From Cyanidiococcus yangmingshanensis (taxonomy: Eukaryota > Rhodophyta > Bangiophyceae > Cyanidiales > Cyanidiaceae): a DNA stretch of 64,000 nucleotides. The position numbers were made by a program, and so were the translations under genes. Shown piece by piece: positions 1 through 64,000 of the stretch. The notes beneath the pieces are model-generated. The model saw nothing but the letters and a program-made list of their open reading frames with translations, did no database searches and was not told where the DNA came from. The DNA lies in assembly GCA_013995675.1 (NCBI GenBank), contig VWRR01000018.1:124001-188000 (forward strand), written 5' to 3'. Numbering within the stretch: position 1 is the stretch's first letter; every line of letters begins with the position of its first letter.

Positions 1-193
1 GGCGGCACCACATCGTGCGTCGCGAGAAGAGGAATCATAGGATTGCGGATCCGGAGCCCAGCTGCGCATCCTAACGAGACGCCTGCCTGCTGTCAGCGTT
101 ACTCATTTCGCGAACTCTCTGTGGAACAGCACTCAGAGTGGAGGCTTTGGTTCCTGTTTAAGCTGAGATTGTATTGGCGGAAATGTACGGTCT

Positions 194-791
194 ATGAGTC
201 AGCTGCGACGCCTGGGCCGGTCGCTTTTTAGTGGGCTCACGTACGTGCCGGTGGATCTACTTCATCCACGAGAACTTTTTTACGTTCGTGCCTGTTCAGG
301 GAGCTTCTATGCAGCCCACGTTGAACCCGGTAAGCACTGCAAAGGAAACTTTCAGCTCGAGTCGATCCAGCGGAGACATCGTTTTCGTGAGCCGTCTCTT
401 GCGTCATTTTTGGGACACGAAACGGGGAGAAGTTGTGGTTCTTCGCTCACCGGACCAAGGCCCTCGCAAAAGGCTTATCAAACGGGTCGTCGCCCTAGAA
501 GGCGACAGAATTTACAACTGCCGGACTGGAAAAGAAGTCGAAATACCCCGAGGGTGCTGCTGGATCGAGGGGGACAATCGAGCCCTGTCGCGAGACTCGG
601 CAAGTCATTATGGCCCTGTCCCACTAGGCCTTATAGAGGGGCGTGTGATTGCCATTGTGTGGCCGCCAGGACGTTGGCAAATGCTCTCGGCTCCCCAGAG
701 AACGGAATCTTCAGTAGACTCCGGACTAGGCTTGGAGTCAGAGTTGCCGAGCACAATAAGAGCGCTTGCGAAACCTACGCGTTCCAAATAG
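194..791 (+). CDS. IMP2: Mitochondrial inner membrane protease subunit 2 (IMP2), frame change near the start
   Basis: Serine/lysine-dyad signal peptidase (S26 family) that cleaves sorting signals of proteins in the mitochondrial inner membrane. The nucleophile lies in GASMQPTLNP and the general-base lysine in KRLIKRVVALEGD; the family box GDNRALSRDSASHYGPVP and the terminal VWPPGRW match yeast IMP2 very well. The ATG at 194 opens LRRLGRSLFSGLTYVPV, which matches the N-terminal membrane segment, but the catalytic part is in the next frame. The switch falls at the GG of 253-254: after VPV the product continues IYFIHENF, with exactly the yeast spacing to the active serine. In the catalytic frame no ATG lies upstream of the active site, so the shift is needed to make the protein. 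About 198 residues, normal for the family. Identity is firm; whether the extra base is real is open. Confidence 0.85.
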
Positions 792-1932
792 GGCCCCCTG
801 AAGGTGCTGCGAGCGTTGCGAAAACTGCCGGAGATGGGCTTGAGCATTATCTCGAATTCAGGCGATTCGTTTTGGGACTGCCCGGAACTCGTGCCTGCCT
901 ATTGATCCAGCCGAGCTAGCGGGATTCACCAACAAGTCACCCAATCTACTTCATCATTTTGAAGTTTGTGAGTTTGAAAGTACTTGATACAGTAGACAGA
1001 ATAACTTTAGATTTTTTTGCTATGCGATAGCCAGACCTGGAACGTAGTTGCTGCAGGGCGCACCACGCTTGATAAAGGAAGAAGAACGGCTCCGCTACAC
1101 GCCCAACTGTATCGCGAATTCGAAGGCTCAACTTTGTAGCGACGCCGGGTGGCACAGAGCGGCACCGTTGCTTCTGCGCCGGATGCTCCTCTAGAAGTCG
1201 TTCCGTAAAATGTATGAAACCCCGACGGAGACCAGCGTTTTCCAGTAACTCGAGGCAAATACACCTTCACACCATAGTTGTACTTTGTGGCTCTTGCTGG
1301 ATTACTTCAAGACTTTGTATACATCTTCGAAGCGCTAGCGGCTTTATATAGCATTCAGTGTACCTATTTCCAAGGCATGTTTGGTTTGAGGAGACTGATC
1401 CACAGAGTCCCTTTTGCCCTTGCAGTCGCTGTTCTCGCAAACCAGACCCGGCGACGAAGAAAACAGGATTTTGTGAGTCATTGTTTGTTTCGGCTTGTTG
1501 CTTCCCCGCTAGCGGCCACGCTTCGTGGATCCCGGGCAGGTTTCACCTGTTTTTGTCAAACAGAACCCTCACCACGTCAGCGTTCTCGTCGAACAGCGTG
1601 CATCATCACTGGCGCAGAGATCATGTTTCTCTCGCAAAGCGTGCATGCTCGTTGATCTGGCTGCGCGGGGACGACGCCGGTGCAAATCGACGCCGTCCCC
1701 GAAAACGCGCGATCGATGCGCGCCGGGGCGACGCCGGCTGTCGCGATCTGCGCACTCGGCACGAACAAGCTGTATCGAGATTGAGGTTTCCTGCCGCTAC
1801 GTGGCAGGTGCAGATGATGCCTTGGCATGGCCACGCTGACTGCATCTCGGGATTGGGGGATAACGCGACGAGGATTGGACTTGTCCAAACGAGAATAGAA
1901 TATCGAATTGGATTGTTGCTCATCGGAACACA
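792..1932. other. Intergenic region upstream of secreted protein A
   Basis: About 1.1 kb between two plus-strand genes. No convincing coding region; the overlapping open frames here have no recognisable domain. A short GC- and CpG-rich patch at about 1660-1765 contains GGGGACG (1667) facing CGTCCCC (1694), and probably belongs to the promoter of the following gene. Confidence 0.5.
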
Positions 1933-3060
1933 ATGACGAACCGCTTGTTATATCTGGCCGCGATAGTCGCGGTCATAGCAGCCTTCGTGCTGCAGGGTAC
2001 TGCCGCGATGGACTTTAACGGAAAGTATATCAAGGACCAGAAGAACTGCTACAACGTCCAGAAGTGTATTAAGCAGGTGCGCAAGTGCGCTCAGTACGAG
2101 AAAGTTTGTACTGCTCCTCAGCAGAAGTGCATACAGCACGAGCTTATCTGTGTGAAGCAGGAGAACCAGTGCAAACAGTTCGAGCCTCAGTACCAAAACG
2201 TCAAGGTCTGCGTGCAATACGAGAAACAATGCATTCAGTGGAATTACAAAGATGAATGCCAGCAACAGTACGACCAGCAGAATAACTACTTCTGGGGCGT
2301 GCAGCGCTTTGATTACAAGAAGAAAGAGCCTGTGAAGCAGAAGTGCAAGAAAGTACAAAATGGCTGCGCGCAGTGGCAAGAGGACAAGAACAAGTGCGTG
2401 CAGTGGGGTGAACAACAACAGAAGATCGGTCAGAAATGCGCTGATTGGCAGCAGGTTTGCATCAAGACCAAGCCTGGAAAGTGCATCCAGTACGAGCAGG
2501 TTTGCAATAACTTCCAGCAGCGCTGCGCACAGTTTGTGAATGAGTGCCAGCAGTACAAGAATGAGATCATCTGCCCGGAGCCCAAGAAGCAACCGAAGAA
2601 GGATGTGAAGCAGGAATCGTATATGAAGAAGCAGGACTATGTGCAGCGTATGAACTACGAGAAGAAAAAGGAATACAATCAGAAAAATGTAGAATCCCAA
2701 CAGAAGAATGAGTGGTTCCAGCAGCCAAAGGAGCAGAAGCAGTACTACTGGCAGCCGAAGAAGAAGGACTATCAGAACCAGAATGACCAGAAGCAGTACT
2801 ACTGGCAGCCGAAGAAGAAGGACTATCAGAACCAGAATGACCAGAAGCAGTACTACTGGCAGCCGAAGAAGAAGGACTATCAGAACCAGAATGACCAGAA
2901 GCAGTACTACTGGCAGCCGAAGAAGAAGGACTATCAGAACCAGAATGACCAGAAGCAGTATTACTGGCAGCCAAAGAAGTACGACAACAAGAAGAAGAAT
3001 GATTTGTACGGGAAAAAGAAAGTGAACCCGTTTGTGCCTGAGAATAACTACTGGGTCTAA
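1933..3060 (+). CDS. Secreted Cys-heptad, Gln/Tyr/Lys-rich repeat protein A
   Basis: I do not recognise this family. The 375-residue product starts with a clear signal peptide (about residues 1-25, ending GTAA). It is followed by a region in which cysteines recur every seven residues with an aromatic or other bulky residue three places on, as in CAQYEKV and CVQYEKQ. A tyrosine/tryptophan-rich spacer follows, a second cysteine region, and then a cysteine-free tail of five near-identical 18-residue units (QKQYYWQPKKKDYQNQND). Glutamine, lysine, tyrosine and cysteine dominate. The next gene downstream is a paralogue: both share QWNYK followed by an acidic pair and CQQ, and a KxCKKVQxGC segment. 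Export, regular cysteines and tyrosine-rich repeats suggest a cross-linked structural role in an extracellular matrix or proteinaceous wall. That is inference. Intact single frame. Confidence 0.8.
   Translation: MTNRLLYLAAIVAVIAAFVLQGTAAMDFNGKYIKDQKNCYNVQKCIKQVRKCAQYEKVCTAPQQKCIQHELICVKQENQCKQFEPQYQNVKVCVQYEKQCIQWNYKDECQQQYDQQNNYFWGVQRFDYKKKEPVKQKCKKVQNGCAQWQEDKNKCVQWGEQQQKIGQKCADWQQVCIKTKPGKCIQYEQVCNNFQQRCAQFVNECQQYKNEIICPEPKKQPKKDVKQESYMKKQDYVQRMNYEKKKEYNQKNVESQQKNEWFQQPKEQKQYYWQPKKKDYQNQNDQKQYYWQPKKKDYQNQNDQKQYYWQPKKKDYQNQNDQKQYYWQPKKKDYQNQNDQKQYYWQPKKYDNKKKNDLYGKKKVNPFVPENNYWV
2734..3003 (+). repeat. Five tandem 54-bp coding repeats
   Basis: The unit begins CAGAAGCAGTACTACTGGCA and encodes QKQYYWQPKKKDYQNQND. 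Copies start at 2734, 2788, 2842, 2896 and 2950. The first four are almost identical at DNA level, including synonymous positions; the last diverges at its 3' end (KKYDNKKK). Such uniformity points to recent expansion or homogenisation by unequal exchange. Confidence 0.95.
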
Positions 3061-4108
3061 TTGATTCAGGCAGTTTAACGGGTGAAAATTAGCATTTAGG
3101 AATGTTCTGGAACGCTGGAACGCGATAATAGATCAGAGCCTGATCAATTATCTGGAGGGTTTATGATACGCCGCTAAAAATTCTGTCGTTATCGGGAGCG
3201 TTTCCCCTGTATCATTCAGGAGAAGGAATTCCCTCGGATCCCCGCGCCTTCACGAGCGGAGAGCGGGTCACTATACGACAGGCCGGCTCCTCGAAACTGA
3301 ATTTTATCCATCAGAGGATCTCATTGAATACCCACAGTCCAGAGAACTTGGCGACCGCAAAATCTCGCCTGGGCACGTATCTGCAGGATACCCAACGAAA
3401 CATCATATACTGCCGTTCAATGTTTTATGCTTATGCTAGTCACCTGCACGATATACGTAGCGCGCAATTAGAAGATATCATCTTGAGGCTTAGGTTTCAG
3501 CGCTCGGCGGTGCTTCGCAAAATTAGATGCATGGGCCGTGCAACCTCCCCGATGCTTCCAGATGAGACCATTCTCTGGTCGTCGACCACGACGGAATGCT
3601 GTACTGTACCGAGTAATGTCGCGGGTTCATCCCCTAATTTTCAATGATCTCCCGCAGAAATATCGACGGTCCCCGGAGAGGCGTCGCGATGTGCCGTCGG
3701 TGACCTCGCGCACCGAGCGCCCGGGGTCGTCGCGCGCTCCAGCACCACGACGGCGGCGACGCGCGGCGGACACGTGTCCGATTCGTCGCTATACACCACA
3801 ATGACGCGTGCAAGTCGCGCAGCCGATACGCGGGGATTCCAGATCTGGCACAGATGGGACACGACACCCGATTGTGTGATAATAGAAACGCTGCCGTGAT
3901 CGGTCGCCGCCTTGCCGGGAAACATGCAGAGCCGCACACGGACTTTTCATGGCGGGGGTGACGTGTCCCCGTCGGCGACGACGGCATGGCACCGCGAGCT
4001 TGCAGCAGGGGATGCATATCGCAAGTGTTTCTTGTTGTTGATCAGTCTGTGGGTAAAGTCTGAAGCATATTGACTTCTGCGTACCGCTAGAGCTACTTAT
4101 TCATTAAA
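3061..4108. other. Intergenic region between the two secreted paralogues
   Basis: About 1 kb without a supported gene. The half nearest protein B (about 3655-3990) is conspicuously GC- and CpG-rich and holds a perfect 14-bp palindrome (3767-3780) and a second CGTGTCC at 3962. It looks like a promoter island. Confidence 0.5.
3767..3780. promoter_or_regulatory. Perfect palindrome around CACGTG upstream of protein B
   Basis: CGGACACGTGTCCG reads the same on both strands and centres on a CACGTG G-box core, the usual target of bHLH and bZIP dimers. It lies about 330 bp upstream of the protein B start, inside a GC-rich island. The half-site CGTGTCC recurs at 3962 and upstream of the MYB gene (20747). 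Regulatory function is inferred. Confidence 0.4.
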
Positions 4109-5099
4109 ATGATCAAAAAATCCGCGTTGTGTTTCGTTGTCGCTCTCGTGCTGAGTCTCTTGGCGCCTATGCCGGCTGCACAGGCATGGTCGAATACCGC
4201 CGTAGACCAGCAAAACTGCTATCAGAAGCAGGTATGCGCCCAGTATGATAACCAGTGCGCTGGATATTCGAACGTCTGCCTGCAATGGGGCGAACAGTGC
4301 AAGCAATACGAACAGGTTTGCACGAACTGGGAGACCAAGTGCACTGCATATGAGGATGTGTATAAGACTACCCAAGTCTGTGCTCAGTATGCGCAGACCT
4401 GTGCGCAGTGGAACTACAAGGAAGACTGCCAGCAGGTTGAGCAGAAAGATACTCAGTACCTTGTCGCCGCACAGACGCCGGTGCCAAAGCAGAAGGATAT
4501 CAAGAAGCAGGAAGATCAGCAGAAGAAGAACGCGTATATCTGGAACCAGAACAGCTGGCGTTGGTCTAAAGACCAGCAGCAGATCCAGAAGAAGAAGGTT
4601 GTTGTAGAGACACCAGTGCCCCAGAAGACGTGCAAGAAAGTTCAGGCTGGATGCTGCGCGTTGGCAGCAGGACACATCGAAGTGTCAGCAATGGACGACG
4701 CACAAGCAGAGGATCGGCGTCCGGTGCGCCAGCAGCAGCCAGGTCTGCACCAACTACACTCAGGGCCAATGCGCTCAAAACGAACAGATTTGCCTCCAGT
4801 ACGGCCAGAAATGCACCGGTTACCAGCAGGTCTGCAAATCATATCAATGGCAGTGGGTATGCCAGCAGGTTCAGACTACTGAGCAGTACCAGAAGCAAGT
4901 CTATGTGAAGCAGGACCAGCAGAACTACCAGAAACAACAGTACTATCAGAAGAACCAGAAGGACCAGCAGAACTACCAGAAACAACAGTACTATCAGAAG
5001 AATCAGAAGGACCAGCAAAATCAGAAACAACAGTACTATCAGAAGAATCAGAAGGACCAGCAAAATCAGAACGACTGGCAAAATTCGTACTTCTGGTAA
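4109..5099 (+). CDS. Secreted Cys-heptad, Gln/Tyr-rich repeat protein B (paralogue of A), one frame change
   Basis: Tandem paralogue of the preceding secreted gene. It has a signal peptide (MIKKSALCFVVALVLSLL to AQA), then a strict run in which cysteine recurs every seven residues: CAQYDNQ, CAGYSNV, CLQWGEQ, CKQYEQV, CTNWETK. A spacer with two ETPVP/QTPVP-type segments and KTCKKVQAGC follows. At about 4654-4662 the frame must advance by one base (TT at 4661-4662 is the likely run); in the next frame the protein continues with QDTSKCQQW, QVCTNYTQGQCAQNEQIC and related cysteine motifs, then three Gln/Tyr/Lys repeats and stop. Without the change the product would end in about 75 unrelated residues. 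Joined length about 329 residues. Probably extracellular and structural like protein A; no known domain. Confidence 0.75.
4929..5066 (+). repeat. Three tandem 45/48-bp coding repeats in protein B
   Basis: Copies begin at 4929, 4977 and 5022 with CAGAAACAACAGTACTATCA and encode QKQQYYQKNQKDQQN, the first copy having one extra tyrosine codon. Nearly identical DNA indicates recent duplication, like the unrelated-length repeat in protein A. Confidence 0.9.
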
Positions 5100-5955
5100 G
5101 CAAAGGAACCCCGTTTCGGGTACAGAGTTCAGCTAGGAAAGTGATCCGGGATTTCCAGATGCTATCGCCTTTGAATTGCAGATACAGTGAGAATATTGCT
5201 CTCCCAGGGATCGTCGAAAGAGAAGAACATTACATGCGGGAAACTAGGCAAGCCATTGAGTCATGTGCTCATAATCGGTTAGAGACGTGTTACCTAAAGG
5301 ACCGTTATAGCTATCCCATCGCGTCGATCATCATCATGGAGCTGCGTTCTGGAACGTTTGTCCGTCAATATTCCAGATCTGGGTGAAATCGAATCACAAG
5401 AGGCTTACTCCGATCTCACTCGTCGCAAGTCTGCGCTTGTGCGCCTCATGATCTCAAAACGACGTGTACGCCACAAGAAACATTGTGGATTCAGCAACTG
5501 CGAAGCGAAATACACCGTTTATGTGACGTCAACACATGACTCGACTCACAATTATGCAAGTCATGCCAGAGGTCAGGACAAGGATGCCATAATGTCATGA
5601 AAAGCGGTTGTTGCTCACAATGAGGGCCCTTCCAGTTCCGTGCAATCATCGCATACCAACTCAACCCTGGAGCGAGACGCTCGCTCAGATCTCTGGTCCC
5701 GTGCTTCCTTCTGGCATTTGCAAACAATCCGAGCCGTGCCCCGAAACAGTGCTCCCTTGCGCCTCTGATTTGTCTGACGCTGCACGCCCCATTTGCCGAT
5801 CCTCATTAGGATCTGAACTAGCTCTCACATCAGAAGGTCCGAGAATTACTTGTGACCCAGATCGTCTCGAATGCCGACGACTCTTGCAGCCGACCGTGAA
5901 TATCTCGACGACGTCACGGGCCAGAGCGAATGATATAGGTTCTTTTCGAAGCAGA
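5100..5955. other. Intergenic region, convergent 3' ends
   Basis: About 0.86 kb between the end of protein B (+) and the end of RFT1 (-). No domain-bearing open frame, RNA gene or repeat was recognised. Confidence 0.5.
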
Positions 5956-7620
5956 TCAAGTGTGGGCGGAGTGTGGGCGGCTCCAGAGAACCCGCTTGAT
6001 CACCGAGCCATGGGCTCGCCAGGCGACCGAGGCCCAAATTAAACTGGTGACCAGCGTCCAGCCTATAAGCGTCGTCATTGCCAAAACATCAAGCCCCCGC
6101 GCAACAACCCATGATACCATGTAGTGAGAGACCATAGCCCATACTGCAGTGACCAGCAGTACGTTCGTCGCCGGCCAAAACGCACTTGGCATTCGGAAGT
6201 TGTGCAGATGCCTGTCGGTCCTGAATGCGTACCTAATCATCGCCGCGGCAAGTTCGGCACGTAGCAACATCGTTACGGCATTGTTTGCAATTAACAAAAG
6301 TGGGCTTCCGACAACAACGACTGCCCACCGGGCGCCCATAACGAATCCCATCGAGATGAACGCACTAACAGAAGCATGTAGAACGAGAATTCGAGACGGC
6401 AATCGAGGTAGGATCGCTGTCGTGGCGAACGCCTCGATTGTGCCGAGTAACGCTGGCGCGATCAACGAACGCAGGTACCAGGTCAAGAGCTGAGCTACTA
6501 ATGCGTCTTTTGGTGATGCTGCCAGGACCCAACGCTTTCCGTACACGACTTGCAGAAAAACCGGAACGTAAGTAGGGCCAACGCAGGCCAACAAAGATGC
6601 TATTAGAACAGCGCAAAGCCTCGCCTCCAGCGTGAAAACAAACGCCTCGCCAAAAGACGCCCGACTTTCCGTTTCCTGCAAACGGGCCGCCACAATATAC
6701 ACACTCTCCTCAAGCGGAAGGAAGAAATATCGAAGCACAAGCGAGGCCAGGTTCCCTGCCAACTTGTATGCTCCAACTTCTTCGATGCTCAAGCGATTAG
6801 ACAGGACAAAAAACAAATTTTCAGCGTCCGAGGCGAAGAACTTGAAAACAGCTTGAAGCGCTGCATGAGCCCACAATCGCCAACTAGACGAGCCCGCTTT
6901 CTGGCTGCGCTTGGGTTTCTCGGTGGGGAGTCGGCGCTTGGTGCAACGTCGCCAGGCTCGAGCCAAGACTGCTATACCGACAAGGCTCTGAGCAAACCAT
7001 CCCAGAGACATTCCAAGTGCGTCATCACCGGTCTTTTGCGCAATCCATAATGCGACGATGTTCTGGGCAAGCGCCGCAAGGCCGTCAGCCTGTGCCCGTC
7101 CAGCCAGTGCAGCTGAGTCTCCGTGTAGCAGGCATTGTAAATGTAGCCACTCGCCGAGAGACGCATCAAGTGTGGCCCCAATCCCCACAATAATGTATGC
7201 GACCTTCGAACGTCGGAAGCTGAGCATGGAAACACTCCAATTGATGTATCGAATAAAAACAAATGCCGTTCCTATGCACCAAAGAATATTGCACCAGAGC
7301 CAGTGCTGCCGCTGGGCGAGATGGGGCCTCTGTAATACCACGCGTCGCACAACCTCTCGAGCCGGCCAAAGCGCGATCGCAAACAGTAGGCCCAGGTAAG
7401 CATCCGAAAACGCAACAACTGCAGGTCCGTATCGACGCGCTATCAGGGTCCGCAGTCCAAAGCATAGCAGCTTACTCGTCAAGGACCAGCTAAGCGCTGC
7501 TCGAACGCTTGTGCTCGCAGCTACAGCCCCGGCACAGGAAACTGGTCGGGTCTGTTCCATAGCGGGCGTGTTCGAGCGCTTCCGCTGCCTCTTGTCTCCA
7601 TTGGTTTCCCGTTTTCCCAT
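5956..7620 (-). CDS. RFT1: RFT1-like multispanning ER protein (dolichol-linked oligosaccharide pathway)
   Basis: Polytopic ER membrane protein of the RFT1 family, required for translocation or handling of Man5GlcNAc2-dolichol in N-glycosylation. The N-terminal segment IARRYGPAVVAFSDAYLG followed by WPAREVVRRVVLQR corresponds to the family signature in which a short loop precedes an arginine-rich LSREAFR-type motif. Further family landmarks are GEWLHLQCLL and, in the second half, ENLFFVLSNRLSIEEVGAYK followed by FLPLEESVYIVAARLQE. Many hydrophobic segments span the whole length. The ATG at 7620 gives 554 residues, the usual size. It is divergent from the VOC gene. With ALG10 near the other end of the window it is one of two genes for lipid-linked oligosaccharide assembly here. 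Confidence 0.85.
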   Translation of the reverse strand: MGKRETNGDKRQRKRSNTPAMEQTRPVSCAGAVAASTSVRAALSWSLTSKLLCFGLRTLIARRYGPAVVAFSDAYLGLLFAIALWPAREVVRRVVLQRPHLAQRQHWLWCNILWCIGTAFVFIRYINWSVSMLSFRRSKVAYIIVGIGATLDASLGEWLHLQCLLHGDSAALAGRAQADGLAALAQNIVALWIAQKTGDDALGMSLGWFAQSLVGIAVLARAWRRCTKRRLPTEKPKRSQKAGSSSWRLWAHAALQAVFKFFASDAENLFFVLSNRLSIEEVGAYKLAGNLASLVLRYFFLPLEESVYIVAARLQETESRASFGEAFVFTLEARLCAVLIASLLACVGPTYVPVFLQVVYGKRWVLAASPKDALVAQLLTWYLRSLIAPALLGTIEAFATTAILPRLPSRILVLHASVSAFISMGFVMGARWAVVVVGSPLLLIANNAVTMLLRAELAAAMIRYAFRTDRHLHNFRMPSAFWPATNVLLVTAVWAMVSHYMVSWVVARGLDVLAMTTLIGWTLVTSLIWASVAWRAHGSVIKRVLWSRPHSAHT

Positions 7621-8114
7621 AGTGCACACGTGGCGGAGGCCCCAAGGCTGATGGAAACAGCGTGCGGATAATGATTCTTTCGTCTTGCCGCAGCTGCGAA
7701 GCGAAGTCTGCTAAAGTTTGGCGCGCGCCACGAAGTAGCTCCGAGGTGCTGTGTCTGAAACGTTGAGGGATATTGACGAACCCACTCGCTTTTGACCATA
7801 CCAAAAAAGCCCGTCCTATATTGATCATACACCAATTCGGCGCTGTAAGTCAAATTCTTATACGCTTCGGTCTTCTTGCGTCTCGATTTATTGCTTGAAA
7901 GGTGTTGATAGCGTGTCGCTGTGGGTGCAAACTGCGCTCCTGGAACGGCGTCGAAGCAGTACGCACATTGAAAAGGTATCAACATGTCCAGCGCTGCCCT
8001 CGAGGGCATGGATGGGGAAAGCCAGGGGATCACAGGGATACACTTTATCCCTGAACGGCAGGCACTTCAGCACCCAACTTGTTGCCTGGTTTAGCGACTG
8101 AAGTTAGTGTCGGC
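7621..8114. promoter_or_regulatory. Divergent intergenic region RFT1 / VOC protein
   Basis: About 0.5 kb separating two start codons that face away from each other; it must hold both promoters. I see no further defined element. Confidence 0.4.
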
Positions 8115-8516
8115 ATGCCGGTTGAGCTCGATCATATCGCTTTAAACGTTATGGATGTGGAACGCCTTTTACGGTTTTACGCTGATATCTTCGGTTTGGA
8201 GACTGAGCGCGTTGCCGAGTGGCGAGAGGGAAGGGTTCCCTTCCCGTCGCTTCGACTGAACGGACACACAATAATCGATTTTTTCCCTTCACGGGCCGAA
8301 GAATTGAAGGCGAAGGATCTCAAAGGCCTACTGAATCACTTTTGTTTTGCGGTCACTAGCTCCACGTTTGATTCAGCACAAGAGCGGGTACACGCACTTG
8401 GTGGTGAAGTCGTCGGCGAACCGCGACAACTTTGGGGCGCCCGTGGTATGGCACTTTCTCGATATTATAAGGACCCTGAGGGCAATACCTTTGAGGTTCG
8501 CTGCTACCAGGAGTGA
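8115..8516 (+). CDS. VOC-superfamily (glyoxalase/dioxygenase fold) protein
   Basis: Small vicinal-oxygen-chelate protein of 133 residues. The fold signature is clear: an N-terminal LDHIALNVMDVERLLRFYAD, a central HFCFAV strand opening the second repeat, and a C-terminal DPEGNTFEVRC, which resembles the ending of bacterial-type glyoxalase/bleomycin-resistance relatives. Candidate metal ligands are the His of LDHIAL, the His of NHFCF and the Glu of FEVRC. The ATG at 8115 is chosen because MPVELDH starts directly at the first strand; an in-frame upstream codon adds only twelve residues. Substrate cannot be told from sequence: a lactoylglutathione lyase-like or dioxygenase-like activity are both possible. 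Confidence 0.75.
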   Translation: MPVELDHIALNVMDVERLLRFYADIFGLETERVAEWREGRVPFPSLRLNGHTIIDFFPSRAEELKAKDLKGLLNHFCFAVTSSTFDSAQERVHALGGEVVGEPRQLWGARGMALSRYYKDPEGNTFEVRCYQE

Positions 8517-9388
8517 AATTCATGGATTGCGAAGCGTGGAGACGCAAACTGGGTATTGAAGGCCAGGTATAGACGTTTTCGGCCTGAGGTTTCCTTTAGC
8601 AGAATTCCCGTGCATCCGGCGCATGGAGCAGGTGTCTCCGTCTCAACGGTATGCGAAAACGGTGTATTAAGTATCGGTGAAAGAAAACATGTCACGGTAG
8701 GTGATAGTATTCGTTTTATGTTTGCTGGATAAATGGATTAAGATTTCAGGCGTGCAAGATACCTGAAAAAGCAGTCGTTGTGGTGCGTTGCTTCAGGATC
8801 ATTCGCTTTACGAGGCGACTCTGCAAGTAACATCCATGTTATGCAAGGAGCGTCACTGGCGAATACGATGGCATGATGTTTTGGAACTTTGAGGCTTCTC
8901 AACCTACAGCAACAACTGCATGGCAAATATTGCGGCTCACCGTTCACCTTGATCGACAATATTTTTGTTCTTTATTCGCGTCGCAACCTGAGGGATTACA
9001 GAATCTTTGAGAATAGAGGCCTTTCACTGCACAAGCATTGACAATATGCTCTAGTGAACCCACTCTTATGAAGCGAGCGGGTGTCTTGCGTAACTTTTCG
9101 GCTCGAAGGCTGCCATGCAAAACCATATCTGAATAAGGGTCCCGTTTAGTGCTGTCACCGTTTCGGTTTCGCGTCTGGAATCCCAAATCTCGCGCTTCAC
9201 CCGCTATGTTCTCTGCAGCTGCAGATCGGGTAACGTAACCGGCACTGCGCTGCGCAAAATCTGACGAACTCTTGGGAATTGATGACTGAAAACGGAATAC
9301 TCGTGCCATGAGACAATAAGGGACGCTTCAAGACCGGACAGAGTCATCCGCATGCCACGAATTTTATAAAACACGTTCGTTGATAGCC
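8517..9388. other. Intergenic region, convergent 3' ends
   Basis: About 0.87 kb between VOC (+) and PSMD9 (-). It contains one ATG-started open frame of 121 codons (8944-9309, minus) with no recognisable domain, which I do not call as a gene. Confidence 0.45.
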
Positions 9389-10111
9389 TCACAGCCCTGG
9401 CCTCGAAGACATGGTCAGATAGCGCTCAAAGCGCGCTCCAAGGAGACCAGTGCCAGCCCAAGGTGCAGGCACGACGACTACATCGATGATCGTCCGGGAT
9501 GCTTGGTCAGGGGTCGGGCAGTTTTCCCGTTGAATAGAGAACACCAGCGGTCGTCCGCGATACTGGGCAACGGTTGCTGCCAAAGTCTCCCAGGAAACGC
9601 ACGGACCTGCTTGTAAAACTTTGTCACCATTTTGGAGACCTGCTTGTGATGCCGGAGAACCTGCTTCTACCTGAACAACTTTGGCAAATGGCTCAAGTTC
9701 TGAGCCTGCTCTGACAGGTGTTGTTTTTCGAGGTACTCGGGAGCCACTCGTTCCAGACCAAGTTGGTGTCGAGGCGGAGCCGCTGTTGACAGTTTCAGCA
9801 CGACTCGGAGGCAGAGCGTTTTCCGCCAAGCGCGTTTGCGCCGAGTCAACAACAAGAACTTCGGGAAGCAGAAGCTCGATCTTTTTCATAATGATTTGAT
9901 AATCGCTCTGTAAACAGGCAAGGTGGTGACGGTGCTGTCGAACTTGGTAAACATCACAATCGGTTCGTGGAAAGCCATCCTCGTCGACCAGGGAGCCACG
10001 AACCCCGACAGGTGTGGCCTCTAAACTCGCCATCAACTGTTCTATTTCGTGCTCAATTGTTTCTTTCTGCAACATGAAAGAGCGCAGACGCTGATGGCTG
10101 TCGGACGTCAT
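9389..10111 (-). CDS. PSMD9: 26S proteasome assembly chaperone PSMD9/Nas2 (PDZ protein)
   Basis: Assembly chaperone of the proteasome regulatory particle base, binding the C-terminus of Rpt5 in other eukaryotes. The architecture fits: an N-terminal helical hairpin (about residues 1-90, with KETIEHEIEQLMASLEA and the family signature GVRGSLVDEDGFPRTDCDVY), a low-complexity linker, and a C-terminal PDZ domain (FAKVVQVEAGSPASQAGLQ, then NGDKVLQAG). The ATG at 10111 gives 240 residues, near the usual 210-225. It is divergently paired with the proteasome activator PA200, so the intergenic segment may serve two proteasome factors. Confidence 0.9.
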   Translation of the reverse strand: MTSDSHQRLRSFMLQKETIEHEIEQLMASLEATPVGVRGSLVDEDGFPRTDCDVYQVRQHRHHLACLQSDYQIIMKKIELLLPEVLVVDSAQTRLAENALPPSRAETVNSGSASTPTWSGTSGSRVPRKTTPVRAGSELEPFAKVVQVEAGSPASQAGLQNGDKVLQAGPCVSWETLAATVAQYRGRPLVFSIQRENCPTPDQASRTIIDVVVVPAPWAGTGLLGARFERYLTMSSRPGL

Positions 10112-10826
10112 CTCGTCCAAGGCTCTACAGGATACACACGAATGGTGCCTTTTAGGACAAACCTCTTTGTACGCAATTTCTGTCCTTGTTCCCGGTTTCG
10201 GGCGCGCAGCCCTAAGAACTGCTCACCCTCAGTTCTAGTGTTCCTTCAAAGGCCCCTAAAGAATCATAAAAAGCAGGATCTCTCAAGTCAAGAGAACTAC
10301 GTGTCACAAGCGTATACCTCAAACAAGCAAATGACAGCAACATTTCCAGGCGGTACATGGAATGTTCCAGCCGTCACGGCAGGGAGGCGCGAGTTGCGGG
10401 CCCTGATCTCCTGACGAGGCCACTCGAGAAGCGGCACGGTGCGTTGATGTACTCTGATTTAGTGCTATTTCGAGCCAAGTTTTTAGGACCATCACGCGAA
10501 TGACATTGTTGCAATCGCGTATATTTGGAAGTTTCCGGGAGTCGTTTCAAATACCCATAGCACGTCTGAGGCTAGATCTTCTCCGCCAAAGGTCGCTTCG
10601 CATTTCATCTCTCGCATGAGGCACTGAGCTGATGTTTCAAGTCTCCTTGTATGCCTCTCCGAGAATCAGCAGTGGTTGCCCTCACTTTTAGCACAATAAA
10701 AAACGCCAACCAGGTTTTAGGTCGATCGTTGCTCGCTTCCAACGTCAGGAAACGTTCGCCCTGGCAACTGGTCGGGTTAGATAAGAGCCGCTTCCGCACG
10801 GCCATCGGAGGCGTTCGCTGAAATCG
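10112..10826. promoter_or_regulatory. Divergent intergenic region PSMD9 / PA200
   Basis: About 0.7 kb between the start codons of two proteasome-related genes. I looked for the yeast proteasome element GGTGGCAAA on both strands and did not find it. No other defined element was recognised. Confidence 0.4.
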
Positions 10827-13800
10827 ATGCCCTGCCAGCAACGCCGCCAAAAAGTTCAGCGAAGGATCGTTCACACTTACAGCAGTCTGTATGATCTATT
10901 GGACGCACTTTCAATGGAGTCGCTTCGTGATCCGCTCCAAAGTTGTCCACAAGGCCCCGAGCTTCCCGCATATGTTGGGAACGAGCGAACTGGAGAACGT
11001 TTGCACCTCGTTGCGCTCTTGACTAGGGCTTGTGAGCGTCTCGAGTTGCTGTGGAACGAGCGCTGCAACGCCTTGCGCACGACGAACTGCACCGCAACGA
11101 AAATCGAGCGAATTGATCGTCGGTTCATCACCGAAATACGCAAGCTCGACCGTTTGGTAACCCGTTTTCACGCTTTGGATCATGAGCTTCCACCCGACTT
11201 GCACCGCACCCTGAGTTGGCTTTTCTTGAACTTGTGTTTAGGCGATGCTGGCGTAACGCTGCGTGATCTTGACTTGCGCTCCACCTCGGCGCAGCGTCTA
11301 ACCGCAACGCTCCTTGATCGGGAGCGTTATGAAGGCCGAATCATTGAGCTCGCTCGCGAGGCTGCCGGGGTAAAGCGAGCTGAACCGGAACAAGGCGTCG
11401 AGACGGGCTGTCACCAGCTCTTCCGTCCTTTGGCTGCTTACGAGGAGATATTTCAGCCAATAGATCGACTGCTGCGCGCTTATCATCTTGATGATTCTGC
11501 GACTAGTGCTGGCGTCGATCTGGTACCGGTATGTTCTGGCGATGTGGCTGCAGATGCCGGCGCTCTACACGGGGTCGTGCGTGGCTTCCACAGTCGTTCT
11601 GTGCATGCCCGGGCTTTGATGGCGCTTGCCGAGTCAATTCGACCGCTGTATGCTGCTTTTGCAGACCGTGTTTGGTGGGACCACTATCGTCCGCGGTTCC
11701 TGGCGGCCGTCCAGAAGTGCACTCCGGAATCGATACGCCAGCTTTATGTCGAAGCCATTCTCTGCACAACTCTCATGCCGACTGAACGCGGATGCAGCCG
11801 AGAACTCCTAGCGGCCTGGACTAGCGATGCATTCGATGTTGGATATGAGGCACTCCCTTTTGCAGGCGCAGAATGGAACGCGGTAACGGATGTCGATTGG
11901 GATGCCCTCTGGTTGGAGCTATGGTCGCGAGTGGCGCGTGATCGGATGCCTCTAAGCCAGTTGCAGGATGGTTCCGGACGATGTGCATCTACACGAACCG
12001 CATCGCTCGATGATGATGCTCTGAGCCCTCCACCTAGGGTCGCGAGCGTTCGATTACCTGTCGTAGAGGCGTTGGCTCAAAAAATTCTTGAATCTTTGGA
12101 AATGCCATCAGCTGACTTTTCCTACACTCGAGCCGAAAAACACGGTGCACCGGAATGCATGCGGTTCGCCGTTGGCTCAAATTGTGCAGAGAGACGCCTC
12201 CGAGCGAGTGTAGAGCTTCTGATTCGGCAAATCGGTGCTGGTTTTGATCCACAAACCATGAACGAGCGCATTCTTACAGCGCTGGAACGCTTGCTGGCGC
12301 TCGCAGACATAGCAATACACCCGAGCCACGACGGCATCTGGGTTGCTCGGTTCGGAATCTTTATGGAGGCTCTTGCACAGACAATGTTTGAACGTTTCAC
12401 GATGCAGTATTTGTGTGCGCGGTCGGGAATCCACGATCGGCTCACTGAGTGCCCGCAAGAAATGAAACGACAACTCGACATCAAGTGTGTGTCTCGTATC
12501 ATATTCATGATGACGGGTACTTTAGAGCGAGCGCTTCTCTCGGCGAATCGAACGCTCGCCAAAAGAGCACGACGAAGTTTGCGACTTTTGCTCCGGATGT
12601 TGCCTCCAGCAGCTCACCTTGCCCAATCGCCGAACGAATCGAAAGAAACTCTCCATCAAACCGGTTGGGCTCGAGATCTCTTCCAAAAAGTCGTCGTAGA
12701 TACGTTCCAACAAGAGCCCAAGGCATCTCGAAGAGCAGCAGCGATGCAGGTGGCTTCCATTCTGGTGCCGTACCTTCTGCCTCCACTACATGTGACGGAA
12801 ACTGACGGCCTGCATGGGACAGTGGACCTAGCCAAAAACCAAGAGACAGAGGGCAGCTATTGGTACTGCTGGATTACGTTTTGGAGGGCACGAGTGCCAG
12901 CGATGCTGCCTTCTCCGAGGCTGCCTATCGGTTCTGTACGATGTTCATCTCTTGCGTCAAAAATCGAGCAGAGGATGCATCAGGCGACGCAAAGCAAGGT
13001 ATCGTTTTTCTATCGCCTGAGGCGCACGCTTTCTGGGTGGCAGAGTGGATTCCTCGATTCACAGAACGATTATTTGACGTACTAGATTCACTTGAGAGAG
13101 CCGATTCAAATCCAGGCGGCGCGCGACTGCAGCGTCTCGAATGGATGATCACCGCGATCAGTGAACTGCTTCAGAAACAAGGCCAGCAAACGCCCGTCCA
13201 TGCCTCTGCCTGGTATCGCCTGTTCATTGAAGGTGCCGTGGATGATCGGCTTGCTCGAGAGAGGCCTCTGGAAAATGCCACAAAAGAATGGGCGATCATT
13301 GTCCGAGCGCTCTGTGCTTCCGCCTCAGACTCGGTCCATTGCCGAATGCTCATGGATCGTCTTCTGGGACTAGCATCGGCGGAGAACGTTTTGCCATCGT
13401 TGAAAGCGTGGCGTCTTCGACTGCTCGGTCAAGCCTGTCGCCGATACCCTGACGCGTCTGAACTCGCCCGGTGCTATGGTAGCACTATTGGACATCTCGC
13501 AATGAGTGCATGCTCAGCGCACGGTGAGCGGGCGCTTTACAAAGCAGGCGGCAAACTTTTCCGAGGTCTGATGCAAGGCTTGTCCGATACCTGGTCCCAA
13601 AGTGTTCATATTTGCCCTCTGTCGGAGGACGAGCAGTGGCGTCGAGTGAAGACGCTCTGGGACCAAGGTTATGCGCTTCACCAAAGTTGCCAGCGAGTTT
13701 GTTGGCAACAGATTCATGTCATGTGGCGACAACCAACGCTTGATACGATAGAGAAAGCGTGGTCGCTTTTCGAGGAGAATCTAGCGGCCATACAGCGTAT

Positions 13801-16800
13801 TGTTGGAGACCAGTGGACGACAGTTGACCCCGATAGAGCCAAAGCCGTTGCCCGTTGGCTCTTTTCGCTACGTCGAGCTGCCCGTTGGTTGCTCTCGGGA
13901 AAAAAGCGAGTCGACACCGACAGCTTGGTCTCCTCGGACAACGTCAGCGAATCCTCTGACGCGGATGATTGGTTCGATGCCCTCGACGATATCGACACGA
14001 CAACTGCACCTGGGACAGACAGCAAGGGCGATTCTGGGCCAGCCAATACCTGGAATATGAGGCTGACAAACTGGACACCGCTGCAAGGCAATGCGTCTGG
14101 CTTTATCGACTGGCTGCCATCGAATGCGTCACAACTGCTGGAGCAGTGGCAAGCTCTCGTGCTTCAAGTAGCGGTGGCTGCGGATCCCGATACGCTTCAA
14201 CGGGAAGCGCTTCGGCCATTCGAGATTGCCCATCAGGGCTTTGAATACGATGGTCCTCGAGCGCAACGTTCCGGCCGAGGTCGTTTTCGCCGTCAGTTCG
14301 CTCTCCAGGTACTCGATGAACATATGATTGATGCATCCCCGTGGACGTTGTTACGTGGTCCAGACTTGGTTATCGAGTCACTGGCGCTGGCCGCGCTCGA
14401 GCACCGCCGTTCGTTTGCAGCCCGTGCCGGGGCGTTTGCGATAGCCAGTCGAGACCCCGAACTCGCGGTGATTTCGTTTCCGAACTCGCTCCTCAAGTTG
14501 CTTCTATCCGAACGCGGAGTTCTCAGTGACTACCCTGGCATTGCTCAGCGAGCCCGTTCCCTGCTTTTGCCGGCCTGTCGGTATCTGTCGCCACGCGCCA
14601 TGGAATCGCAGGTTCTGAATCCCATATGGCGCGAGCTCGATTACAGCGCCAATACGTACGATGAGGTTGCGCTCTTCCAGCACCGAGTGCGTCTTGAGAG
14701 CATCTTCATCCTGTTGGACGCATTGTTGCCTCGTCTCTGTAGCGAGGCCGCACTGTTTCGAACAACGATTGCTGTGGTATTGCGTAGTGGATGCCGAGGC
14801 TCTTGGATGACCTCAGTGCCACAGGTTCACGGCCTTGCGATGACGCTTTTGATGAAAGCCTGTCTTCGAGTGCGAAGGCTCTCTGTTCTGGGTGCTCCCC
14901 GCAGCTGCGGCGAAGATGCGCGATGCATGGAACCCAACCTTGATCATCAGTTAAGGGAGCCTGATTTTGCAACCATGCTGGCGAATGTGGCAAAGATGGG
15001 TGTCTACGTTGAACCGGAGCAGCACTTGGCCGACACTGCAGCTGCGCCACGTCTGGCTTGGCTTGCACGGGCCGTGGCTGCGCTGCTGCTGGTCTATGAC
15101 GACCTCGTTGATTGCGCTCATTGGCGAAATCTGGGAATCCAAGACCAATCGAGTCAAGTGGCACAGAGTTGGCGACGAGCTTTAGAGGCTGCGTTCTCGC
15201 TGGCGAACGACAAGTATCGAGCTGCTCTACGACAGATTGGTGTGCTGCTGATCTCTCGACTTTGTGCCTGCGGCATAGTTACAGAGGACGCGTCCAAATC
15301 GTCTTGGATCAGCTGCATAGATGTGCAAGAACTGGTACGCTCCATGTATTGTGACGCCAAGGGCCCCCTCCATCTGTTCATCTCGTCGTCGACGAGTCCA
15401 ATAGATGCAGCCACTGCGGTCTCGAAGGGTGCTGATTTGTGGTCGGCGATTGTCTCATCGGTTGCGGAACTCGTACCGGGCACAGGCGTCGCGGCTCATC
15501 TGGCTACTGCATCATCAGTTTTTGTAGTAACGGATGCTGTTTCGTCTTGGGAGCTGGTTTCTGGTGGTCCAGCGTGGCCACGCCTTTGGGACGGCCGTCT
15601 CGGCACTTCGGCCATGATCAGCCGGCGGGCGGGTGAGCATTGGACCTTTCCCATGCTGGCGCGCGTACGCTGCCTCGAGCATCTCCATCATTTGATGAAC
15701 GAACAGGAACGCCAAAGAGTGTCATGGTACATGGACGGAGATTCTGATCTGAGTGCAGCGAGCACCGCATCGGTCGAATTGGATGAGATAGAGCGCTTGC
15801 GCAGACTCGAACACGAGATTCTGATAGCCACTGCAATTCGGGACATGAATCGGCTCGGTCGTTGCATCATGAAATGTACGTCTCAGTCAGTTTGGCGGAG
15901 TCTTGCGGTGCCAGCACTACGCTATCTAGCGGATCATGCGAGGAGTGCCCAAGCCGTGATCACAGAGGAAATGCTGTATCATGATTTGGTTTTGGAACCG
16001 ATGAGTTCTCGGGGACTTTGGGAGAGCGATCCTTGGGGTGCCTTATTGGACGAAGGGGCTCAAGCCGACTCAAACGCGGTCTTGAGGGCGTTAAACTGCT
16101 TGGAAGCGCTCGGCCGATTCGCGCCTCCAGACGGGCTCCGCTACGAGTACCTCATGGGACGTGCATCGAGTGCTGAACGTGACGCAGCTGCAAGCACACT
16201 AGCGGTATGGGTTGCGAATCATAGCTCGCTCTTAGCGCATGTCCTGGAAATATGGCGAGCATTTATCACTGGGTTGGAACAGGCAGCATCGAGCGGAATC
16301 GCGAATACGGAAACGATCGTCGCTGAGCGCCTCTTCGCAGCACGGGACACGCTCGTCGGCTTCCTTCAACGTGCATGCTACTGGCGGCAGCACGATATAA
16401 CTGAATCGCTCCAAAGCCTAGAGCCCTCACTGATAGATTGGTGTCTGCGGCAGCTGAATGCGGTTATTGTTCTCGACGGCGGGGACACCAACGGCGTCTC
16501 CTCAAGACGGGGCAACACTGGTGCCGGGGCCTCCTTGGGGCAGCGTGAAGCACTCGCTCAACGTGCGCGTAGTACCTGGTATCTACTGGCTCAGTCGCGG
16601 TCTCCAACGTTGTTGCATCGCGCCCTGGCGCATGCTGCGGAACTGCTCGCAAACTCGCGCAATTGGTCGGTTCGGAGCACTGCCATCAACGCGATTCATC
16701 TGGCACTGAATGACTATCCGTTTCTCATTCAGCGCCAGCGTTCGCTTGTTCAGGATACTCATTTCGCTGGATCCGCGTTTCGTTGGTTCGACGATCTCAT

Positions 16801-17266
16801 GCCATTTCTCAGCGATACAGAAATAGCCGTTCGCAAGGCAGCAGCGCAGGCACTGGCATCCTGGTGCCGCTGGTTCGTACCAAACGCCGCCGATGGAGAC
16901 GACGAGGACGCACTCTATGAACGAATCATCAAGAATCGCTGGTGCAACCCAAATCCCTCTGTGGATGAATTTGCTCGAGCACTTGTACTATCGTGCCTCA
17001 TCCAAAGCCACCCGTACGATGTTCGTCCGCGCTGGATGTCAGACGCCCTAGGTGCGATGGTTATGCTCGCCGAGACGCCTTCTGGATCTACCAAGCAAGC
17101 CGTTGCAGTGTCCCGTCGGCGGGAGGCAGCACAAGCGGCTCGGCGATGCCTCCAATCCTTCTGCCATATGCACCGAGCGCAATGGACGCGCGAGCAAGAA
17201 CAGCTCGATCCGTCAATTCGGGAACTGCTCTCTGATCTCTGGCTCGGCAGCCCTTACGTTGTTTAA
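10827..17266 (+). CDS. PSME4: Proteasome activator PA200/Blm10 (HEAT-repeat giant), one frame change
   Basis: ATP-independent proteasome activator that caps the 20S core. Identification rests on the C-terminus: SHPYDVRPRWMSDALGAMV, then RRCLQSFCHMHRAQW and a terminal SPYVV, equivalent to the family's HPYDVPPWMP, LSEFKRTHQDTW and terminal YYA-type gate-opening tail. The middle (FEYDGPRAQRSGRGRFRRQF) and repeated helical pairs fit HEAT repeats throughout. The joined product is about 2,146 residues, almost the length of yeast Blm10. The first 670 or so codons are in one frame and the rest in another; the change lies between 12806 and 12860, most simply at GGG 12851-12853, where one base appears missing (ETEG then QLLVLLDYVLEG). 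This is opposite in sign to the other frame changes in the window. The last residues VV instead of YA are unusual and could affect docking. Confidence 0.85.
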
Positions 17267-18106
17267 AAGTTCGAGTCCCAGAGGTCGAACATTCGACCCT
17301 GCATCCCGAGTCGCCATCATGAACAAAAATCGGAATAGAAGCGTATCGATCGACTTTAGAAAAATCACCCGGCATGTAAAAAGCCGCGACAACGGGGCAC
17401 GCATTCCCCAAACGGAACGTGCATGCAGAGCGCGTCCTCGATGCATGCCAGTCGAGGATGATGTGCGCCGCATCGTTGGCCGGTTTTAAACAGGTTCCGT
17501 GATTCTCATGCACCAGATTGGTGTCTCACCACCAGAGACTAGGTCGAGTATCCTGTGCGATCCGGAGACCCGTTGTGTGTGCAACTTGGCTACTTGCAGA
17601 AATCATATCTGGAGATCGAGGCTTCATCCAGCCAGGTTGATACGTTACGAATCAAAATAGATCGTTCCGATTCTGTAGCAATCTAACCATATCCCCAGTA
17701 CATGTCTGTGTTTTGTTTGCAGTATGCGTTTGCAACAAAGTCTACATAGGGCCCGCGATTCCAAAAAGCAGCTGATTCTCGGTCCTAGGTGATGCTCCGA
17801 CCAGAATTCCGATGCAGTTGCAGGCTTGACGAACAAGTGACGCCTCTAGCGCATATCGAAAGACCACCACAACACACTTCACGCTGTGTAGTGTTCAGAA
17901 AATTGCAATCTCTCTATTATAGTGCTTTCCTTCAACGTGTTACTCTCCATTCATTTTTCTTCCTCATCAAGTTCAACTGAAAACTTTTCCATTTCAATTC
18001 TTTTTCAAAACTGTTAAAAGATTATCATCCCTTGCCATAACTGTTAGGGGCTGTATCTGATGGATGTCGCCGGCGTCTATACAGAGCTACGGAACAAGCC
18101 CAGATT
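17267..18106. other. Intergenic region, convergent 3' ends PA200 / MYB
   Basis: About 0.84 kb. No supported gene. A TTCGAGTCCC string at 17271 resembles a tRNA T-loop, but no T-stem or cloverleaf can be built around it. The part at about 17930-18030 is AT- and pyrimidine-rich. Confidence 0.45.
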
Positions 18107-20334
18107 TCATTTCGCGTCCAATTCGTCGGCGCCGTTCCCCTCTGCAGGCTGAACTTGGTCCCCAGCAATATCACTCGATGAGGACGACGCTCGTGACTCA
18201 TTCGTCTCAGGGTCACGTCTCAGAGGTGAGGTTGCGTTCTCTGTGCTGAGCGAGGCGGATTTGCTGTGAGATTCATTCGACGACGACGACGTCAGCGAAG
18301 ACGAGGATGGAGAGAGCGACGATGAAGCATCATCATCATCATCATCGGCACTATTTGGAGACTCTGCAAGTTTCCCTAGCTTTCTTTTCGGCTCACAAGA
18401 CCTTTCCAAGTTCTGGACAAACCGAAGAGAATGTTGGCTCGCTTGTGATTCGTCCGCGCCGAGCGCCCGCAGCTGTGCTTTGGTAAATGCCATGTCGCAC
18501 ACATTCCGCAACTGCGCGAGCGCTGCCCCACCATCGACTTTCTCCATGCGTCTTGCCTCCCGCAGGAGTTTCAGTTGGTATTTCTGTAAGTGTGTACGAA
18601 CCTGTTTCGGGCTACGACTCTTCACGACACCTGCGATGGCTGCAAAGTTCTTCGGACCGAATCGTTTGCAGCCCAGGAGAAAGAGCTCGTGCTCAATGTC
18701 GGCCCAATAGCGGGTTGTTCCCAGCGGCCGAGCACGACGATCAGCACGTTTAGGAGCGCCGCTTCGCCAACGCGCTCAAATCACTTCCATCTCCGAAAAG
18801 GCTCGTGCCCGTGGCCTCCGTCTCCATGCCCAGGCTGTCCTCTGATCCACATACCCTGGACTGTGGTCGGCGTGAACGGTGCCGCGCCGCAGCCGCCATC
18901 TGTTGGCGATAGTTCAATTTTTCGAGCGCTTCCGCCGCAGGGCCGAAGACCTCGCGCGCCGCCGCACACGCCTCTGCCGCTTGCCGTGACGGAAAGAGGA
19001 ATGTTCCATCGTGAAAAGGAGCGAACTCGAACTGATTATGGCTCTCGGTGCCGCAGTCCGTACCACCAAGGCCCGCACTAGGATTCATTCTCTCAACTTC
19101 GCTACTTCCAATCAACGCTGTCTGCGCACCGCCATCCATCATCGCCAGGTTACGTGCACTGCTGCTTCGAGAAACAACAGCGTCCACCATGCCGGAGAGC
19201 ACGCGCCGATCATAAAGGTTAGTGCCCAGACCATCGGCGAAAATGAATCCATTCGTGCCGTCACCACTGGTGGCATGCTCTGCTCGAGAGATGTGTTCGT
19301 TCGGCTTTGGCATAGGAGCCACGAGCTTACCCATCCCCGGAGCTATTCCATGAGCGTTCACGTGGACTGTGCCTACTCCATACGACGATTTCCCGTCTTC
19401 CGAAGTAGGTGACGAAAGCGGGCGTGATCGGTGAAAAAGCCCCTGTCATCGGATTGCGAACGTTCGGAGTTGAAGATACTTCACCTTTGAGGTGCTTCTC
19501 CAGCATACGCTGTAAAGCGGCTACTTCGGAACGTGAACGCACTAACTCGGTTTCGAGAAGGCGAATACGCTCTGCTTGGTGCTGAATCATGGTTGCAAAA
19601 TCCGATTCATCCGGGGGGGTGTTTGCGGTTGATATCGGCTTCCAATTCCTATCCCAAGTTTGAGTCAAACGTTCTTCACAGTCAAGAGGCTCTTCACCAA
19701 ACTCAAAGTTCAGCATTGGCAGTGCATCAATATCCTGTGCTTGGTCTAAGGCTGTCATGTCTGAAGCAGAGCTCACCGAAAGGGCCACTTCACTTAGTTG
19801 TCCAAAGTGCGACGCGGCGGCACTCATGTCGGAAGCGGGTGAGCAGCGTCCAGAGTCAAGCGTCTCCGCCAAGACACCCAACATATCATGTAAGTCAACA
19901 TCCTCCATGGCGACCTCAAAGCCACGGCTCCCAGGCACACTCCGACCGTTGAACAACTTGGTGTGCGCGGCTGCAGCCACTCGAGCGGCGCTCTCGTCTT
20001 TGTTATCCTTCCTCAGCCGCACACTAGTTGCACACAGGGGCGCCTCTAGCCCAGCGCCAAAAAGATCGTCACCCCACGAGCACACTCTCTCTTCGGGGCC
20101 CTCGAACCAGCTAGACTCGCGATCTACGCTTGCTCCCTCCGGACTCAGACGCGAGATCGCACTGCCGTTGCGAACAAGGCCCCTCGTTGCACCCGTACCC
20201 CTGCGGGAACTCCGACAGTTTTGCCCTGACTCGCCAAGCACGAACCCTTCGCAAGTACCCACAGAAACCGGCGTTGCACAAGAGGTTGTCCCTACAACTG
20301 TTGTGTTTGGAGCTACCGTATCCAACGTCGCCAT
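18107..20334 (-). CDS. SHAQKYF-class single-MYB transcription factor, two frame changes
   Basis: A nuclear DNA-binding protein with one plant-type 1R-MYB repeat near the C-terminal third: RYWADIEHELFLLGCKRFG, then NFAAIAGVVKSRSPKQVRTH and LQKYQLKL, a variant of the SHAQKYF signature. A basic stretch (KRADRRARP) precedes it and an acidic/serine-rich tail with a run of aspartates follows. The N-terminal part is low complexity and contains a probable coiled coil (MIQHQAERIRLLETELVRSR). Three consecutive minus-strand frames must be joined, each switch equal to one extra base: around 19415-19417 (a TTT in the sense strand) and around 18759-18760 (a GG in the sense strand), the second immediately before the MYB domain and just ahead of a stop. 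Joined length about 741 residues. The first ATG at 20334 is used. Target genes unknown. Confidence 0.75.
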
Positions 20335-20745
20335 AACTAATCCAGACAGAGTTTCGTGGATTTCTCTTAACCCCTGCTTATTCGGAGTGTACGAGACTTG
20401 AGCACCTCAACTGCAACGTCGCTACTTCCGCTGCAAGCCTGTTAGACCCTAGTGTTCCTTGCGGGAAGGTAAGCCCTTCGGTACGCACGCTTCCTCAAGC
20501 ACCGTCGACGACGACAGAAGACGTAACCGTTCCCGCGGCCAAGGAATGGCACGTTTGCTGATCGTTTGGCTTCCCGACGGGGTCGCGCGACCGACCGACG
20601 GCGCGACGAAAACCACAAACGCGAGGGTTTTCGCACCCGACGATGCTGATTGTTCAGCACGGATGTCCATTTAGTTCCGCAAATGACCGTTATCTGAGAT
20701 TTTTCGTGGATCCCGTGTCACGCGCTTAAATCTCAATGTCACGAC

Positions 20746-20760
20746 GCGTGTCCGACACGC
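20746..20760. promoter_or_regulatory. 15-bp dyad GCGTGTC-C-GACACGC
   Basis: Two perfect 7-bp arms flank one central base. The half-site CGTGTCC is the same as in the palindrome upstream of secreted protein B. It sits about 410 bp upstream of the MYB start codon (minus strand). A dimeric factor site is inferred. Confidence 0.35.
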
Positions 20761-20793
20761 GCGCTGTTTTTGGCGCTCGCTCTCGGTGGATGG

Positions 20794-20807
20794 ATGTCAC
20801 GTGACAT
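20794..20807. promoter_or_regulatory. Perfect 14-bp palindrome with CACGTG core
   Basis: ATGTCACGTGACAT is self-complementary and contains the G-box CACGTG, with TCACGTGA also the E-box type bound by TFEB/CBF1-like bHLH proteins. It lies in the divergent region between MYB and threonine synthase, closer to MYB. Confidence 0.4.
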
Positions 20808-22393
20808 GCGTTGCTTTTGCTGATTGGCTTGCTGTAACGATTGATCCGAAAGCGCCGTCGTCGAGCAGCCACTTGCCGCGAATCGTCACGACCACGGTAC
20901 CCGCATCAGCGAAGCGTGTCTCCTCAGTCCACCAAATCATGGCAAATCGTGCATGTGTCATGGACTAGGCTATGCTTGGGACTTTTGGGGGTCTACGCGC
21001 CAAGACGCACCGCTGCTGAAGTTGCACAACCGTCGGGTTTTCTACACAGCTCAATAAAGCCTAACCGAACGGGAATACAGTACCAGCTTGGGTCCAGCTC
21101 TTCAGTTTCCTCCAAATAACATAAACCGTGGAATTCCTTGAGGATTTCACTCGCGACTGCACGTGAAATTGTCTTTTATGAGCTTCCCTGTGCGTCTCTT
21201 GTCGAGTGTATGCCAGTTTTGCAAGAATATATTAGGCGAACCTATGAATCTACTGCAACAACTCGATACTAGTCAAGCTTCGACTGGAGTGGATCATTGA
21301 TAAAGTATTTGTGCTGGTGATGATGTCACTTTCGGCCGTGGAGTATTTCCATGGTGCTTGTGAGCAGCAGGTACCGCAAAACTACCAGGCAAAGCGCGAG
21401 GAGACTCGAAAGATTCAATGGGTCCGAGTAGGCCCCTACGCCTCTTTGTTGCGTTCGCGACAGATCGAAATATCTGCGAATTCGTGAAGGGATTCCAGAA
21501 AAAGGGGTGCTGTTGCTCGGTTGTTCAATGAATTCGCATCATTTGGTATGGGTACCAAAAAATTCTCTCAAAGAACGCACATTACGTATAGCTATAGAAT
21601 ACCCCAACCTGATGAGTCGATGTCTATTGATCGATATAATATTTTATCCAGGAACCCAGGGGGAATGGCATACCAAATTGCCATAGCGACCAACGGATCT
21701 CGCGGGACGCACCGGCTTTCGGATGGACGCTGGATTGGACCCCTGGATTTGAACAACCCAGCAAAGTGCTCTCTCCCGATCGCAGGCCTGAAACCCTACC
21801 CAGCAACGAGAAATCAGTTCCGTCGTTTTAAGCTACCACATCGAGTTCTTCATCAAATAGTCGCGTCCGGATTTGCTCTTCTTGGGATCATTCATGATCG
21901 CGGGAAAGCCGCCCCATCCGATTCGGCGAAAGACGGCCTGCAAGGCCTGTTTTTCAAGGTCTGCATCCCCAACGTTCGCGCTTCATTTCGAATCCACGGC
22001 ATGGGTGTTAACACAACTATCTCTGAGATGGGCATCAAGCCGCACACACATACCGAAAAAGAGCACAAATGTGGTTCCACAACAAAAATGCCAGGAGCTT
22101 AACCTTTGCAGAAAGATGACACGATCCCGGTCTCTGGCAAGCGTAGCCTTGGCGTTTCTATATTCCTATCTGGAGCCGCATTCTTCACTCTTTTTCTGCG
22201 CACTCTTTTCTCAGTGTACATCGATAGACAGGCGCCGGATGCAAACACAGCTCATGAAATCACGAGCCAACACAATGCAATGACGTTCCGCATCTTCTCT
22301 TTGTCTGAAATATCGGCTAGTCCGAAAGCGCTGTGACAACTGGTTTGCACCCCAGGGATGGTGGTCCGCCGTGCGGCCTTGGGGCCAGGCTAG

Positions 22394-24148
<1,755 letters not shown>

Positions 24149-25484
24149 CGGAGTAGCTCTTTACCTGTCGGAATAGCGCCCGCAATCCGCCAACGACGTG
24201 ATCTGGCCTCACCGCTTGATCCATAAATTCGACTTTGGACCTGATCAGACTGCGTTCCCGTGAAAACCGTGCAGTGACCGAAACTGATGGTCGAAATTGA
24301 GCACCAAGGCTACCAAAGCGTCCAGTCACTGACCCGCTTCGACTGAAGGCACCAGGCGGCCTGCGAGTGCGCTCACTCTCCTCGGAACTCTGGCCAGCGT
24401 GTAACGCCTTCGAGCCGGCATCGAATCTGGTCGCGACTGGTACTGCGATTTTGACTCGTCGCGGTACAGAGATCGCGCCCGCAAGTCCAGGAGTCCACCA
24501 GATACAAACCATTCCATGACTCAAATCAGTGCTGAATGTTTTCGTTTTTTACCAAACAGGCGAGGAAGATACTGGCTACCGATGCGTGCCATAAAAGTTC
24601 CAGAGAATCGTCGAGTTGATTCCCCCGTGAGTTCCTGTCTATTTCGAGCTAGCCTCGGCGACTTGGGAACCCTGCTCGTCCGTGAGCGTCCGGAGAAGAA
24701 GCCCTGGATGGATTCTCGACCCTCTGGATGAGTCCTGATACAGATTTCCGAAAAGATAACTCCGAAAAGTGGCGTCTCATCGACACGTATACTTCCATTC
24801 TCTGGAGAAGCGTTCACGCAGCACAGCCGATGAGAAAGTGCTCGAGGACGAAAAGCTTTCCCCCGAGACTTTAAAACATGTACTCAATGAATTCCGGCTC
24901 GTGGACGAGCCCTAAGCGCAGAAGTGTATCACCGTGCAGACGCGACCTATCTTCGAATCCAATCATTCGACGGCATGCGCAGCGCGTATCCGCATCAGAC
25001 GATACTCGGAACGAATCCAGGCCGCTGAAAAAAGCGAGGCTTTGAGGACGTTGCCCTTCTTTCCGCATCGATTGCGTGCTGTACAAGCCGAATACTAACC
25101 TCCAAAAGTGACTAGGATCTACGAAAGTGTTTGTAGATGGACAAATGATACGTCCAAAGGACGGCAAAGAATATTGGTGGTAAAACAGCAGGCGACGGTC
25201 ACCCGCTAGACGCCGCAACATGCCCTCTGCATGAGCGGAATCATTGGTTGTTGAGGCCACCCCGGGAGGTTGTAACCCGTCCCGTTGGCCGAGACGCGAC
25301 GCCGACGCGCATCGCAGAAACGGTCTGTCGCGTGGCAGACCGCAGGCATTGGTGGCTGTCCCGTGACCCCGTGGCGTTACGGAATCGCTGGGACGCGATG
25401 ACGTTCGGCGCGCTCCCTGGACAGCACCTGCAGTGGCGCTCCGTTTGTTTTCAGACGAGAACCCGAGAACTTGAGCACTCAAGC
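24149..25484. other. Intergenic region upstream of CHMP1
   Basis: About 1.3 kb between two plus-strand genes. No supported gene; the 233-codon minus frame (24871-25572) overlaps the CHMP1 start and has no domain. A GC/CpG-rich patch at about 25250-25420 precedes the CHMP1 start codon. Confidence 0.45.
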
Positions 25485-26150
25485 ATGGGTGGCGCTCTAT
25501 CTGGTATGCAGAAAATTGAAAGAAAGGTTTTTGATATGCGTCTGACGGCCAAGAGACTTGGGCGTCTTGCACTGAAGCACCACCGCTTGGCGGAGCAAGA
25601 GAAAGAGCGAACCCGAAAGGCGCTCGCTAGCGGAAACTTGGAAGCAGCGCGCACGCACGCTGAATCATCTATTCGCAATAGCAAACAGTCGAATGCGTAC
25701 TTGAAACTGCAAGCACGGATGGACGCCGTGGCTTCCCGAATAGAATCCAGCGAAAATCTGCGTATGGCTACTGGAAATATCACTTCGGTCTCCTCGCACT
25801 TGAGCAGGGCTGTCGAGCGCATGGACCTCGAGGAGATTGCCTTACGTCTCGCCGAATTCGAGCGTGTCATGGAAGACCTGGACGTTCGATCGAGCTATGT
25901 CGATGAAACCATGCGTTCCATCGCTGACGTGGGTGCGCCTCGGGAGGAAGTAGATCGCCTTATTCAGCGAGTTGCGGACGAGCATGGACTCGAGCTCGCT
26001 GATGCCCTGGCATCACCAGGGCTGACCGCTCTGGACACTGCACGAGTGCGAAGGGCTGATGAAGAACGCAGGAAGCAGCGCCAACTCGACGAGGAGGAAC
26101 GCACACGGTTGGAGGCACGCTTTGCAAAGCTTTCGGCACCAGCGCCTTGA
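25485..26150 (+). CDS. CHMP1: ESCRT-III subunit CHMP1/Did2 (Vps46)
   Basis: Late-acting ESCRT-III protein that recruits the AAA ATPase VPS4 for membrane scission at endosomes and midbody. The basic N-terminal hairpin (KIERKVFDMRLTAKRLGRLA), the helical core (SSHLSRAVERMDLEEIALRL, MEDLDVRSSYVDETM) and an acidic C-terminal helix typical of CHMP1 are present. The last helix EERTRLEARFAKL fits the MIT-interacting motif (MIM1) that binds VPS4. The ATG at 25485 gives 221 residues, the ordinary size is about 200. Single intact frame. Confidence 0.9.
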   Translation: MGGALSGMQKIERKVFDMRLTAKRLGRLALKHHRLAEQEKERTRKALASGNLEAARTHAESSIRNSKQSNAYLKLQARMDAVASRIESSENLRMATGNITSVSSHLSRAVERMDLEEIALRLAEFERVMEDLDVRSSYVDETMRSIADVGAPREEVDRLIQRVADEHGLELADALASPGLTALDTARVRRADEERRKQRQLDEEERTRLEARFAKLSAPAP

Positions 26151-26838
26151 GCTTCGTGACAGCAAGCCCGAAACGAAGCCCGCTTACCTTGCCGGGACAG
26201 GAACGATGTTTGGCGCATATGTGACTGTATTGCCAAAGCAGCTGGTCTCGCGTGGACTGCGATCAAGTCGGCGAACAAAAGCGGTACCAACTTTTCGAAC
26301 CAGTATCACCAAATGTATGCCATTGGGACCAAAAGCATGCGTTTTTTAAAGCGCTCGATACTTTTTCTCGAGTCAAATGGATTAGCATTCGTTTCGAAGG
26401 ATCCACGACTCGGTTGGACGCAGTCGGCATGCATATCACTCTCCGTGGATTCACCAGAAACGCTATACACTGAGGCGGAGGACGACTAATACGGATTGCA
26501 AGTCCAGCCTTGAGTCACGAATCGGAATTCATCTACAACGCGGAAGTGCGAGAAACGCGCGCAGCCCACCTGCTCTCTTGCATTTGGGGCGAACGGATAA
26601 TGAATGCAGGTTTACAGCAAACACACAGAAGGTGGAGAAATAACATCCTTGATGCGCAAGCGGAATGCCCAGGCATCAAGTTTTCACGAAGACTTCAGAC
26701 GCTGCGTCTCGGTGCAGCCTCCTGTACAGAAGATCCGTGTCTACACGCTTCTCGGGGAATGCACAGCACTTTACCTCTTTTCTCTTCGTCGGCTCGTTTA
26801 CCACGCCTATCACCGATAGTCACGAAAACTACATCGAC
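26151..26838. other. Intergenic region, convergent 3' ends CHMP1 / SURF4
   Basis: About 0.7 kb. No domain-bearing open frame, RNA gene or repeat was recognised. Confidence 0.45.
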
Positions 26839-27933
26839 CTAAATATCCCTTTGCTGGTGATCAATCGAGAGCGCACCAGGTCCTTCGAAAACAAGCATCA
26901 GCACACCCGCCATAATGCTGATTGTTTGGACGAATTCGTACTGTTTCACGTCTCTTGCGTACTGCCCATAAGGGGAGTGGTCGCGAACCCTCCAGAATGC
27001 GGACATGAGCAAATTGTGCACCGCGTAAAAGGCGATAAGGATGGAACCGCTTACACGCGTCCGATATCCAACCAGTACTGCAATCATTACCGGGACCGCT
27101 AGAAGAGTCCCCATGAACCCAAGCGATGATAGAAAGTCGATTGGCAGGAGAACAAGCATGATACGGGCGGCGAGCTGCATGTACTCAAAGACTTTCTGAG
27201 AGCTCAACGAAGCTTGGCCTCCTGAAACCCCGCCACTGTTCGCGCGATTAATCCCACCAAGAAGTCCGCCAGGCAGGGCGCTTAGGCCTTTCTTGATACG
27301 CGCATTCGCTGCGACCATGAGAAACGAGCCCGCTAGGCACATGTTTCGTACAAGGAACGAGACGTTACCGCCAGTCGCGGGAGCATCCCTGCCATACAGC
27401 GCTTGCTGAACGAGAATATGACCGATAAGTAGATAAGAAGCTCTTTCTTGCAGCGAAAGCAACGCACGGTCGCGTTGAATAGCTTTGCCACTGGAACGTG
27501 CCTGTCCAGAAGCGATAATCGCCAGTGAAGCCGAGACCGACAGGCCAACGATGCCGAAAAGGAACAACGTCCCCGCCCAAACTGGAACTCCGTAAAAGTG
27601 CCGCAAAAACCGTGCCTGTCCCGCCAAGTCCGAAATCACGCGTAGCGCATCCTCCAGAAACGTCGCAACAAGAAGTACACGCGTGAACATCGATATACTC
27701 CCTCTTCCGAATCGTCCCGAACGACCAAAACGCGTCGACAGGTTCTGAACAACCGCCGCTGCGTTCCGGAGCGGCGACTCTGCCGTTGAAGCTCGAGTCT
27801 GATCCGGTGGTGCGGCCCAGTTAGGACCGATCGGAATCTGAGCAGAGCCCAACACTCCTGCGTTTCCAGGAGGCGCCGAGGCAAAGCCCCCTGCCATGTT
27901 CGCGTCAGCGGCCGTCCCGGGGCTGCCCTTCAT
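26839..27933 (-). CDS. SURF4: SURF4/Erv29-family ER cargo receptor
   Basis: Polytopic cargo receptor cycling between ER and Golgi in COPII/COPI vesicles. The family pattern is clear: MFTRVLLVATFLEDALRVIS with the conserved acidic pair, then multiple hydrophobic helices, the central QALYGRD segment before RNMCLAGSFLMV, and the C-terminal RVRDHSPYGQYARDVKQYEF leading to FQTLS-type VQTISIMAGVLML and a short polar tail. The first ATG in frame is at 27933, giving 364 residues; the family core starts only at about residue 80, so the gene has a long Gly/Ala/Pro-rich N-terminal extension, or initiation is downstream at the internal methionine. Single intact frame. Confidence 0.85.
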   Translation of the reverse strand: MKGSPGTAADANMAGGFASAPPGNAGVLGSAQIPIGPNWAAPPDQTRASTAESPLRNAAAVVQNLSTRFGRSGRFGRGSISMFTRVLLVATFLEDALRVISDLAGQARFLRHFYGVPVWAGTLFLFGIVGLSVSASLAIIASGQARSSGKAIQRDRALLSLQERASYLLIGHILVQQALYGRDAPATGGNVSFLVRNMCLAGSFLMVAANARIKKGLSALPGGLLGGINRANSGGVSGGQASLSSQKVFEYMQLAARIMLVLLPIDFLSSLGFMGTLLAVPVMIAVLVGYRTRVSGSILIAFYAVHNLLMSAFWRVRDHSPYGQYARDVKQYEFVQTISIMAGVLMLVFEGPGALSIDHQQRDI

Positions 27934-29246
27934 GGTAGGGACGGAGTCGGGGGTCCACCGCGGCACTCCCGTACGTTGTCGAAGCGCTCTGCCACGTGCT
28001 ATCCATTAAGTTGAAAAACTAATATAAGTTTTAATGGAAGCGAGTTGTTTTTTGGTAGCAGAGACCACCCCAAGCCCACTCGTATTCGAGGGAGAAACGT
28101 TTCGCGATGAAAACGGCGCCAGGTTGTGTATCGCAAACGAACTGGCGCGATTGACGGCATCGCATTTGGCGCCGTCGAGGCGTGCGCCGCTCTCCCATGG
28201 GGCATCGGGTTCCGGCGAAAATGTATCTGCGGGATGCTTGCCGAGAAACTTGTTCATTCGGTGCGTGAACGCTGGTTCGTCGGAGCTACTTTCAAAACGC
28301 TGTATCTTCGATGTTTCGCCACGCATCAGAGCGCATACTGGAGCCCTACCCAGGGGCTTTCAAGTCAGGACGCCAAACGACCCTCTAATCCGTGAAGCGT
28401 GCTCCCGTATCAGCGCACGATGCAGCTTGGGGCACTCAAATAGGACAGGTCCTTGGGCGGCAGCGTTATGAGTTTCAAATACGCGCTCCCAGAAACTGCG
28501 TAAAGCTCTCTGTATCTGATCGTGCGGCTTTTGAGAAAAAGTTTGCAGTCATTGAGATCTGTCACAAGGATGCGGCAGGTCTCATCTAGGTGCCGCAAGA
28601 ATGCGCTATGTTTCCCAGCAGACAATGGAGGGAGATGCAAGCGCCCATTGCTTCTAGTTTCCAGAAGTCGATGTGGTGTGGCCCCGAATGACTGCGAATC
28701 CCTCTTTTTCGTTAACTGATCTCTCTAGACCAAATCGCAGATTCAAAGCAGTGCCTGCACCCATAGTCGAAAAAATACTGTCAATTCCTTTGTTTGGTGG
28801 AAAAGGGAGGTCAGTATCCCTCCAGACTGGAGAGGTTCATCTTTTCAGAAACGGTGGTTTCGATATGCGCGATGCCCGGAATCTCTCCCACCAACGGCTT
28901 GGTCGAGAAGCATTGCAACACCAGCATAGAGCAGATGCAACGATGACAGAGCACTAGGGACTTTGGAGCCCTATTGGAGGCAGCGTGAACGACCACGGAA
29001 CCTCGAGCGAGCCGTGCGGATCCCTAAGGGCAGTGCTTGTTGGGTCCTGCACCATCCGCGATCGGGAGGCGATGCTGGCGTTCCGAGCGGGTCGTCGTCA
29101 GCCTCCAGCTGATCCTTGCAAGGGCCGGCCGTTTGGTTGATAAGCTATATTTGTTGCTTTACGGAGCATGAGGCTTTGGTTGTTTCGAGCATAAGAAGTT
29201 TCGGAATACTCTTTATAGAGAAGGCGCGTGAGGTTTGGCTCCGCCC
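27934..29246. promoter_or_regulatory. Divergent intergenic region SURF4 / KTI12
   Basis: About 1.3 kb between two opposed start codons. Several open frames of up to 145 codons occur but none starts and reads like a gene. AT-rich around 28005-28035, just upstream of SURF4. Confidence 0.4.
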
Positions 29247-30471
29247 ATGCCAGTTGTTGTTCTTTGCGGGTTGCCACTCGTCGGGAAGTCTGCACTCGCC
29301 CAACGTATCGCACTCGCCGCTCCGTCTGTCTTAGGGCCGGTGAGCATTCTCTCAGATCGCGGCCTGAGTGACTACACTGAACCGCAACGCGAGAAAACGG
29401 CTCGCAGTCGTCTACGCGCCGCTCTCGAACGAGCACCGTTCCGAGACCGACTTGTCGTTGTGGACGCGTGCAACCTCGTATCTGGTTTCCGCTATGAGCT
29501 TTGGTGTGTAAGTCGTGTTCCGGCCGGTGAGCACCAGAAGGCAGTGCCCCACGTCACGATACTGGTTCGTGATGATACGGTGAATACTGAAGAGTCAGAG
29601 TTGAAAATGCCCAGGAGCACCAAGCTGCCCAGCGTGGAACAAACTGTGGACTCAACCAGAGAGGCTGTTTTCCCTCAGTGCCACGAGCCGGAACTCTCAA
29701 AATCGGGACTTTTCATGGATTCGAACCGGGCATCCAATTTATCAGCCGAGACGACTGGTATTCTCAGCCAAGCAGCGTATTTCTGATCGCGGGGACCTGT
29801 CGAATTATCATCCGTTTACTGCAGCCAAGCCGGCCTCTGAAGCCGTAGAGGCGACTCCTGAGCGTAAGCTGGAGATCGACGAGATGCGAAAGCGCTTTGA
29901 ATGGCCAAACCCGCTAAACCGGCGATGGGACCGACCGCTTTTCACGATGATTATCCACGAAACGCGTCGATGTTACGAATCGCCGGATGGACGCTCTTTC
30001 TCTGATGAATCGATGTGGTTAGCGACGCTCTTCGACTGGATATCCAGTGATGATCCCCGAAAGGATTTCAAACCAGCCGCGCGAATGTCGTTGGCTACCC
30101 GACAGACGCGGATCCAGTCAGAGGGCAGTCTTTTGGAACGTGAGTTGCACAAGATTGAGGACGTGTTGATCCATTTACTTTTAGCTGATAACGCCCATAG
30201 CGACAGAGAACAAGCCGTGGTGCTCCATCCTGACGCCCCACCGCTGAAAATTCCCGCGTTGTACTCACAGCGATTGGCCCTAATGACAAATCAAAACAGC
30301 CGACAGTATGCAATATCTCAGGATATCAAGTCATACCGGCGTGCGTTCATGCGCAAACGTCAGAAACGGCGGTCCGAGATGGACGTCATTGCAGATATAC
30401 GAGAATACATAGAATCTCTCGAGGCCTTCCTATCCTTGCGTGGCAGTCAACATTTAAGCATACACGACTAG
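29247..30471 (+). CDS. KTI12: KTI12 tRNA-binding ATPase (Elongator regulator), one frame change
   Basis: KTI12 associates with Elongator and supports wobble-uridine modification of tRNA. The N-terminal half has the P-loop VVLCGLPLVGKSALAQR, the conserved YTEPQREKTARSRLRAALER (as in the family's REKALRGALRASVER) and VVDACNLVSGFRYELWC. The C-terminal half, in the next frame, begins with the equally typical RKRFEWPNPLNRRWDRPLFT. Both are needed for one KTI12, so a single +1 change is required between about 29550 and 29720, in a variable linker; AAAA at 29614-29617, GGG and TTTT around 29705-29713 are candidate runs. The ATG at 29247 starts MPVVVLCGLP directly. Joined length about 407 residues, slightly long for the family because of the linker. 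KTI12 is widely conserved, so an inactive copy would be unexpected. Confidence 0.8.
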
Positions 30472-31614
30472 AGGCGCAAGCTGACCGAATGATGCGTTGT
30501 TTTCCCAGTGCGTGATCGTTCTTTACTGGCTCGATAGACACGCTCAAGAATACCTCAATGAGCAAAGGAGCTCTTAAACGCATGCATCATAGCAAAAACC
30601 GCATATCTTACCAAAGCGCTTACCGGCTAGACCGCTCCGTGAGTAACGAAGGGTCGTCCTGAGCACACCCAGTCGTTAATACCGCATCACGTTCAGACAA
30701 AATACCGAAATAATTTTCAACAAAGGGCTGCAACAGATTCCCCCACCCACGAATAAGCCAACAGTGCGCGTGGTTCCGCAAACTGCCGTCGTTACAGGTA
30801 TCCTCGATGAGCGCTCACCTCGCTCGTTCTCAGACTGGCAGAGCTCCAAACAACAACCGTTGTCCTCAAACGCGCCTACCCGTTCAAGTTTCCCACCCAT
30901 ACAAACGCGTTCATGAATAGATTGTGCTAAAATGAACAGATGTGACGTTTCCGCAGGAGTTTAAGATACGTCCCCGGCGTCCTGGCGCGTTCCAGAAAAC
31001 GAGGAGAGCCTGCAAGGCGCTCCCCAAACCAAGCTTCCACCAGTCCCTGCGCTGTCACCCTCTTTTCCTGCACCGATAACGGCATCCTTATGCTCGGCAT
31101 AGTTACACTCACTCCAGAAGCCTAACAATCCGTCATATCTCGCGAAAACTCTCCAAAGGGCAACCACGGAAAGCTGACAATCAACGCCGTGGCGATACCG
31201 GAGATGCAGCAGCCAGGCGTCGTAGTGCCCGATCGACACGAATGCACCGAAACAGGTGCTGGCCGGCGAGCCCGCACGAAGGCGCGAGCCGGAGCACACC
31301 ATCACGGGCTGGCGCGAGCCAGTATGTGGCCTCCCGTCCCGATCCATGCGCTGGATGCGTGCAACGTCGACCGCGACGCTGATCATCGACGCCAGCGGCC
31401 ACACGCGGCACAGGGAGGCGTTCCGGGAAGCGACGGCGCCTGTCGTCCGTCCAGCGTCCATCGTCGACGCTTCATCGCTTCGCTGGGGCCGGACCCAGCC
31501 GAGGGCCTTGTCGTTGCATTGGTTTTATTCTCCTTGGGAGTTTTGTCTTGTCTAATACGCACTGAGAGGAAACTGTATAACTGGGTAGACTTTCCAATAA
31601 CTTCGTTGGAAGCC
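30472..31614. other. Intergenic region upstream of the GT4 enzyme
   Basis: About 1.1 kb. The second half (about 31170-31510) is strongly GC- and CpG-rich and reads open on both strands, which I attribute to composition; it is the clearest promoter-type island of the window. Confidence 0.45.
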
Positions 31615-33496
31615 ATGGGTGATAGGTCACAGAACACAAGGCGCGGTGGCTCGCGTCCGGTAACTATTCCAGGGCTGAGTCGGTGTCGGGCTGACGATGC
31701 AGAGGCCTCTCCAGGCGGCTCGGCGACCGGTTCAGCTGCAGCAGGTCGAGCGTCAGCAGCCTCAGTCCCGGTAGAGTCACCGAGCTTGTCGGCGCAGGCA
31801 ACACCGGTGGTTGGCTCTTGTCCACCGGAGGAGGCCATCAAGCGAGATTCGCAGGCAGGTATGGCTGACGAGGTGCGTCGAGCGGCATCGGCCAGTGCCG
31901 CTCCGATGCCTTCACCAGAGGAGTTGGCGAAGGATATGGAGAGGGCTCGTTTGAATACAATATCTCTGAAGCGGGTTGAGTCAGAGCCGGAAGTGGCTCC
32001 GTTGAAGCTAACGGACCAGCTCATATTCAGTACACCGGATGGCTATCGGCAAGCGGAGCAGGAGCTACTCACGAGTGCTCGGTCATCGAGTCTGGCTGAG
32101 GATAGCGCTGCAGCCCCTTCGACAGAGAGCGCAGTCATGTCTGAGAAAAATTCTGAAAGTTCTATGGATAGACGCAAGGATATGACAGCCTCCCCGTCGG
32201 TAGGCTCGCAGGGACTCTCAGACGAGGGTCCTGCGATAACTCCAGGACGCGAGAGCTCTGAGACCGAACGAGAAAACAGCAATCCCGGTCCAAAGTGTCC
32301 GAGGAGATACAGAATTGCACTCTTCGCATGGGAGTCGCTCTATTCGGTGGCTGTTGGGGGGGTCGCCCCTCACGTAACGGAGCTTGCCGCGGGTCTGGAG
32401 CGTCGTGGCCACGAAGTTCATGTTTTTGTTCGATCAGGCATGGGGCAACCTTCGTATGAGCGAATCGATGGGGTGTACGTTCACCGTTGCGGTTTCGATG
32501 GATCGCCGGACTTTGTGAAAGAGTGTGAGAACATGTGCAATTCCTTCATGCATGCGATGTATGAAGTGGAGTGTTTCATGAATGCGCGTTTTGATGTCAT
32601 TCACTGTCATGACTGGCTGGCTGGATTCGCATTAACGAATGCGAAGTATGTTCTTGGCCGACCTGTATGCATTTTCACGGTTCACTCGACTGAGTATGGC
32701 CGAAGTGGCAACAACCACTACGGTGGGCAGTCCGCTCGCATCCGAGATATTGAACAAGCAGCAATCTCTGCTGCGGATCGGGTTATCTGCGTAAGCGGGG
32801 TGCTATGTGATGAAGTCAAGGCGGTCTACTCATTTGACTGGAACAAGTTACGTTGCGTTCACAATGGAATCAATGCATTACGCTACGACGGGAATCTCTG
32901 GGACCCGGGCGAGGTGCGAGCGCGGTATGGTGTCGGTCCCGCTCGACCCAATGGTGCTTTTTGTCGGGCGGATGGCCGTTCAAAAAGGTCCTGATCTGCT
33001 AGTGGAAGCAGCTCCATTCATCCTGAAGGCCCGCAGTGATACCAAGTTCGTCATGGTTGGAGACGGATACATGAAAGCTTCTCTGGAGGCACGTTGTCAT
33101 CAGCTTGGCGTTGCGCATGCTTTTCGGTGGACAGGGACAATGGGTGGTGCCCCTCTTGTTGAGCTCTTCAAAGCATGTGATGTGGTTTGTGTTCCAAGCC
33201 GAAACGAGCCCTTTGGGATCGTCGTTCTGGAGGCATGGGCGAGCGGCAAACCTGTCGTGGTGACCAAGAATGGGGGCCCACGTGAGTTTGTCTCGCACGA
33301 CGTCGAAGGTTACCAGATCGATGCTAGCCCAGACTCGATTGCCTGGGGTATATGCAAGTGTTTTGAGAATTTTGAACATTCGAGATTCATGGGCGAACAG
33401 GGCCGTAAGAAAGCGCATCAACAATTCAGCTGGGATCATATTGCGGAATTGACGAACAACGTCTACGACGAGCTGCTGCTGGGTGAAGGGTGGTAG
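31615..33496 (+). CDS. GT4-family glycogen-synthase-like glucosyltransferase, one frame change
   Basis: GT-B fold glycosyltransferase resembling bacterial/archaeal glycogen synthases of family GT4. After a Ser/Ala/Glu-rich N-terminal region of about 230 residues without domains, the Rossmann domain opens with RIALFAWESLYSVAVGGVA, followed by FDVIHCHDWLAGFALTNAK and HSTEYGRSGNNHYGG. The second domain has VLFVGRMAVQKGPDLLVEAA and the E-x7-E sugar-nucleotide motif CVPSRNEPFGIVVLEAWASG. The two domains are in different frames: at CCC 32938-32940 one base is extra, and RYGVGP then continues LDPMVLFVGRM as in homologues. The ATG at 31615 is preferred to upstream in-frame codons because these run into the GC-rich island. 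Joined length about 626 residues. It probably makes or extends an alpha-1,4-glucan; donor and product are not fixed by sequence. Absent from most eukaryotes, so bacterial origin is plausible. Confidence 0.8.
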
Positions 33497-34661
33497 CGCC
33501 CATAGCATGCATGCTCGTATGACAAGCATCGTAGAAATCGCTCGAACATAAGGCGCTGATACAAGCGGTAGATGCAAGACCCAACGATGAAGAAGGCTCT
33601 TTGGAAAACGCAAAAAGGAAAGTATAAGACTACTTCTCACATCGCGACCGGATCGTTCAGCAGACCGCTCGCTAACAGTTGGAGGTATTGAGAACCCCCC
33701 GAGTCATATCGAGCTGGTCCTCGTGAAGACGTGACACGTTTTCCTTGATATCGCAACCTTGACGAATCCTCATTCAGATTTTGTCAATAAACAAGAGCTT
33801 TTTTCTTGAAACCCTCAGCACGATTGCAAAGAATTCACCGGAGGTATGAGTATTCAACTGCAAGAAAAGGAGCCGGTTTGGAGCCCTGGGGGCATGTCGC
33901 ATCTCGCTGGCGCTGGAGGGCTTTTCTTCCTGCAACAACATCGAGGTCGTGAATGCATCTGAACGACGGCCCAGACTTACTTAGGTCCACTGATTGATTG
34001 GACGGATGCGAGTGAATCTTAAAGACCGTAAGCAGGCTTTAGAATCATGTACATATCTGCGTTTGTCAGCTCGTTCATGGAGTGAGTCTCCTTCGGCCAT
34101 TTTCCAAAATAGTACGCTGTTGCACGCCGCTGAACAGGATCATGACCACTTATGTAGTCCTGAGTTGATTGGTTTGAGGCTGAGGAGATCAGGTTCAAAG
34201 GGGCCGAGAATATTGAGTTTGTGTCGGAATCACCAGCGGCCGAGAGAGCGCTTCGACGGGATGCGTCTCCGTTTGAAACTCGTTTCACCTTTTGACCAGG
34301 CAAAACAGTTCCCGATGGATTTGCAACCGAAAGGCAGCGAGGTAATGAGTTGAATCCGCCCTCATATTTTTCGGCTCGAGCAATTCTTCAGCAATTTTGG
34401 GCGACTGCCAGACGAGTATCTCGGCGGATTCAACTCATTGCCTCGCTGCCTTTCGGCTGCAGATCCATCGGAACTTGAGTCATCACTCGGTATAAAATTT
34501 TGAATGTCCGATGAGCGCTTGGCGTCAAGCTGCCCTCATCGCGCGACGAACCCTGACTATTTGTAGGCTCGTTAGAGATGCCGCATGAGAGGATGCCACA
34601 CGTTTTCAGATGGATCCCAGAGCCGAATGTCCGCGAGTGGCCTGAGTCCGGTATTCTATGT
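33497..34661. other. Intergenic region, convergent 3' ends GT4 / D2HGDH
   Basis: About 1.2 kb with no supported gene. It carries the long inverted repeat at 34308-34474. Confidence 0.5.
34308..34474. repeat. Imperfect 52-bp inverted repeat with 62-bp spacer
   Basis: The left arm (34308-34360) and the reverse complement of the right arm (34423-34474) differ by three transitions and one C in a CCC/CC run. Both contain GAAAGGCAGCGAGG. It lies between two convergent genes. A transcript would fold into a long hairpin. It could be a remnant of a small inverted-repeat transposon, a bidirectional 3'-end signal or a small-RNA precursor; no target-site duplication is evident at its edges. Confidence 0.9.
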
Positions 34662-36338
34662 CTACTCGGCTCGGGAACACGTTTTGAATAATTTGTATGG
34701 ATTCAAAATGCCATTCGGATCCATTACCGCTTTCAGTCGCTCCATAATTCCTAACGTTACCGTTCCTTTGCTGCGAGCCAAAAGATGGGATTTAAGAAGA
34801 CCGATTCCGTGCTCAGCGCTGCAGGAACCACCGTGCTGCAACGTCCACTCGTAAAGCCATGGCTCCAAAGCGGCATGCAGTATCGCTTTCGGTGCAGTGC
34901 CGGAGATGTTCAAGTGCAGATTTCCATCAGCGACATGGCCCCAGGCGTATACATGTGCGTCCAGCGCTTCCTGACGAAGGCGCTCTCGGGTCACTTCCAC
35001 AATATCATAGAAGACAGTTAGCGGCAACGACAAATCGTATTTGAGAACAGATGGGCCGGACTGGCGAACCATTTCGGGTAACGACTCCCGCAGTTGCCAG
35101 AATTGGGCACTTTGTGTCAAGTCTTGTGCAATGATCACATCACTCCGTTCGTGCGATCGAATCATTTTTTCAAGCCAAGTTTCCAAAGGTGTTGATGCTG
35201 CTCTTTCTGCGGTGATGCCGGTACTGGTTTCAATCAGAATATAGAACGAATGGGGCTCACGGAAAGGATCGCGAAACCCCCGTGAATACGAGCGGTGGAG
35301 CATCATCGCTTCAGCATCCATCACTTCGAATGCGCGTAAATGCTCAGCCAAGTCTCGGCGAGCATCCAGGAGCCAGTGCCTTACTCGTGCAAAGTCACCA
35401 GTGATTCCCACGAACGCCGCTTGCGTCCCGAGCGGTGCAGGGTAACACGCAAAGGTCGCCTTGGTAATAACACCAAGGGTCCCTTCCGAGCCGATGAAGA
35501 GATGTTTCAAATCATATCCGGTATTGTCTTTCCGAATTCTTTTTCCAGAGCCCAGATCCAGAACGGTACCATCTGCGAGTACCACTTCGAGGCCGAGAAC
35601 AGTTCCATGCAATGACCCATAGCGTATGTACCGAGAGCCTCCCGCATTGGTAGCGAGGTTACCACCTATTTGACAGCTGTCTTTAGCACCCAGATCGAGT
35701 GGAAACGAGAATCCCCGCTCGCGGCAGAAGCTATCAACCCGACTGAGGGGGACACCGGCCTCGACAGTGACGATACCGTGCTCCTCATCCATTTCAAGTA
35801 TGCGATTCATTCTGGACATCGACAGGATGATTTCATCGAAAACCGGCACTGAGCCGCCCACCAGCCCAGTATTTCCTCCTTGCGGAGTCACGGCCAACTT
35901 TTTTTGGTTACAATAGGAGAGAATCGCAGCAACAGCCTCTGCATTGGAAGGACGCAAACACAGCTGGGAATTCCCGTGAAACTGACCTGTCCAATCCGTA
36001 TTATAGCTTCGCAGCTGGTCAGCGCTCGTGATGCAAACGGAACTCGTTTCAGACCGTTTTGAAGGGAGCGCGGTTGGTTTCGAAACGTCAGCAAGCTTCG
36101 CCAGGGCTTCAATGTCGGCTTTTTCAAGCTGAGCATAGTCGCCTCTCCAGCACTTTGCCTCAGAGGAGTGCGTGGTGCTCAACTTTCTCTCGCCGCAACT
36201 TTTCAAGGGAAAAAAGTTTCTCCTATAGCCTATGGATCGGCTTCTAATCGGCCCAAAATAAATCCCTGCTCTTGGCGGTAGAAACACCTTGGATAGCAAC
36301 GAACTGAAAAGCAAGTCACGAAGCGACACAGTCGCCAT
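34662..36338 (-). CDS. D2HGDH: D-2-hydroxyglutarate dehydrogenase (mitochondrial FAD enzyme)
   Basis: FAD-dependent oxidation of D-2-hydroxyglutarate to 2-oxoglutarate, passing electrons to the respiratory chain through ETF in mitochondria. The FAD-binding PCMH fold shows PQGGNTGLVGGSVPVFDEII, FPLDLGAKDSCQIGGNLATN and AGGSRYIRYGSLHGTVLGLE, which fit D2HGDH better than D-lactate dehydrogenase. The C-terminal catalytic cap has WGHVADGNLHLNISG (metal/substrate histidines) and SCSAEHGIGLLKS. Residues 1-30 are positively charged and hydrophobic (MATVSLRDLLFSSLLSKVFL), a likely mitochondrial presequence. ATG at 36338, 558 residues, single intact frame, usual length. Confidence 0.9.
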   Translation of the reverse strand: MATVSLRDLLFSSLLSKVFLPPRAGIYFGPIRSRSIGYRRNFFPLKSCGERKLSTTHSSEAKCWRGDYAQLEKADIEALAKLADVSKPTALPSKRSETSSVCITSADQLRSYNTDWTGQFHGNSQLCLRPSNAEAVAAILSYCNQKKLAVTPQGGNTGLVGGSVPVFDEIILSMSRMNRILEMDEEHGIVTVEAGVPLSRVDSFCRERGFSFPLDLGAKDSCQIGGNLATNAGGSRYIRYGSLHGTVLGLEVVLADGTVLDLGSGKRIRKDNTGYDLKHLFIGSEGTLGVITKATFACYPAPLGTQAAFVGITGDFARVRHWLLDARRDLAEHLRAFEVMDAEAMMLHRSYSRGFRDPFREPHSFYILIETSTGITAERAASTPLETWLEKMIRSHERSDVIIAQDLTQSAQFWQLRESLPEMVRQSGPSVLKYDLSLPLTVFYDIVEVTRERLRQEALDAHVYAWGHVADGNLHLNISGTAPKAILHAALEPWLYEWTLQHGGSCSAEHGIGLLKSHLLARSKGTVTLGIMERLKAVMDPNGILNPYKLFKTCSRAE

Positions 36339-38009
36339 TTCTCTACACGGGAAACTTGAATTTTCTAACGCACGATCACCAGCCTCGAGAGTCAGTCAGA
36401 CACGTTTCTTGGAAAAACCATCAGTTTGGCCAGAAAAACTAGCCACAGCTTGTGAAGAGGCTCCAGTGAACATGCCTTCGCTCTCTTTATTACTTAGAGC
36501 AGCTGGCCAGCAGTTCGAATGACCGAACGGCTTCGGGCTGCGTTTTCGGGGTTGTCATAGCGATGGATTTTTACGGGATATTCGGTAAGGCAATGATGCG
36601 GCCTAGGAAGCGTCTGATATCGCGGATGCTGTCGTACACCTTGGCCCAGCGGTGCGCATATGGTCGTTATTCTTCAAGTTATGGGCGACGACACCTGGCC
36701 GCTTCCGTGTCTTGACATTTGCCCGTGGAACACGTTCAAGCATTCTCACATCCATACCATCCGGTGTCCTTTCAAGCACATCCCATTGGCTCATATTTGG
36801 AAAGATGAGCCTCATTCTTTTGGGCCCGTGAAAAACAGAGACTGTGGTGCAGCCTTTGCCCTGCCATCGTGAACGATAAAGTCGAAACAGATCTCTTGCC
36901 AACTGCAAGTTGGAGTTTATCGCGTACCAGAGTATTGTCTTGGACGGAGTCCACACTCCCGGTATGAGGCTGCATGGACGAGCGAAATTCGCGGCTCTTC
37001 TTCCCCAAAGTAATCTTCAGAAAGAAATCCTAGACATCAGACCTGTGAATTGTACAATTTGCTTACAGTTCAGGGAAGCTTTGAATGCTGCATTGAAACA
37101 TTTCACTCAAGAAACCCAACATAGATTTTGTCGTCCAGAAACAGGATTGCAGGCAATGCATAACAGAGATCGATGGCTCGCGCGCCGCTCAGCGTGTCCC
37201 AAGCGGCATCTCCGTTTTATCGCTCGCAGGATACTCGGCAAAATTGCCTTGCCAGCTCCTTTGAAATCGATTGTATGTCGAGCTCGCGTTTGGACAAGAA
37301 TGACTCTAAAGTCATGCATAGCACTCATGTAAATCAGTTTCTTCTCGTATGATCCTTTTCAGGACGTATACGATGCACCTGGTCTCTCTCTATCGCGTAC
37401 AGAAGGTGCGTTGCAAACCAATGCGCGCTTCCGATCGAATGTCAGATCATGCACCTCGTGGCTAGCATCGTTCAAGAGGTGTCGAGACCTCTAGAGCCAG
37501 GCCAAAGTGGTCTGCCCCGGTGATCATATTCACTCGCTGGGCACTGTAAGCTGAACGCTGCTGCTGCTACAGTCGCCGTGCCGAAATGTCAAACGCTTTC
37601 GGTGGTTCATTGAAAGAATGACTTGTTTATGAATGCGTATTCCAGCATGCATGAGCGTAGAGCAAGCCTGCTGCAGACGAAGCTCTCTTGTTGCGTCCAG
37701 CCCGAGAGCGGTGCAACGTCAGCGTGTATCGTTCAAGAAGCGCTCGAGTGTGGCCATCGAACCTATGTCTGATCGCGACATCGCAGTCGTCATCGGCGCT
37801 GGGTGATGTACAAGAGTGGCTTTTCGCAACCGCCTATAACTGGGTAGCCTTACCCTTTCGTACCAGGTAAACGCGCTGTGAGAGCCCTGAATTGCAGTGG
37901 CGACTTAAACCGATACTTGGACGATCAGCGGTGAGCGCTTGTCGAGAAGTTTGGCGCATAAACAGAACTGTCTCGGTGGCCCACAAGTGGCGTCGCGAGG
38001 ACTGCACTG
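36339..38009. other. Divergent intergenic region D2HGDH / NF-YB
   Basis: About 1.7 kb. No domain-bearing open frame was recognised. The 140-codon plus frame at 36910-37332 starts without ATG and is not called. Confidence 0.45.
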
Positions 38010-38705
38010 ATGAGCGCCGCTGATTCAGCTGTTCCAGCAGAAAGTACGGAGAACACGGGTGGGAGCTCTGGGCACGGACAGGAACATGAAAGGTAAGTAT
38101 GACCAAGTCGTAGAGGCTGGGTGCAGTTTGGCCCTGGGTTCTTGACCGCTTGTGCACCTCAACCCTCTTCAAACGGTTCGCAACAGTCACTAACCTCTCC
38201 GAGATAGGCTTTTGGTTTTCAGATTCCTCCCTATAGCGAATATTAGTAGATGTATGAAGACCGCGTTGCCAGATTCTGCGAAAATCTCGCGGGAAGCGAA
38301 AGAGCTTGTCCAAGAAGCAACGAGTGAGTTTATTTCCTTCATAACCTCTGAGAGTAGCGACAAGTGCGTGAGAGAGAGACGGAAGACGATATGTGGAGGT
38401 AAGTGGCTAGACTGACCAGATCTGGCCGTTCCATAGCCAGAAGAAACCAGTTCGAAATAGGCAGCTACTAACCGTGAGAAAAACCTGATGTAATGTTTGC
38501 AGAAGACATTCTCTACGCGATGCGAACGTTAGGTTTCGAGGAGTACATCGCACCACTCATGGCGTATCTAGAGCGCTACCGTTCTCTGGAGCAAGCAAAA
38601 CGACATGAGAAGCAGGCGTCGGGCGCGTCCGCTGGAAGTGATGATGAGCAAGGTGACTCTGGAGATGATGTCGTTGAAGACTCCGCAGACGACGATACGA
38701 AATAG
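38010..38705 (+). CDS. NF-YB: NF-YB / HAP3 CCAAT-binding subunit, three exons
   Basis: Histone-fold subunit that pairs with NF-YC and NF-YA to bind CCAAT boxes. Exons 38010-38092, 38223-38398 and 38503-38705 join to 153 residues. Spliced, the protein reads [13 protein letters not shown] at the start and [58 protein letters not shown] and [19 protein letters not shown], an almost complete match to the NF-YB core, with both junctions inside conserved motifs. The C-terminus is acidic. This is the only gene of the window in which introns are needed, and both obey GT-AG with strong branch sites, so the structure is well supported. Confidence 0.95.
38093..38222 (+). other. Intron 1 of NF-YB
   Basis: 130 nt. 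Donor AG|GTAAGTATGA, acceptor TTTTCAG|A, branch-like CACTAAC at 38188-38194 about 30 nt before the acceptor. It splits an arginine codon directly before FLPIAN. Confidence 0.9.
38399..38502 (+). other. Intron 2 of NF-YB
   Basis: 104 nt. Donor AG|GTAAGTGGCT, acceptor TTTGCAG|AA, canonical branch TACTAAC at 38466-38472 about 30 nt before the acceptor. Splicing restores KTICGEDILYAM. Confidence 0.93.
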
Positions 38706-39357
38706 AAGCCGCATGGTTATGCTCAGCCAAGTGACGTGAGAGCTGCGGCGTAACGGAGGCTTGAGACATACACATTCACTTGAGCATCGCCCCAGGCTTC
38801 CACGGGAAATTCGAATAAATCGCGATGTTTAGAAAATCTGCTTGAGTGAAACGCTATAAAGATGCGGTTACCTGTTCACCCGATCCAGCCGTCTGAGTGT
38901 CTGTGAAAAGTTTCCCGCGCCACTGCTCAAGGCGAGGGAGCCGGACCCTCCAGAGGACGTTTTATACCGGAGGACTTATGGAAATCGATGGACCGTTTGT
39001 GGCCAGAGCCTGCACTGACTCGTCTTTTGGTTACAGGGACGAATTTGTGGGTGCGCACTATCTACATACTCTCCCCGAGAGAGCGCACGATATCTGCGTC
39101 ACTTTGGATGGATACAGACTGATACTCGTAGCTCCTGTACATACGGACACGCATCAATCCATCATACCCTGCATTTTGAGCAAAAAGAAAACGTTTCCAT
39201 CACTGCATCCCGATGGCTTTCTCGCAGTCCCTCTTGCATAGTAGAACGTGGTCACCGTTGTGAAAAGGGGCCCTTGAATCAGCAGCCGGACGCTCGGCTG
39301 CCCCGCGCGTCGTGCACGGGACGCGTTATTCGCGGTGACGAATGCTGATAGATCCCG
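38706..39357. other. Intergenic region NF-YB / lumen protein
   Basis: About 0.65 kb between plus-strand genes. An open frame at 38897-39241 has no ATG at its beginning and no domain. A GC/CpG-rich patch at about 39280-39340 directly precedes the next start. Confidence 0.45.
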
Positions 39358-40068
39358 ATGAACGTTAATTTTAGTTTGTATCCCTCGACCGGTGCGGCTA
39401 TGTTCGTGACCTCGACAGTATGCTTTTCATGTAAAGCAGTTGGACAGAACTCGCTTTCATCTAAAAGGCCGTTTTCGGGTATGCGACCGAGGCGAGGCGA
39501 GACACGTCGTCAGCGCGTCGTGTCACGCTCAACTTCCTCCGAAGCTCTTTCGAGGCGAATTTTTTTACAAAAGTTCACTTTTGCGATCTTGGGCTCGCTT
39601 CTTCTCCAGAGAAATCTCAGTGCCTCGGTGGCAACCGCGGGTTCTGCCGGAGACATTGCACTTGTCGAAGTTGTGAGAACGTACGAGTCCCTTGAAGATC
39701 TGCAAAGGCTTGTGGAACAGTTCCAGGATACGCGGGGGCTACGTCAAACTGTCCGCATTATCATCAAACAGAGTAATCTGGCACAGAACATAAAGCTAGC
39801 TGCTAGCTCTCGACTAGAGGCAGGGTCTGTTCGTGACAAGGCGCTTCGCGAAGGCGCAGAAGCCGTGGAGTATCTCAGTCAAATAATTGCATACTACAAT
39901 CCTGTATCAAAAACTCCCACACCAGAGATGCGCGCATTCGCTAATGAATCGGTAAAAGCAGCACAGCGACACTTGCGGGCATACTTGGATGCGTTTCCTC
40001 CGGATGAGGTAGAGCGCGCTCGACGAACTGCGTTCGTTCAGGATGTCGCTGCGTACGAATCGATGTAG
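39358..40068 (+). CDS. Putative thylakoid-lumen helical protein (PsbQ-like candidate)
   Basis: A 236-residue protein with a bipartite plastid presequence. A basic, Ser/Thr-rich region rich in arginine (about residues 1-65) is followed by a twin-arginine and hydrophobic stretch, RRIFLQKFTFAILGSLLL, ending near SVATAG, as in Tat-routed lumen proteins. The mature part, about 140 residues, is almost all amphipathic helix: LVEVVRTYESLEDLQRLVEQ, RQTVRIIIKQSNLAQNIKLA, GAEAVEYLSQIIAYYNP and SVKAAQRHLRAYLDAFP. This four-helix layout resembles PsbQ and related lumen subunits of photosystem II, and red algae possess a PsbQ' subunit, but I see no diagnostic motif. Targeting is well supported; the name is a suggestion. 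Confidence 0.6.
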   Translation: MNVNFSLYPSTGAAMFVTSTVCFSCKAVGQNSLSSKRPFSGMRPRRGETRRQRVVSRSTSSEALSRRIFLQKFTFAILGSLLLQRNLSASVATAGSAGDIALVEVVRTYESLEDLQRLVEQFQDTRGLRQTVRIIIKQSNLAQNIKLAASSRLEAGSVRDKALREGAEAVEYLSQIIAYYNPVSKTPTPEMRAFANESVKAAQRHLRAYLDAFPPDEVERARRTAFVQDVAAYESM

Positions 40069-41178
40069 GATGGCTGCAGTTGGGAATCTCCACGGGTGAA
40101 CGTGTCGGATTGGTTCACTTTCTCGTCATTCACAATGAGGGGATGTGGATGTGATACGGAGATTCCGAGCGGATCTCGTTACGTCATCGTCAGGAATGCA
40201 GTTTGACCGTATTGCCATAGAGGGCCTGCGATCAGAAATATCTCAAGGCTCCACAAGCCCTAAGCGTTGAATTTTTTGACAATGCTCGAATCGACAGACA
40301 TTTGACGTAGCTTGTCACGATTCCGTACGGAAATTTTGTAAATAAGGCGTCAGATAGAAGTCTGTCCGCTCAAGAACAATTCATGAAAAAATTTTCGGAT
40401 AACCACCCGATTCAAGGATCATCGCTGATAAGCAGTCGCGAGATATCCGTTTTGTTCACAAGCGTCTAGCGATATGTACTGAGACCACGTTGACTTATAA
40501 CGAATCTAACGAACTACTGATGACAAGCCGCCCCAAGAGGCTGAGGATGCAGTTTGATCTCCACGACAAGAAGACCTGTCTCAGCAAAACACCAATTATG
40601 AAAATACTATCTCTTTGCCACAGCTTCAAGATGATCAAGGAGAGATAGGGCGCTAGCAACAATACACCGCCTCGTTGTGGCCATAATCGAGCGCTGGATA
40701 TGCGGCACACGATGCTCGTAGATTCTGCGTCTCCCGCTCGCCAAAATGCATGACTGAGTCCAAATTTGCATGTTACTAGAAGCCGGCTCGATCCAGCGCT
40801 GCATCTCCCGATTCGGATGGCGTGAGCGAGGCGGACACGCAAGCAAGACACGCTTCGCCGGCACGCGCAGCTCTCTGATCGAGCCACGGATCGAAGTGAA
40901 TTCCGTTGTCACGCGATCGCCGCGTGTGCTGCGCAATCGCTGGTCGCAGCGACGCACGCATGTCGCTCGTGTGGCGCCGAGCGCTTCCGAACGATCGACG
41001 TCAAGCTGAAATTGGGTGGCGCAGCCGATTTCCCCGTCGACACGGATGGCACTTTTGCGCAGCTCCAAATTTGGCCACGGCGTCAGCTACGATCCAAACG
41101 AGTTCGCGTCGCCATCCTTGGCCCATCTGTGGTGCGATTGGGATTTTATTATTCTCGGTGTACTGTAGCTTATAATGT
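40069..41178. other. Intergenic region upstream of ferric reductase
   Basis: About 1.1 kb. The first half is AT-rich; the second (about 40780-41060) is GC/CpG-rich and open on both strands, like other promoter islands of this window. No gene supported. Confidence 0.45.
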
Positions 41179-43776
41179 ATGAAGACCTGCTCACCAGCAA
41201 CAACCTCGAGAACCGGAGAGAAGAGATTTCTGCGACCACGGGGCCGGGTACGCGCCCAGCTTGATCTCTGGAATGAAAAGGTCGGTGAATCCGGGCTTTT
41301 TCTCTCTCTGCTCCTCGCTTACTGGTGCGCGCAAGCGTGGTTTTTTGTGTATGGCGTCAAGTACGAGCTGAGTCTCCAGCTGCCGGCCGACTGGTCGCGA
41401 TACACATTGATCGTCGGACGCGGCTTCGGCTATGTAGCTACTTTCAACGCACTCCTGCTGCCAATCACTGCAAATCGTACGCTGACAAATATTCTCTATC
41501 GACTTCCCTTGTATGATATTTTCAGCGTGGCGCGATGGCTGCCCGAGCTGCACTCAATAATCGCTCGCTGGTTCACAATGGCTGGATGGCTGCATGGCAT
41601 TGCACTAAGCATTGCGTACGGAGTAGGCGCAATACCGTTCGAAGGTGGTTTTTTTTCATACTCGAACCGAATTCCCTCAACGATGGTCTTCATAACAGGA
41701 TGCGCATTGATGGCGTTTCTCCTAGCGATTGTTCTGCTCTCATTAGAGGCGGTTCGCCGGCGTGTCTACCGAGTTTTCTGGGCGAGCCACATGCCATTGG
41801 CGATCTTAACCTATGTGGCCCTGATATTTCATGGTCTACGTGGTGGTCGCCCCTGGTCTGCGTATTTCTTTGGCTTGCCACTCATTCTTTACATCGTCGA
41901 TCGTGTATATCATGCGTTTGCCGCTGCCTTCACGCCTCATCGAGTGCTATCAGTGAGGATGTCTCACGAGAACTCCAACGTGGTGCGACTTGAGATAGAA
42001 CGTCGAGGTCGCAAATTCGTGGCTGGTCAGTACTTCAAACTGGCTTGGAAATCGAGCCTTGGTGCTCGATTGTCGGTAGCCGGTGAGTGGCATCCGTTTA
42101 CAGTGGCAAGCTCGCCTTCGTTCGATAAGGATCATATGATCTTCTTCATTGCCGCGACAGGGAGTTGGACGAATGCTCTGCGCGCATTGGCCTTGCAGCA
42201 GGGGGCGCCTCAACGAGAGAGGCTCGACTTTGAGGGACCTCAGCATCTTGAACAGAATCAGCAGGAAAAAGAAGATCGAGAGGGCGTAACTGGCACGAAA
42301 CGATCAAATATCACCATCAAGTTGCCGTCAAACCGTCAATGGATCCTGATGGCAGGACCCTATGGAGCTCCTGCACAGAGCCATCAGAATTTTGCGCATC
42401 AGTTGTTGATTGGTGCGGGTGTTGGGGCAACGCCCATGGTGTCTATCGTGCAGGAACTCTGTACCCGCTTCGCTGAAGGCCCCAACACCTTGTCAGCAGA
42501 GAAAACTATAGCTTTGACAGCAGATAAGGATCTCGAGAGCGGTCTAGTCAACGAGACGGCTGATGGGAAATCCTCTACGCGCTCCAGTTCAGATTTGTCG
42601 GCATTTGAAGAGGCAAAGAAACTTGCCATTAATCCGTGCGGTGGCGTGCACGTAAGGCGGAGCTCAGCGGCGTTACCACCGATCGTACTAGCGAGGATGG
42701 GGACGATCCGAGGCGATACGTTTCTGGACCGCTTTTCGGCTGTTGTTCTAAGCAATCTCTGGCTTTTCTCAATCCTATGGATCTGTCTTGCTGATTTGAC
42801 TCTGTCGATTTGCGCGGGAGCCTTCAGCCATATCGTCGCATTCATTGGCAGCCTTTCGCTTTTCGCCGTGATTGTTGGGATGATTTGCCTCACAGTCGTC
42901 GCCGATGTGCGCCTCAGTGTGAACCCACCACGCTGGCGCTATATATTCTTGCCTCGCGGTATGCTGCTGTTATTGTGGTTTGCAGTTGCTCTCACGAACG
43001 CAGTCCTCTGCAGCCTTCTCATTGCTGAGTACTTTCTCGCCTATGGGGACCATATGACCCGAATCAGCAAAACGAAGGAATGGCTGTTTGTCTTGATCGT
43101 TACTCCGGTTCACATAACTCTTTTCGTACTGCTGCTCTTTTTCTTCTTTCTCCCGCGCTCATGGACGTGGCGATCAACGCCCGGTGCCAATTTTTTCAAA
43201 CGACGACTGACTCGCAGTGACCCCAGGAAGGACGAATCAGCGCACAAGGTGTCACGCGATTCAGTGCAGGCTGCATTCTCGCGTGTTCGTACGGTCACAT
43301 TCGTCTGGGTTGTTCGCTATGTGCAGGATCTTTGGTTTCTCGACAAACTATACGAACTGGCCTCACATCAGTGCGATCACTCATCACACCAGCCGCGCCT
43401 TCGGATGCATGTGCACATCACGCGAACCCAGATGGACACCAGCACTGGTGCGACGGACGAACTTCCAAGCGATTTCGGGCACGTTCTCCAGTTCCATCGA
43501 GGTAGACCGGACTTTAACGAGTACATGGCTGAGCTAATGAATGAAGACGCTGAGAATGCAAACGCTGAAGAGGCACGAGCCAAATCAGAGGCTGGGGGGC
43601 TGGCACGCTTCCAGCGCACCCGCGCGTTCTCAAACAAGGTGCATCACGGGGTTTTCCTATGTGGTAGCAGTTCGATTGCTCGATCCGTACGGCAGAGCAT
43701 AAGAAATGTAGCTGCTGAACGCTCTGCTGAAGGATTGCCTCGGAGGAACGTTTTCTTCATGAAAGAGAATTTCTGA
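41179..43776 (+). CDS. FRO-type ferric-chelate reductase / NOX-family flavocytochrome
   Basis: Transmembrane flavocytochrome moving electrons from NADPH through FAD and two hemes to extracellular acceptors, most likely ferric iron. Six N-terminal helices carry two histidine pairs with 14-residue spacing (H125/H139 in LHSIIARWFTMAGWLHG, H204/H218 in WASHMPLAILTYVALIFHG), the bis-heme arrangement of the family. The FAD motif is EWHPFTVASSP; the NADPH site starts at LLIGAGVGATPMVSIV and ends near GVFLCGSSSIARSVR. Between these two NADPH-domain halves (about residues 510-665) lie four further hydrophobic helices, as in plant FRO enzymes and not in NOX. The region after them contains LQFHRGRPDFNEY, the family's FHxGRP element. 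No EF hands, which argues against a regulated NADPH oxidase. 865 residues, single intact frame. Confidence 0.85.
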   Translation: MKTCSPATTSRTGEKRFLRPRGRVRAQLDLWNEKVGESGLFLSLLLAYWCAQAWFFVYGVKYELSLQLPADWSRYTLIVGRGFGYVATFNALLLPITANRTLTNILYRLPLYDIFSVARWLPELHSIIARWFTMAGWLHGIALSIAYGVGAIPFEGGFFSYSNRIPSTMVFITGCALMAFLLAIVLLSLEAVRRRVYRVFWASHMPLAILTYVALIFHGLRGGRPWSAYFFGLPLILYIVDRVYHAFAAAFTPHRVLSVRMSHENSNVVRLEIERRGRKFVAGQYFKLAWKSSLGARLSVAGEWHPFTVASSPSFDKDHMIFFIAATGSWTNALRALALQQGAPQRERLDFEGPQHLEQNQQEKEDREGVTGTKRSNITIKLPSNRQWILMAGPYGAPAQSHQNFAHQLLIGAGVGATPMVSIVQELCTRFAEGPNTLSAEKTIALTADKDLESGLVNETADGKSSTRSSSDLSAFEEAKKLAINPCGGVHVRRSSAALPPIVLARMGTIRGDTFLDRFSAVVLSNLWLFSILWICLADLTLSICAGAFSHIVAFIGSLSLFAVIVGMICLTVVADVRLSVNPPRWRYIFLPRGMLLLLWFAVALTNAVLCSLLIAEYFLAYGDHMTRISKTKEWLFVLIVTPVHITLFVLLLFFFFLPRSWTWRSTPGANFFKRRLTRSDPRKDESAHKVSRDSVQAAFSRVRTVTFVWVVRYVQDLWFLDKLYELASHQCDHSSHQPRLRMHVHITRTQMDTSTGATDELPSDFGHVLQFHRGRPDFNEYMAELMNEDAENANAEEARAKSEAGGLARFQRTRAFSNKVHHGVFLCGSSSIARSVRQSIRNVAAERSAEGLPRRNVFFMKENF

Positions 43777-45086
43777 GCTCTTCGCTCCCCGTGCACTTCA
43801 TTTGGAGCGTGATTTCTCTGTCCGGGACGCAAGTCACGATCGATTTGAGCACATCAGGATACGGCACTGATTCTGCGAGGCGTGAATCGATTCGAGGAAA
43901 CCCGGCTATGGTAATATATCAGCCCATTCATGAAAATGGTGCGTGAGCCCTTTAGATCGTTGCAAATCTTTGTGCATTGACACGGACGTGCTTGTATTAC
44001 TGAAAGTTCTCATTGAGATTGTATTGCATGAGAATGGCTGCGTGGCCTCCAGCTGCTCAGTTGTGTCTGCTCTGGTGTGGATATCGCACCTGGCTGCATA
44101 GATTGCCTCTAACGGCAATATACCCCGTAAATGCTGCACAACACCGCGCAGAAACTGCAATATTTAGACCACCTGATGCATATTTGGCCGACGTGCTCGT
44201 CTGCCACAGTGACCATGCCATCCGTATGTCAGACATCAGGGCCCATGCGAGAAATTGGATTGCGTAGTGTTACATTACGAGATCATTTTGCACGATTTTC
44301 CGCGGAAATTACCTCAATTCAAACGCAAGACGATCGATCTCATATGTTTCATGTCTCCAGATAGCAGTGTATTCGCTCTTCTTGAGCGCAACGTTCAACG
44401 GAAGCACAGTTCTGAGAGGTCAACGCAGCACTCAACCGTTCATGCTGCAAAGCATACGACGCACACACATAAATCTGCACATGAATGGCTTTGGCGTTCG
44501 ATATGCGTGAAGCATACCGATCCGAGTATATTCGTGGAAAGCGCGTGGAAACGCTTCATGTTCTGCTGAGCAACGAATTGACCTCTCCTCGACGCTCCCA
44601 AATGATCAGATCTGGAGCGGATCAAAAGCTGCAGATGCCCATGCGCGAGATGGACCCCTCGATAGATTTTGATCAGCAGCAAATCCTTATGGCGCATCTG
44701 GATCGGTGCTGAACGATATGAGCAGTCCGACACACCCCAGTTGGGCTCTACATAGTAACACGTAATAGATCTATATCAGTGTCTGGAGGTAATCGAGGGC
44801 CAAGGGGATATTTTTCCATGCGTTTGCGACGAACAACAGTTCAATTTGTTTTTTTTTGTTTACCGAGATCGCAAATGATACAGTTTAGTGTACTTGTGCG
44901 TTCGGCTTCGCTTACAAACAAAGCTAGACGTTTAGATTACTAGATTCTTATGTCTACTCAACGTGCATCAGCGCGACTTGGTCGGCTGCATGCAGACGCA
45001 CTGCTCTAAAATGGTTCTGCGACCCTTTCAAATCTATCAACAGCTCGGCTTTCCAGAATGATCGTTAAAAAGTAATATGCAGCACA
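43777..45086. other. Intergenic region, convergent 3' ends
   Basis: About 1.3 kb. No supported gene; a run of nine T at about 44850 is the only low-complexity element seen. Confidence 0.45.
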
Positions 45087-46169
45087 TCATCTGCTCGCTT
45101 CGCGTTGCTTCTGATTCTCGAAAAATGTAAGAATGTGTCGCACACAGAGGAACACTCCGAGACATCCTAGACTGGGGGCTGATTCTTGTGTTCTGGGCAG
45201 CATGCATCTGCCCTCAAGCATTCCTAGCAGATGAGGCTCGTCCATCCCCAAGTCTGCTGTCCTCATCGGTGGAAGTAGGACCGGGGCACCGCAAACGCCC
45301 CACTCGAGTATACCATTAGATTCAACCACATGCCGTCCAGTGCAGGAACCCTCGGCCGGTATAGACAGTTGCAAGCTCGGGTGTACAGCGCGCATGAACG
45401 CGTTGTGTTCAGTGTAGTGCAAAGCAGCGTTACCTTCTTTGTCAAGCTTCTCTGGGTTCTGACCCGGTACTAGTTCCCACCCACACAGCTGGACCTGACT
45501 GCCCAGCGCGGGGGCCCCACATCCTGCAGTCGTTGCCATCGGCACATAGGACTGGGGTAGTAGATCCAGGCTTTGAATCATCGCCAGTGGATCTCGTATT
45601 CGAAGCATGGCCATGTCGTATCCTCGAGGATGAAAAATCACGGAGCCGCTATTGTGCTGCAAGTCACCTGTATGTTCAACGATCGGGCGACGTCGTTCTT
45701 GGTCCTGAAGAATGCAGTTCCCCGAAGCGCCACCATTTCGGTTGAATCCTTGCGCAAGCAGGTCCGCCTGGTTGCGCATTTTTGCCTCATGCGCCTGATA
45801 GCATCTGGCGTCTTGTTCAACATGTTCGAGTTCAGCAGGTATATCTACGTCTCGAACAGCTCCGCCGAGGCCGAGACGGTGTACTGGCCAAGCAAGTTGC
45901 AGAGCTCCATCTCTCTTGCGAAATTCCAAGACGTGACGACAATCTGCATCCTGTACATACTCCAGCCAGTCTTGAGAGAAATAGTGCCTGAAACGGTATG
46001 GCGCGGCAACGTGTGCGGACACAAATGCCTCCCGGAACGACGCCTTCTCACCTCGTTTGTGTGCAAAGAAAGCACTACCACGGGCGAGCAACTCGAATCT
46101 TTCCACGCCGAGACGAGCGTTTCGGAACCACGAAGAATACGAGAGGACGTGAGCGAGAGCGTGCGTCAT
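45087..46169 (-). CDS. Chymotrypsin-fold (PA clan) protease-like protein with Cys at the nucleophile position
   Basis: I do not recognise a named orthologue. The order and spacing of three motifs suggest a trypsin-like double barrel: FVSAHVAAP (catalytic His as in SAAHV), GYDMAMLRIRDP (catalytic Asp as in DLALLRI) and EWGVCGAPVLLP, in place of GDSGGPV. The nucleophile would be cysteine, as in viral 3C-type enzymes, or the protein may be inactive. The ATG at 46169 gives 360 residues; an earlier in-frame GTG is less likely. The start (MTHALAHVLSYSSWFRNARL) could be a mitochondrial presequence. Single intact frame. Confidence that this is a real gene is high because of its length and coding-like composition; the fold call is moderate. 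Confidence 0.55.
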   Translation of the reverse strand: MTHALAHVLSYSSWFRNARLGVERFELLARGSAFFAHKRGEKASFREAFVSAHVAAPYRFRHYFSQDWLEYVQDADCRHVLEFRKRDGALQLAWPVHRLGLGGAVRDVDIPAELEHVEQDARCYQAHEAKMRNQADLLAQGFNRNGGASGNCILQDQERRRPIVEHTGDLQHNSGSVIFHPRGYDMAMLRIRDPLAMIQSLDLLPQSYVPMATTAGCGAPALGSQVQLCGWELVPGQNPEKLDKEGNAALHYTEHNAFMRAVHPSLQLSIPAEGSCTGRHVVESNGILEWGVCGAPVLLPPMRTADLGMDEPHLLGMLEGRCMLPRTQESAPSLGCLGVFLCVRHILTFFENQKQREASR

Positions 46170-47676
46170 CGGAACTCGAGCGTGTACGAAAACGCGCGTG
46201 TTGGCCACCTGAAAACCTCAGCCGTCTGGTTGCTAATGGATCTAAACACCCTCTAATCACTGGAATTTTCTGCTTGCATTGCAAGTTCCAGAGTAAGGCG
46301 GCTGTCACTTTCTAACGACCCTGCGCGCCAGTTCAATCTGACTTCTGCGAAAGACGATCGCGGTCCTCAAGACTTTTAGCAGGGGTTTTCAAGTGCAACC
46401 TTGTTGCAATCTCGGCTCGGTTGTTACTGAACGTCTCGGTGGCGAGGCTAGTGGTTCCGCAGCGCAGCGTTGTGTTCATCAACGTGCGAGCAAGAGGGTT
46501 CCGCACCAACCTGAATACGAGCGGTTTTGAACCATCTCGGTGACCGTTTTTCGATTCTGGTCGCCCCATGTGATTCGGAGGACGGGTTCGCGGCGATGTT
46601 TTTGACACATACTCGTATTGGTTTCGAGCGGATCGAAGAAGGTATTCTTTCGGCAATGCTGATAACGTTGTGCTGGAAGCTCTGAATCTTTGAGGCTGTT
46701 CACTGTAGAAATCTTGCGGGAGCCCGCAAGACTATGGATGGTTTGATGAGCATTCACGAAGGCATGTCGCGGCACAAATCTCTGTGCCGTATTTCTGTGC
46801 GAGTCTTCGTGAGCCTCTGAAAATAAGATGAGCAGCCATGGAGTCTGTGGACCGCTTGAGACCGAGCACCCCACAGGTGCTCGGCAATACAAATTCGTCG
46901 TTTAAATGCACGATCGCATGATGAAAAAATGCGTACAGAAAGTAGGCATTCGGACATGGAGCATGTCGCACCTAGCTTGAGCAAATAATTTCGAGTCAAA
47001 CGTCACTCGGGCCTATTGCATTCGACGTCTATTACCGATAGGTCTGAGTTTCGTCATCGCTCGCCGATACAGCTCGGCACCGTCCAGGGATTCGACGCAC
47101 TCTCACCAATTCAGGAGTGCTTTAAAACCGAGGCTGAAACGAACTGGCTCTCTCCATTTCGCCTGCATCTATAGATTGGATTAATGTGCATGTGCACCAT
47201 GGAAAAGAGCTCGTCCCAGCGAGCGAACCGCATCGCGCTGGCGGGGCCGGATCCGGACACGCGCCGCCAGGTCCGGGCGCTGCCCGCCATTCAAGTCGCG
47301 GCCTCACGAGGCGTGTTCCCAACGGCGTGGGGGATCCCAGCGGATAGCGTCCAGGGGCGCGTCGCCGTCGAAGGCGCGGCGACCGACGGCGCATGTGGCC
47401 ATGGCGTCTCCACGTGAAACACGCCGCGAACGCAGGTATCGACCAAGCTGTGCGCACAACATTGACAACGGCGTGCACATGCCTGTCCTGAACCTCGTGT
47501 AGTTGTAGAAACTGTTTCTCGTGATTCCTCTTTGACCTTTCGGTGGAACGTAGCACCGATTCAAGAAAAAGAAGCTCACTGTTGTAAATCGGCCGCGCGT
47601 TCGTGGTGACTTAGTTTAGGAGACTTTGGAGAAAGCTCATCTCATAGTTGTCCTGCCCTTCGATCTCCTGGAGAAA
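46170..47676. other. Divergent intergenic region protease-like / flavoprotein
   Basis: About 1.5 kb with no supported gene. A strongly GC/CpG-rich block at about 47205-47420 lies some 260 bp upstream of the flavoprotein start and looks like a promoter island. Confidence 0.45.
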
Positions 47677-49217
47677 ATGAGTTTTGGTTCGCTGCTTCAC
47701 AAAGTTGCTGAGAGTGCTTTACGGTTCAACTCAATGGAAATTCTATCTGGCCTCCCTTCAGTAACCTTGCTGTACAGCGGACTAGCGTTGATTTTGATCT
47801 TTTTCTGTCTCTGGTATCTGCGCCGTGTGACAGTGAAAGAGGTTTCCCCTGTATCGAACACATACACACCGTTACCGGACGGGGCGTACGATGTTTGTAT
47901 CGTGGGGGCAGGACCTGCTGGCTCCGTAACGGCTTACTTTGCCGCACGGGCAGGTTTGCGAGTTCTCCTAGTCGAAAAGAAGAAGTTTCCGCGACAGAAA
48001 ATCTGCGGAGACGCGGTCTGCACGCAAGCGCAGGACATTATGGAGCAGATGGAGAGTGCTACTGGTAAAGGAAGCGTCCTCGATGAGATCTTGCGCGAAG
48101 GCAAGGGCCATGCTGCCGTCAACGGGGGCCTGGTTTCACCGTCTGGTTACTCCTACATTGGTAGCTCGGTAGGCGAAGAGAATTCCGGAAAACTAGCCCG
48201 TTCTGCTGTAATTGCGATCAAGCGGATCGTTCTGGACGAAAAGCTCGCCCGGTCAGCGGCTCATGCAGGTGCCCATCTCGTTGAAGAGATGAGCGTTGAG
48301 GATGCCCGTTTTGACGCGGATGGAAGCCTATGGGAGATTCGTGGAGAGCACGCAAGCGGCTCCTCGGGAACGACTTCGTTCTATGCTCGCGTGCTTGTTT
48401 GCGCAGGACGGTGCACCATCGCGTCTCGCGATGCGTCTGGGCATAGTGAAAGAAGCACCTCAGGGGACATGCTCCCGTGCCTACGTTAGGGCCGGCACCC
48501 ACAATTACGCTGCCGACGGAACCGTGATTTACAATAGGAGTCTGCTCCCTGGTTATATGGCCATATTTAGAGAGGTGAATGATGAGCTGAACTATTGCTG
48601 TTACATCATTCCAGGCAATCCTCAAGTCCGCAATGATGATTTGAGCCGCTTGCACCACAGCCTCATGAAAGAGGATTTTTATTTGTCGCGCGCCCTCGGC
48701 CCGAAAGCTGACTTAGGAGCCGATGAAGGCTGGCTCGCTGAGGCTGGGCGGCATCGCACGTTCCTATGCTGATCATTTGCTGGTCGTTGGCGATGCGGCC
48801 GGCTTTATTGACCCACTCACTGGCGAGGGCATCCATCATGGAATGGACTCTGGTGTGATGGCTGCGGAGGTACTAGTCCAAGCCTTCAAGCACTCGGACT
48901 TTTCGGCTCGCTTCTTATCGAACTACCAACACCGGTGGATGCGGGCCTTTGGATACGATTTCAAGGCAAGTATGCGGCTAGCTCAGGTTTTGTATCGGTT
49001 CCCGATTCTACTGGACGCAGCTGCCTTATGTATTGAAAAACAGGGTGATGATTTTCTCGCTGACTGGGCTCGCATCATGACGGGGCAGCGACCGAAAAGT
49101 CAGCTGTTCCGGCCATACATTATGTTTGCCATGGTGAAGGAGCTTGTACAGCTTTTGTTTCTGCGCTTGATGGGATTAGAAAAGAGACCTATTGATGAAA
49201 TCCGCAAACGCCAGTAA
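47677..49217 (+). CDS. Geranylgeranyl-reductase-like FAD oxidoreductase with N-terminal membrane anchor, two frame changes
   Basis: Flavoprotein of the geranylgeranyl reductase/halogenase superfamily. An N-terminal hydrophobic helix (about residues 28-48, VTLLYSGLALILIFFCLWYL) precedes the FAD Rossmann motif YDVCIVGAGPAGSVTAYFAA and the KKKFPRQKICGDAVCTQAQ segment typical of the family. In the next frame come DGAPSRLAMRLGI and YIIPGNPQVRNDD, and in the third YADHLLVVGDAAGFIDPLTG with EGIHHGMDSG, the second FAD motif. All three are needed. The switches fit GG 48406-48407 (VLVCA then DGAPS) and GGG 48746-48748; each is one base too many. The ATG at 47677 is used. Joined length about 512 residues. 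The anchor and lack of a plastid presequence argue against the chlorophyll/tocopherol enzyme CHL P; an isoprenoid or lipid-linked substrate is likely but not defined. Confidence 0.75.
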
Positions 49218-50072
49218 CTTTAGCTTTCTTTAAAAGCGCTCCGGCTCTTCTGTGAGGCTGATCCAATTTCTCGTCGGCCAGTTTCTTTCAACGCAGTTTC
49301 GCGACCCCTAGGCGAAAGTCTGCGTTCATTCATGCAGTCGAGTCTTCCTATCAAGACTCGAAACTGCGCGAAAAATAATTGACGACAAGCTCACGTTGGT
49401 TCCGTATCCACTTTGTCACTATATGCGAATAGACTTACTCAGGCGCAGTTGGTTGTGTGCTGTTGATCCCACTTTGAAGCATCTACAAGAATAGCGGAAA
49501 TGGCATCGGCAACGTAACTGCTTTTGGGGATGGTCCCAATCAGCGCAAACCTTCGGATGCAGCTAGCAACGCATCTGTCCATCACTTTGTCTTGCATTGC
49601 GCGGGCTCATGGCGTAAGTTCATCCTCAGGAATCTGCTAGTTGCCAGTCTAACCCGAAGGATACCTCAGGCTTCAGCTGTAGTCAGTCGGAAGCGTCATT
49701 GACATGCGTTCGGTAGACCCAATCTCTACTCCTTGGTGGTGCAGTCCTCTATATTTTTATGCGCGGAAGATCGAGTTTCAATTCGCGCTCCGCTTTTATT
49801 GATGGAAGCGATGCTCTAACTTGTCCCGCCAAATGCTACCAGTTTTCATATCTGGAATTCATTGTGTGAAGTATCCGCTCAGGCCCCTAGGAATACTGGT
49901 TTGGGGTGCGCAGCCTCTCGCTCATCAGAGAATAAAACGTTTAGTTGGCGAGCCTTGTACATGAATTGAAGCCTCCATGTTCGATTACTAGTGTAGGCGG
50001 AGATGTTCAGGGCGCAAGTCGTAGCCACGGAGCCTGCGTTTCAAGTGTGCTGGCTCCATTGACGATATTTGT
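49218..50072. other. Intergenic region, convergent 3' ends
   Basis: About 0.86 kb between the flavoprotein (+) and FKBP (-). Nothing recognisable. Confidence 0.45.
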
Positions 50073-50930
50073 TTATCGCCGCGCGAATGTCTCAAATCCA
50101 TGTTCACCCGGTCGATCGATGCGAATGAGTTCGACGTTAAACAGCAAGGTCTTGTCCACGAGGCCCTTGTTCTCGAGGACAAAGTTTAGGGCCCTCATGC
50201 CACTAAAGGTTCGTGGTTTGGGACCGACGCGGTCATGGCTCCAGTCTGTCCCGTCTAAGGGATAGCCGTGCTCCGGTGGCACGATAACTTGACGGATTCC
50301 ACCAGGATGCATTGTCAACAGTGCCTCTTCTAGCGCAGGAATTAGTTCACCACGACCGAGAACGTAGCGAGAGTATTCACGATCGTCACCAAACGCTCCG
50401 CCTTGAACGCGGTTCTTTGCCTCAAATATGCGCCCGTAATATCCTATGGTATAGCCGCTCCAGCTTATGACCACACGGTCACCAGTCCGGGGTGTATTGA
50501 GCGAGTCGCCGACGCGTACGTCTCGGTACTGCACGCCAGACGGCAACGTCGCAAAATCGGAATATCGCATCCTTGGTTTGCCGTAGTCCTTTCCTTCGAG
50601 AGAGGGGAGCAGTTCCCAGGTGCTCGGTGAGGAAACGCTTGCTCGTGTCTGCTCCCTCTTCGTAAGCTCTAGGTTTATCGGCGCAGCGACCTCTGCAGAA
50701 ACAGCCGGAGCACTAAACAGAAAGATAGCAAGCGACAGAAACCCGACGGCTCGTTCACAGCGTCTCACAATATAACTGCCGTCCATACTGAGCTCTTTTC
50801 CTCGACAGTTGAGGCTACAAAACGCATGCTGCTGTAGTCCTTTTCGCCGAAAGCAACGATATCGTTCGAGGCATCGTGCCGAACCACTCACGTATTTGCA
50901 GCCTATAAAAGTTATGCTACAGTCAATCAT
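50073..50930 (-). CDS. Thylakoid-lumen FKBP-type peptidyl-prolyl isomerase
   Basis: FKBP domain protein of the plastid lumen type. The C-terminal domain contains DRVVISWSGYTIGYYGRIFE, LIPALEEALLTMHPGGIRQV and IVPPEHGYP, then ALNFVLENKGLVDKTLLFNV, which matches the ending of plant FKBP16/17-type proteins. The N-terminus is bipartite: a basic, cysteine-rich presequence followed by RRCERAVGFLSLAIFLFSAP and the cleavage-like AVSAEVAA. The ATG at 50930 includes the whole presequence (285 residues); an internal methionine at 50786 would leave only the lumen signal. Several aromatic active-site residues of canonical FKBP12 are not evident, so isomerase activity may be low, as in other lumenal members. 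Divergent from ORC1. Single intact frame. Confidence 0.85.
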   Translation of the reverse strand: MIDCSITFIGCKYVSGSARCLERYRCFRRKGLQQHAFCSLNCRGKELSMDGSYIVRRCERAVGFLSLAIFLFSAPAVSAEVAAPINLELTKREQTRASVSSPSTWELLPSLEGKDYGKPRMRYSDFATLPSGVQYRDVRVGDSLNTPRTGDRVVISWSGYTIGYYGRIFEAKNRVQGGAFGDDREYSRYVLGRGELIPALEEALLTMHPGGIRQVIVPPEHGYPLDGTDWSHDRVGPKPRTFSGMRALNFVLENKGLVDKTLLFNVELIRIDRPGEHGFETFARR

Positions 50931-51180
50931 TGTGAACGTGAACAAAAGTCCTCGGACCTCTGAAAAGATACTAGTTCTCTCTCAGAAACGATACGATAAC
51001 TGATGAACATGAACGATGCGCGAAAAATGACCTTGAGCCGTGCGTCTGGCGGGATCGCATCAAACGATGTCGCAAATCAAGCTCAGCAATGTTGTTTGTG
51101 AAGGACTTCCAACAATAGCGGGGACTAGTTCCATGCGTCTTCAAAGTCCCGTCGCACTTTGATTGATCTAGAGAACTGAA
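50931..51180. promoter_or_regulatory. Short divergent promoter region FKBP / ORC1
   Basis: Only 250 bp separate the two start codons, so promoter elements must be shared or overlapping. No motif stands out. Confidence 0.45.
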
Positions 51181-53498
51181 ATGAGAAAGAAATTTAAGAA
51201 CATATCACCAGTCGATGAGGCGCGGCAGAAGCGAGCACCGAAAAGAGGCCGGAAACCTGAAAGTGGCTTGCAGCGGCGGAACTCGGCTCCAAGGGACTTT
51301 GTTCAGGGAGACTTTGTCTTGTTGCAAGCGCCTTCAACAGATGAACTCGAAATGCAGCAAAAACGGTTGAAACCCAAGGATCTTTCGAAATCTTTGGAGG
51401 CAAGACATGGACGTGAATCAATTGAGAGAAGCCGGCCTTGTTCAGAATCGGACAGTTTCTGGGTAGCCCAGGTGGTCAAAATATGGAGGGACGAAGGAGA
51501 TCAAGACGATCGCATACTCGTGAAATGGTTTTACAGAATGAAAGATCTGTACCATTGGCATAGCTCTGTGGGGCCGGATGAAGTTTTTGAAAGCGAGCAC
51601 ATGGACGAGAATGAGGCTGATTGTGTGTTAGGCAAGTGCCAGGTACTATGCGAAATGGATTGGCGCATGTTCCTTCTCAAACAGGCCCGTACGACAGGCG
51701 CAAAAGCGAATCCTGAGTCGCCGACCTTTCCTGTGTCGCGAGCGGTATGACTTCGCAACCGGATGCTTCGCACCGTCCACAATGACGATCAAATGGATGC
51801 AAGAGCATCGAATGGATCAATGGCTTGCTGTACAAAGCGACCGATCTGGCATCCTCGGGAACCTACCGCATCTTGCCCTGCTTCGACGTATTCAGAACGA
51901 TAATTTCAGTTTTGATGAAGATGACGAGGGCGTAAAGGGCACGGGTTTCGACGAAGACCCTGCGGAGGTTGCTTGGAGCCCCAACGAAGAGCAGGCCCAC
52001 TGGACTCGGCAACGAAACCTAGGACGATCTTCCGCTTCCAGGCGTTATGGGACACGAAAGGCGGTTCAGCGCGAAATGAAATCCCTCGCTCATGTGTCTC
52101 ACCAGATGCTGTTGCCTGCGATAGCAACTGGACCAATTAATGGAGGGAGACACCAAGGAGGGGGGATCAGAGCTCTCAGCAAGTAACGAGAACAATGGAG
52201 GATTTTGCAACGAGCCCCAAATATCTCGGTTCTGGGTACCCACAGCACGATTGCCGTGTCGCGAGTTCGAGATAGACCAAGTCATGGGGTTCCTGCAGGG
52301 GTGCCTTCGAGGATCTCCTGAGCGATGCATGTATATTTCTGGAGTTCCTGGCACTGGGAAAACGGCTGTCGTTAGATGCGCGATCCAGCAGATGGAGCTG
52401 AAACGTGCCCGTGGCGAAGTACCTCATTTCCAGTACACCGAGATTAACGGCATGACCGTTCCTGACCCGTACTCTGCCTACACCATTTTGCTCCACAAAC
52501 TGGGCCACCGTGGCACATGTTCGCGAGGGTCAAGGCGTTCGCTCGCGCCCGCAGAGGCGGCTCGTTTACTGGATCGCCGATTTCGCTCCAAGTCAAAGAT
52601 ATCAAAGCGAACTGACTCGACGCTGATTGTCCTCTTGGATGAAATGGATGCTCTCGTTCTGAATAATTCCTCTGCTGCTCAGAGGGTGCTCTATGATTTT
52701 CTGGACTGGACCATTCAGCGGGGCTCAGAATTGGTGGTGATAGGGATTGCAAATACACTGGATTTGCCGGAACGTTTATTGCCTCGACTCGCATCTCGTT
52801 TGGGATTGAACCGCATAGTTTTCAAACCCTACAGCAAAGACCAAGTCGGTCTTATTCTCCGACATAGACTGGGCCCAGAACTATCGAGGTATTTTCATGC
52901 AGATGCGATCGAACTTTGCACGCGGAAGATCGCCGCTATTTCTGGTGATATTCGGCGCGCTGTGGCAATCTGTTTGCATGCCTACACAGTTTGGAATCGA
53001 AGGTGTCGCACAAGTGATGTTCGTGAAGAGTTCGAGGCCTCGAAGATATCTGCCATAGATGTAGACGAGGCCATCCGTGAACTGACTCCAAGCAGTGTGA
53101 AACAAGCGATAGCTCAGTTGAGTGACATTGAGCAGATCGTTTTGCTAAGCGCAGCACTCTGCAGTCGTCAGGCGATGCAACAGGAATCCGAGACGTTTCG
53201 GTTCCATCAGATTTGGAATCGGTTCCAACAGCTTTATCGACAGCAAACGGGACAGGCGCATTCACAGCTGGGTCTTGACCTCGCCGAGCAGGTGTGGCAT
53301 GCCCTAATGCGGCTTTGTTCGTGCCATCTCTTGAGTTATGTTTCCCCAAGCTTTTCCGGGTCTGCACCCGGCTCTAATTTTATCCGATACTCAAACCTGA
53401 GTGAATGCGACTTTGTGATGAATCCAATTTTCGATGATGTTGCCTTCGCTCTGCGTGGGCACAAAGCTTTCGCCATGTTATCGGAGGATGATCTCTAA
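51181..53498 (+). CDS. ORC1: Origin recognition complex subunit 1 (ORC1), two frame changes
   Basis: AAA+ ATPase of the origin recognition complex. The first segment holds the BAH domain (DFVQGDFVLLQAP, SFWVAQVVKIWRDE, LVKWFYRMKDLYH), ending with a stop at 51748. The next frame continues FLCRERYDFATGCF, equivalent to the FLCxYEYD segment after the BAH domain of plant ORC1, then an acidic linker. The third frame holds the AAA+ module: LPCREFEIDQVMGFL, Walker A YISGVPGTGKTAVVRC, Walker B LIVLLDEMDAL, the sensor segment IGIANTLDLPERLLPRLASR and a C-terminal winged-helix region. BAH plus this AAA+ type is diagnostic for ORC1. The first switch fits TTT 51727-51729, the second probably the six G at 52160-52165; each is one base extra. 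Joined length about 771 residues, normal. No PHD finger, unlike plant ORC1. Essential in other eukaryotes. Confidence 0.88.
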
Positions 53499-53775
53499 TC
53501 GAGTTTTGCACCCGTTATTCTCTTCTGAGAGCTGTGACGCGATTGCGTAAACGTAAAGCGTAAAACGCATGTGCGCTTGAACTGACGCCGAATCCGGCAC
53601 TCAGCACGCAGAATCATGAAGCGAGACGTCCTGGCCCGCGTCGTTCGGATCTTGAACGTCATCAGTCTCGCTCCTGTGAGGTCGCTTTTTCCAGAAGTGC
53701 AGCCGTCCAGCTTCTTGTAAAAATCAAGAGTGCATCTAGATCCAGAAACAAATACAACGGCTTGAATAGCGACGT

Positions 53776-54363
53776 TTATCTACGTAGAAATTTGGATGCA
53801 AGAGCTCCTATCATCAGCAAACCTATCAGAGGCTGCACGAACGGTTGCCATAATGTGTACCATATATCCAGCAAGGCACTATAGCCAGTCGTTATCTTTA
53901 GGGCTACCCCAAGCAGGAGCCATCCCATAAACAGGAACACCAGAAAAGCGTTTATAGTCAGCAGATTCGTCGTCCATGTCCGCAACCACTCAAAAGAGGC
54001 ACCTGGCGCTGCGTACTCCCGACTCGCCGGTACCTTTGTAGCAGCTACCTTTCGGAAACGCTCAATTTCAGATAAAATTTTATCTCGCGAGACTTCATCT
54101 CCAAGCTTACTTTGCTTGTAGTTTCTCTTGTTACCGGCGCGCAAGCTGAGCGAGCGCCCTCGCTCATCTCGTCGCGACGGCAGAACAGGGTGCTGGCTGG
54201 CGTTCGGTGCCAAGAGAGCTACTCGAGAAGCAGTCCACTGGTAACTAGGTTTACGAGTTGCCCCAAGGAAACAGTGAACCGTTCGACTAATCTTTTCCGC
54301 TCTAAACGTTATATTAAGGAACATGAAAAAAATTCCCACTGCAAACTCGTTGAGAGATGCCAT
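53776..54363 (-). CDS. Small plastid-type membrane protein, unknown function
   Basis: I do not recognise this family. The 195-residue product has a hydrophobic and basic N-terminal region of about 80 residues, compatible with a plastid presequence, then a basic helical segment (DEVSRDKILSEIERFRKVAA) and two C-terminal hydrophobic helices, TINAFLVFLFMGWLLLGVAL and WQPFVQPLIGLLMIGALASK. The layout suits an organelle inner-membrane or thylakoid protein. It starts with ATG at 54363 and is divergent from RPA2 over a 244-bp spacer. Single frame. Coding status is likely from the domain-like layout; function unknown. Confidence 0.6.
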   Translation of the reverse strand: MASLNEFAVGIFFMFLNITFRAEKISRTVHCFLGATRKPSYQWTASRVALLAPNASQHPVLPSRRDERGRSLSLRAGNKRNYKQSKLGDEVSRDKILSEIERFRKVAATKVPASREYAAPGASFEWLRTWTTNLLTINAFLVFLFMGWLLLGVALKITTGYSALLDIWYTLWQPFVQPLIGLLMIGALASKFLRR

Positions 54364-54607
54364 TGTCCCGATTTAGCGATGACACTGGATCGCCGGGCCG
54401 GCTGCAATGGAGCTTGCCTGAGAGGAAACAAACCGCCATAGGTTTTGGAATCCAACGACGCTGCCTTGCGGCCTACTGGGTTCTCTCGATAAACTCCTGC
54501 GCAAGTTCGTGACCGAGTGCTCGTTGATTAGGAGGAGCTCGATTTGCTGAGATTTGGATCTAATCAACGCCGCATCTTTAGACGAGACTCTTCCTAAAAG
54601 CTTGGCA

Positions 54608-57600
54608 ATGACGACCTCGCAGAAAGCTTTGAGCCCCGAGCTTTCTGCGGCTGAGGCGCGACGGCTGTTGGAGACGATTCAGCAAATATTGGAGCCGCAC
54701 CTTCAATCTTTCAACTATGCCGCAACGGATGGGCTTCGCCAGGTTCTGATCGATATAGAACCTTTGATCATCGAGCGAACCACCAGCACTGATTCAGGAG
54801 CGATTCGCACAGAACGGCTGGAGCTCTGGCTTGAGGATCTTCGTCTGCGGAAGCCACGCACAACTGCTGGGCGCTATCGGCGTTCAGACGGACAGCAGTT
54901 TTCGCAAAATTGGCACGATAATGATGGCATTTACCAAGATCCTGCAACGCTGTTGCCACATCACTGCCGGGCTCTGATGACTACTTATGCAGCTCAAATG
55001 AGTGTTGTGTTATGCTGGAGAGCCTCAGTGGATAATTCTGCAACGATACGGGATGACAGCTCGACCAATGAAACAGAAAGGCCCCTCACGACGACATACG
55101 CAGAAGAGGTTTATCGCAGTGAACGACAACTTGGCGAGGTGCCTGTCATGGTCGGATCGAAAGTATGCAATCTCGATGGACTCGGGCCCGATGATCGCCT
55201 AACACTCCATGAGGAAGAATTCGACTGTGGGGGGTACTTTATCGTGAACGGAATTGAGAAAGTTATCCGAATGGTCATTATGCCCCGAGCAAATCATGTG
55301 ATGGTGATCGCACGTGATGCAAATGCTCGACGCGGTGAACATTTCAGCCGATTCTGCGCGATGGTCCGATGTGCACGTTCGGAACGGGCTCGTATTGTCA
55401 CAAACCATCTACACTATTTGAACAATGGCTATATGAGGTTTCGATTCACGGTCAAGCGGCAGGAATACTTGCTGCCTTTCGGCCTCGTCATGAAGGCACT
55501 TTACGACATCTCTGATCGAGAGCTCTTCTCATTGCTCACGGCGCCAAGTGCCTGTTGTGGAGCGAACCTTGAAAAAAACGTGCGGTTTATTAGCGAACGT
55601 GCCGTGATGGCCATTCGGGAGCTCTATCGGCTTACGAATGGTGAGGGCACACGAGAAGCTGCCCTGTCATTCATCGGTTCGCGTTTTCGCTGTCTCTTCG
55701 GTGAGCACATCACCGCTCAAGCATCTGACGAGTGCTGCGGCGTATTCGTGATTCGACGTTATGTGCTAACTCATTTGGATGAGCCGTTACAGAAACTTGA
55801 GTTTTTGGCGTATATGGCAAGGAAGCTCATGCATTTCATGACGAATTGCATTGTCGAGGATGATCCAGACTCACTAGCTAATCAGGAAGTGCTCTTGCCG
55901 GGGCAGCTCTGGCTTCTCTTCCTTCAAGAAAAGCTGCAAGATTCGCTTCTCGCTCTCCGGGACGAAATCCAGAGACAGCTTTCCTCAAAGTTGAATCATG
56001 AAGAGCTTTCGAATCCTGACTTTGTCCGCCGATGCATTATGCGAGCACGAGCTGGAATGCGGGTTGGCGATCGAATGCAGTACATGATCTCAACAGGCAA
56101 CGCCTCTCTGCGAGATGGGGCCGAGTTGCTCCAGCAATCTGGCTTTAGCGTCGTCGCCGACCGGATTAACTTCCAGCGGTTTCTCGCACATTTCTACTGC
56201 GTCCATCGCGGCCAATACTTCATGAGCGTTCGATCATCTGAGTTCCGCAAACTGAAACCAGAGGCCTGGGGATTCATCTGTCCAGTTCACACGCCAGACG
56301 GGGCTCCATGTGGTATTTTGAACCACTTGAGTCAGTCATGCCGTGTTGTCTCCGATTATCAGCGAGCTGCGAGTAACAGAAACGGTCTTGAGCATCTGGT
56401 TCGGACGCTCCCGATTGAACCGAGTCTGGCCCATGAGAGTTTGCGCTTGCTGCCTCCAGCAAATTCGTTACCAGTATTGATAGACGGTCGTGTCTGGGGT
56501 TATGCGCAAAGCGAAAGTGCAATCGTTGAGATGTTTCGACGCCACAAGCTACGTAGCCTGATGCATGCTGAAATCGTCCCCGTCCGCGGAATGCGATTGT
56601 TTCCGAGCATTTTACTATTTTCGACCCCGTCAAGGCTTGTTAGACCTGTCTGGAATCGCTTGCACCGCTGCACAGAGTGGATTGGCACGATGGAGCAACT
56701 TTTCTTAACAATCGATCTGCCACAAAAAGCTGACGAACCGAACACACGAGAGCCTTCCAGTCATTGTGAATTGAAAGCGACGAATGTCTTTAGCCTCCTG
56801 GCGTCGTTCATTCCATTTAGTAATATGAATCAGTCGCCACGCAATATTTATCAATGTCAGATGGGAAAGCAAGCGATGGGTGTGCCGTTCCATGATTTTG
56901 GAAGACGATTCGACTCGAAGGCATATCGATTACTGACACCACAACAGCCGTTGGTGCAAAACCAATCTGAATATCAAGCAGGCTGGTCAAAAGTCTATGG
57001 AACGAGCTTCAATGCCGTTGTTGCCGTCATATCTTATACTGGCTACGACATGGAAGACGGTATGGTCATTAACCGCTCGAGTTTGGACAGGGGCTTTGCC
57101 CATGGGACAATCTACAGCAGCGAACGGATTGACCTGGACCAAATGATGGTCGAAAAGGACGCAACTTTTCGCAGTCTTCCATCGGTTGGAGACCGGTTGG
57201 AGCCGGGCTCTGTTCTCTATTGCGTGAGCGGCAGAAAACCTTATATATACAGCAGTAACGAGACCTCCTATGTCGATGCAGTTGTTCTCGCGGAAAATCG
57301 ACGGCGAGTGACTATTCGAATGCGAACGCCTCGCAGACCAGTCATCGGGGACAAGTTCGCCTCTCGCCACGGTCAGAAAGGGGTCCTCTCTGCCATTTGG
57401 CCATCTGAGGACATGCCATACACTGCAAACGGCATCGTGCCGGATATTTTGTTTAACCCCAATGGATTTCCATCGCGAATGACGATCGGAATGATGGTTG
57501 AGTCCATCGCTGGAAAAGTCGCAGCAGTTCATGGTGAGATGCCAATCGATGCAACCTCCTTTGAACCGAGAACCTCCCAGGATCCATTACATGACGAGTT

Positions 57601-58117
57601 CGGTCGGCTTCTTAGTGCGGCTGGGTACTCATATTATGGGAACGAAACAATGTACAGCGGATACACCGGAGAGCCATTCCAGGTGCAGATATTTGTTGGT
57701 ATCATAGCTTGGCAGCGACTTCGTCATCATATTGCTGACAAATTTCAGGTTAGAACGGAGGGTATTATCCACCAGACTTTGCGACAACCATTACGTGGTC
57801 GCAAACGAGGCGGTGCAATCCGTCTTGGTGAAATGGAACGTGATGCGCTCTTGGCAAGCGGAGCCGCCTACACGCTCCAGGATCGTTTGCAGAACTGCTC
57901 AGATCTGCACACAGTTCATGTAAGCGTACTGGATGGGTCGCTTTTATCACCAGTTGCTTCTCCGAACGAGAGACTAGGTGGAACAAAGGAGATCACGATT
58001 CAATCGCGAACAGATGCCCGCTCACCAGTGGTACGGGTTCACATGCCGTATGCGTTCAAGTATCTCGTCTACGAGCTTGCAGCGATGAATATTCGAGTTT
58101 CTTTACATGCACAGTGA
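54608..58117 (+). CDS. RPA2: RNA polymerase I second-largest subunit (RPA2/RPA135)
   Basis: Catalytic beta-like subunit of RNA polymerase I, transcribing rDNA in the nucleolus. The Pol I type is shown by HLQSFNYAATDGLRQVLIDI near the N-terminus, GGYFIVNGIEKVIRMVIMPR, VLHYLN-like HLHYLNNGYMRFRFTVKRQE and the ending YELAAMNIRVSL. Active-centre motifs of all second subunits are present: SSEFRKLKPEAWGFICPVHT and DGAPCGILNHL, YDMEDGMVINRSS and GDKFASRHGQKGVLS. Unusually, the C-terminal zinc ribbon has lost its cysteines: where homologues have CxxCGSLLSP this protein reads SVLDGSLLSP, and the second CxxC is also absent, while the surrounding residues stay alignable. ATG at 54608, 1,169 residues, single intact frame, usual length. 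Confidence 0.93.
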   Translation: MTTSQKALSPELSAAEARRLLETIQQILEPHLQSFNYAATDGLRQVLIDIEPLIIERTTSTDSGAIRTERLELWLEDLRLRKPRTTAGRYRRSDGQQFSQNWHDNDGIYQDPATLLPHHCRALMTTYAAQMSVVLCWRASVDNSATIRDDSSTNETERPLTTTYAEEVYRSERQLGEVPVMVGSKVCNLDGLGPDDRLTLHEEEFDCGGYFIVNGIEKVIRMVIMPRANHVMVIARDANARRGEHFSRFCAMVRCARSERARIVTNHLHYLNNGYMRFRFTVKRQEYLLPFGLVMKALYDISDRELFSLLTAPSACCGANLEKNVRFISERAVMAIRELYRLTNGEGTREAALSFIGSRFRCLFGEHITAQASDECCGVFVIRRYVLTHLDEPLQKLEFLAYMARKLMHFMTNCIVEDDPDSLANQEVLLPGQLWLLFLQEKLQDSLLALRDEIQRQLSSKLNHEELSNPDFVRRCIMRARAGMRVGDRMQYMISTGNASLRDGAELLQQSGFSVVADRINFQRFLAHFYCVHRGQYFMSVRSSEFRKLKPEAWGFICPVHTPDGAPCGILNHLSQSCRVVSDYQRAASNRNGLEHLVRTLPIEPSLAHESLRLLPPANSLPVLIDGRVWGYAQSESAIVEMFRRHKLRSLMHAEIVPVRGMRLFPSILLFSTPSRLVRPVWNRLHRCTEWIGTMEQLFLTIDLPQKADEPNTREPSSHCELKATNVFSLLASFIPFSNMNQSPRNIYQCQMGKQAMGVPFHDFGRRFDSKAYRLLTPQQPLVQNQSEYQAGWSKVYGTSFNAVVAVISYTGYDMEDGMVINRSSLDRGFAHGTIYSSERIDLDQMMVEKDATFRSLPSVGDRLEPGSVLYCVSGRKPYIYSSNETSYVDAVVLAENRRRVTIRMRTPRRPVIGDKFASRHGQKGVLSAIWPSEDMPYTANGIVPDILFNPNGFPSRMTIGMMVESIAGKVAAVHGEMPIDATSFEPRTSQDPLHDEFGRLLSAAGYSYYGNETMYSGYTGEPFQVQIFVGIIAWQRLRHHIADKFQVRTEGIIHQTLRQPLRGRKRGGAIRLGEMERDALLASGAAYTLQDRLQNCSDLHTVHVSVLDGSLLSPVASPNERLGGTKEITIQSRTDARSPVVRVHMPYAFKYLVYELAAMNIRVSLHAQ

Positions 58118-58816
58118 GCGATATCGGAGTTTGACGGAGGTAGATATTCACCGAAGCAGTTTATTGCATCAAGCTTCGCAGTGCTTCCTGAAACCCCCAC
58201 GAAGTTAGCAGCGATGAGTGCCAATGATGATCCCAAGAATCTCGGCGACAAATAGGGGCTACTTAAAGCTTCACTCGCTGGATATCTGCTCCAAATGGAA
58301 CAGCTGGCGACATGGGTTGGATTTGCGGTTTCTCGGCCGAATCGGGCTTGTGTTCTCGAGCATAGGCATGAAGTAATATGGGCGGGCATATTGCAGGATA
58401 AGACTGCCTGCTGTCAGAATGATCTCCGGAAAACATGACTAGTACAGGCACTGTCTAACCGCCTAAACTTTCGAGTCATTCAGGTGACTCCCCTTGAGGT
58501 ATGGGTTCGTCAAAGTGCATTTGAATCGATTCATGCTATTCTGTGATTGGTCGATTCCGACCAAATATTAGTCTCTATGCTGCACACTCATCGGCGTCCG
58601 CCTCCAGAGCCGGTAGCTATCCACGAGTGCATTGAGGCCATGTTTGTTCCCAAAAGGCATTGCCAGCACGCTACCATGAATGTCTGCTTGTTAGCATATT
58701 TTGCGTTCGTTTCCCGTAATGTGCGTACTTGATCCAAATCGACTGTGAAATGATGACTGCTTCTCAGAGCGATCTACTTGAACATGAGATCCACGCTACG
58801 CCGGAACGTACGTTTC
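58118..58816. other. Intergenic region, convergent 3' ends RPA2 / GON4L-like
   Basis: About 0.7 kb. No supported gene or repeat. Confidence 0.45.
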
Positions 58817-60670
58817 TCAAAGTAAAGAAATGAGTTCCCGGGCACGCTCTCTATAAACATCAGGTGTACGCTTCGTTTCCATTTTTTGGGCGATGAGTTC
58901 GAAAACAGACGCTTCATCCATGCTACCGAGATGTTGGCGAATGAGAAGCAGCAGCTCCCGATCCTCTTGGCGAGAAAAGGGTGTCTCCATGAACCCTGTA
59001 TGATCTCCCATATCAGTATCGAGAGCTCCGGCCTCCTCAGAATGGACGCTGCTGCGCACGGAGCGCTCCTGCTCGCCATTCACTGAGGACATGGCCCAAA
59101 GTAATTCACCCGAATCATCGCGCAGAGATACCCTCCGTCGGCGACGCCTGCGACGGAGTTCCTTCCGGGCCCTAAGGGAAAGCCGTTTCCAGACACGCTC
59201 CAATAGAACCTTATCGCGGCCAGGCAACATAAACGCTTGAATCGCATCCCAACACTCTCCATAAGTCATCACGCCCTGTCGAAGACGCTCGATTTCCTCT
59301 ACAGATAAAGGGTGCTGTGCCTTCAATTTCAGGGTTTTCACTGGATTTTCTGGAGCATCTCGTCGGGTCAACTGACGGTACCGAGCAATACACTCTTCAA
59401 GGCTTCTCTGAGGCAGAAAATCGTCCAAATGCTCCTGCCACAGTACACCATGCCGACTGAGACACCTTTCAAGAAGAGTATCCTCTGGTTTGGTCCAACT
59501 CAGCGTTTCTCGAGAACCTGTATCTAGGCCCTGAAGCAGCACACGATTCGATTCAATGTCGACTCCACAGGACAGTTCATATTCCGGGAGCAGTATCCCC
59601 GACCGAGACCGCAACAACGCGTAGGCGTATTTCGCCTCTGCTACGGTTATCAAACCGTCTGGGCTCAACAATGCCGGTCTCACAACAAGTCGCTCTACGT
59701 CTCCGAGCAAATCTAGTGGAGGCGCATCAAAAAAGGTTCGTTCAATGCCGCCAAGAACGCGCCTGTACTCGCGTGCAACATCACGTTTCCGGCACAGGTC
59801 ATCCAGCATGAGCCAAGCGGCCTCTCGCGCACGCTGACGGCGAACTACGTGATCCGGAGCTAAGTGTATGTTCGCTCGCCGCTGCGAAGAGATCAAGAGA
59901 ATATGCAAAAGAAGCTGCACGTGAACATGGATCTGCTTCGAGAGCTCACGCTCCTGCTCTGGTTCCAATAGCTTGAACTTGAGCAACTGAAACAATCGGT
60001 TGCAGTCTGATGAGAGATTCTCGGCGCTGCGAGCTCCACGACGACTTCTTGGACGCCGTTCTGGAATATCTGAGAGCGCACAACTTGGGGCTCCCGAGAG
60101 CGCTTGGCTGTCCTCAGCAACTGTAGGTTCTTTCGCTGCTGCCGCTTTGTGCACTTCCTCTGCGACTAGCTGATACAACTCCTCCGAACTAATACGCGCC
60201 CCGGTATCAGCCCGAAATTCTTCGTTTGGCTCCTTGCTTTCAACGTAGGCCTTCCAGTAGTCGAACTCAACGTCATCCTCAAAGAGACGATCATCGGCCA
60301 CAACCGACTCCGTCGGCGACAATAAAGACGCGCAAAACTTTTGAAATAGTGCCTCATCAGCATCGCGCATTTCCGAAGAAAGAGCGCTTTCCGCCTCGGG
60401 AACAATCCTCTGTGGATGCAGTGCTGGCTGCCTACCCGGCTCAGGCCCGAACGTTTTCCTGCCAGTCGGTCGTTCTCGAGCGAGGCCCCTCAGGGAAATG
60501 GTGCTATCACTCGAAGCAGTTTGCAAGCTGCGCCCCTCCAGACGCGAGCTTTCCTTTGTTGCGTCACGTTGCAGCCCAGCACAGTCCGCGTTAACCTCGT
60601 CATCGCTGCTATCTGGCAGAGTGTGGTGTTCAAAAACAACAGCTGTCTCTGAATATCTGCCTTTCGACAT
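58817..60670 (-). CDS. GON4L-like nuclear protein with SANT/Myb-like segment
   Basis: Probable chromatin or transcription regulator related to GON4L. Supporting segments are an acidic EFRADTGARISSEELYQLVA, equivalent to the family's DFRNDRAVRITKKE box, a helical KQIHVHVQLLLHILLISSQ corresponding to the QQHVQLLTQ motif, and C-terminal SANT-like helices in LSWTKPEDTLLERCLSRHG and LSVEEIERLRQGVMTYGECW. A very basic run, LRRRRRRRRV, is a likely nuclear localisation signal. The frame is open further upstream, but the ATG at 60670 begins MSKGRYSETAVVFEHHTLPD and gives 617 residues. Much of the N-terminal half is low complexity. Single intact frame. GON4L affiliation is moderate; a generic Myb-like protein is the alternative. 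Confidence 0.65.
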   Translation of the reverse strand: MSKGRYSETAVVFEHHTLPDSSDDEVNADCAGLQRDATKESSRLEGRSLQTASSDSTISLRGLARERPTGRKTFGPEPGRQPALHPQRIVPEAESALSSEMRDADEALFQKFCASLLSPTESVVADDRLFEDDVEFDYWKAYVESKEPNEEFRADTGARISSEELYQLVAEEVHKAAAAKEPTVAEDSQALSGAPSCALSDIPERRPRSRRGARSAENLSSDCNRLFQLLKFKLLEPEQERELSKQIHVHVQLLLHILLISSQRRANIHLAPDHVVRRQRAREAAWLMLDDLCRKRDVAREYRRVLGGIERTFFDAPPLDLLGDVERLVVRPALLSPDGLITVAEAKYAYALLRSRSGILLPEYELSCGVDIESNRVLLQGLDTGSRETLSWTKPEDTLLERCLSRHGVLWQEHLDDFLPQRSLEECIARYRQLTRRDAPENPVKTLKLKAQHPLSVEEIERLRQGVMTYGECWDAIQAFMLPGRDKVLLERVWKRLSLRARKELRRRRRRRRVSLRDDSGELLWAMSSVNGEQERSVRSSVHSEEAGALDTDMGDHTGFMETPFSRQEDRELLLLIRQHLGSMDEASVFELIAQKMETKRTPDVYRERARELISLL

Positions 60671-61337
60671 TGAACGACTGCGCCAAGATGGGCAGAGGAT
60701 CCCAGTTGAGCTTGTCCGAAGGTGCTCTCCACCGAATACTACCGAATCGCCTTTAAAGCTTTCTCTGACAAAGCAAATGCGTACTCGGCATAAGATGATC
60801 GCGCCAATGAACTCGTGTGTACCGCGCGCACCCATCCGCGGGACTGCCGTATTTCGCCTCGAGTCTGCTTTGAAAGATGGCGGATATGTCGAAACCCCTA
60901 ACGATATCCCCCGAGAAGTCATGAACGTTCGCAGGCCAAGGGATGGCGAGAGTTATCGAGGCGCCTTGGACTTTGATGACTTTGATCATACCAAACAAAT
61001 TTGTAATTGTTTGCACTCGCGGCTCGGAGCACCCGAGACCGCGAACAGCCACAAATCTAACGAGACAAAGCAGCGAATCTCAAACCGCTTGGTTTCACGG
61101 ATGTGCGCTCCACAAAAAGCGGAAAGGCTAGCCTGGAATGTCTCACTAGTAGCTGTTCTCCACGGTGAAATAGTTCCCAGGTGGTAACTTTTCAAAGATA
61201 CTCTCACTGGTTTGATGCACATTATTTGCGAGAACAGATAGTTTCCGAATAGATCAGCATCGCCAGAATGTTTATGGATCGGGAAAATTCTTACACCAAC
61301 TGTCCACAACGACTCTGTGAGAATGGGAAACCGTCCC
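60671..61337. other. Intergenic region GON4L-like / SEC61 gamma
   Basis: About 0.67 kb upstream of the GON4L-like start and downstream of SEC61 gamma (both minus). Open frames here are upstream extensions or shadows; nothing further recognised. Confidence 0.4.
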
Positions 61338-61541
61338 TTATCCCAACAGAATATTGTTAATTGGTATATGGATCAGCCGAATGAAATAGCCAACAAGACC
61401 TAAAACGAGCACTCCTAGAGCAACAGCCTGAGCTACCCGAGCATATTCCTTCTGATCTGGCTTCGTGCACCGTTTCCAAAGACGAATTGACTTTTCCGCG
61501 AACTCAACAAGTGGTTTCGCAGCTAGAGCGAAGGCCTCCAT
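61338..61541 (-). CDS. SEC61G: SEC61 gamma subunit of the ER protein translocon
   Basis: Tail-anchored small subunit of the Sec61 channel. The 67-residue protein matches the family closely: PLVEFAEKSIRLWKRCTKPD followed by QKEYARVAQAVALG and a single C-terminal membrane helix VLVLGLVGYFIRLIHIPIN ending NNILLG, where homologues have FIGFFVKLIHIPINNIIVG. ATG at 61541. It is divergent from ALG10, another ER membrane protein. Confidence 0.95.
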   Translation of the reverse strand: MEAFALAAKPLVEFAEKSIRLWKRCTKPDQKEYARVAQAVALGVLVLGLVGYFIRLIHIPINNILLG

Positions 61542-61881
61542 CAGATTGCTGTTTTATTTGCGCCTGTTTCAGAAACGCTCTCAGTAGCTTTGCTTAAATC
61601 AAAGGCGGCTCGAGGCTTTTCGAAGAATCTGCTCGACGTCGAGACTTTCGGGGAGCTTTCACGAAACGGAGTCTTCGCAAAAAGCCCTGGAAACGCGATC
61701 AAGTCTGAAAAACAACATTTCGCGGAGAACTGCGCTGGCCTCGCGTTCAAACGACGCGAGCGGCCACGGCGACCAAAAGTGTTCCGATGTGGGCTCGACC
61801 TATTAGGCAGAGCACCGGTTGACAAGCCTTTACCAGTTTGGCGTGTACTTTAAGCAGTGCATATGTAAGAGTTCAGCCGAA
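61542..61881. promoter_or_regulatory. Divergent promoter region SEC61 gamma / ALG10
   Basis: 340 bp between two ER genes transcribed away from each other. A CGACGCGAGCGGCCACGGCG patch lies at about 61750. Shared control is possible but unproven. Confidence 0.4.
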
Positions 61882-63240
61882 ATGCTGCAAAAAGGTGCTC
61901 TGATTCTGCGAAGTAGGAACTCGACGTGGTTGTCCGGTTTCATTATTGCGTTGCTATTAACCCAGGTATGGTTGAACCAACGCCAAGCGCAACCCTACAT
62001 GGACGAGCTGTACCATTTTCCGGCTGCGAACGCTTTCTGTAGTGGGATGCCTGGGGGTGTTGGAAAAGGTAACTATACTTTTGTAGACTGGGCACGCATC
62101 ACTACCCCACCAGGAAGTTACGTGTTCGGGTGCCTTCCTTGCTGGCTTTGGCAAGGTGCCAAGCGCGAATCTTGTCCTCTGTGGTTATGGCGAGTGCTCT
62201 TGGGCACTTTGCCGCTCACGCTCGTGGCGCGAGAGCTATTGTCAATGCCACACGTATCTCCGCTAGACGCTTCTATACTATGTACTTTTCTGCCCTTATT
62301 CTTCGCTGGACAACTGTGCTACACTGATTGTTTGGCGCTCTGGTGGTATGTGCGGGCTTGGCGCAAACAGCTTGGTCAGAGACCGCGAGCACCTTGGCAG
62401 AGCTCCGTCTGTGGCTTGCTCGCTACAGCTACCAGACAGTCCTATGTTATCTGGCATGCTTTTCTTGGGTGGGTAGCTCTGATGCGCTCGGAAGGGAGCG
62501 AGCGCGTGGAGGTCGTTGTGGCCCACGGCACCGCCGGCACGATATATGGCCTATTTTTCCTATGGCGTCTAGTTGTACAGAAAAAAGGCGTTTACTTTGG
62601 GGACTCTGAACGCCATGAGCCTGCATGGCACTGGTCGAATTGCCTTTATTGCAGCGCAGTTTGGTTCACGTGCGCTGGGGGCTGGCGGGTCATGGCGCCA
62701 TCGGGAACGACTCGTTTTCCGGCCCCTATTGCATGTAGACGTTTTGCAAGCGGGCTGAGGCAATACTGGCCGCGTATATTGATTCTTTTCGTGTGCGTAA
62801 CAATAGCTTTGTTGAAGGGAACTTATGTGCATCCTTTTGTTCTTGCCGACAATAGGCACTACGTGTTCTACTTTTTCCGTTATTTCATCCTGCCAAATCG
62901 ATGGAGAAGGTTTCTGTTCCTTCCGATTTATGTGTTGAGCACCTCAAGCTGGTGGAGACGCATTCAATCGGCAGCAAAGAGTGAGCGCATCGCGATCTCA
63001 CTTGCAACAATTCTAACTCTAGTGCCTTGCAGACTGGTTGAAATGCGTTACTTTATCCCTCCAGTGATGACGACGGAGATTTTGACATCAAAGGAGAGGA
63101 AAAGGTCCGCAGATATTGCTGCCATGCTGCTGAATTTGCTTCTAACTATCGTATGTCTGGGCATTTTCCTCGAAAAGCCATTTGAACGTCCATCTGACCT
63201 GCACATATACGATCCAAGTCCTGGTCGTTTTATGCCATGA
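61882..63240 (+). CDS. ALG10: ALG10 alpha-1,2-glucosyltransferase
   Basis: Adds the terminal alpha-1,2-glucose to Glc2Man9GlcNAc2-dolichol in the ER lumen, the signal recognised by oligosaccharyltransferase. Family signatures are QPYMDELYHFPAANAFC (PYMDExFH box), ITTPPGSYVFGCL, TATRQSYVIWHAFLG, HPFVLADNRHYVFYFFR and, near the end, LVEMRYFIPPVM. The protein is hydrophobic with many membrane segments. The reading frame is open further upstream, but the first ATG is at 61882, giving 452 residues, the normal size. Single intact frame. It complements RFT1 in this window functionally. Confidence 0.92.
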   Translation: MLQKGALILRSRNSTWLSGFIIALLLTQVWLNQRQAQPYMDELYHFPAANAFCSGMPGGVGKGNYTFVDWARITTPPGSYVFGCLPCWLWQGAKRESCPLWLWRVLLGTLPLTLVARELLSMPHVSPLDASILCTFLPLFFAGQLCYTDCLALWWYVRAWRKQLGQRPRAPWQSSVCGLLATATRQSYVIWHAFLGWVALMRSEGSERVEVVVAHGTAGTIYGLFFLWRLVVQKKGVYFGDSERHEPAWHWSNCLYCSAVWFTCAGGWRVMAPSGTTRFPAPIACRRFASGLRQYWPRILILFVCVTIALLKGTYVHPFVLADNRHYVFYFFRYFILPNRWRRFLFLPIYVLSTSSWWRRIQSAAKSERIAISLATILTLVPCRLVEMRYFIPPVMTTEILTSKERKRSADIAAMLLNLLLTIVCLGIFLEKPFERPSDLHIYDPSPGRFMP

Positions 63241-64000
63241 AGGCGAGCAAGAGCGATCTGAAGCTCTTGGAGGGGGCATAGATCCGTATTCCAAGACAAA
63301 AAAGCATTAAGAACATCGACTCGAGGCTTTCATCCAACTGAAAAGATGAACGGGAGCTGTTTCTTTTCAAAACTTGTGGACGCAACTCTGTCATGGTTAC
63401 AAGCGTCATCGATGAAACCTTGCGTATGCACCATCTGGCCAGCGATTAGATTAGAGACAACGGGATCTGCGCTGGAAACGTGCCCATAAAGGTGAGCGGT
63501 ATCGGCTACAAGCGAACGACGTGGTGACGCTGGGAGTGCTTCATCCTAATGGAATCGTGCCCTGAATCTGGGACGAATTCTGACGTCTGTCGTCATGTCG
63601 GTGTTATTGCGATTTGCATTCACGATGTGTTCCATCGCTCCAAAAAAGCATTCCGCTCAAAAAAACAAGCGAGGCAATAGGTGAAAATATGCAAGCGGTT
63701 GAGAATCGGACATGCTGGCCAACGAGTTCAGCGATATGGGTTGCAGCATTCGAAGACAAGTACCGGATACTTTGTATCTCTTAGGATTATGAACCCTTCG
63801 CGTGATTCTCATTTCGGAGGATTATAGCCGCGCACCTGGCTCAGGGACATTCGATTCGAACGGAACCGTGGATTGCCTGCAATTCCAGATTCGCGAACTC
63901 TGCTGAGCACCTGTAAACGTCTCAAGCATGTTTTTCCAAAAACAGCCTCTGTCGTATGGAAATGCCAAACCCAGATTGTCTCGCACTCGGTGATTGGGGC
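63241..64000. other. Terminal intergenic stretch
   Basis: About 0.76 kb to the end of the window. No open frame with a domain, RNA gene or repeat was recognised. Confidence 0.45.

What the first reader, a model, noticed from the sequence alone, without database searches (positions are those of the whole stretch)
1933..5099. Tandem secreted proteins with a cysteine at every seventh residue
Both proteins have a signal peptide and runs of CxxYxxx-type heptads (for example CAQYDNQ, CAGYSNV, CLQWGEQ, CKQYEQV). A seven-residue period puts the cysteines in a stripe on one helix face, which suggests inter-chain disulfide zippers. Combined with Tyr/Gln/Lys-rich C-terminal repeats they look like cross-linkable structural proteins. 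I know no named family with this pattern. Some Cyanidiophyceae have protein-rich walls, so a wall or matrix role is attractive.
Basis: partly seen in the sequence, partly recalled or inferred. Interest (0 to 1): 0.72.

Follow-up and report, generated by a model that had tools for sequence, protein, structure and literature searches.

The report
Secreted cysteine-ladder proteins of acidophilic alga
A hot-spring red alga carries a small family of secreted-looking proteins with a fixed ladder of twenty cysteines and lysine-, tyrosine- and glutamine-rich tails, which makes them good candidates for building proteins of its acid-proof wall.

Summary
Gene 1 (1933-3060, 375 aa) has a signal-peptide-like start, 20 cysteines and Lys/Tyr/Gln-rich 18-residue repeats; 11 of its 19 Cys spacings are exactly 7 (0 of 20,000 shuffles reach that). 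Gene 2 (4109-5099) is not one open frame: it changes frame near 4650. The genome holds five family loci, two frame-broken. What is conserved is a fixed 20-cysteine scaffold (6,7,7,7,7,7,13,7,9 - linker - 6,10,13,7,8,7,7,7,9, with small changes), not a strict heptad. No Pfam or NCBIfam family passes its cut-off; no solved relative was found. The assembly and its lysyl oxidase match Cyanidiococcus yangmingshanensis, whose wall is thought to be rich in protein and whose lysyl oxidase has no named substrate in what I read. Archaeal proteins with similar heptads carry them mostly as twin CX6C inserts with even cysteine numbers, and one is modelled, at moderate confidence, as a two-helix hairpin. 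Secretion, wall location, disulfide pairing and cross-linking are inferred, not shown.

The parts
1933..3060 (+). Gene 1, 375-aa secreted-looking cysteine-ladder protein, intact frame
   Evidence: paralog searches; pN 0.34-0.43 against pS 0.68-0.94 with paralogs
1933..2007 (+). Signal-peptide-like start of gene 1 (cleavage place approximate)
   Evidence: hydropathy; cleavage by inspection, no SignalP
2047..2259 (+). N half of the Cys scaffold, C1-C10 (residues 39-109): spacings 6,7,7,7,7,7,13,7,9
2344..2574 (+). C half of the Cys scaffold, C11-C20 (residues 138-214): spacings 7,10,14,7,8,7,7,7,9
2734..2979 (+). Tail repeats of gene 1, 18-residue unit rich in Lys, Tyr, Gln, no Cys
   Evidence: TRF: period 54, 4.6 copies, 98% matches; tail composition
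4109..4648 (+). Gene 2, first frame: signal-peptide-like start, N half of the scaffold (cysteines at residues 37-107)
   Evidence: the mechanical frame runs on to 4882 but leaves the family after about 4650
4662..5099 (+). Gene 2, second frame: C half of the scaffold (spacings 14,7,8,7,7,7,9), Gln/Lys/Tyr tail and stop
   Evidence: real decay or assembly indel not decided
4912..5062 (+). Tail repeats of gene 2, 16-residue unit rich in Gln, Lys, Tyr
   Evidence: TRF: period 48, 3.2 copies, 95% matches

Best explanation
These are secreted structural proteins of the extracellular matrix, most likely the protein-rich cell wall, of Cyanidiococcus yangmingshanensis or a very close strain. Each has a signal peptide, a rigid module of 20 cysteines that pair mainly inside the chain (probably in the ER, where an ERO1 gene is available) into disulfide-stapled antiparallel hairpins built from C-x2-[YWF]-x3 heptads, and a tail of very variable length, rich in Gln, Lys and Tyr, that is linked to other wall components. 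The wall-stage lysyl oxidase of the same genome is the most plausible linking enzyme. Shown: the sequence pattern, its conservation in five loci, constraint on the protein, and presence of LOX, FAS1 and ERO1 genes. Inferred: secretion, disulfide pairing, hairpin fold, wall location, cross-linking by LOX.
For: Five loci share the Cys scaffold; the broken paralog C still shows 7,7,7,7,7,13,7,9 and 13,7,8,7,7,7,9 in its two frames. Paralogs keep the protein while silent sites are near saturation (9 of 9 pairs). Signal-peptide-like starts in 5 of 5 loci; no N-glycosylation sequon in 3 of 3 intact copies; tails without Cys. Codons CAG, AAG and TGC are commoner than in the other 14 window frames of 300 aa or more (CAG 0.67-0.87 against 0.57; AAG 0.56-0.83 against 0.49; TGC 0.71-0.88 against 0.58), as in well expressed genes, though other codons vary. 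The genome has a single LOX match whose 25-residue signal, 219-aa length and a 19-residue peptide agree with what Tomo 2018 reports for the enzyme secreted by strain RK-1 (PMC6508830), and a single FAS1 match, as reported for Cc. yangmingshanensis (PMC13353863). That paper reports a walled diploid, LOX and FAS1 expressed mainly in it, loss of cellulose synthase, and quotes a wall of 50-55% protein in one species. Tomo 2018 writes that some wall proteins are likely cross-linked by LOXL and names none in the parts read. Hairpin: an archaeal protein with similar heptads is modelled as two helices with a turn (pLDDT 67.7); in an archaeal membrane-protein family the heptads are an optional insert, with an even cysteine number in 10 of 10 copies that have any.
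Against: No expression, proteome or localisation datum for these genes was seen; the data sets of PMC13353863 could not be opened. The wall-related secretory proteins that paper names are FAS1 and trefoil-like proteins, not these. AlphaFold on gene 1's Cys domain failed (mean pLDDT 41.6), so there is no fold for the algal proteins. The near-mirror symmetry of the spacings that would suit one long hairpin is not significant (permutation P = 0.12). Conserved Pro and Gly inside the heptad runs (C4-C5, C15-C16) argue against one unbroken helix. One archaeal relative of P0006 (L016) has seven cysteines in its heptad-like stretch, not an even number. The hairpin model is from a single sequence. Tyr and Asp codon choice in gene 2 frame A, and Tyr in paralog D, is not of the preferred kind. 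Animal LOX works near neutral pH (recalled); the alga grows at pH 1-3, and Tomo 2018 saw the protein in the medium only at pH 6. The C6 copy has a tail of only 17 residues with one Lys, so tail cross-linking cannot apply equally to all copies. Two of five loci are frame-broken.
Confidence: 0.45

Rival explanations
1. Inter-chain disulfide zipper: long helices with Cys at heptad position a and Tyr at d assemble side by side through disulfides between chains, giving fibres.
For: Spacing 7 far above chance; 31 of 42 units have an aromatic three residues after the Cys, as an a/d pattern would.
Against: Conserved off-beat spacings and Pro/Gly inside the runs; 20 cysteines in each of three intact modules; in an archaeal family similar heptads are short inserts with even cysteine numbers.
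Confidence: 0.2
2. Secreted but not structural: a soluble extracellular protein (acid or protease shield, surface coat, metal or toxin scavenger) held by disulfides, the tails only making it sticky.
For: No transmembrane or lipid-anchor-like C terminus by inspection; weak sub-threshold Pfam matches to Metallothio_6 (E 0.047), Somatomedin_B (0.012) and Paramecium_SA (0.055), none over the cut-off.
Against: Thiols are protonated at pH 1-3, so metal binding in the medium is unlikely (general chemistry); repeats and composition resemble insoluble structural proteins (judgement).
Confidence: 0.2
3. Gene 2 and paralog C are real, recently broken pseudogenes, so the family is shrinking in this strain.
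For: Each changes frame.
Against: Both keep the Cys register on both sides of the break, and both gene 2 pieces show amino-acid constraint; the conserved ERO1 gene of the same assembly is also spread over three frames, two pieces directly abutting, which suggests leftover indels in the assembly.
Confidence: 0.3
4. The algal family and the archaeal CxxY proteins are homologous, linked by gene transfer, rather than convergent.
For: The archaeal lipoprotein P0006 aligns to the C6 copy better than all 1000 shuffles that keep cysteines and heptad columns (score 139 against mean 101); E 2.6e-5 when searched in the algal genome.
Against: Against paralog D and gene 1 the same shuffles reach the score in 72 and 92 of 1000; the second archaeal insert (L017) is reached in 323-797 of 1000; no intermediate sequences were found.
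Confidence: 0.12

Closest known systems
Coccidian and Cryptosporidium oocyst wall proteins (tyrosine-rich gam56/gam82-like; cysteine-rich OWP/COWP)
   Same: Tyr-rich or Cys-rich structural proteins held by tyrosine links or disulfides in a resistant protein wall (PMC3261165, passages read).
   Different: No match to any named oocyst wall family in the Pfam scans (whether such a model is in the library was not checked); here Cys ladder and Lys/Tyr/Gln tail are in one protein and the main Cys step is 7. The COWP spacing (recalled, about 10-12) was not tested.
Twin CX9C (CHCH) and twin CX3C (small Tim) proteins
   Same: If the hairpin reading is right: cysteine pairs spaced along two antiparallel helices and joined by disulfides (PMC12114033, passages read).
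   Different: Main step is 7 (CX6C), 20 cysteines, signal-like start instead of the mitochondrial intermembrane space. NDUFB10 is listed there with CX6C-X29-CX11C.
Animal lysyl oxidase substrates (collagen, elastin)
   Same: Lys-containing extracellular structural proteins (inferred) in a genome with a secreted LOX.
   Different: No collagen- or elastin-like repeats by inspection; LOX action on these proteins is untested.
Paramecium surface antigen domain (PF01508) and Somatomedin_B (PF01033)
   Same: Extracellular families rich in cysteine; weak matches.
   Different: All matches under the curated cut-offs.

Membership tests
CHCH / twin CX9C proteins | Two pairs of cysteines with 10-residue steps | tested here: not met
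   One step of 10 in the 19 of each intact module; the main step is 7
CHCH / twin CX9C proteins | Antiparallel helix hairpin with nested disulfides | tested here: inconclusive
CHCH / twin CX9C proteins | Mitochondrial intermembrane space location | not testable with these tools
   The signal-peptide-like start argues for secretion
Paramecium_SA, Somatomedin_B, Metallothio_6 (Pfam) | Score over the curated cut-off | tested here: not met
   Best of the algal proteins 14.4, 16.3 and 14.6 bits against 21.2, 23.1 and 23
Cross-linked oocyst-wall-type structural proteins | Signal peptide, Tyr over 5%, Cys-rich | tested here: met
   Tyr 7.3-10.4% and Cys 5.3-9.0% in 3 of 3 intact copies; start judged by hydropathy only. 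Tyr over 5% is the yardstick of PMC3261165
Cross-linked oocyst-wall-type structural proteins | Found in the isolated wall; insoluble; dityrosine or disulfide links | not testable with these tools
   Needs wall proteomics
Substrates of algal lysyl oxidase | Lysines oxidised to allysine by LOX | not testable with these tools
   Only co-occurrence with one LOX gene was shown

The most novel reading that the evidence does not exclude
These proteins are a main protein component of the Cyanidiales wall and the missing substrates of its lysyl oxidase: rigid rods of stacked two-turn (CX6C) disulfide rungs, a further member of the CX3C/CX9C hairpin series, joined by covalently linked Lys/Tyr/Gln tails into an acid-proof protein wall that replaces cellulose.
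Probability: 0.22. Interest if true: 0.78.

Novelty: new variant of a known kind. Interest (0 to 1): 0.52.

Why it matters
The Cyanidiophyceae have lost cellulose synthase, and one wall was reported as 50-55% protein in 1968 (cited in PMC6508830 and PMC13353863). In the parts of those papers that I read, FAS1 and trefoil-like proteins are discussed, but no substrate is named for the lysyl oxidase that is expressed in the walled stage. This small gene family gives genes to test in an alga that now has transformation and a walled/naked life cycle. It also suggests a CX6C disulfide ladder as a way to keep a protein wall stable in hot acid.

Tried and rejected
AlphaFold of gene 1's Cys domain with gene 2's N half: mean pLDDT 41.6, discarded. 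The one-long-hairpin model from mirror symmetry of the spacings: permutation P 0.12, not used as evidence. Order-level duplication of N half and C half: 130 of 1000 column shuffles reach the score, so repeats of one heptad kind explain it. Tyrosinase in the genome: none found, but the control rang nowhere, so uninformative. Transglutaminase core: one match at C4:464022; its frame also matches Rad4 weakly, looks like peptide N-glycanase or a Rad4 relative (recalled), and its start is less hydrophobic (1.92 against 2.8-3.5 for the family), so it is a poor wall linker but not excluded. C18:131601 match of the archaeal query: frame without Cys heptads, dropped. Viral contigs: none of 118 candidates for the algal alignment and none of 33 for the archaeal protein confirmed; phages and plasmids: no match for the C6 copy. 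Genome contigs: 1 of 346 candidate stretches confirmed, the archaeal L014. Archaeal phylum search with P0006: 51 of 371 genomes at E <= 0.1, most of them weak and through the lipoprotein signal; of the 19 loci given (L016-L034), 4 (L016, L017, L018, L031) have two or more seven-steps with an aromatic at the fourth place. One search had read the minus-strand loci in a wrong frame; one search corrected that. In one search, 8 of 15 loci (L036, L041, L042, L045-L049) were read in a wrong frame; repeated correctly. Those 15 loci are 15 of the 23 match places, and L040, L041 and L042 are near-identical there, so the ten inserts are not ten independent cases. Foldseek for the archaeal model: no match at E <= 0.001. 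Shared promoter words: 3 eight-mers in at least 3 of 5 upstream regions against a shuffle mean of 0.7 and maximum of 3, not convincing. Related Cyanidioschyzon, Cyanidium and Galdieria genomes are not in the collections searched, so distribution is unknown. Paper searches behind 'not named in print': (open-licence papers only; papers seen only as listings unless said otherwise).
Full report
WHAT IS THERE. Gene 1 (1933-3060) is an intact frame of 375 codons. Gene 2 begins at 4109 and its last codon ends at 5099, but it is not one frame: similarity to the paralogs runs in one frame up to about 4513 and in another from about 4620 to 4844; the mechanical frame from 4109 ends at 4882. Both genes start with a hydrophobic, signal-peptide-like stretch (no dedicated predictor was available). 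Neither has a Pfam family over its cut-off; NCBIfam gives nothing near a cut-off; a phmmer search with gene 1 and a profile search of PDB sequences give one insignificant hit each (E 6.4 and 0.44).

IS IT CHANCE? Neighbouring cysteines are seven apart in 11 of 19 steps in gene 1; shuffling its Cys domain gives a mean of 1.07 and a maximum of 6 in 20,000. Paralog D has 11 of 20, the C6 copy 10 of 19, gene 2 frame A 6 of 11, frame B 4 of 7 (8 of 20,000 shuffles reach the last; none reach the others). Of 42 exact seven-spaced units, the third position is Gln in 25, the fourth is Tyr in 25 and Trp or Phe in 6 more. But 'every seventh' is too simple: in the three intact copies the spacing list is 6,7,7,7,7,7,13,7, then 9 (7 in D), a linker step of 26-58, then 4 to 7, 10, 13 or 14, and 7,8,7,7,7,9.

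THE FAMILY. Two searches of the whole 12,072,675-base, 20-contig assembly with different members find the same five loci (the tool calls its counts lower bounds): gene 1, gene 2, paralog D (L008:4157-5014 minus, intact 286 aa) and paralog C (L008, about 2447-3123 minus, frame-broken) on the same contig within about 13 kb, and one intact copy on contig 6 (222 aa). Identity to the C6 copy is 61% for D and 44% for gene 1. Non-synonymous differences (pN 0.20-0.43) are far below synonymous ones (pS 0.68-0.94, dS not finite in 8 of 9) in 9 of 9 pairs compared, including both gene 2 pieces but not paralog C; these are old duplicates kept as proteins. Shared architecture: signal-like start, ten-Cys half, linker usually with Trp and Arg residues (by inspection), ten-Cys half, a Gln/Lys/Tyr tail of 17, 55 and 161 residues in the intact copies, and a C terminus ending at or one residue past a Trp (by inspection). 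None of three intact copies has an N-glycosylation sequon.

FRAME BREAKS. Gene 2 and paralog C keep the Cys register on both sides of their breaks. The ERO1 gene of the same assembly is also split over three frames, two of the pieces abutting without a gap. Leftover assembly indels are therefore at least as likely as pseudogenes; a recent break cannot be excluded.

WHICH ORGANISM. The assembly (12.07 Mb, 20 contigs) fits Cyanidiococcus yangmingshanensis: 12.0 or 12.1 Mb, 20 contigs, 54.6% GC (PMC9812998 section 6; PMC13353863 table passage). It holds one LOX match and one FAS1 match, as stated for that species. The LOX frame contains a 219-aa protein with a 25-residue signal before Gln and the peptide PMLNYSIWDSAGNLVRSGK, as Tomo 2018 reports for the LOXL of strain RK-1, later renamed to this species. 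Which strain this is was not settled.

WHY A WALL PROTEIN. PMC13353863 (outline, section 7 part 1, section 16 and passages read) says these algae lost cellulose synthases, that a wall of 50-55% protein was reported in 1968 for a strain now of uncertain species, that diploids are walled and haploids naked, and that LOX and FAS1 are expressed mainly in diploids. Tomo 2018 (parts 1-2 of 4 and passages read) proposes that some wall proteins are cross-linked by LOXL. Neither text names a substrate in what I read. Secreted-looking proteins with 8.7-17.6% Lys, 7-10% Tyr, 19-29% Gln and 5-9% Cys in three intact copies are natural candidates. This is inference: expression data for these genes were not seen.

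ARCHAEAL KINSHIP. P0006's score against the C6 copy is above all 1000 column-preserving shuffles, but not against paralog D (72 of 1000 reach it) or gene 1 (92 of 1000); the L017 insert never stands out (323-797 of 1000). Convergence on the same beat is the safer reading.

CROSS-LINKING. Candidates in the genome: LOX yes; ERO1 yes, for disulfides; transglutaminase core one match, in a frame that looks like peptide N-glycanase or a Rad4 relative (recalled); tyrosinase search uninformative. PMC13353863 reports no class III peroxidases in this genus but two diploid-biased RBOH genes. Against LOX: the alga grows in very acid medium, and Tomo 2018 saw the enzyme in the medium only at pH 6; the C6 copy's tail has a single Lys.

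VERDICT. Real, conserved and unnamed in the libraries and open papers searched; a good candidate for an old open question, the identity of the wall proteins of these algae.

Noticed in passing
L014:4995-5228: Nanoarchaeota lipoprotein-like frame of 78 aa with C-x2-[YF]-x3 heptads and a lipobox-like VSGC, modelled as a helical hairpin; L016 is a likely archaeal relative around its turn.
   Followed up: partly
L035-L049: Archaeal membrane-protein family with an optional, often twin CX6C, insert between two strand-like segments (by inspection); even cysteine numbers in 10 of 10 inserts that have any.
   Followed up: partly
L051 (contig 4, 321587-322749 of the own genome): The ERO1 gene is spread over three frames, which hints at leftover indels in the assembly or unrecognised introns.
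   Followed up: partly
window 309-791: A signal peptidase S26-like gene (Pfam E 2.3e-16) lies upstream of gene 1 on the same strand.
   Followed up: no
window 5956-7620, minus strand: Rft1-like gene (Pfam E 2.5e-33), downstream neighbour of gene 2.
   Followed up: no
L009:8418-8978: Globin-like frame about 13.5 kb before gene 1 on the same contig (Pfam E 2.2e-14).
   Followed up: no
C termini of all five family loci: The chains end at or one residue past a Trp, usually in an aromatic ending such as YW or FW; purpose unknown.
   Followed up: no
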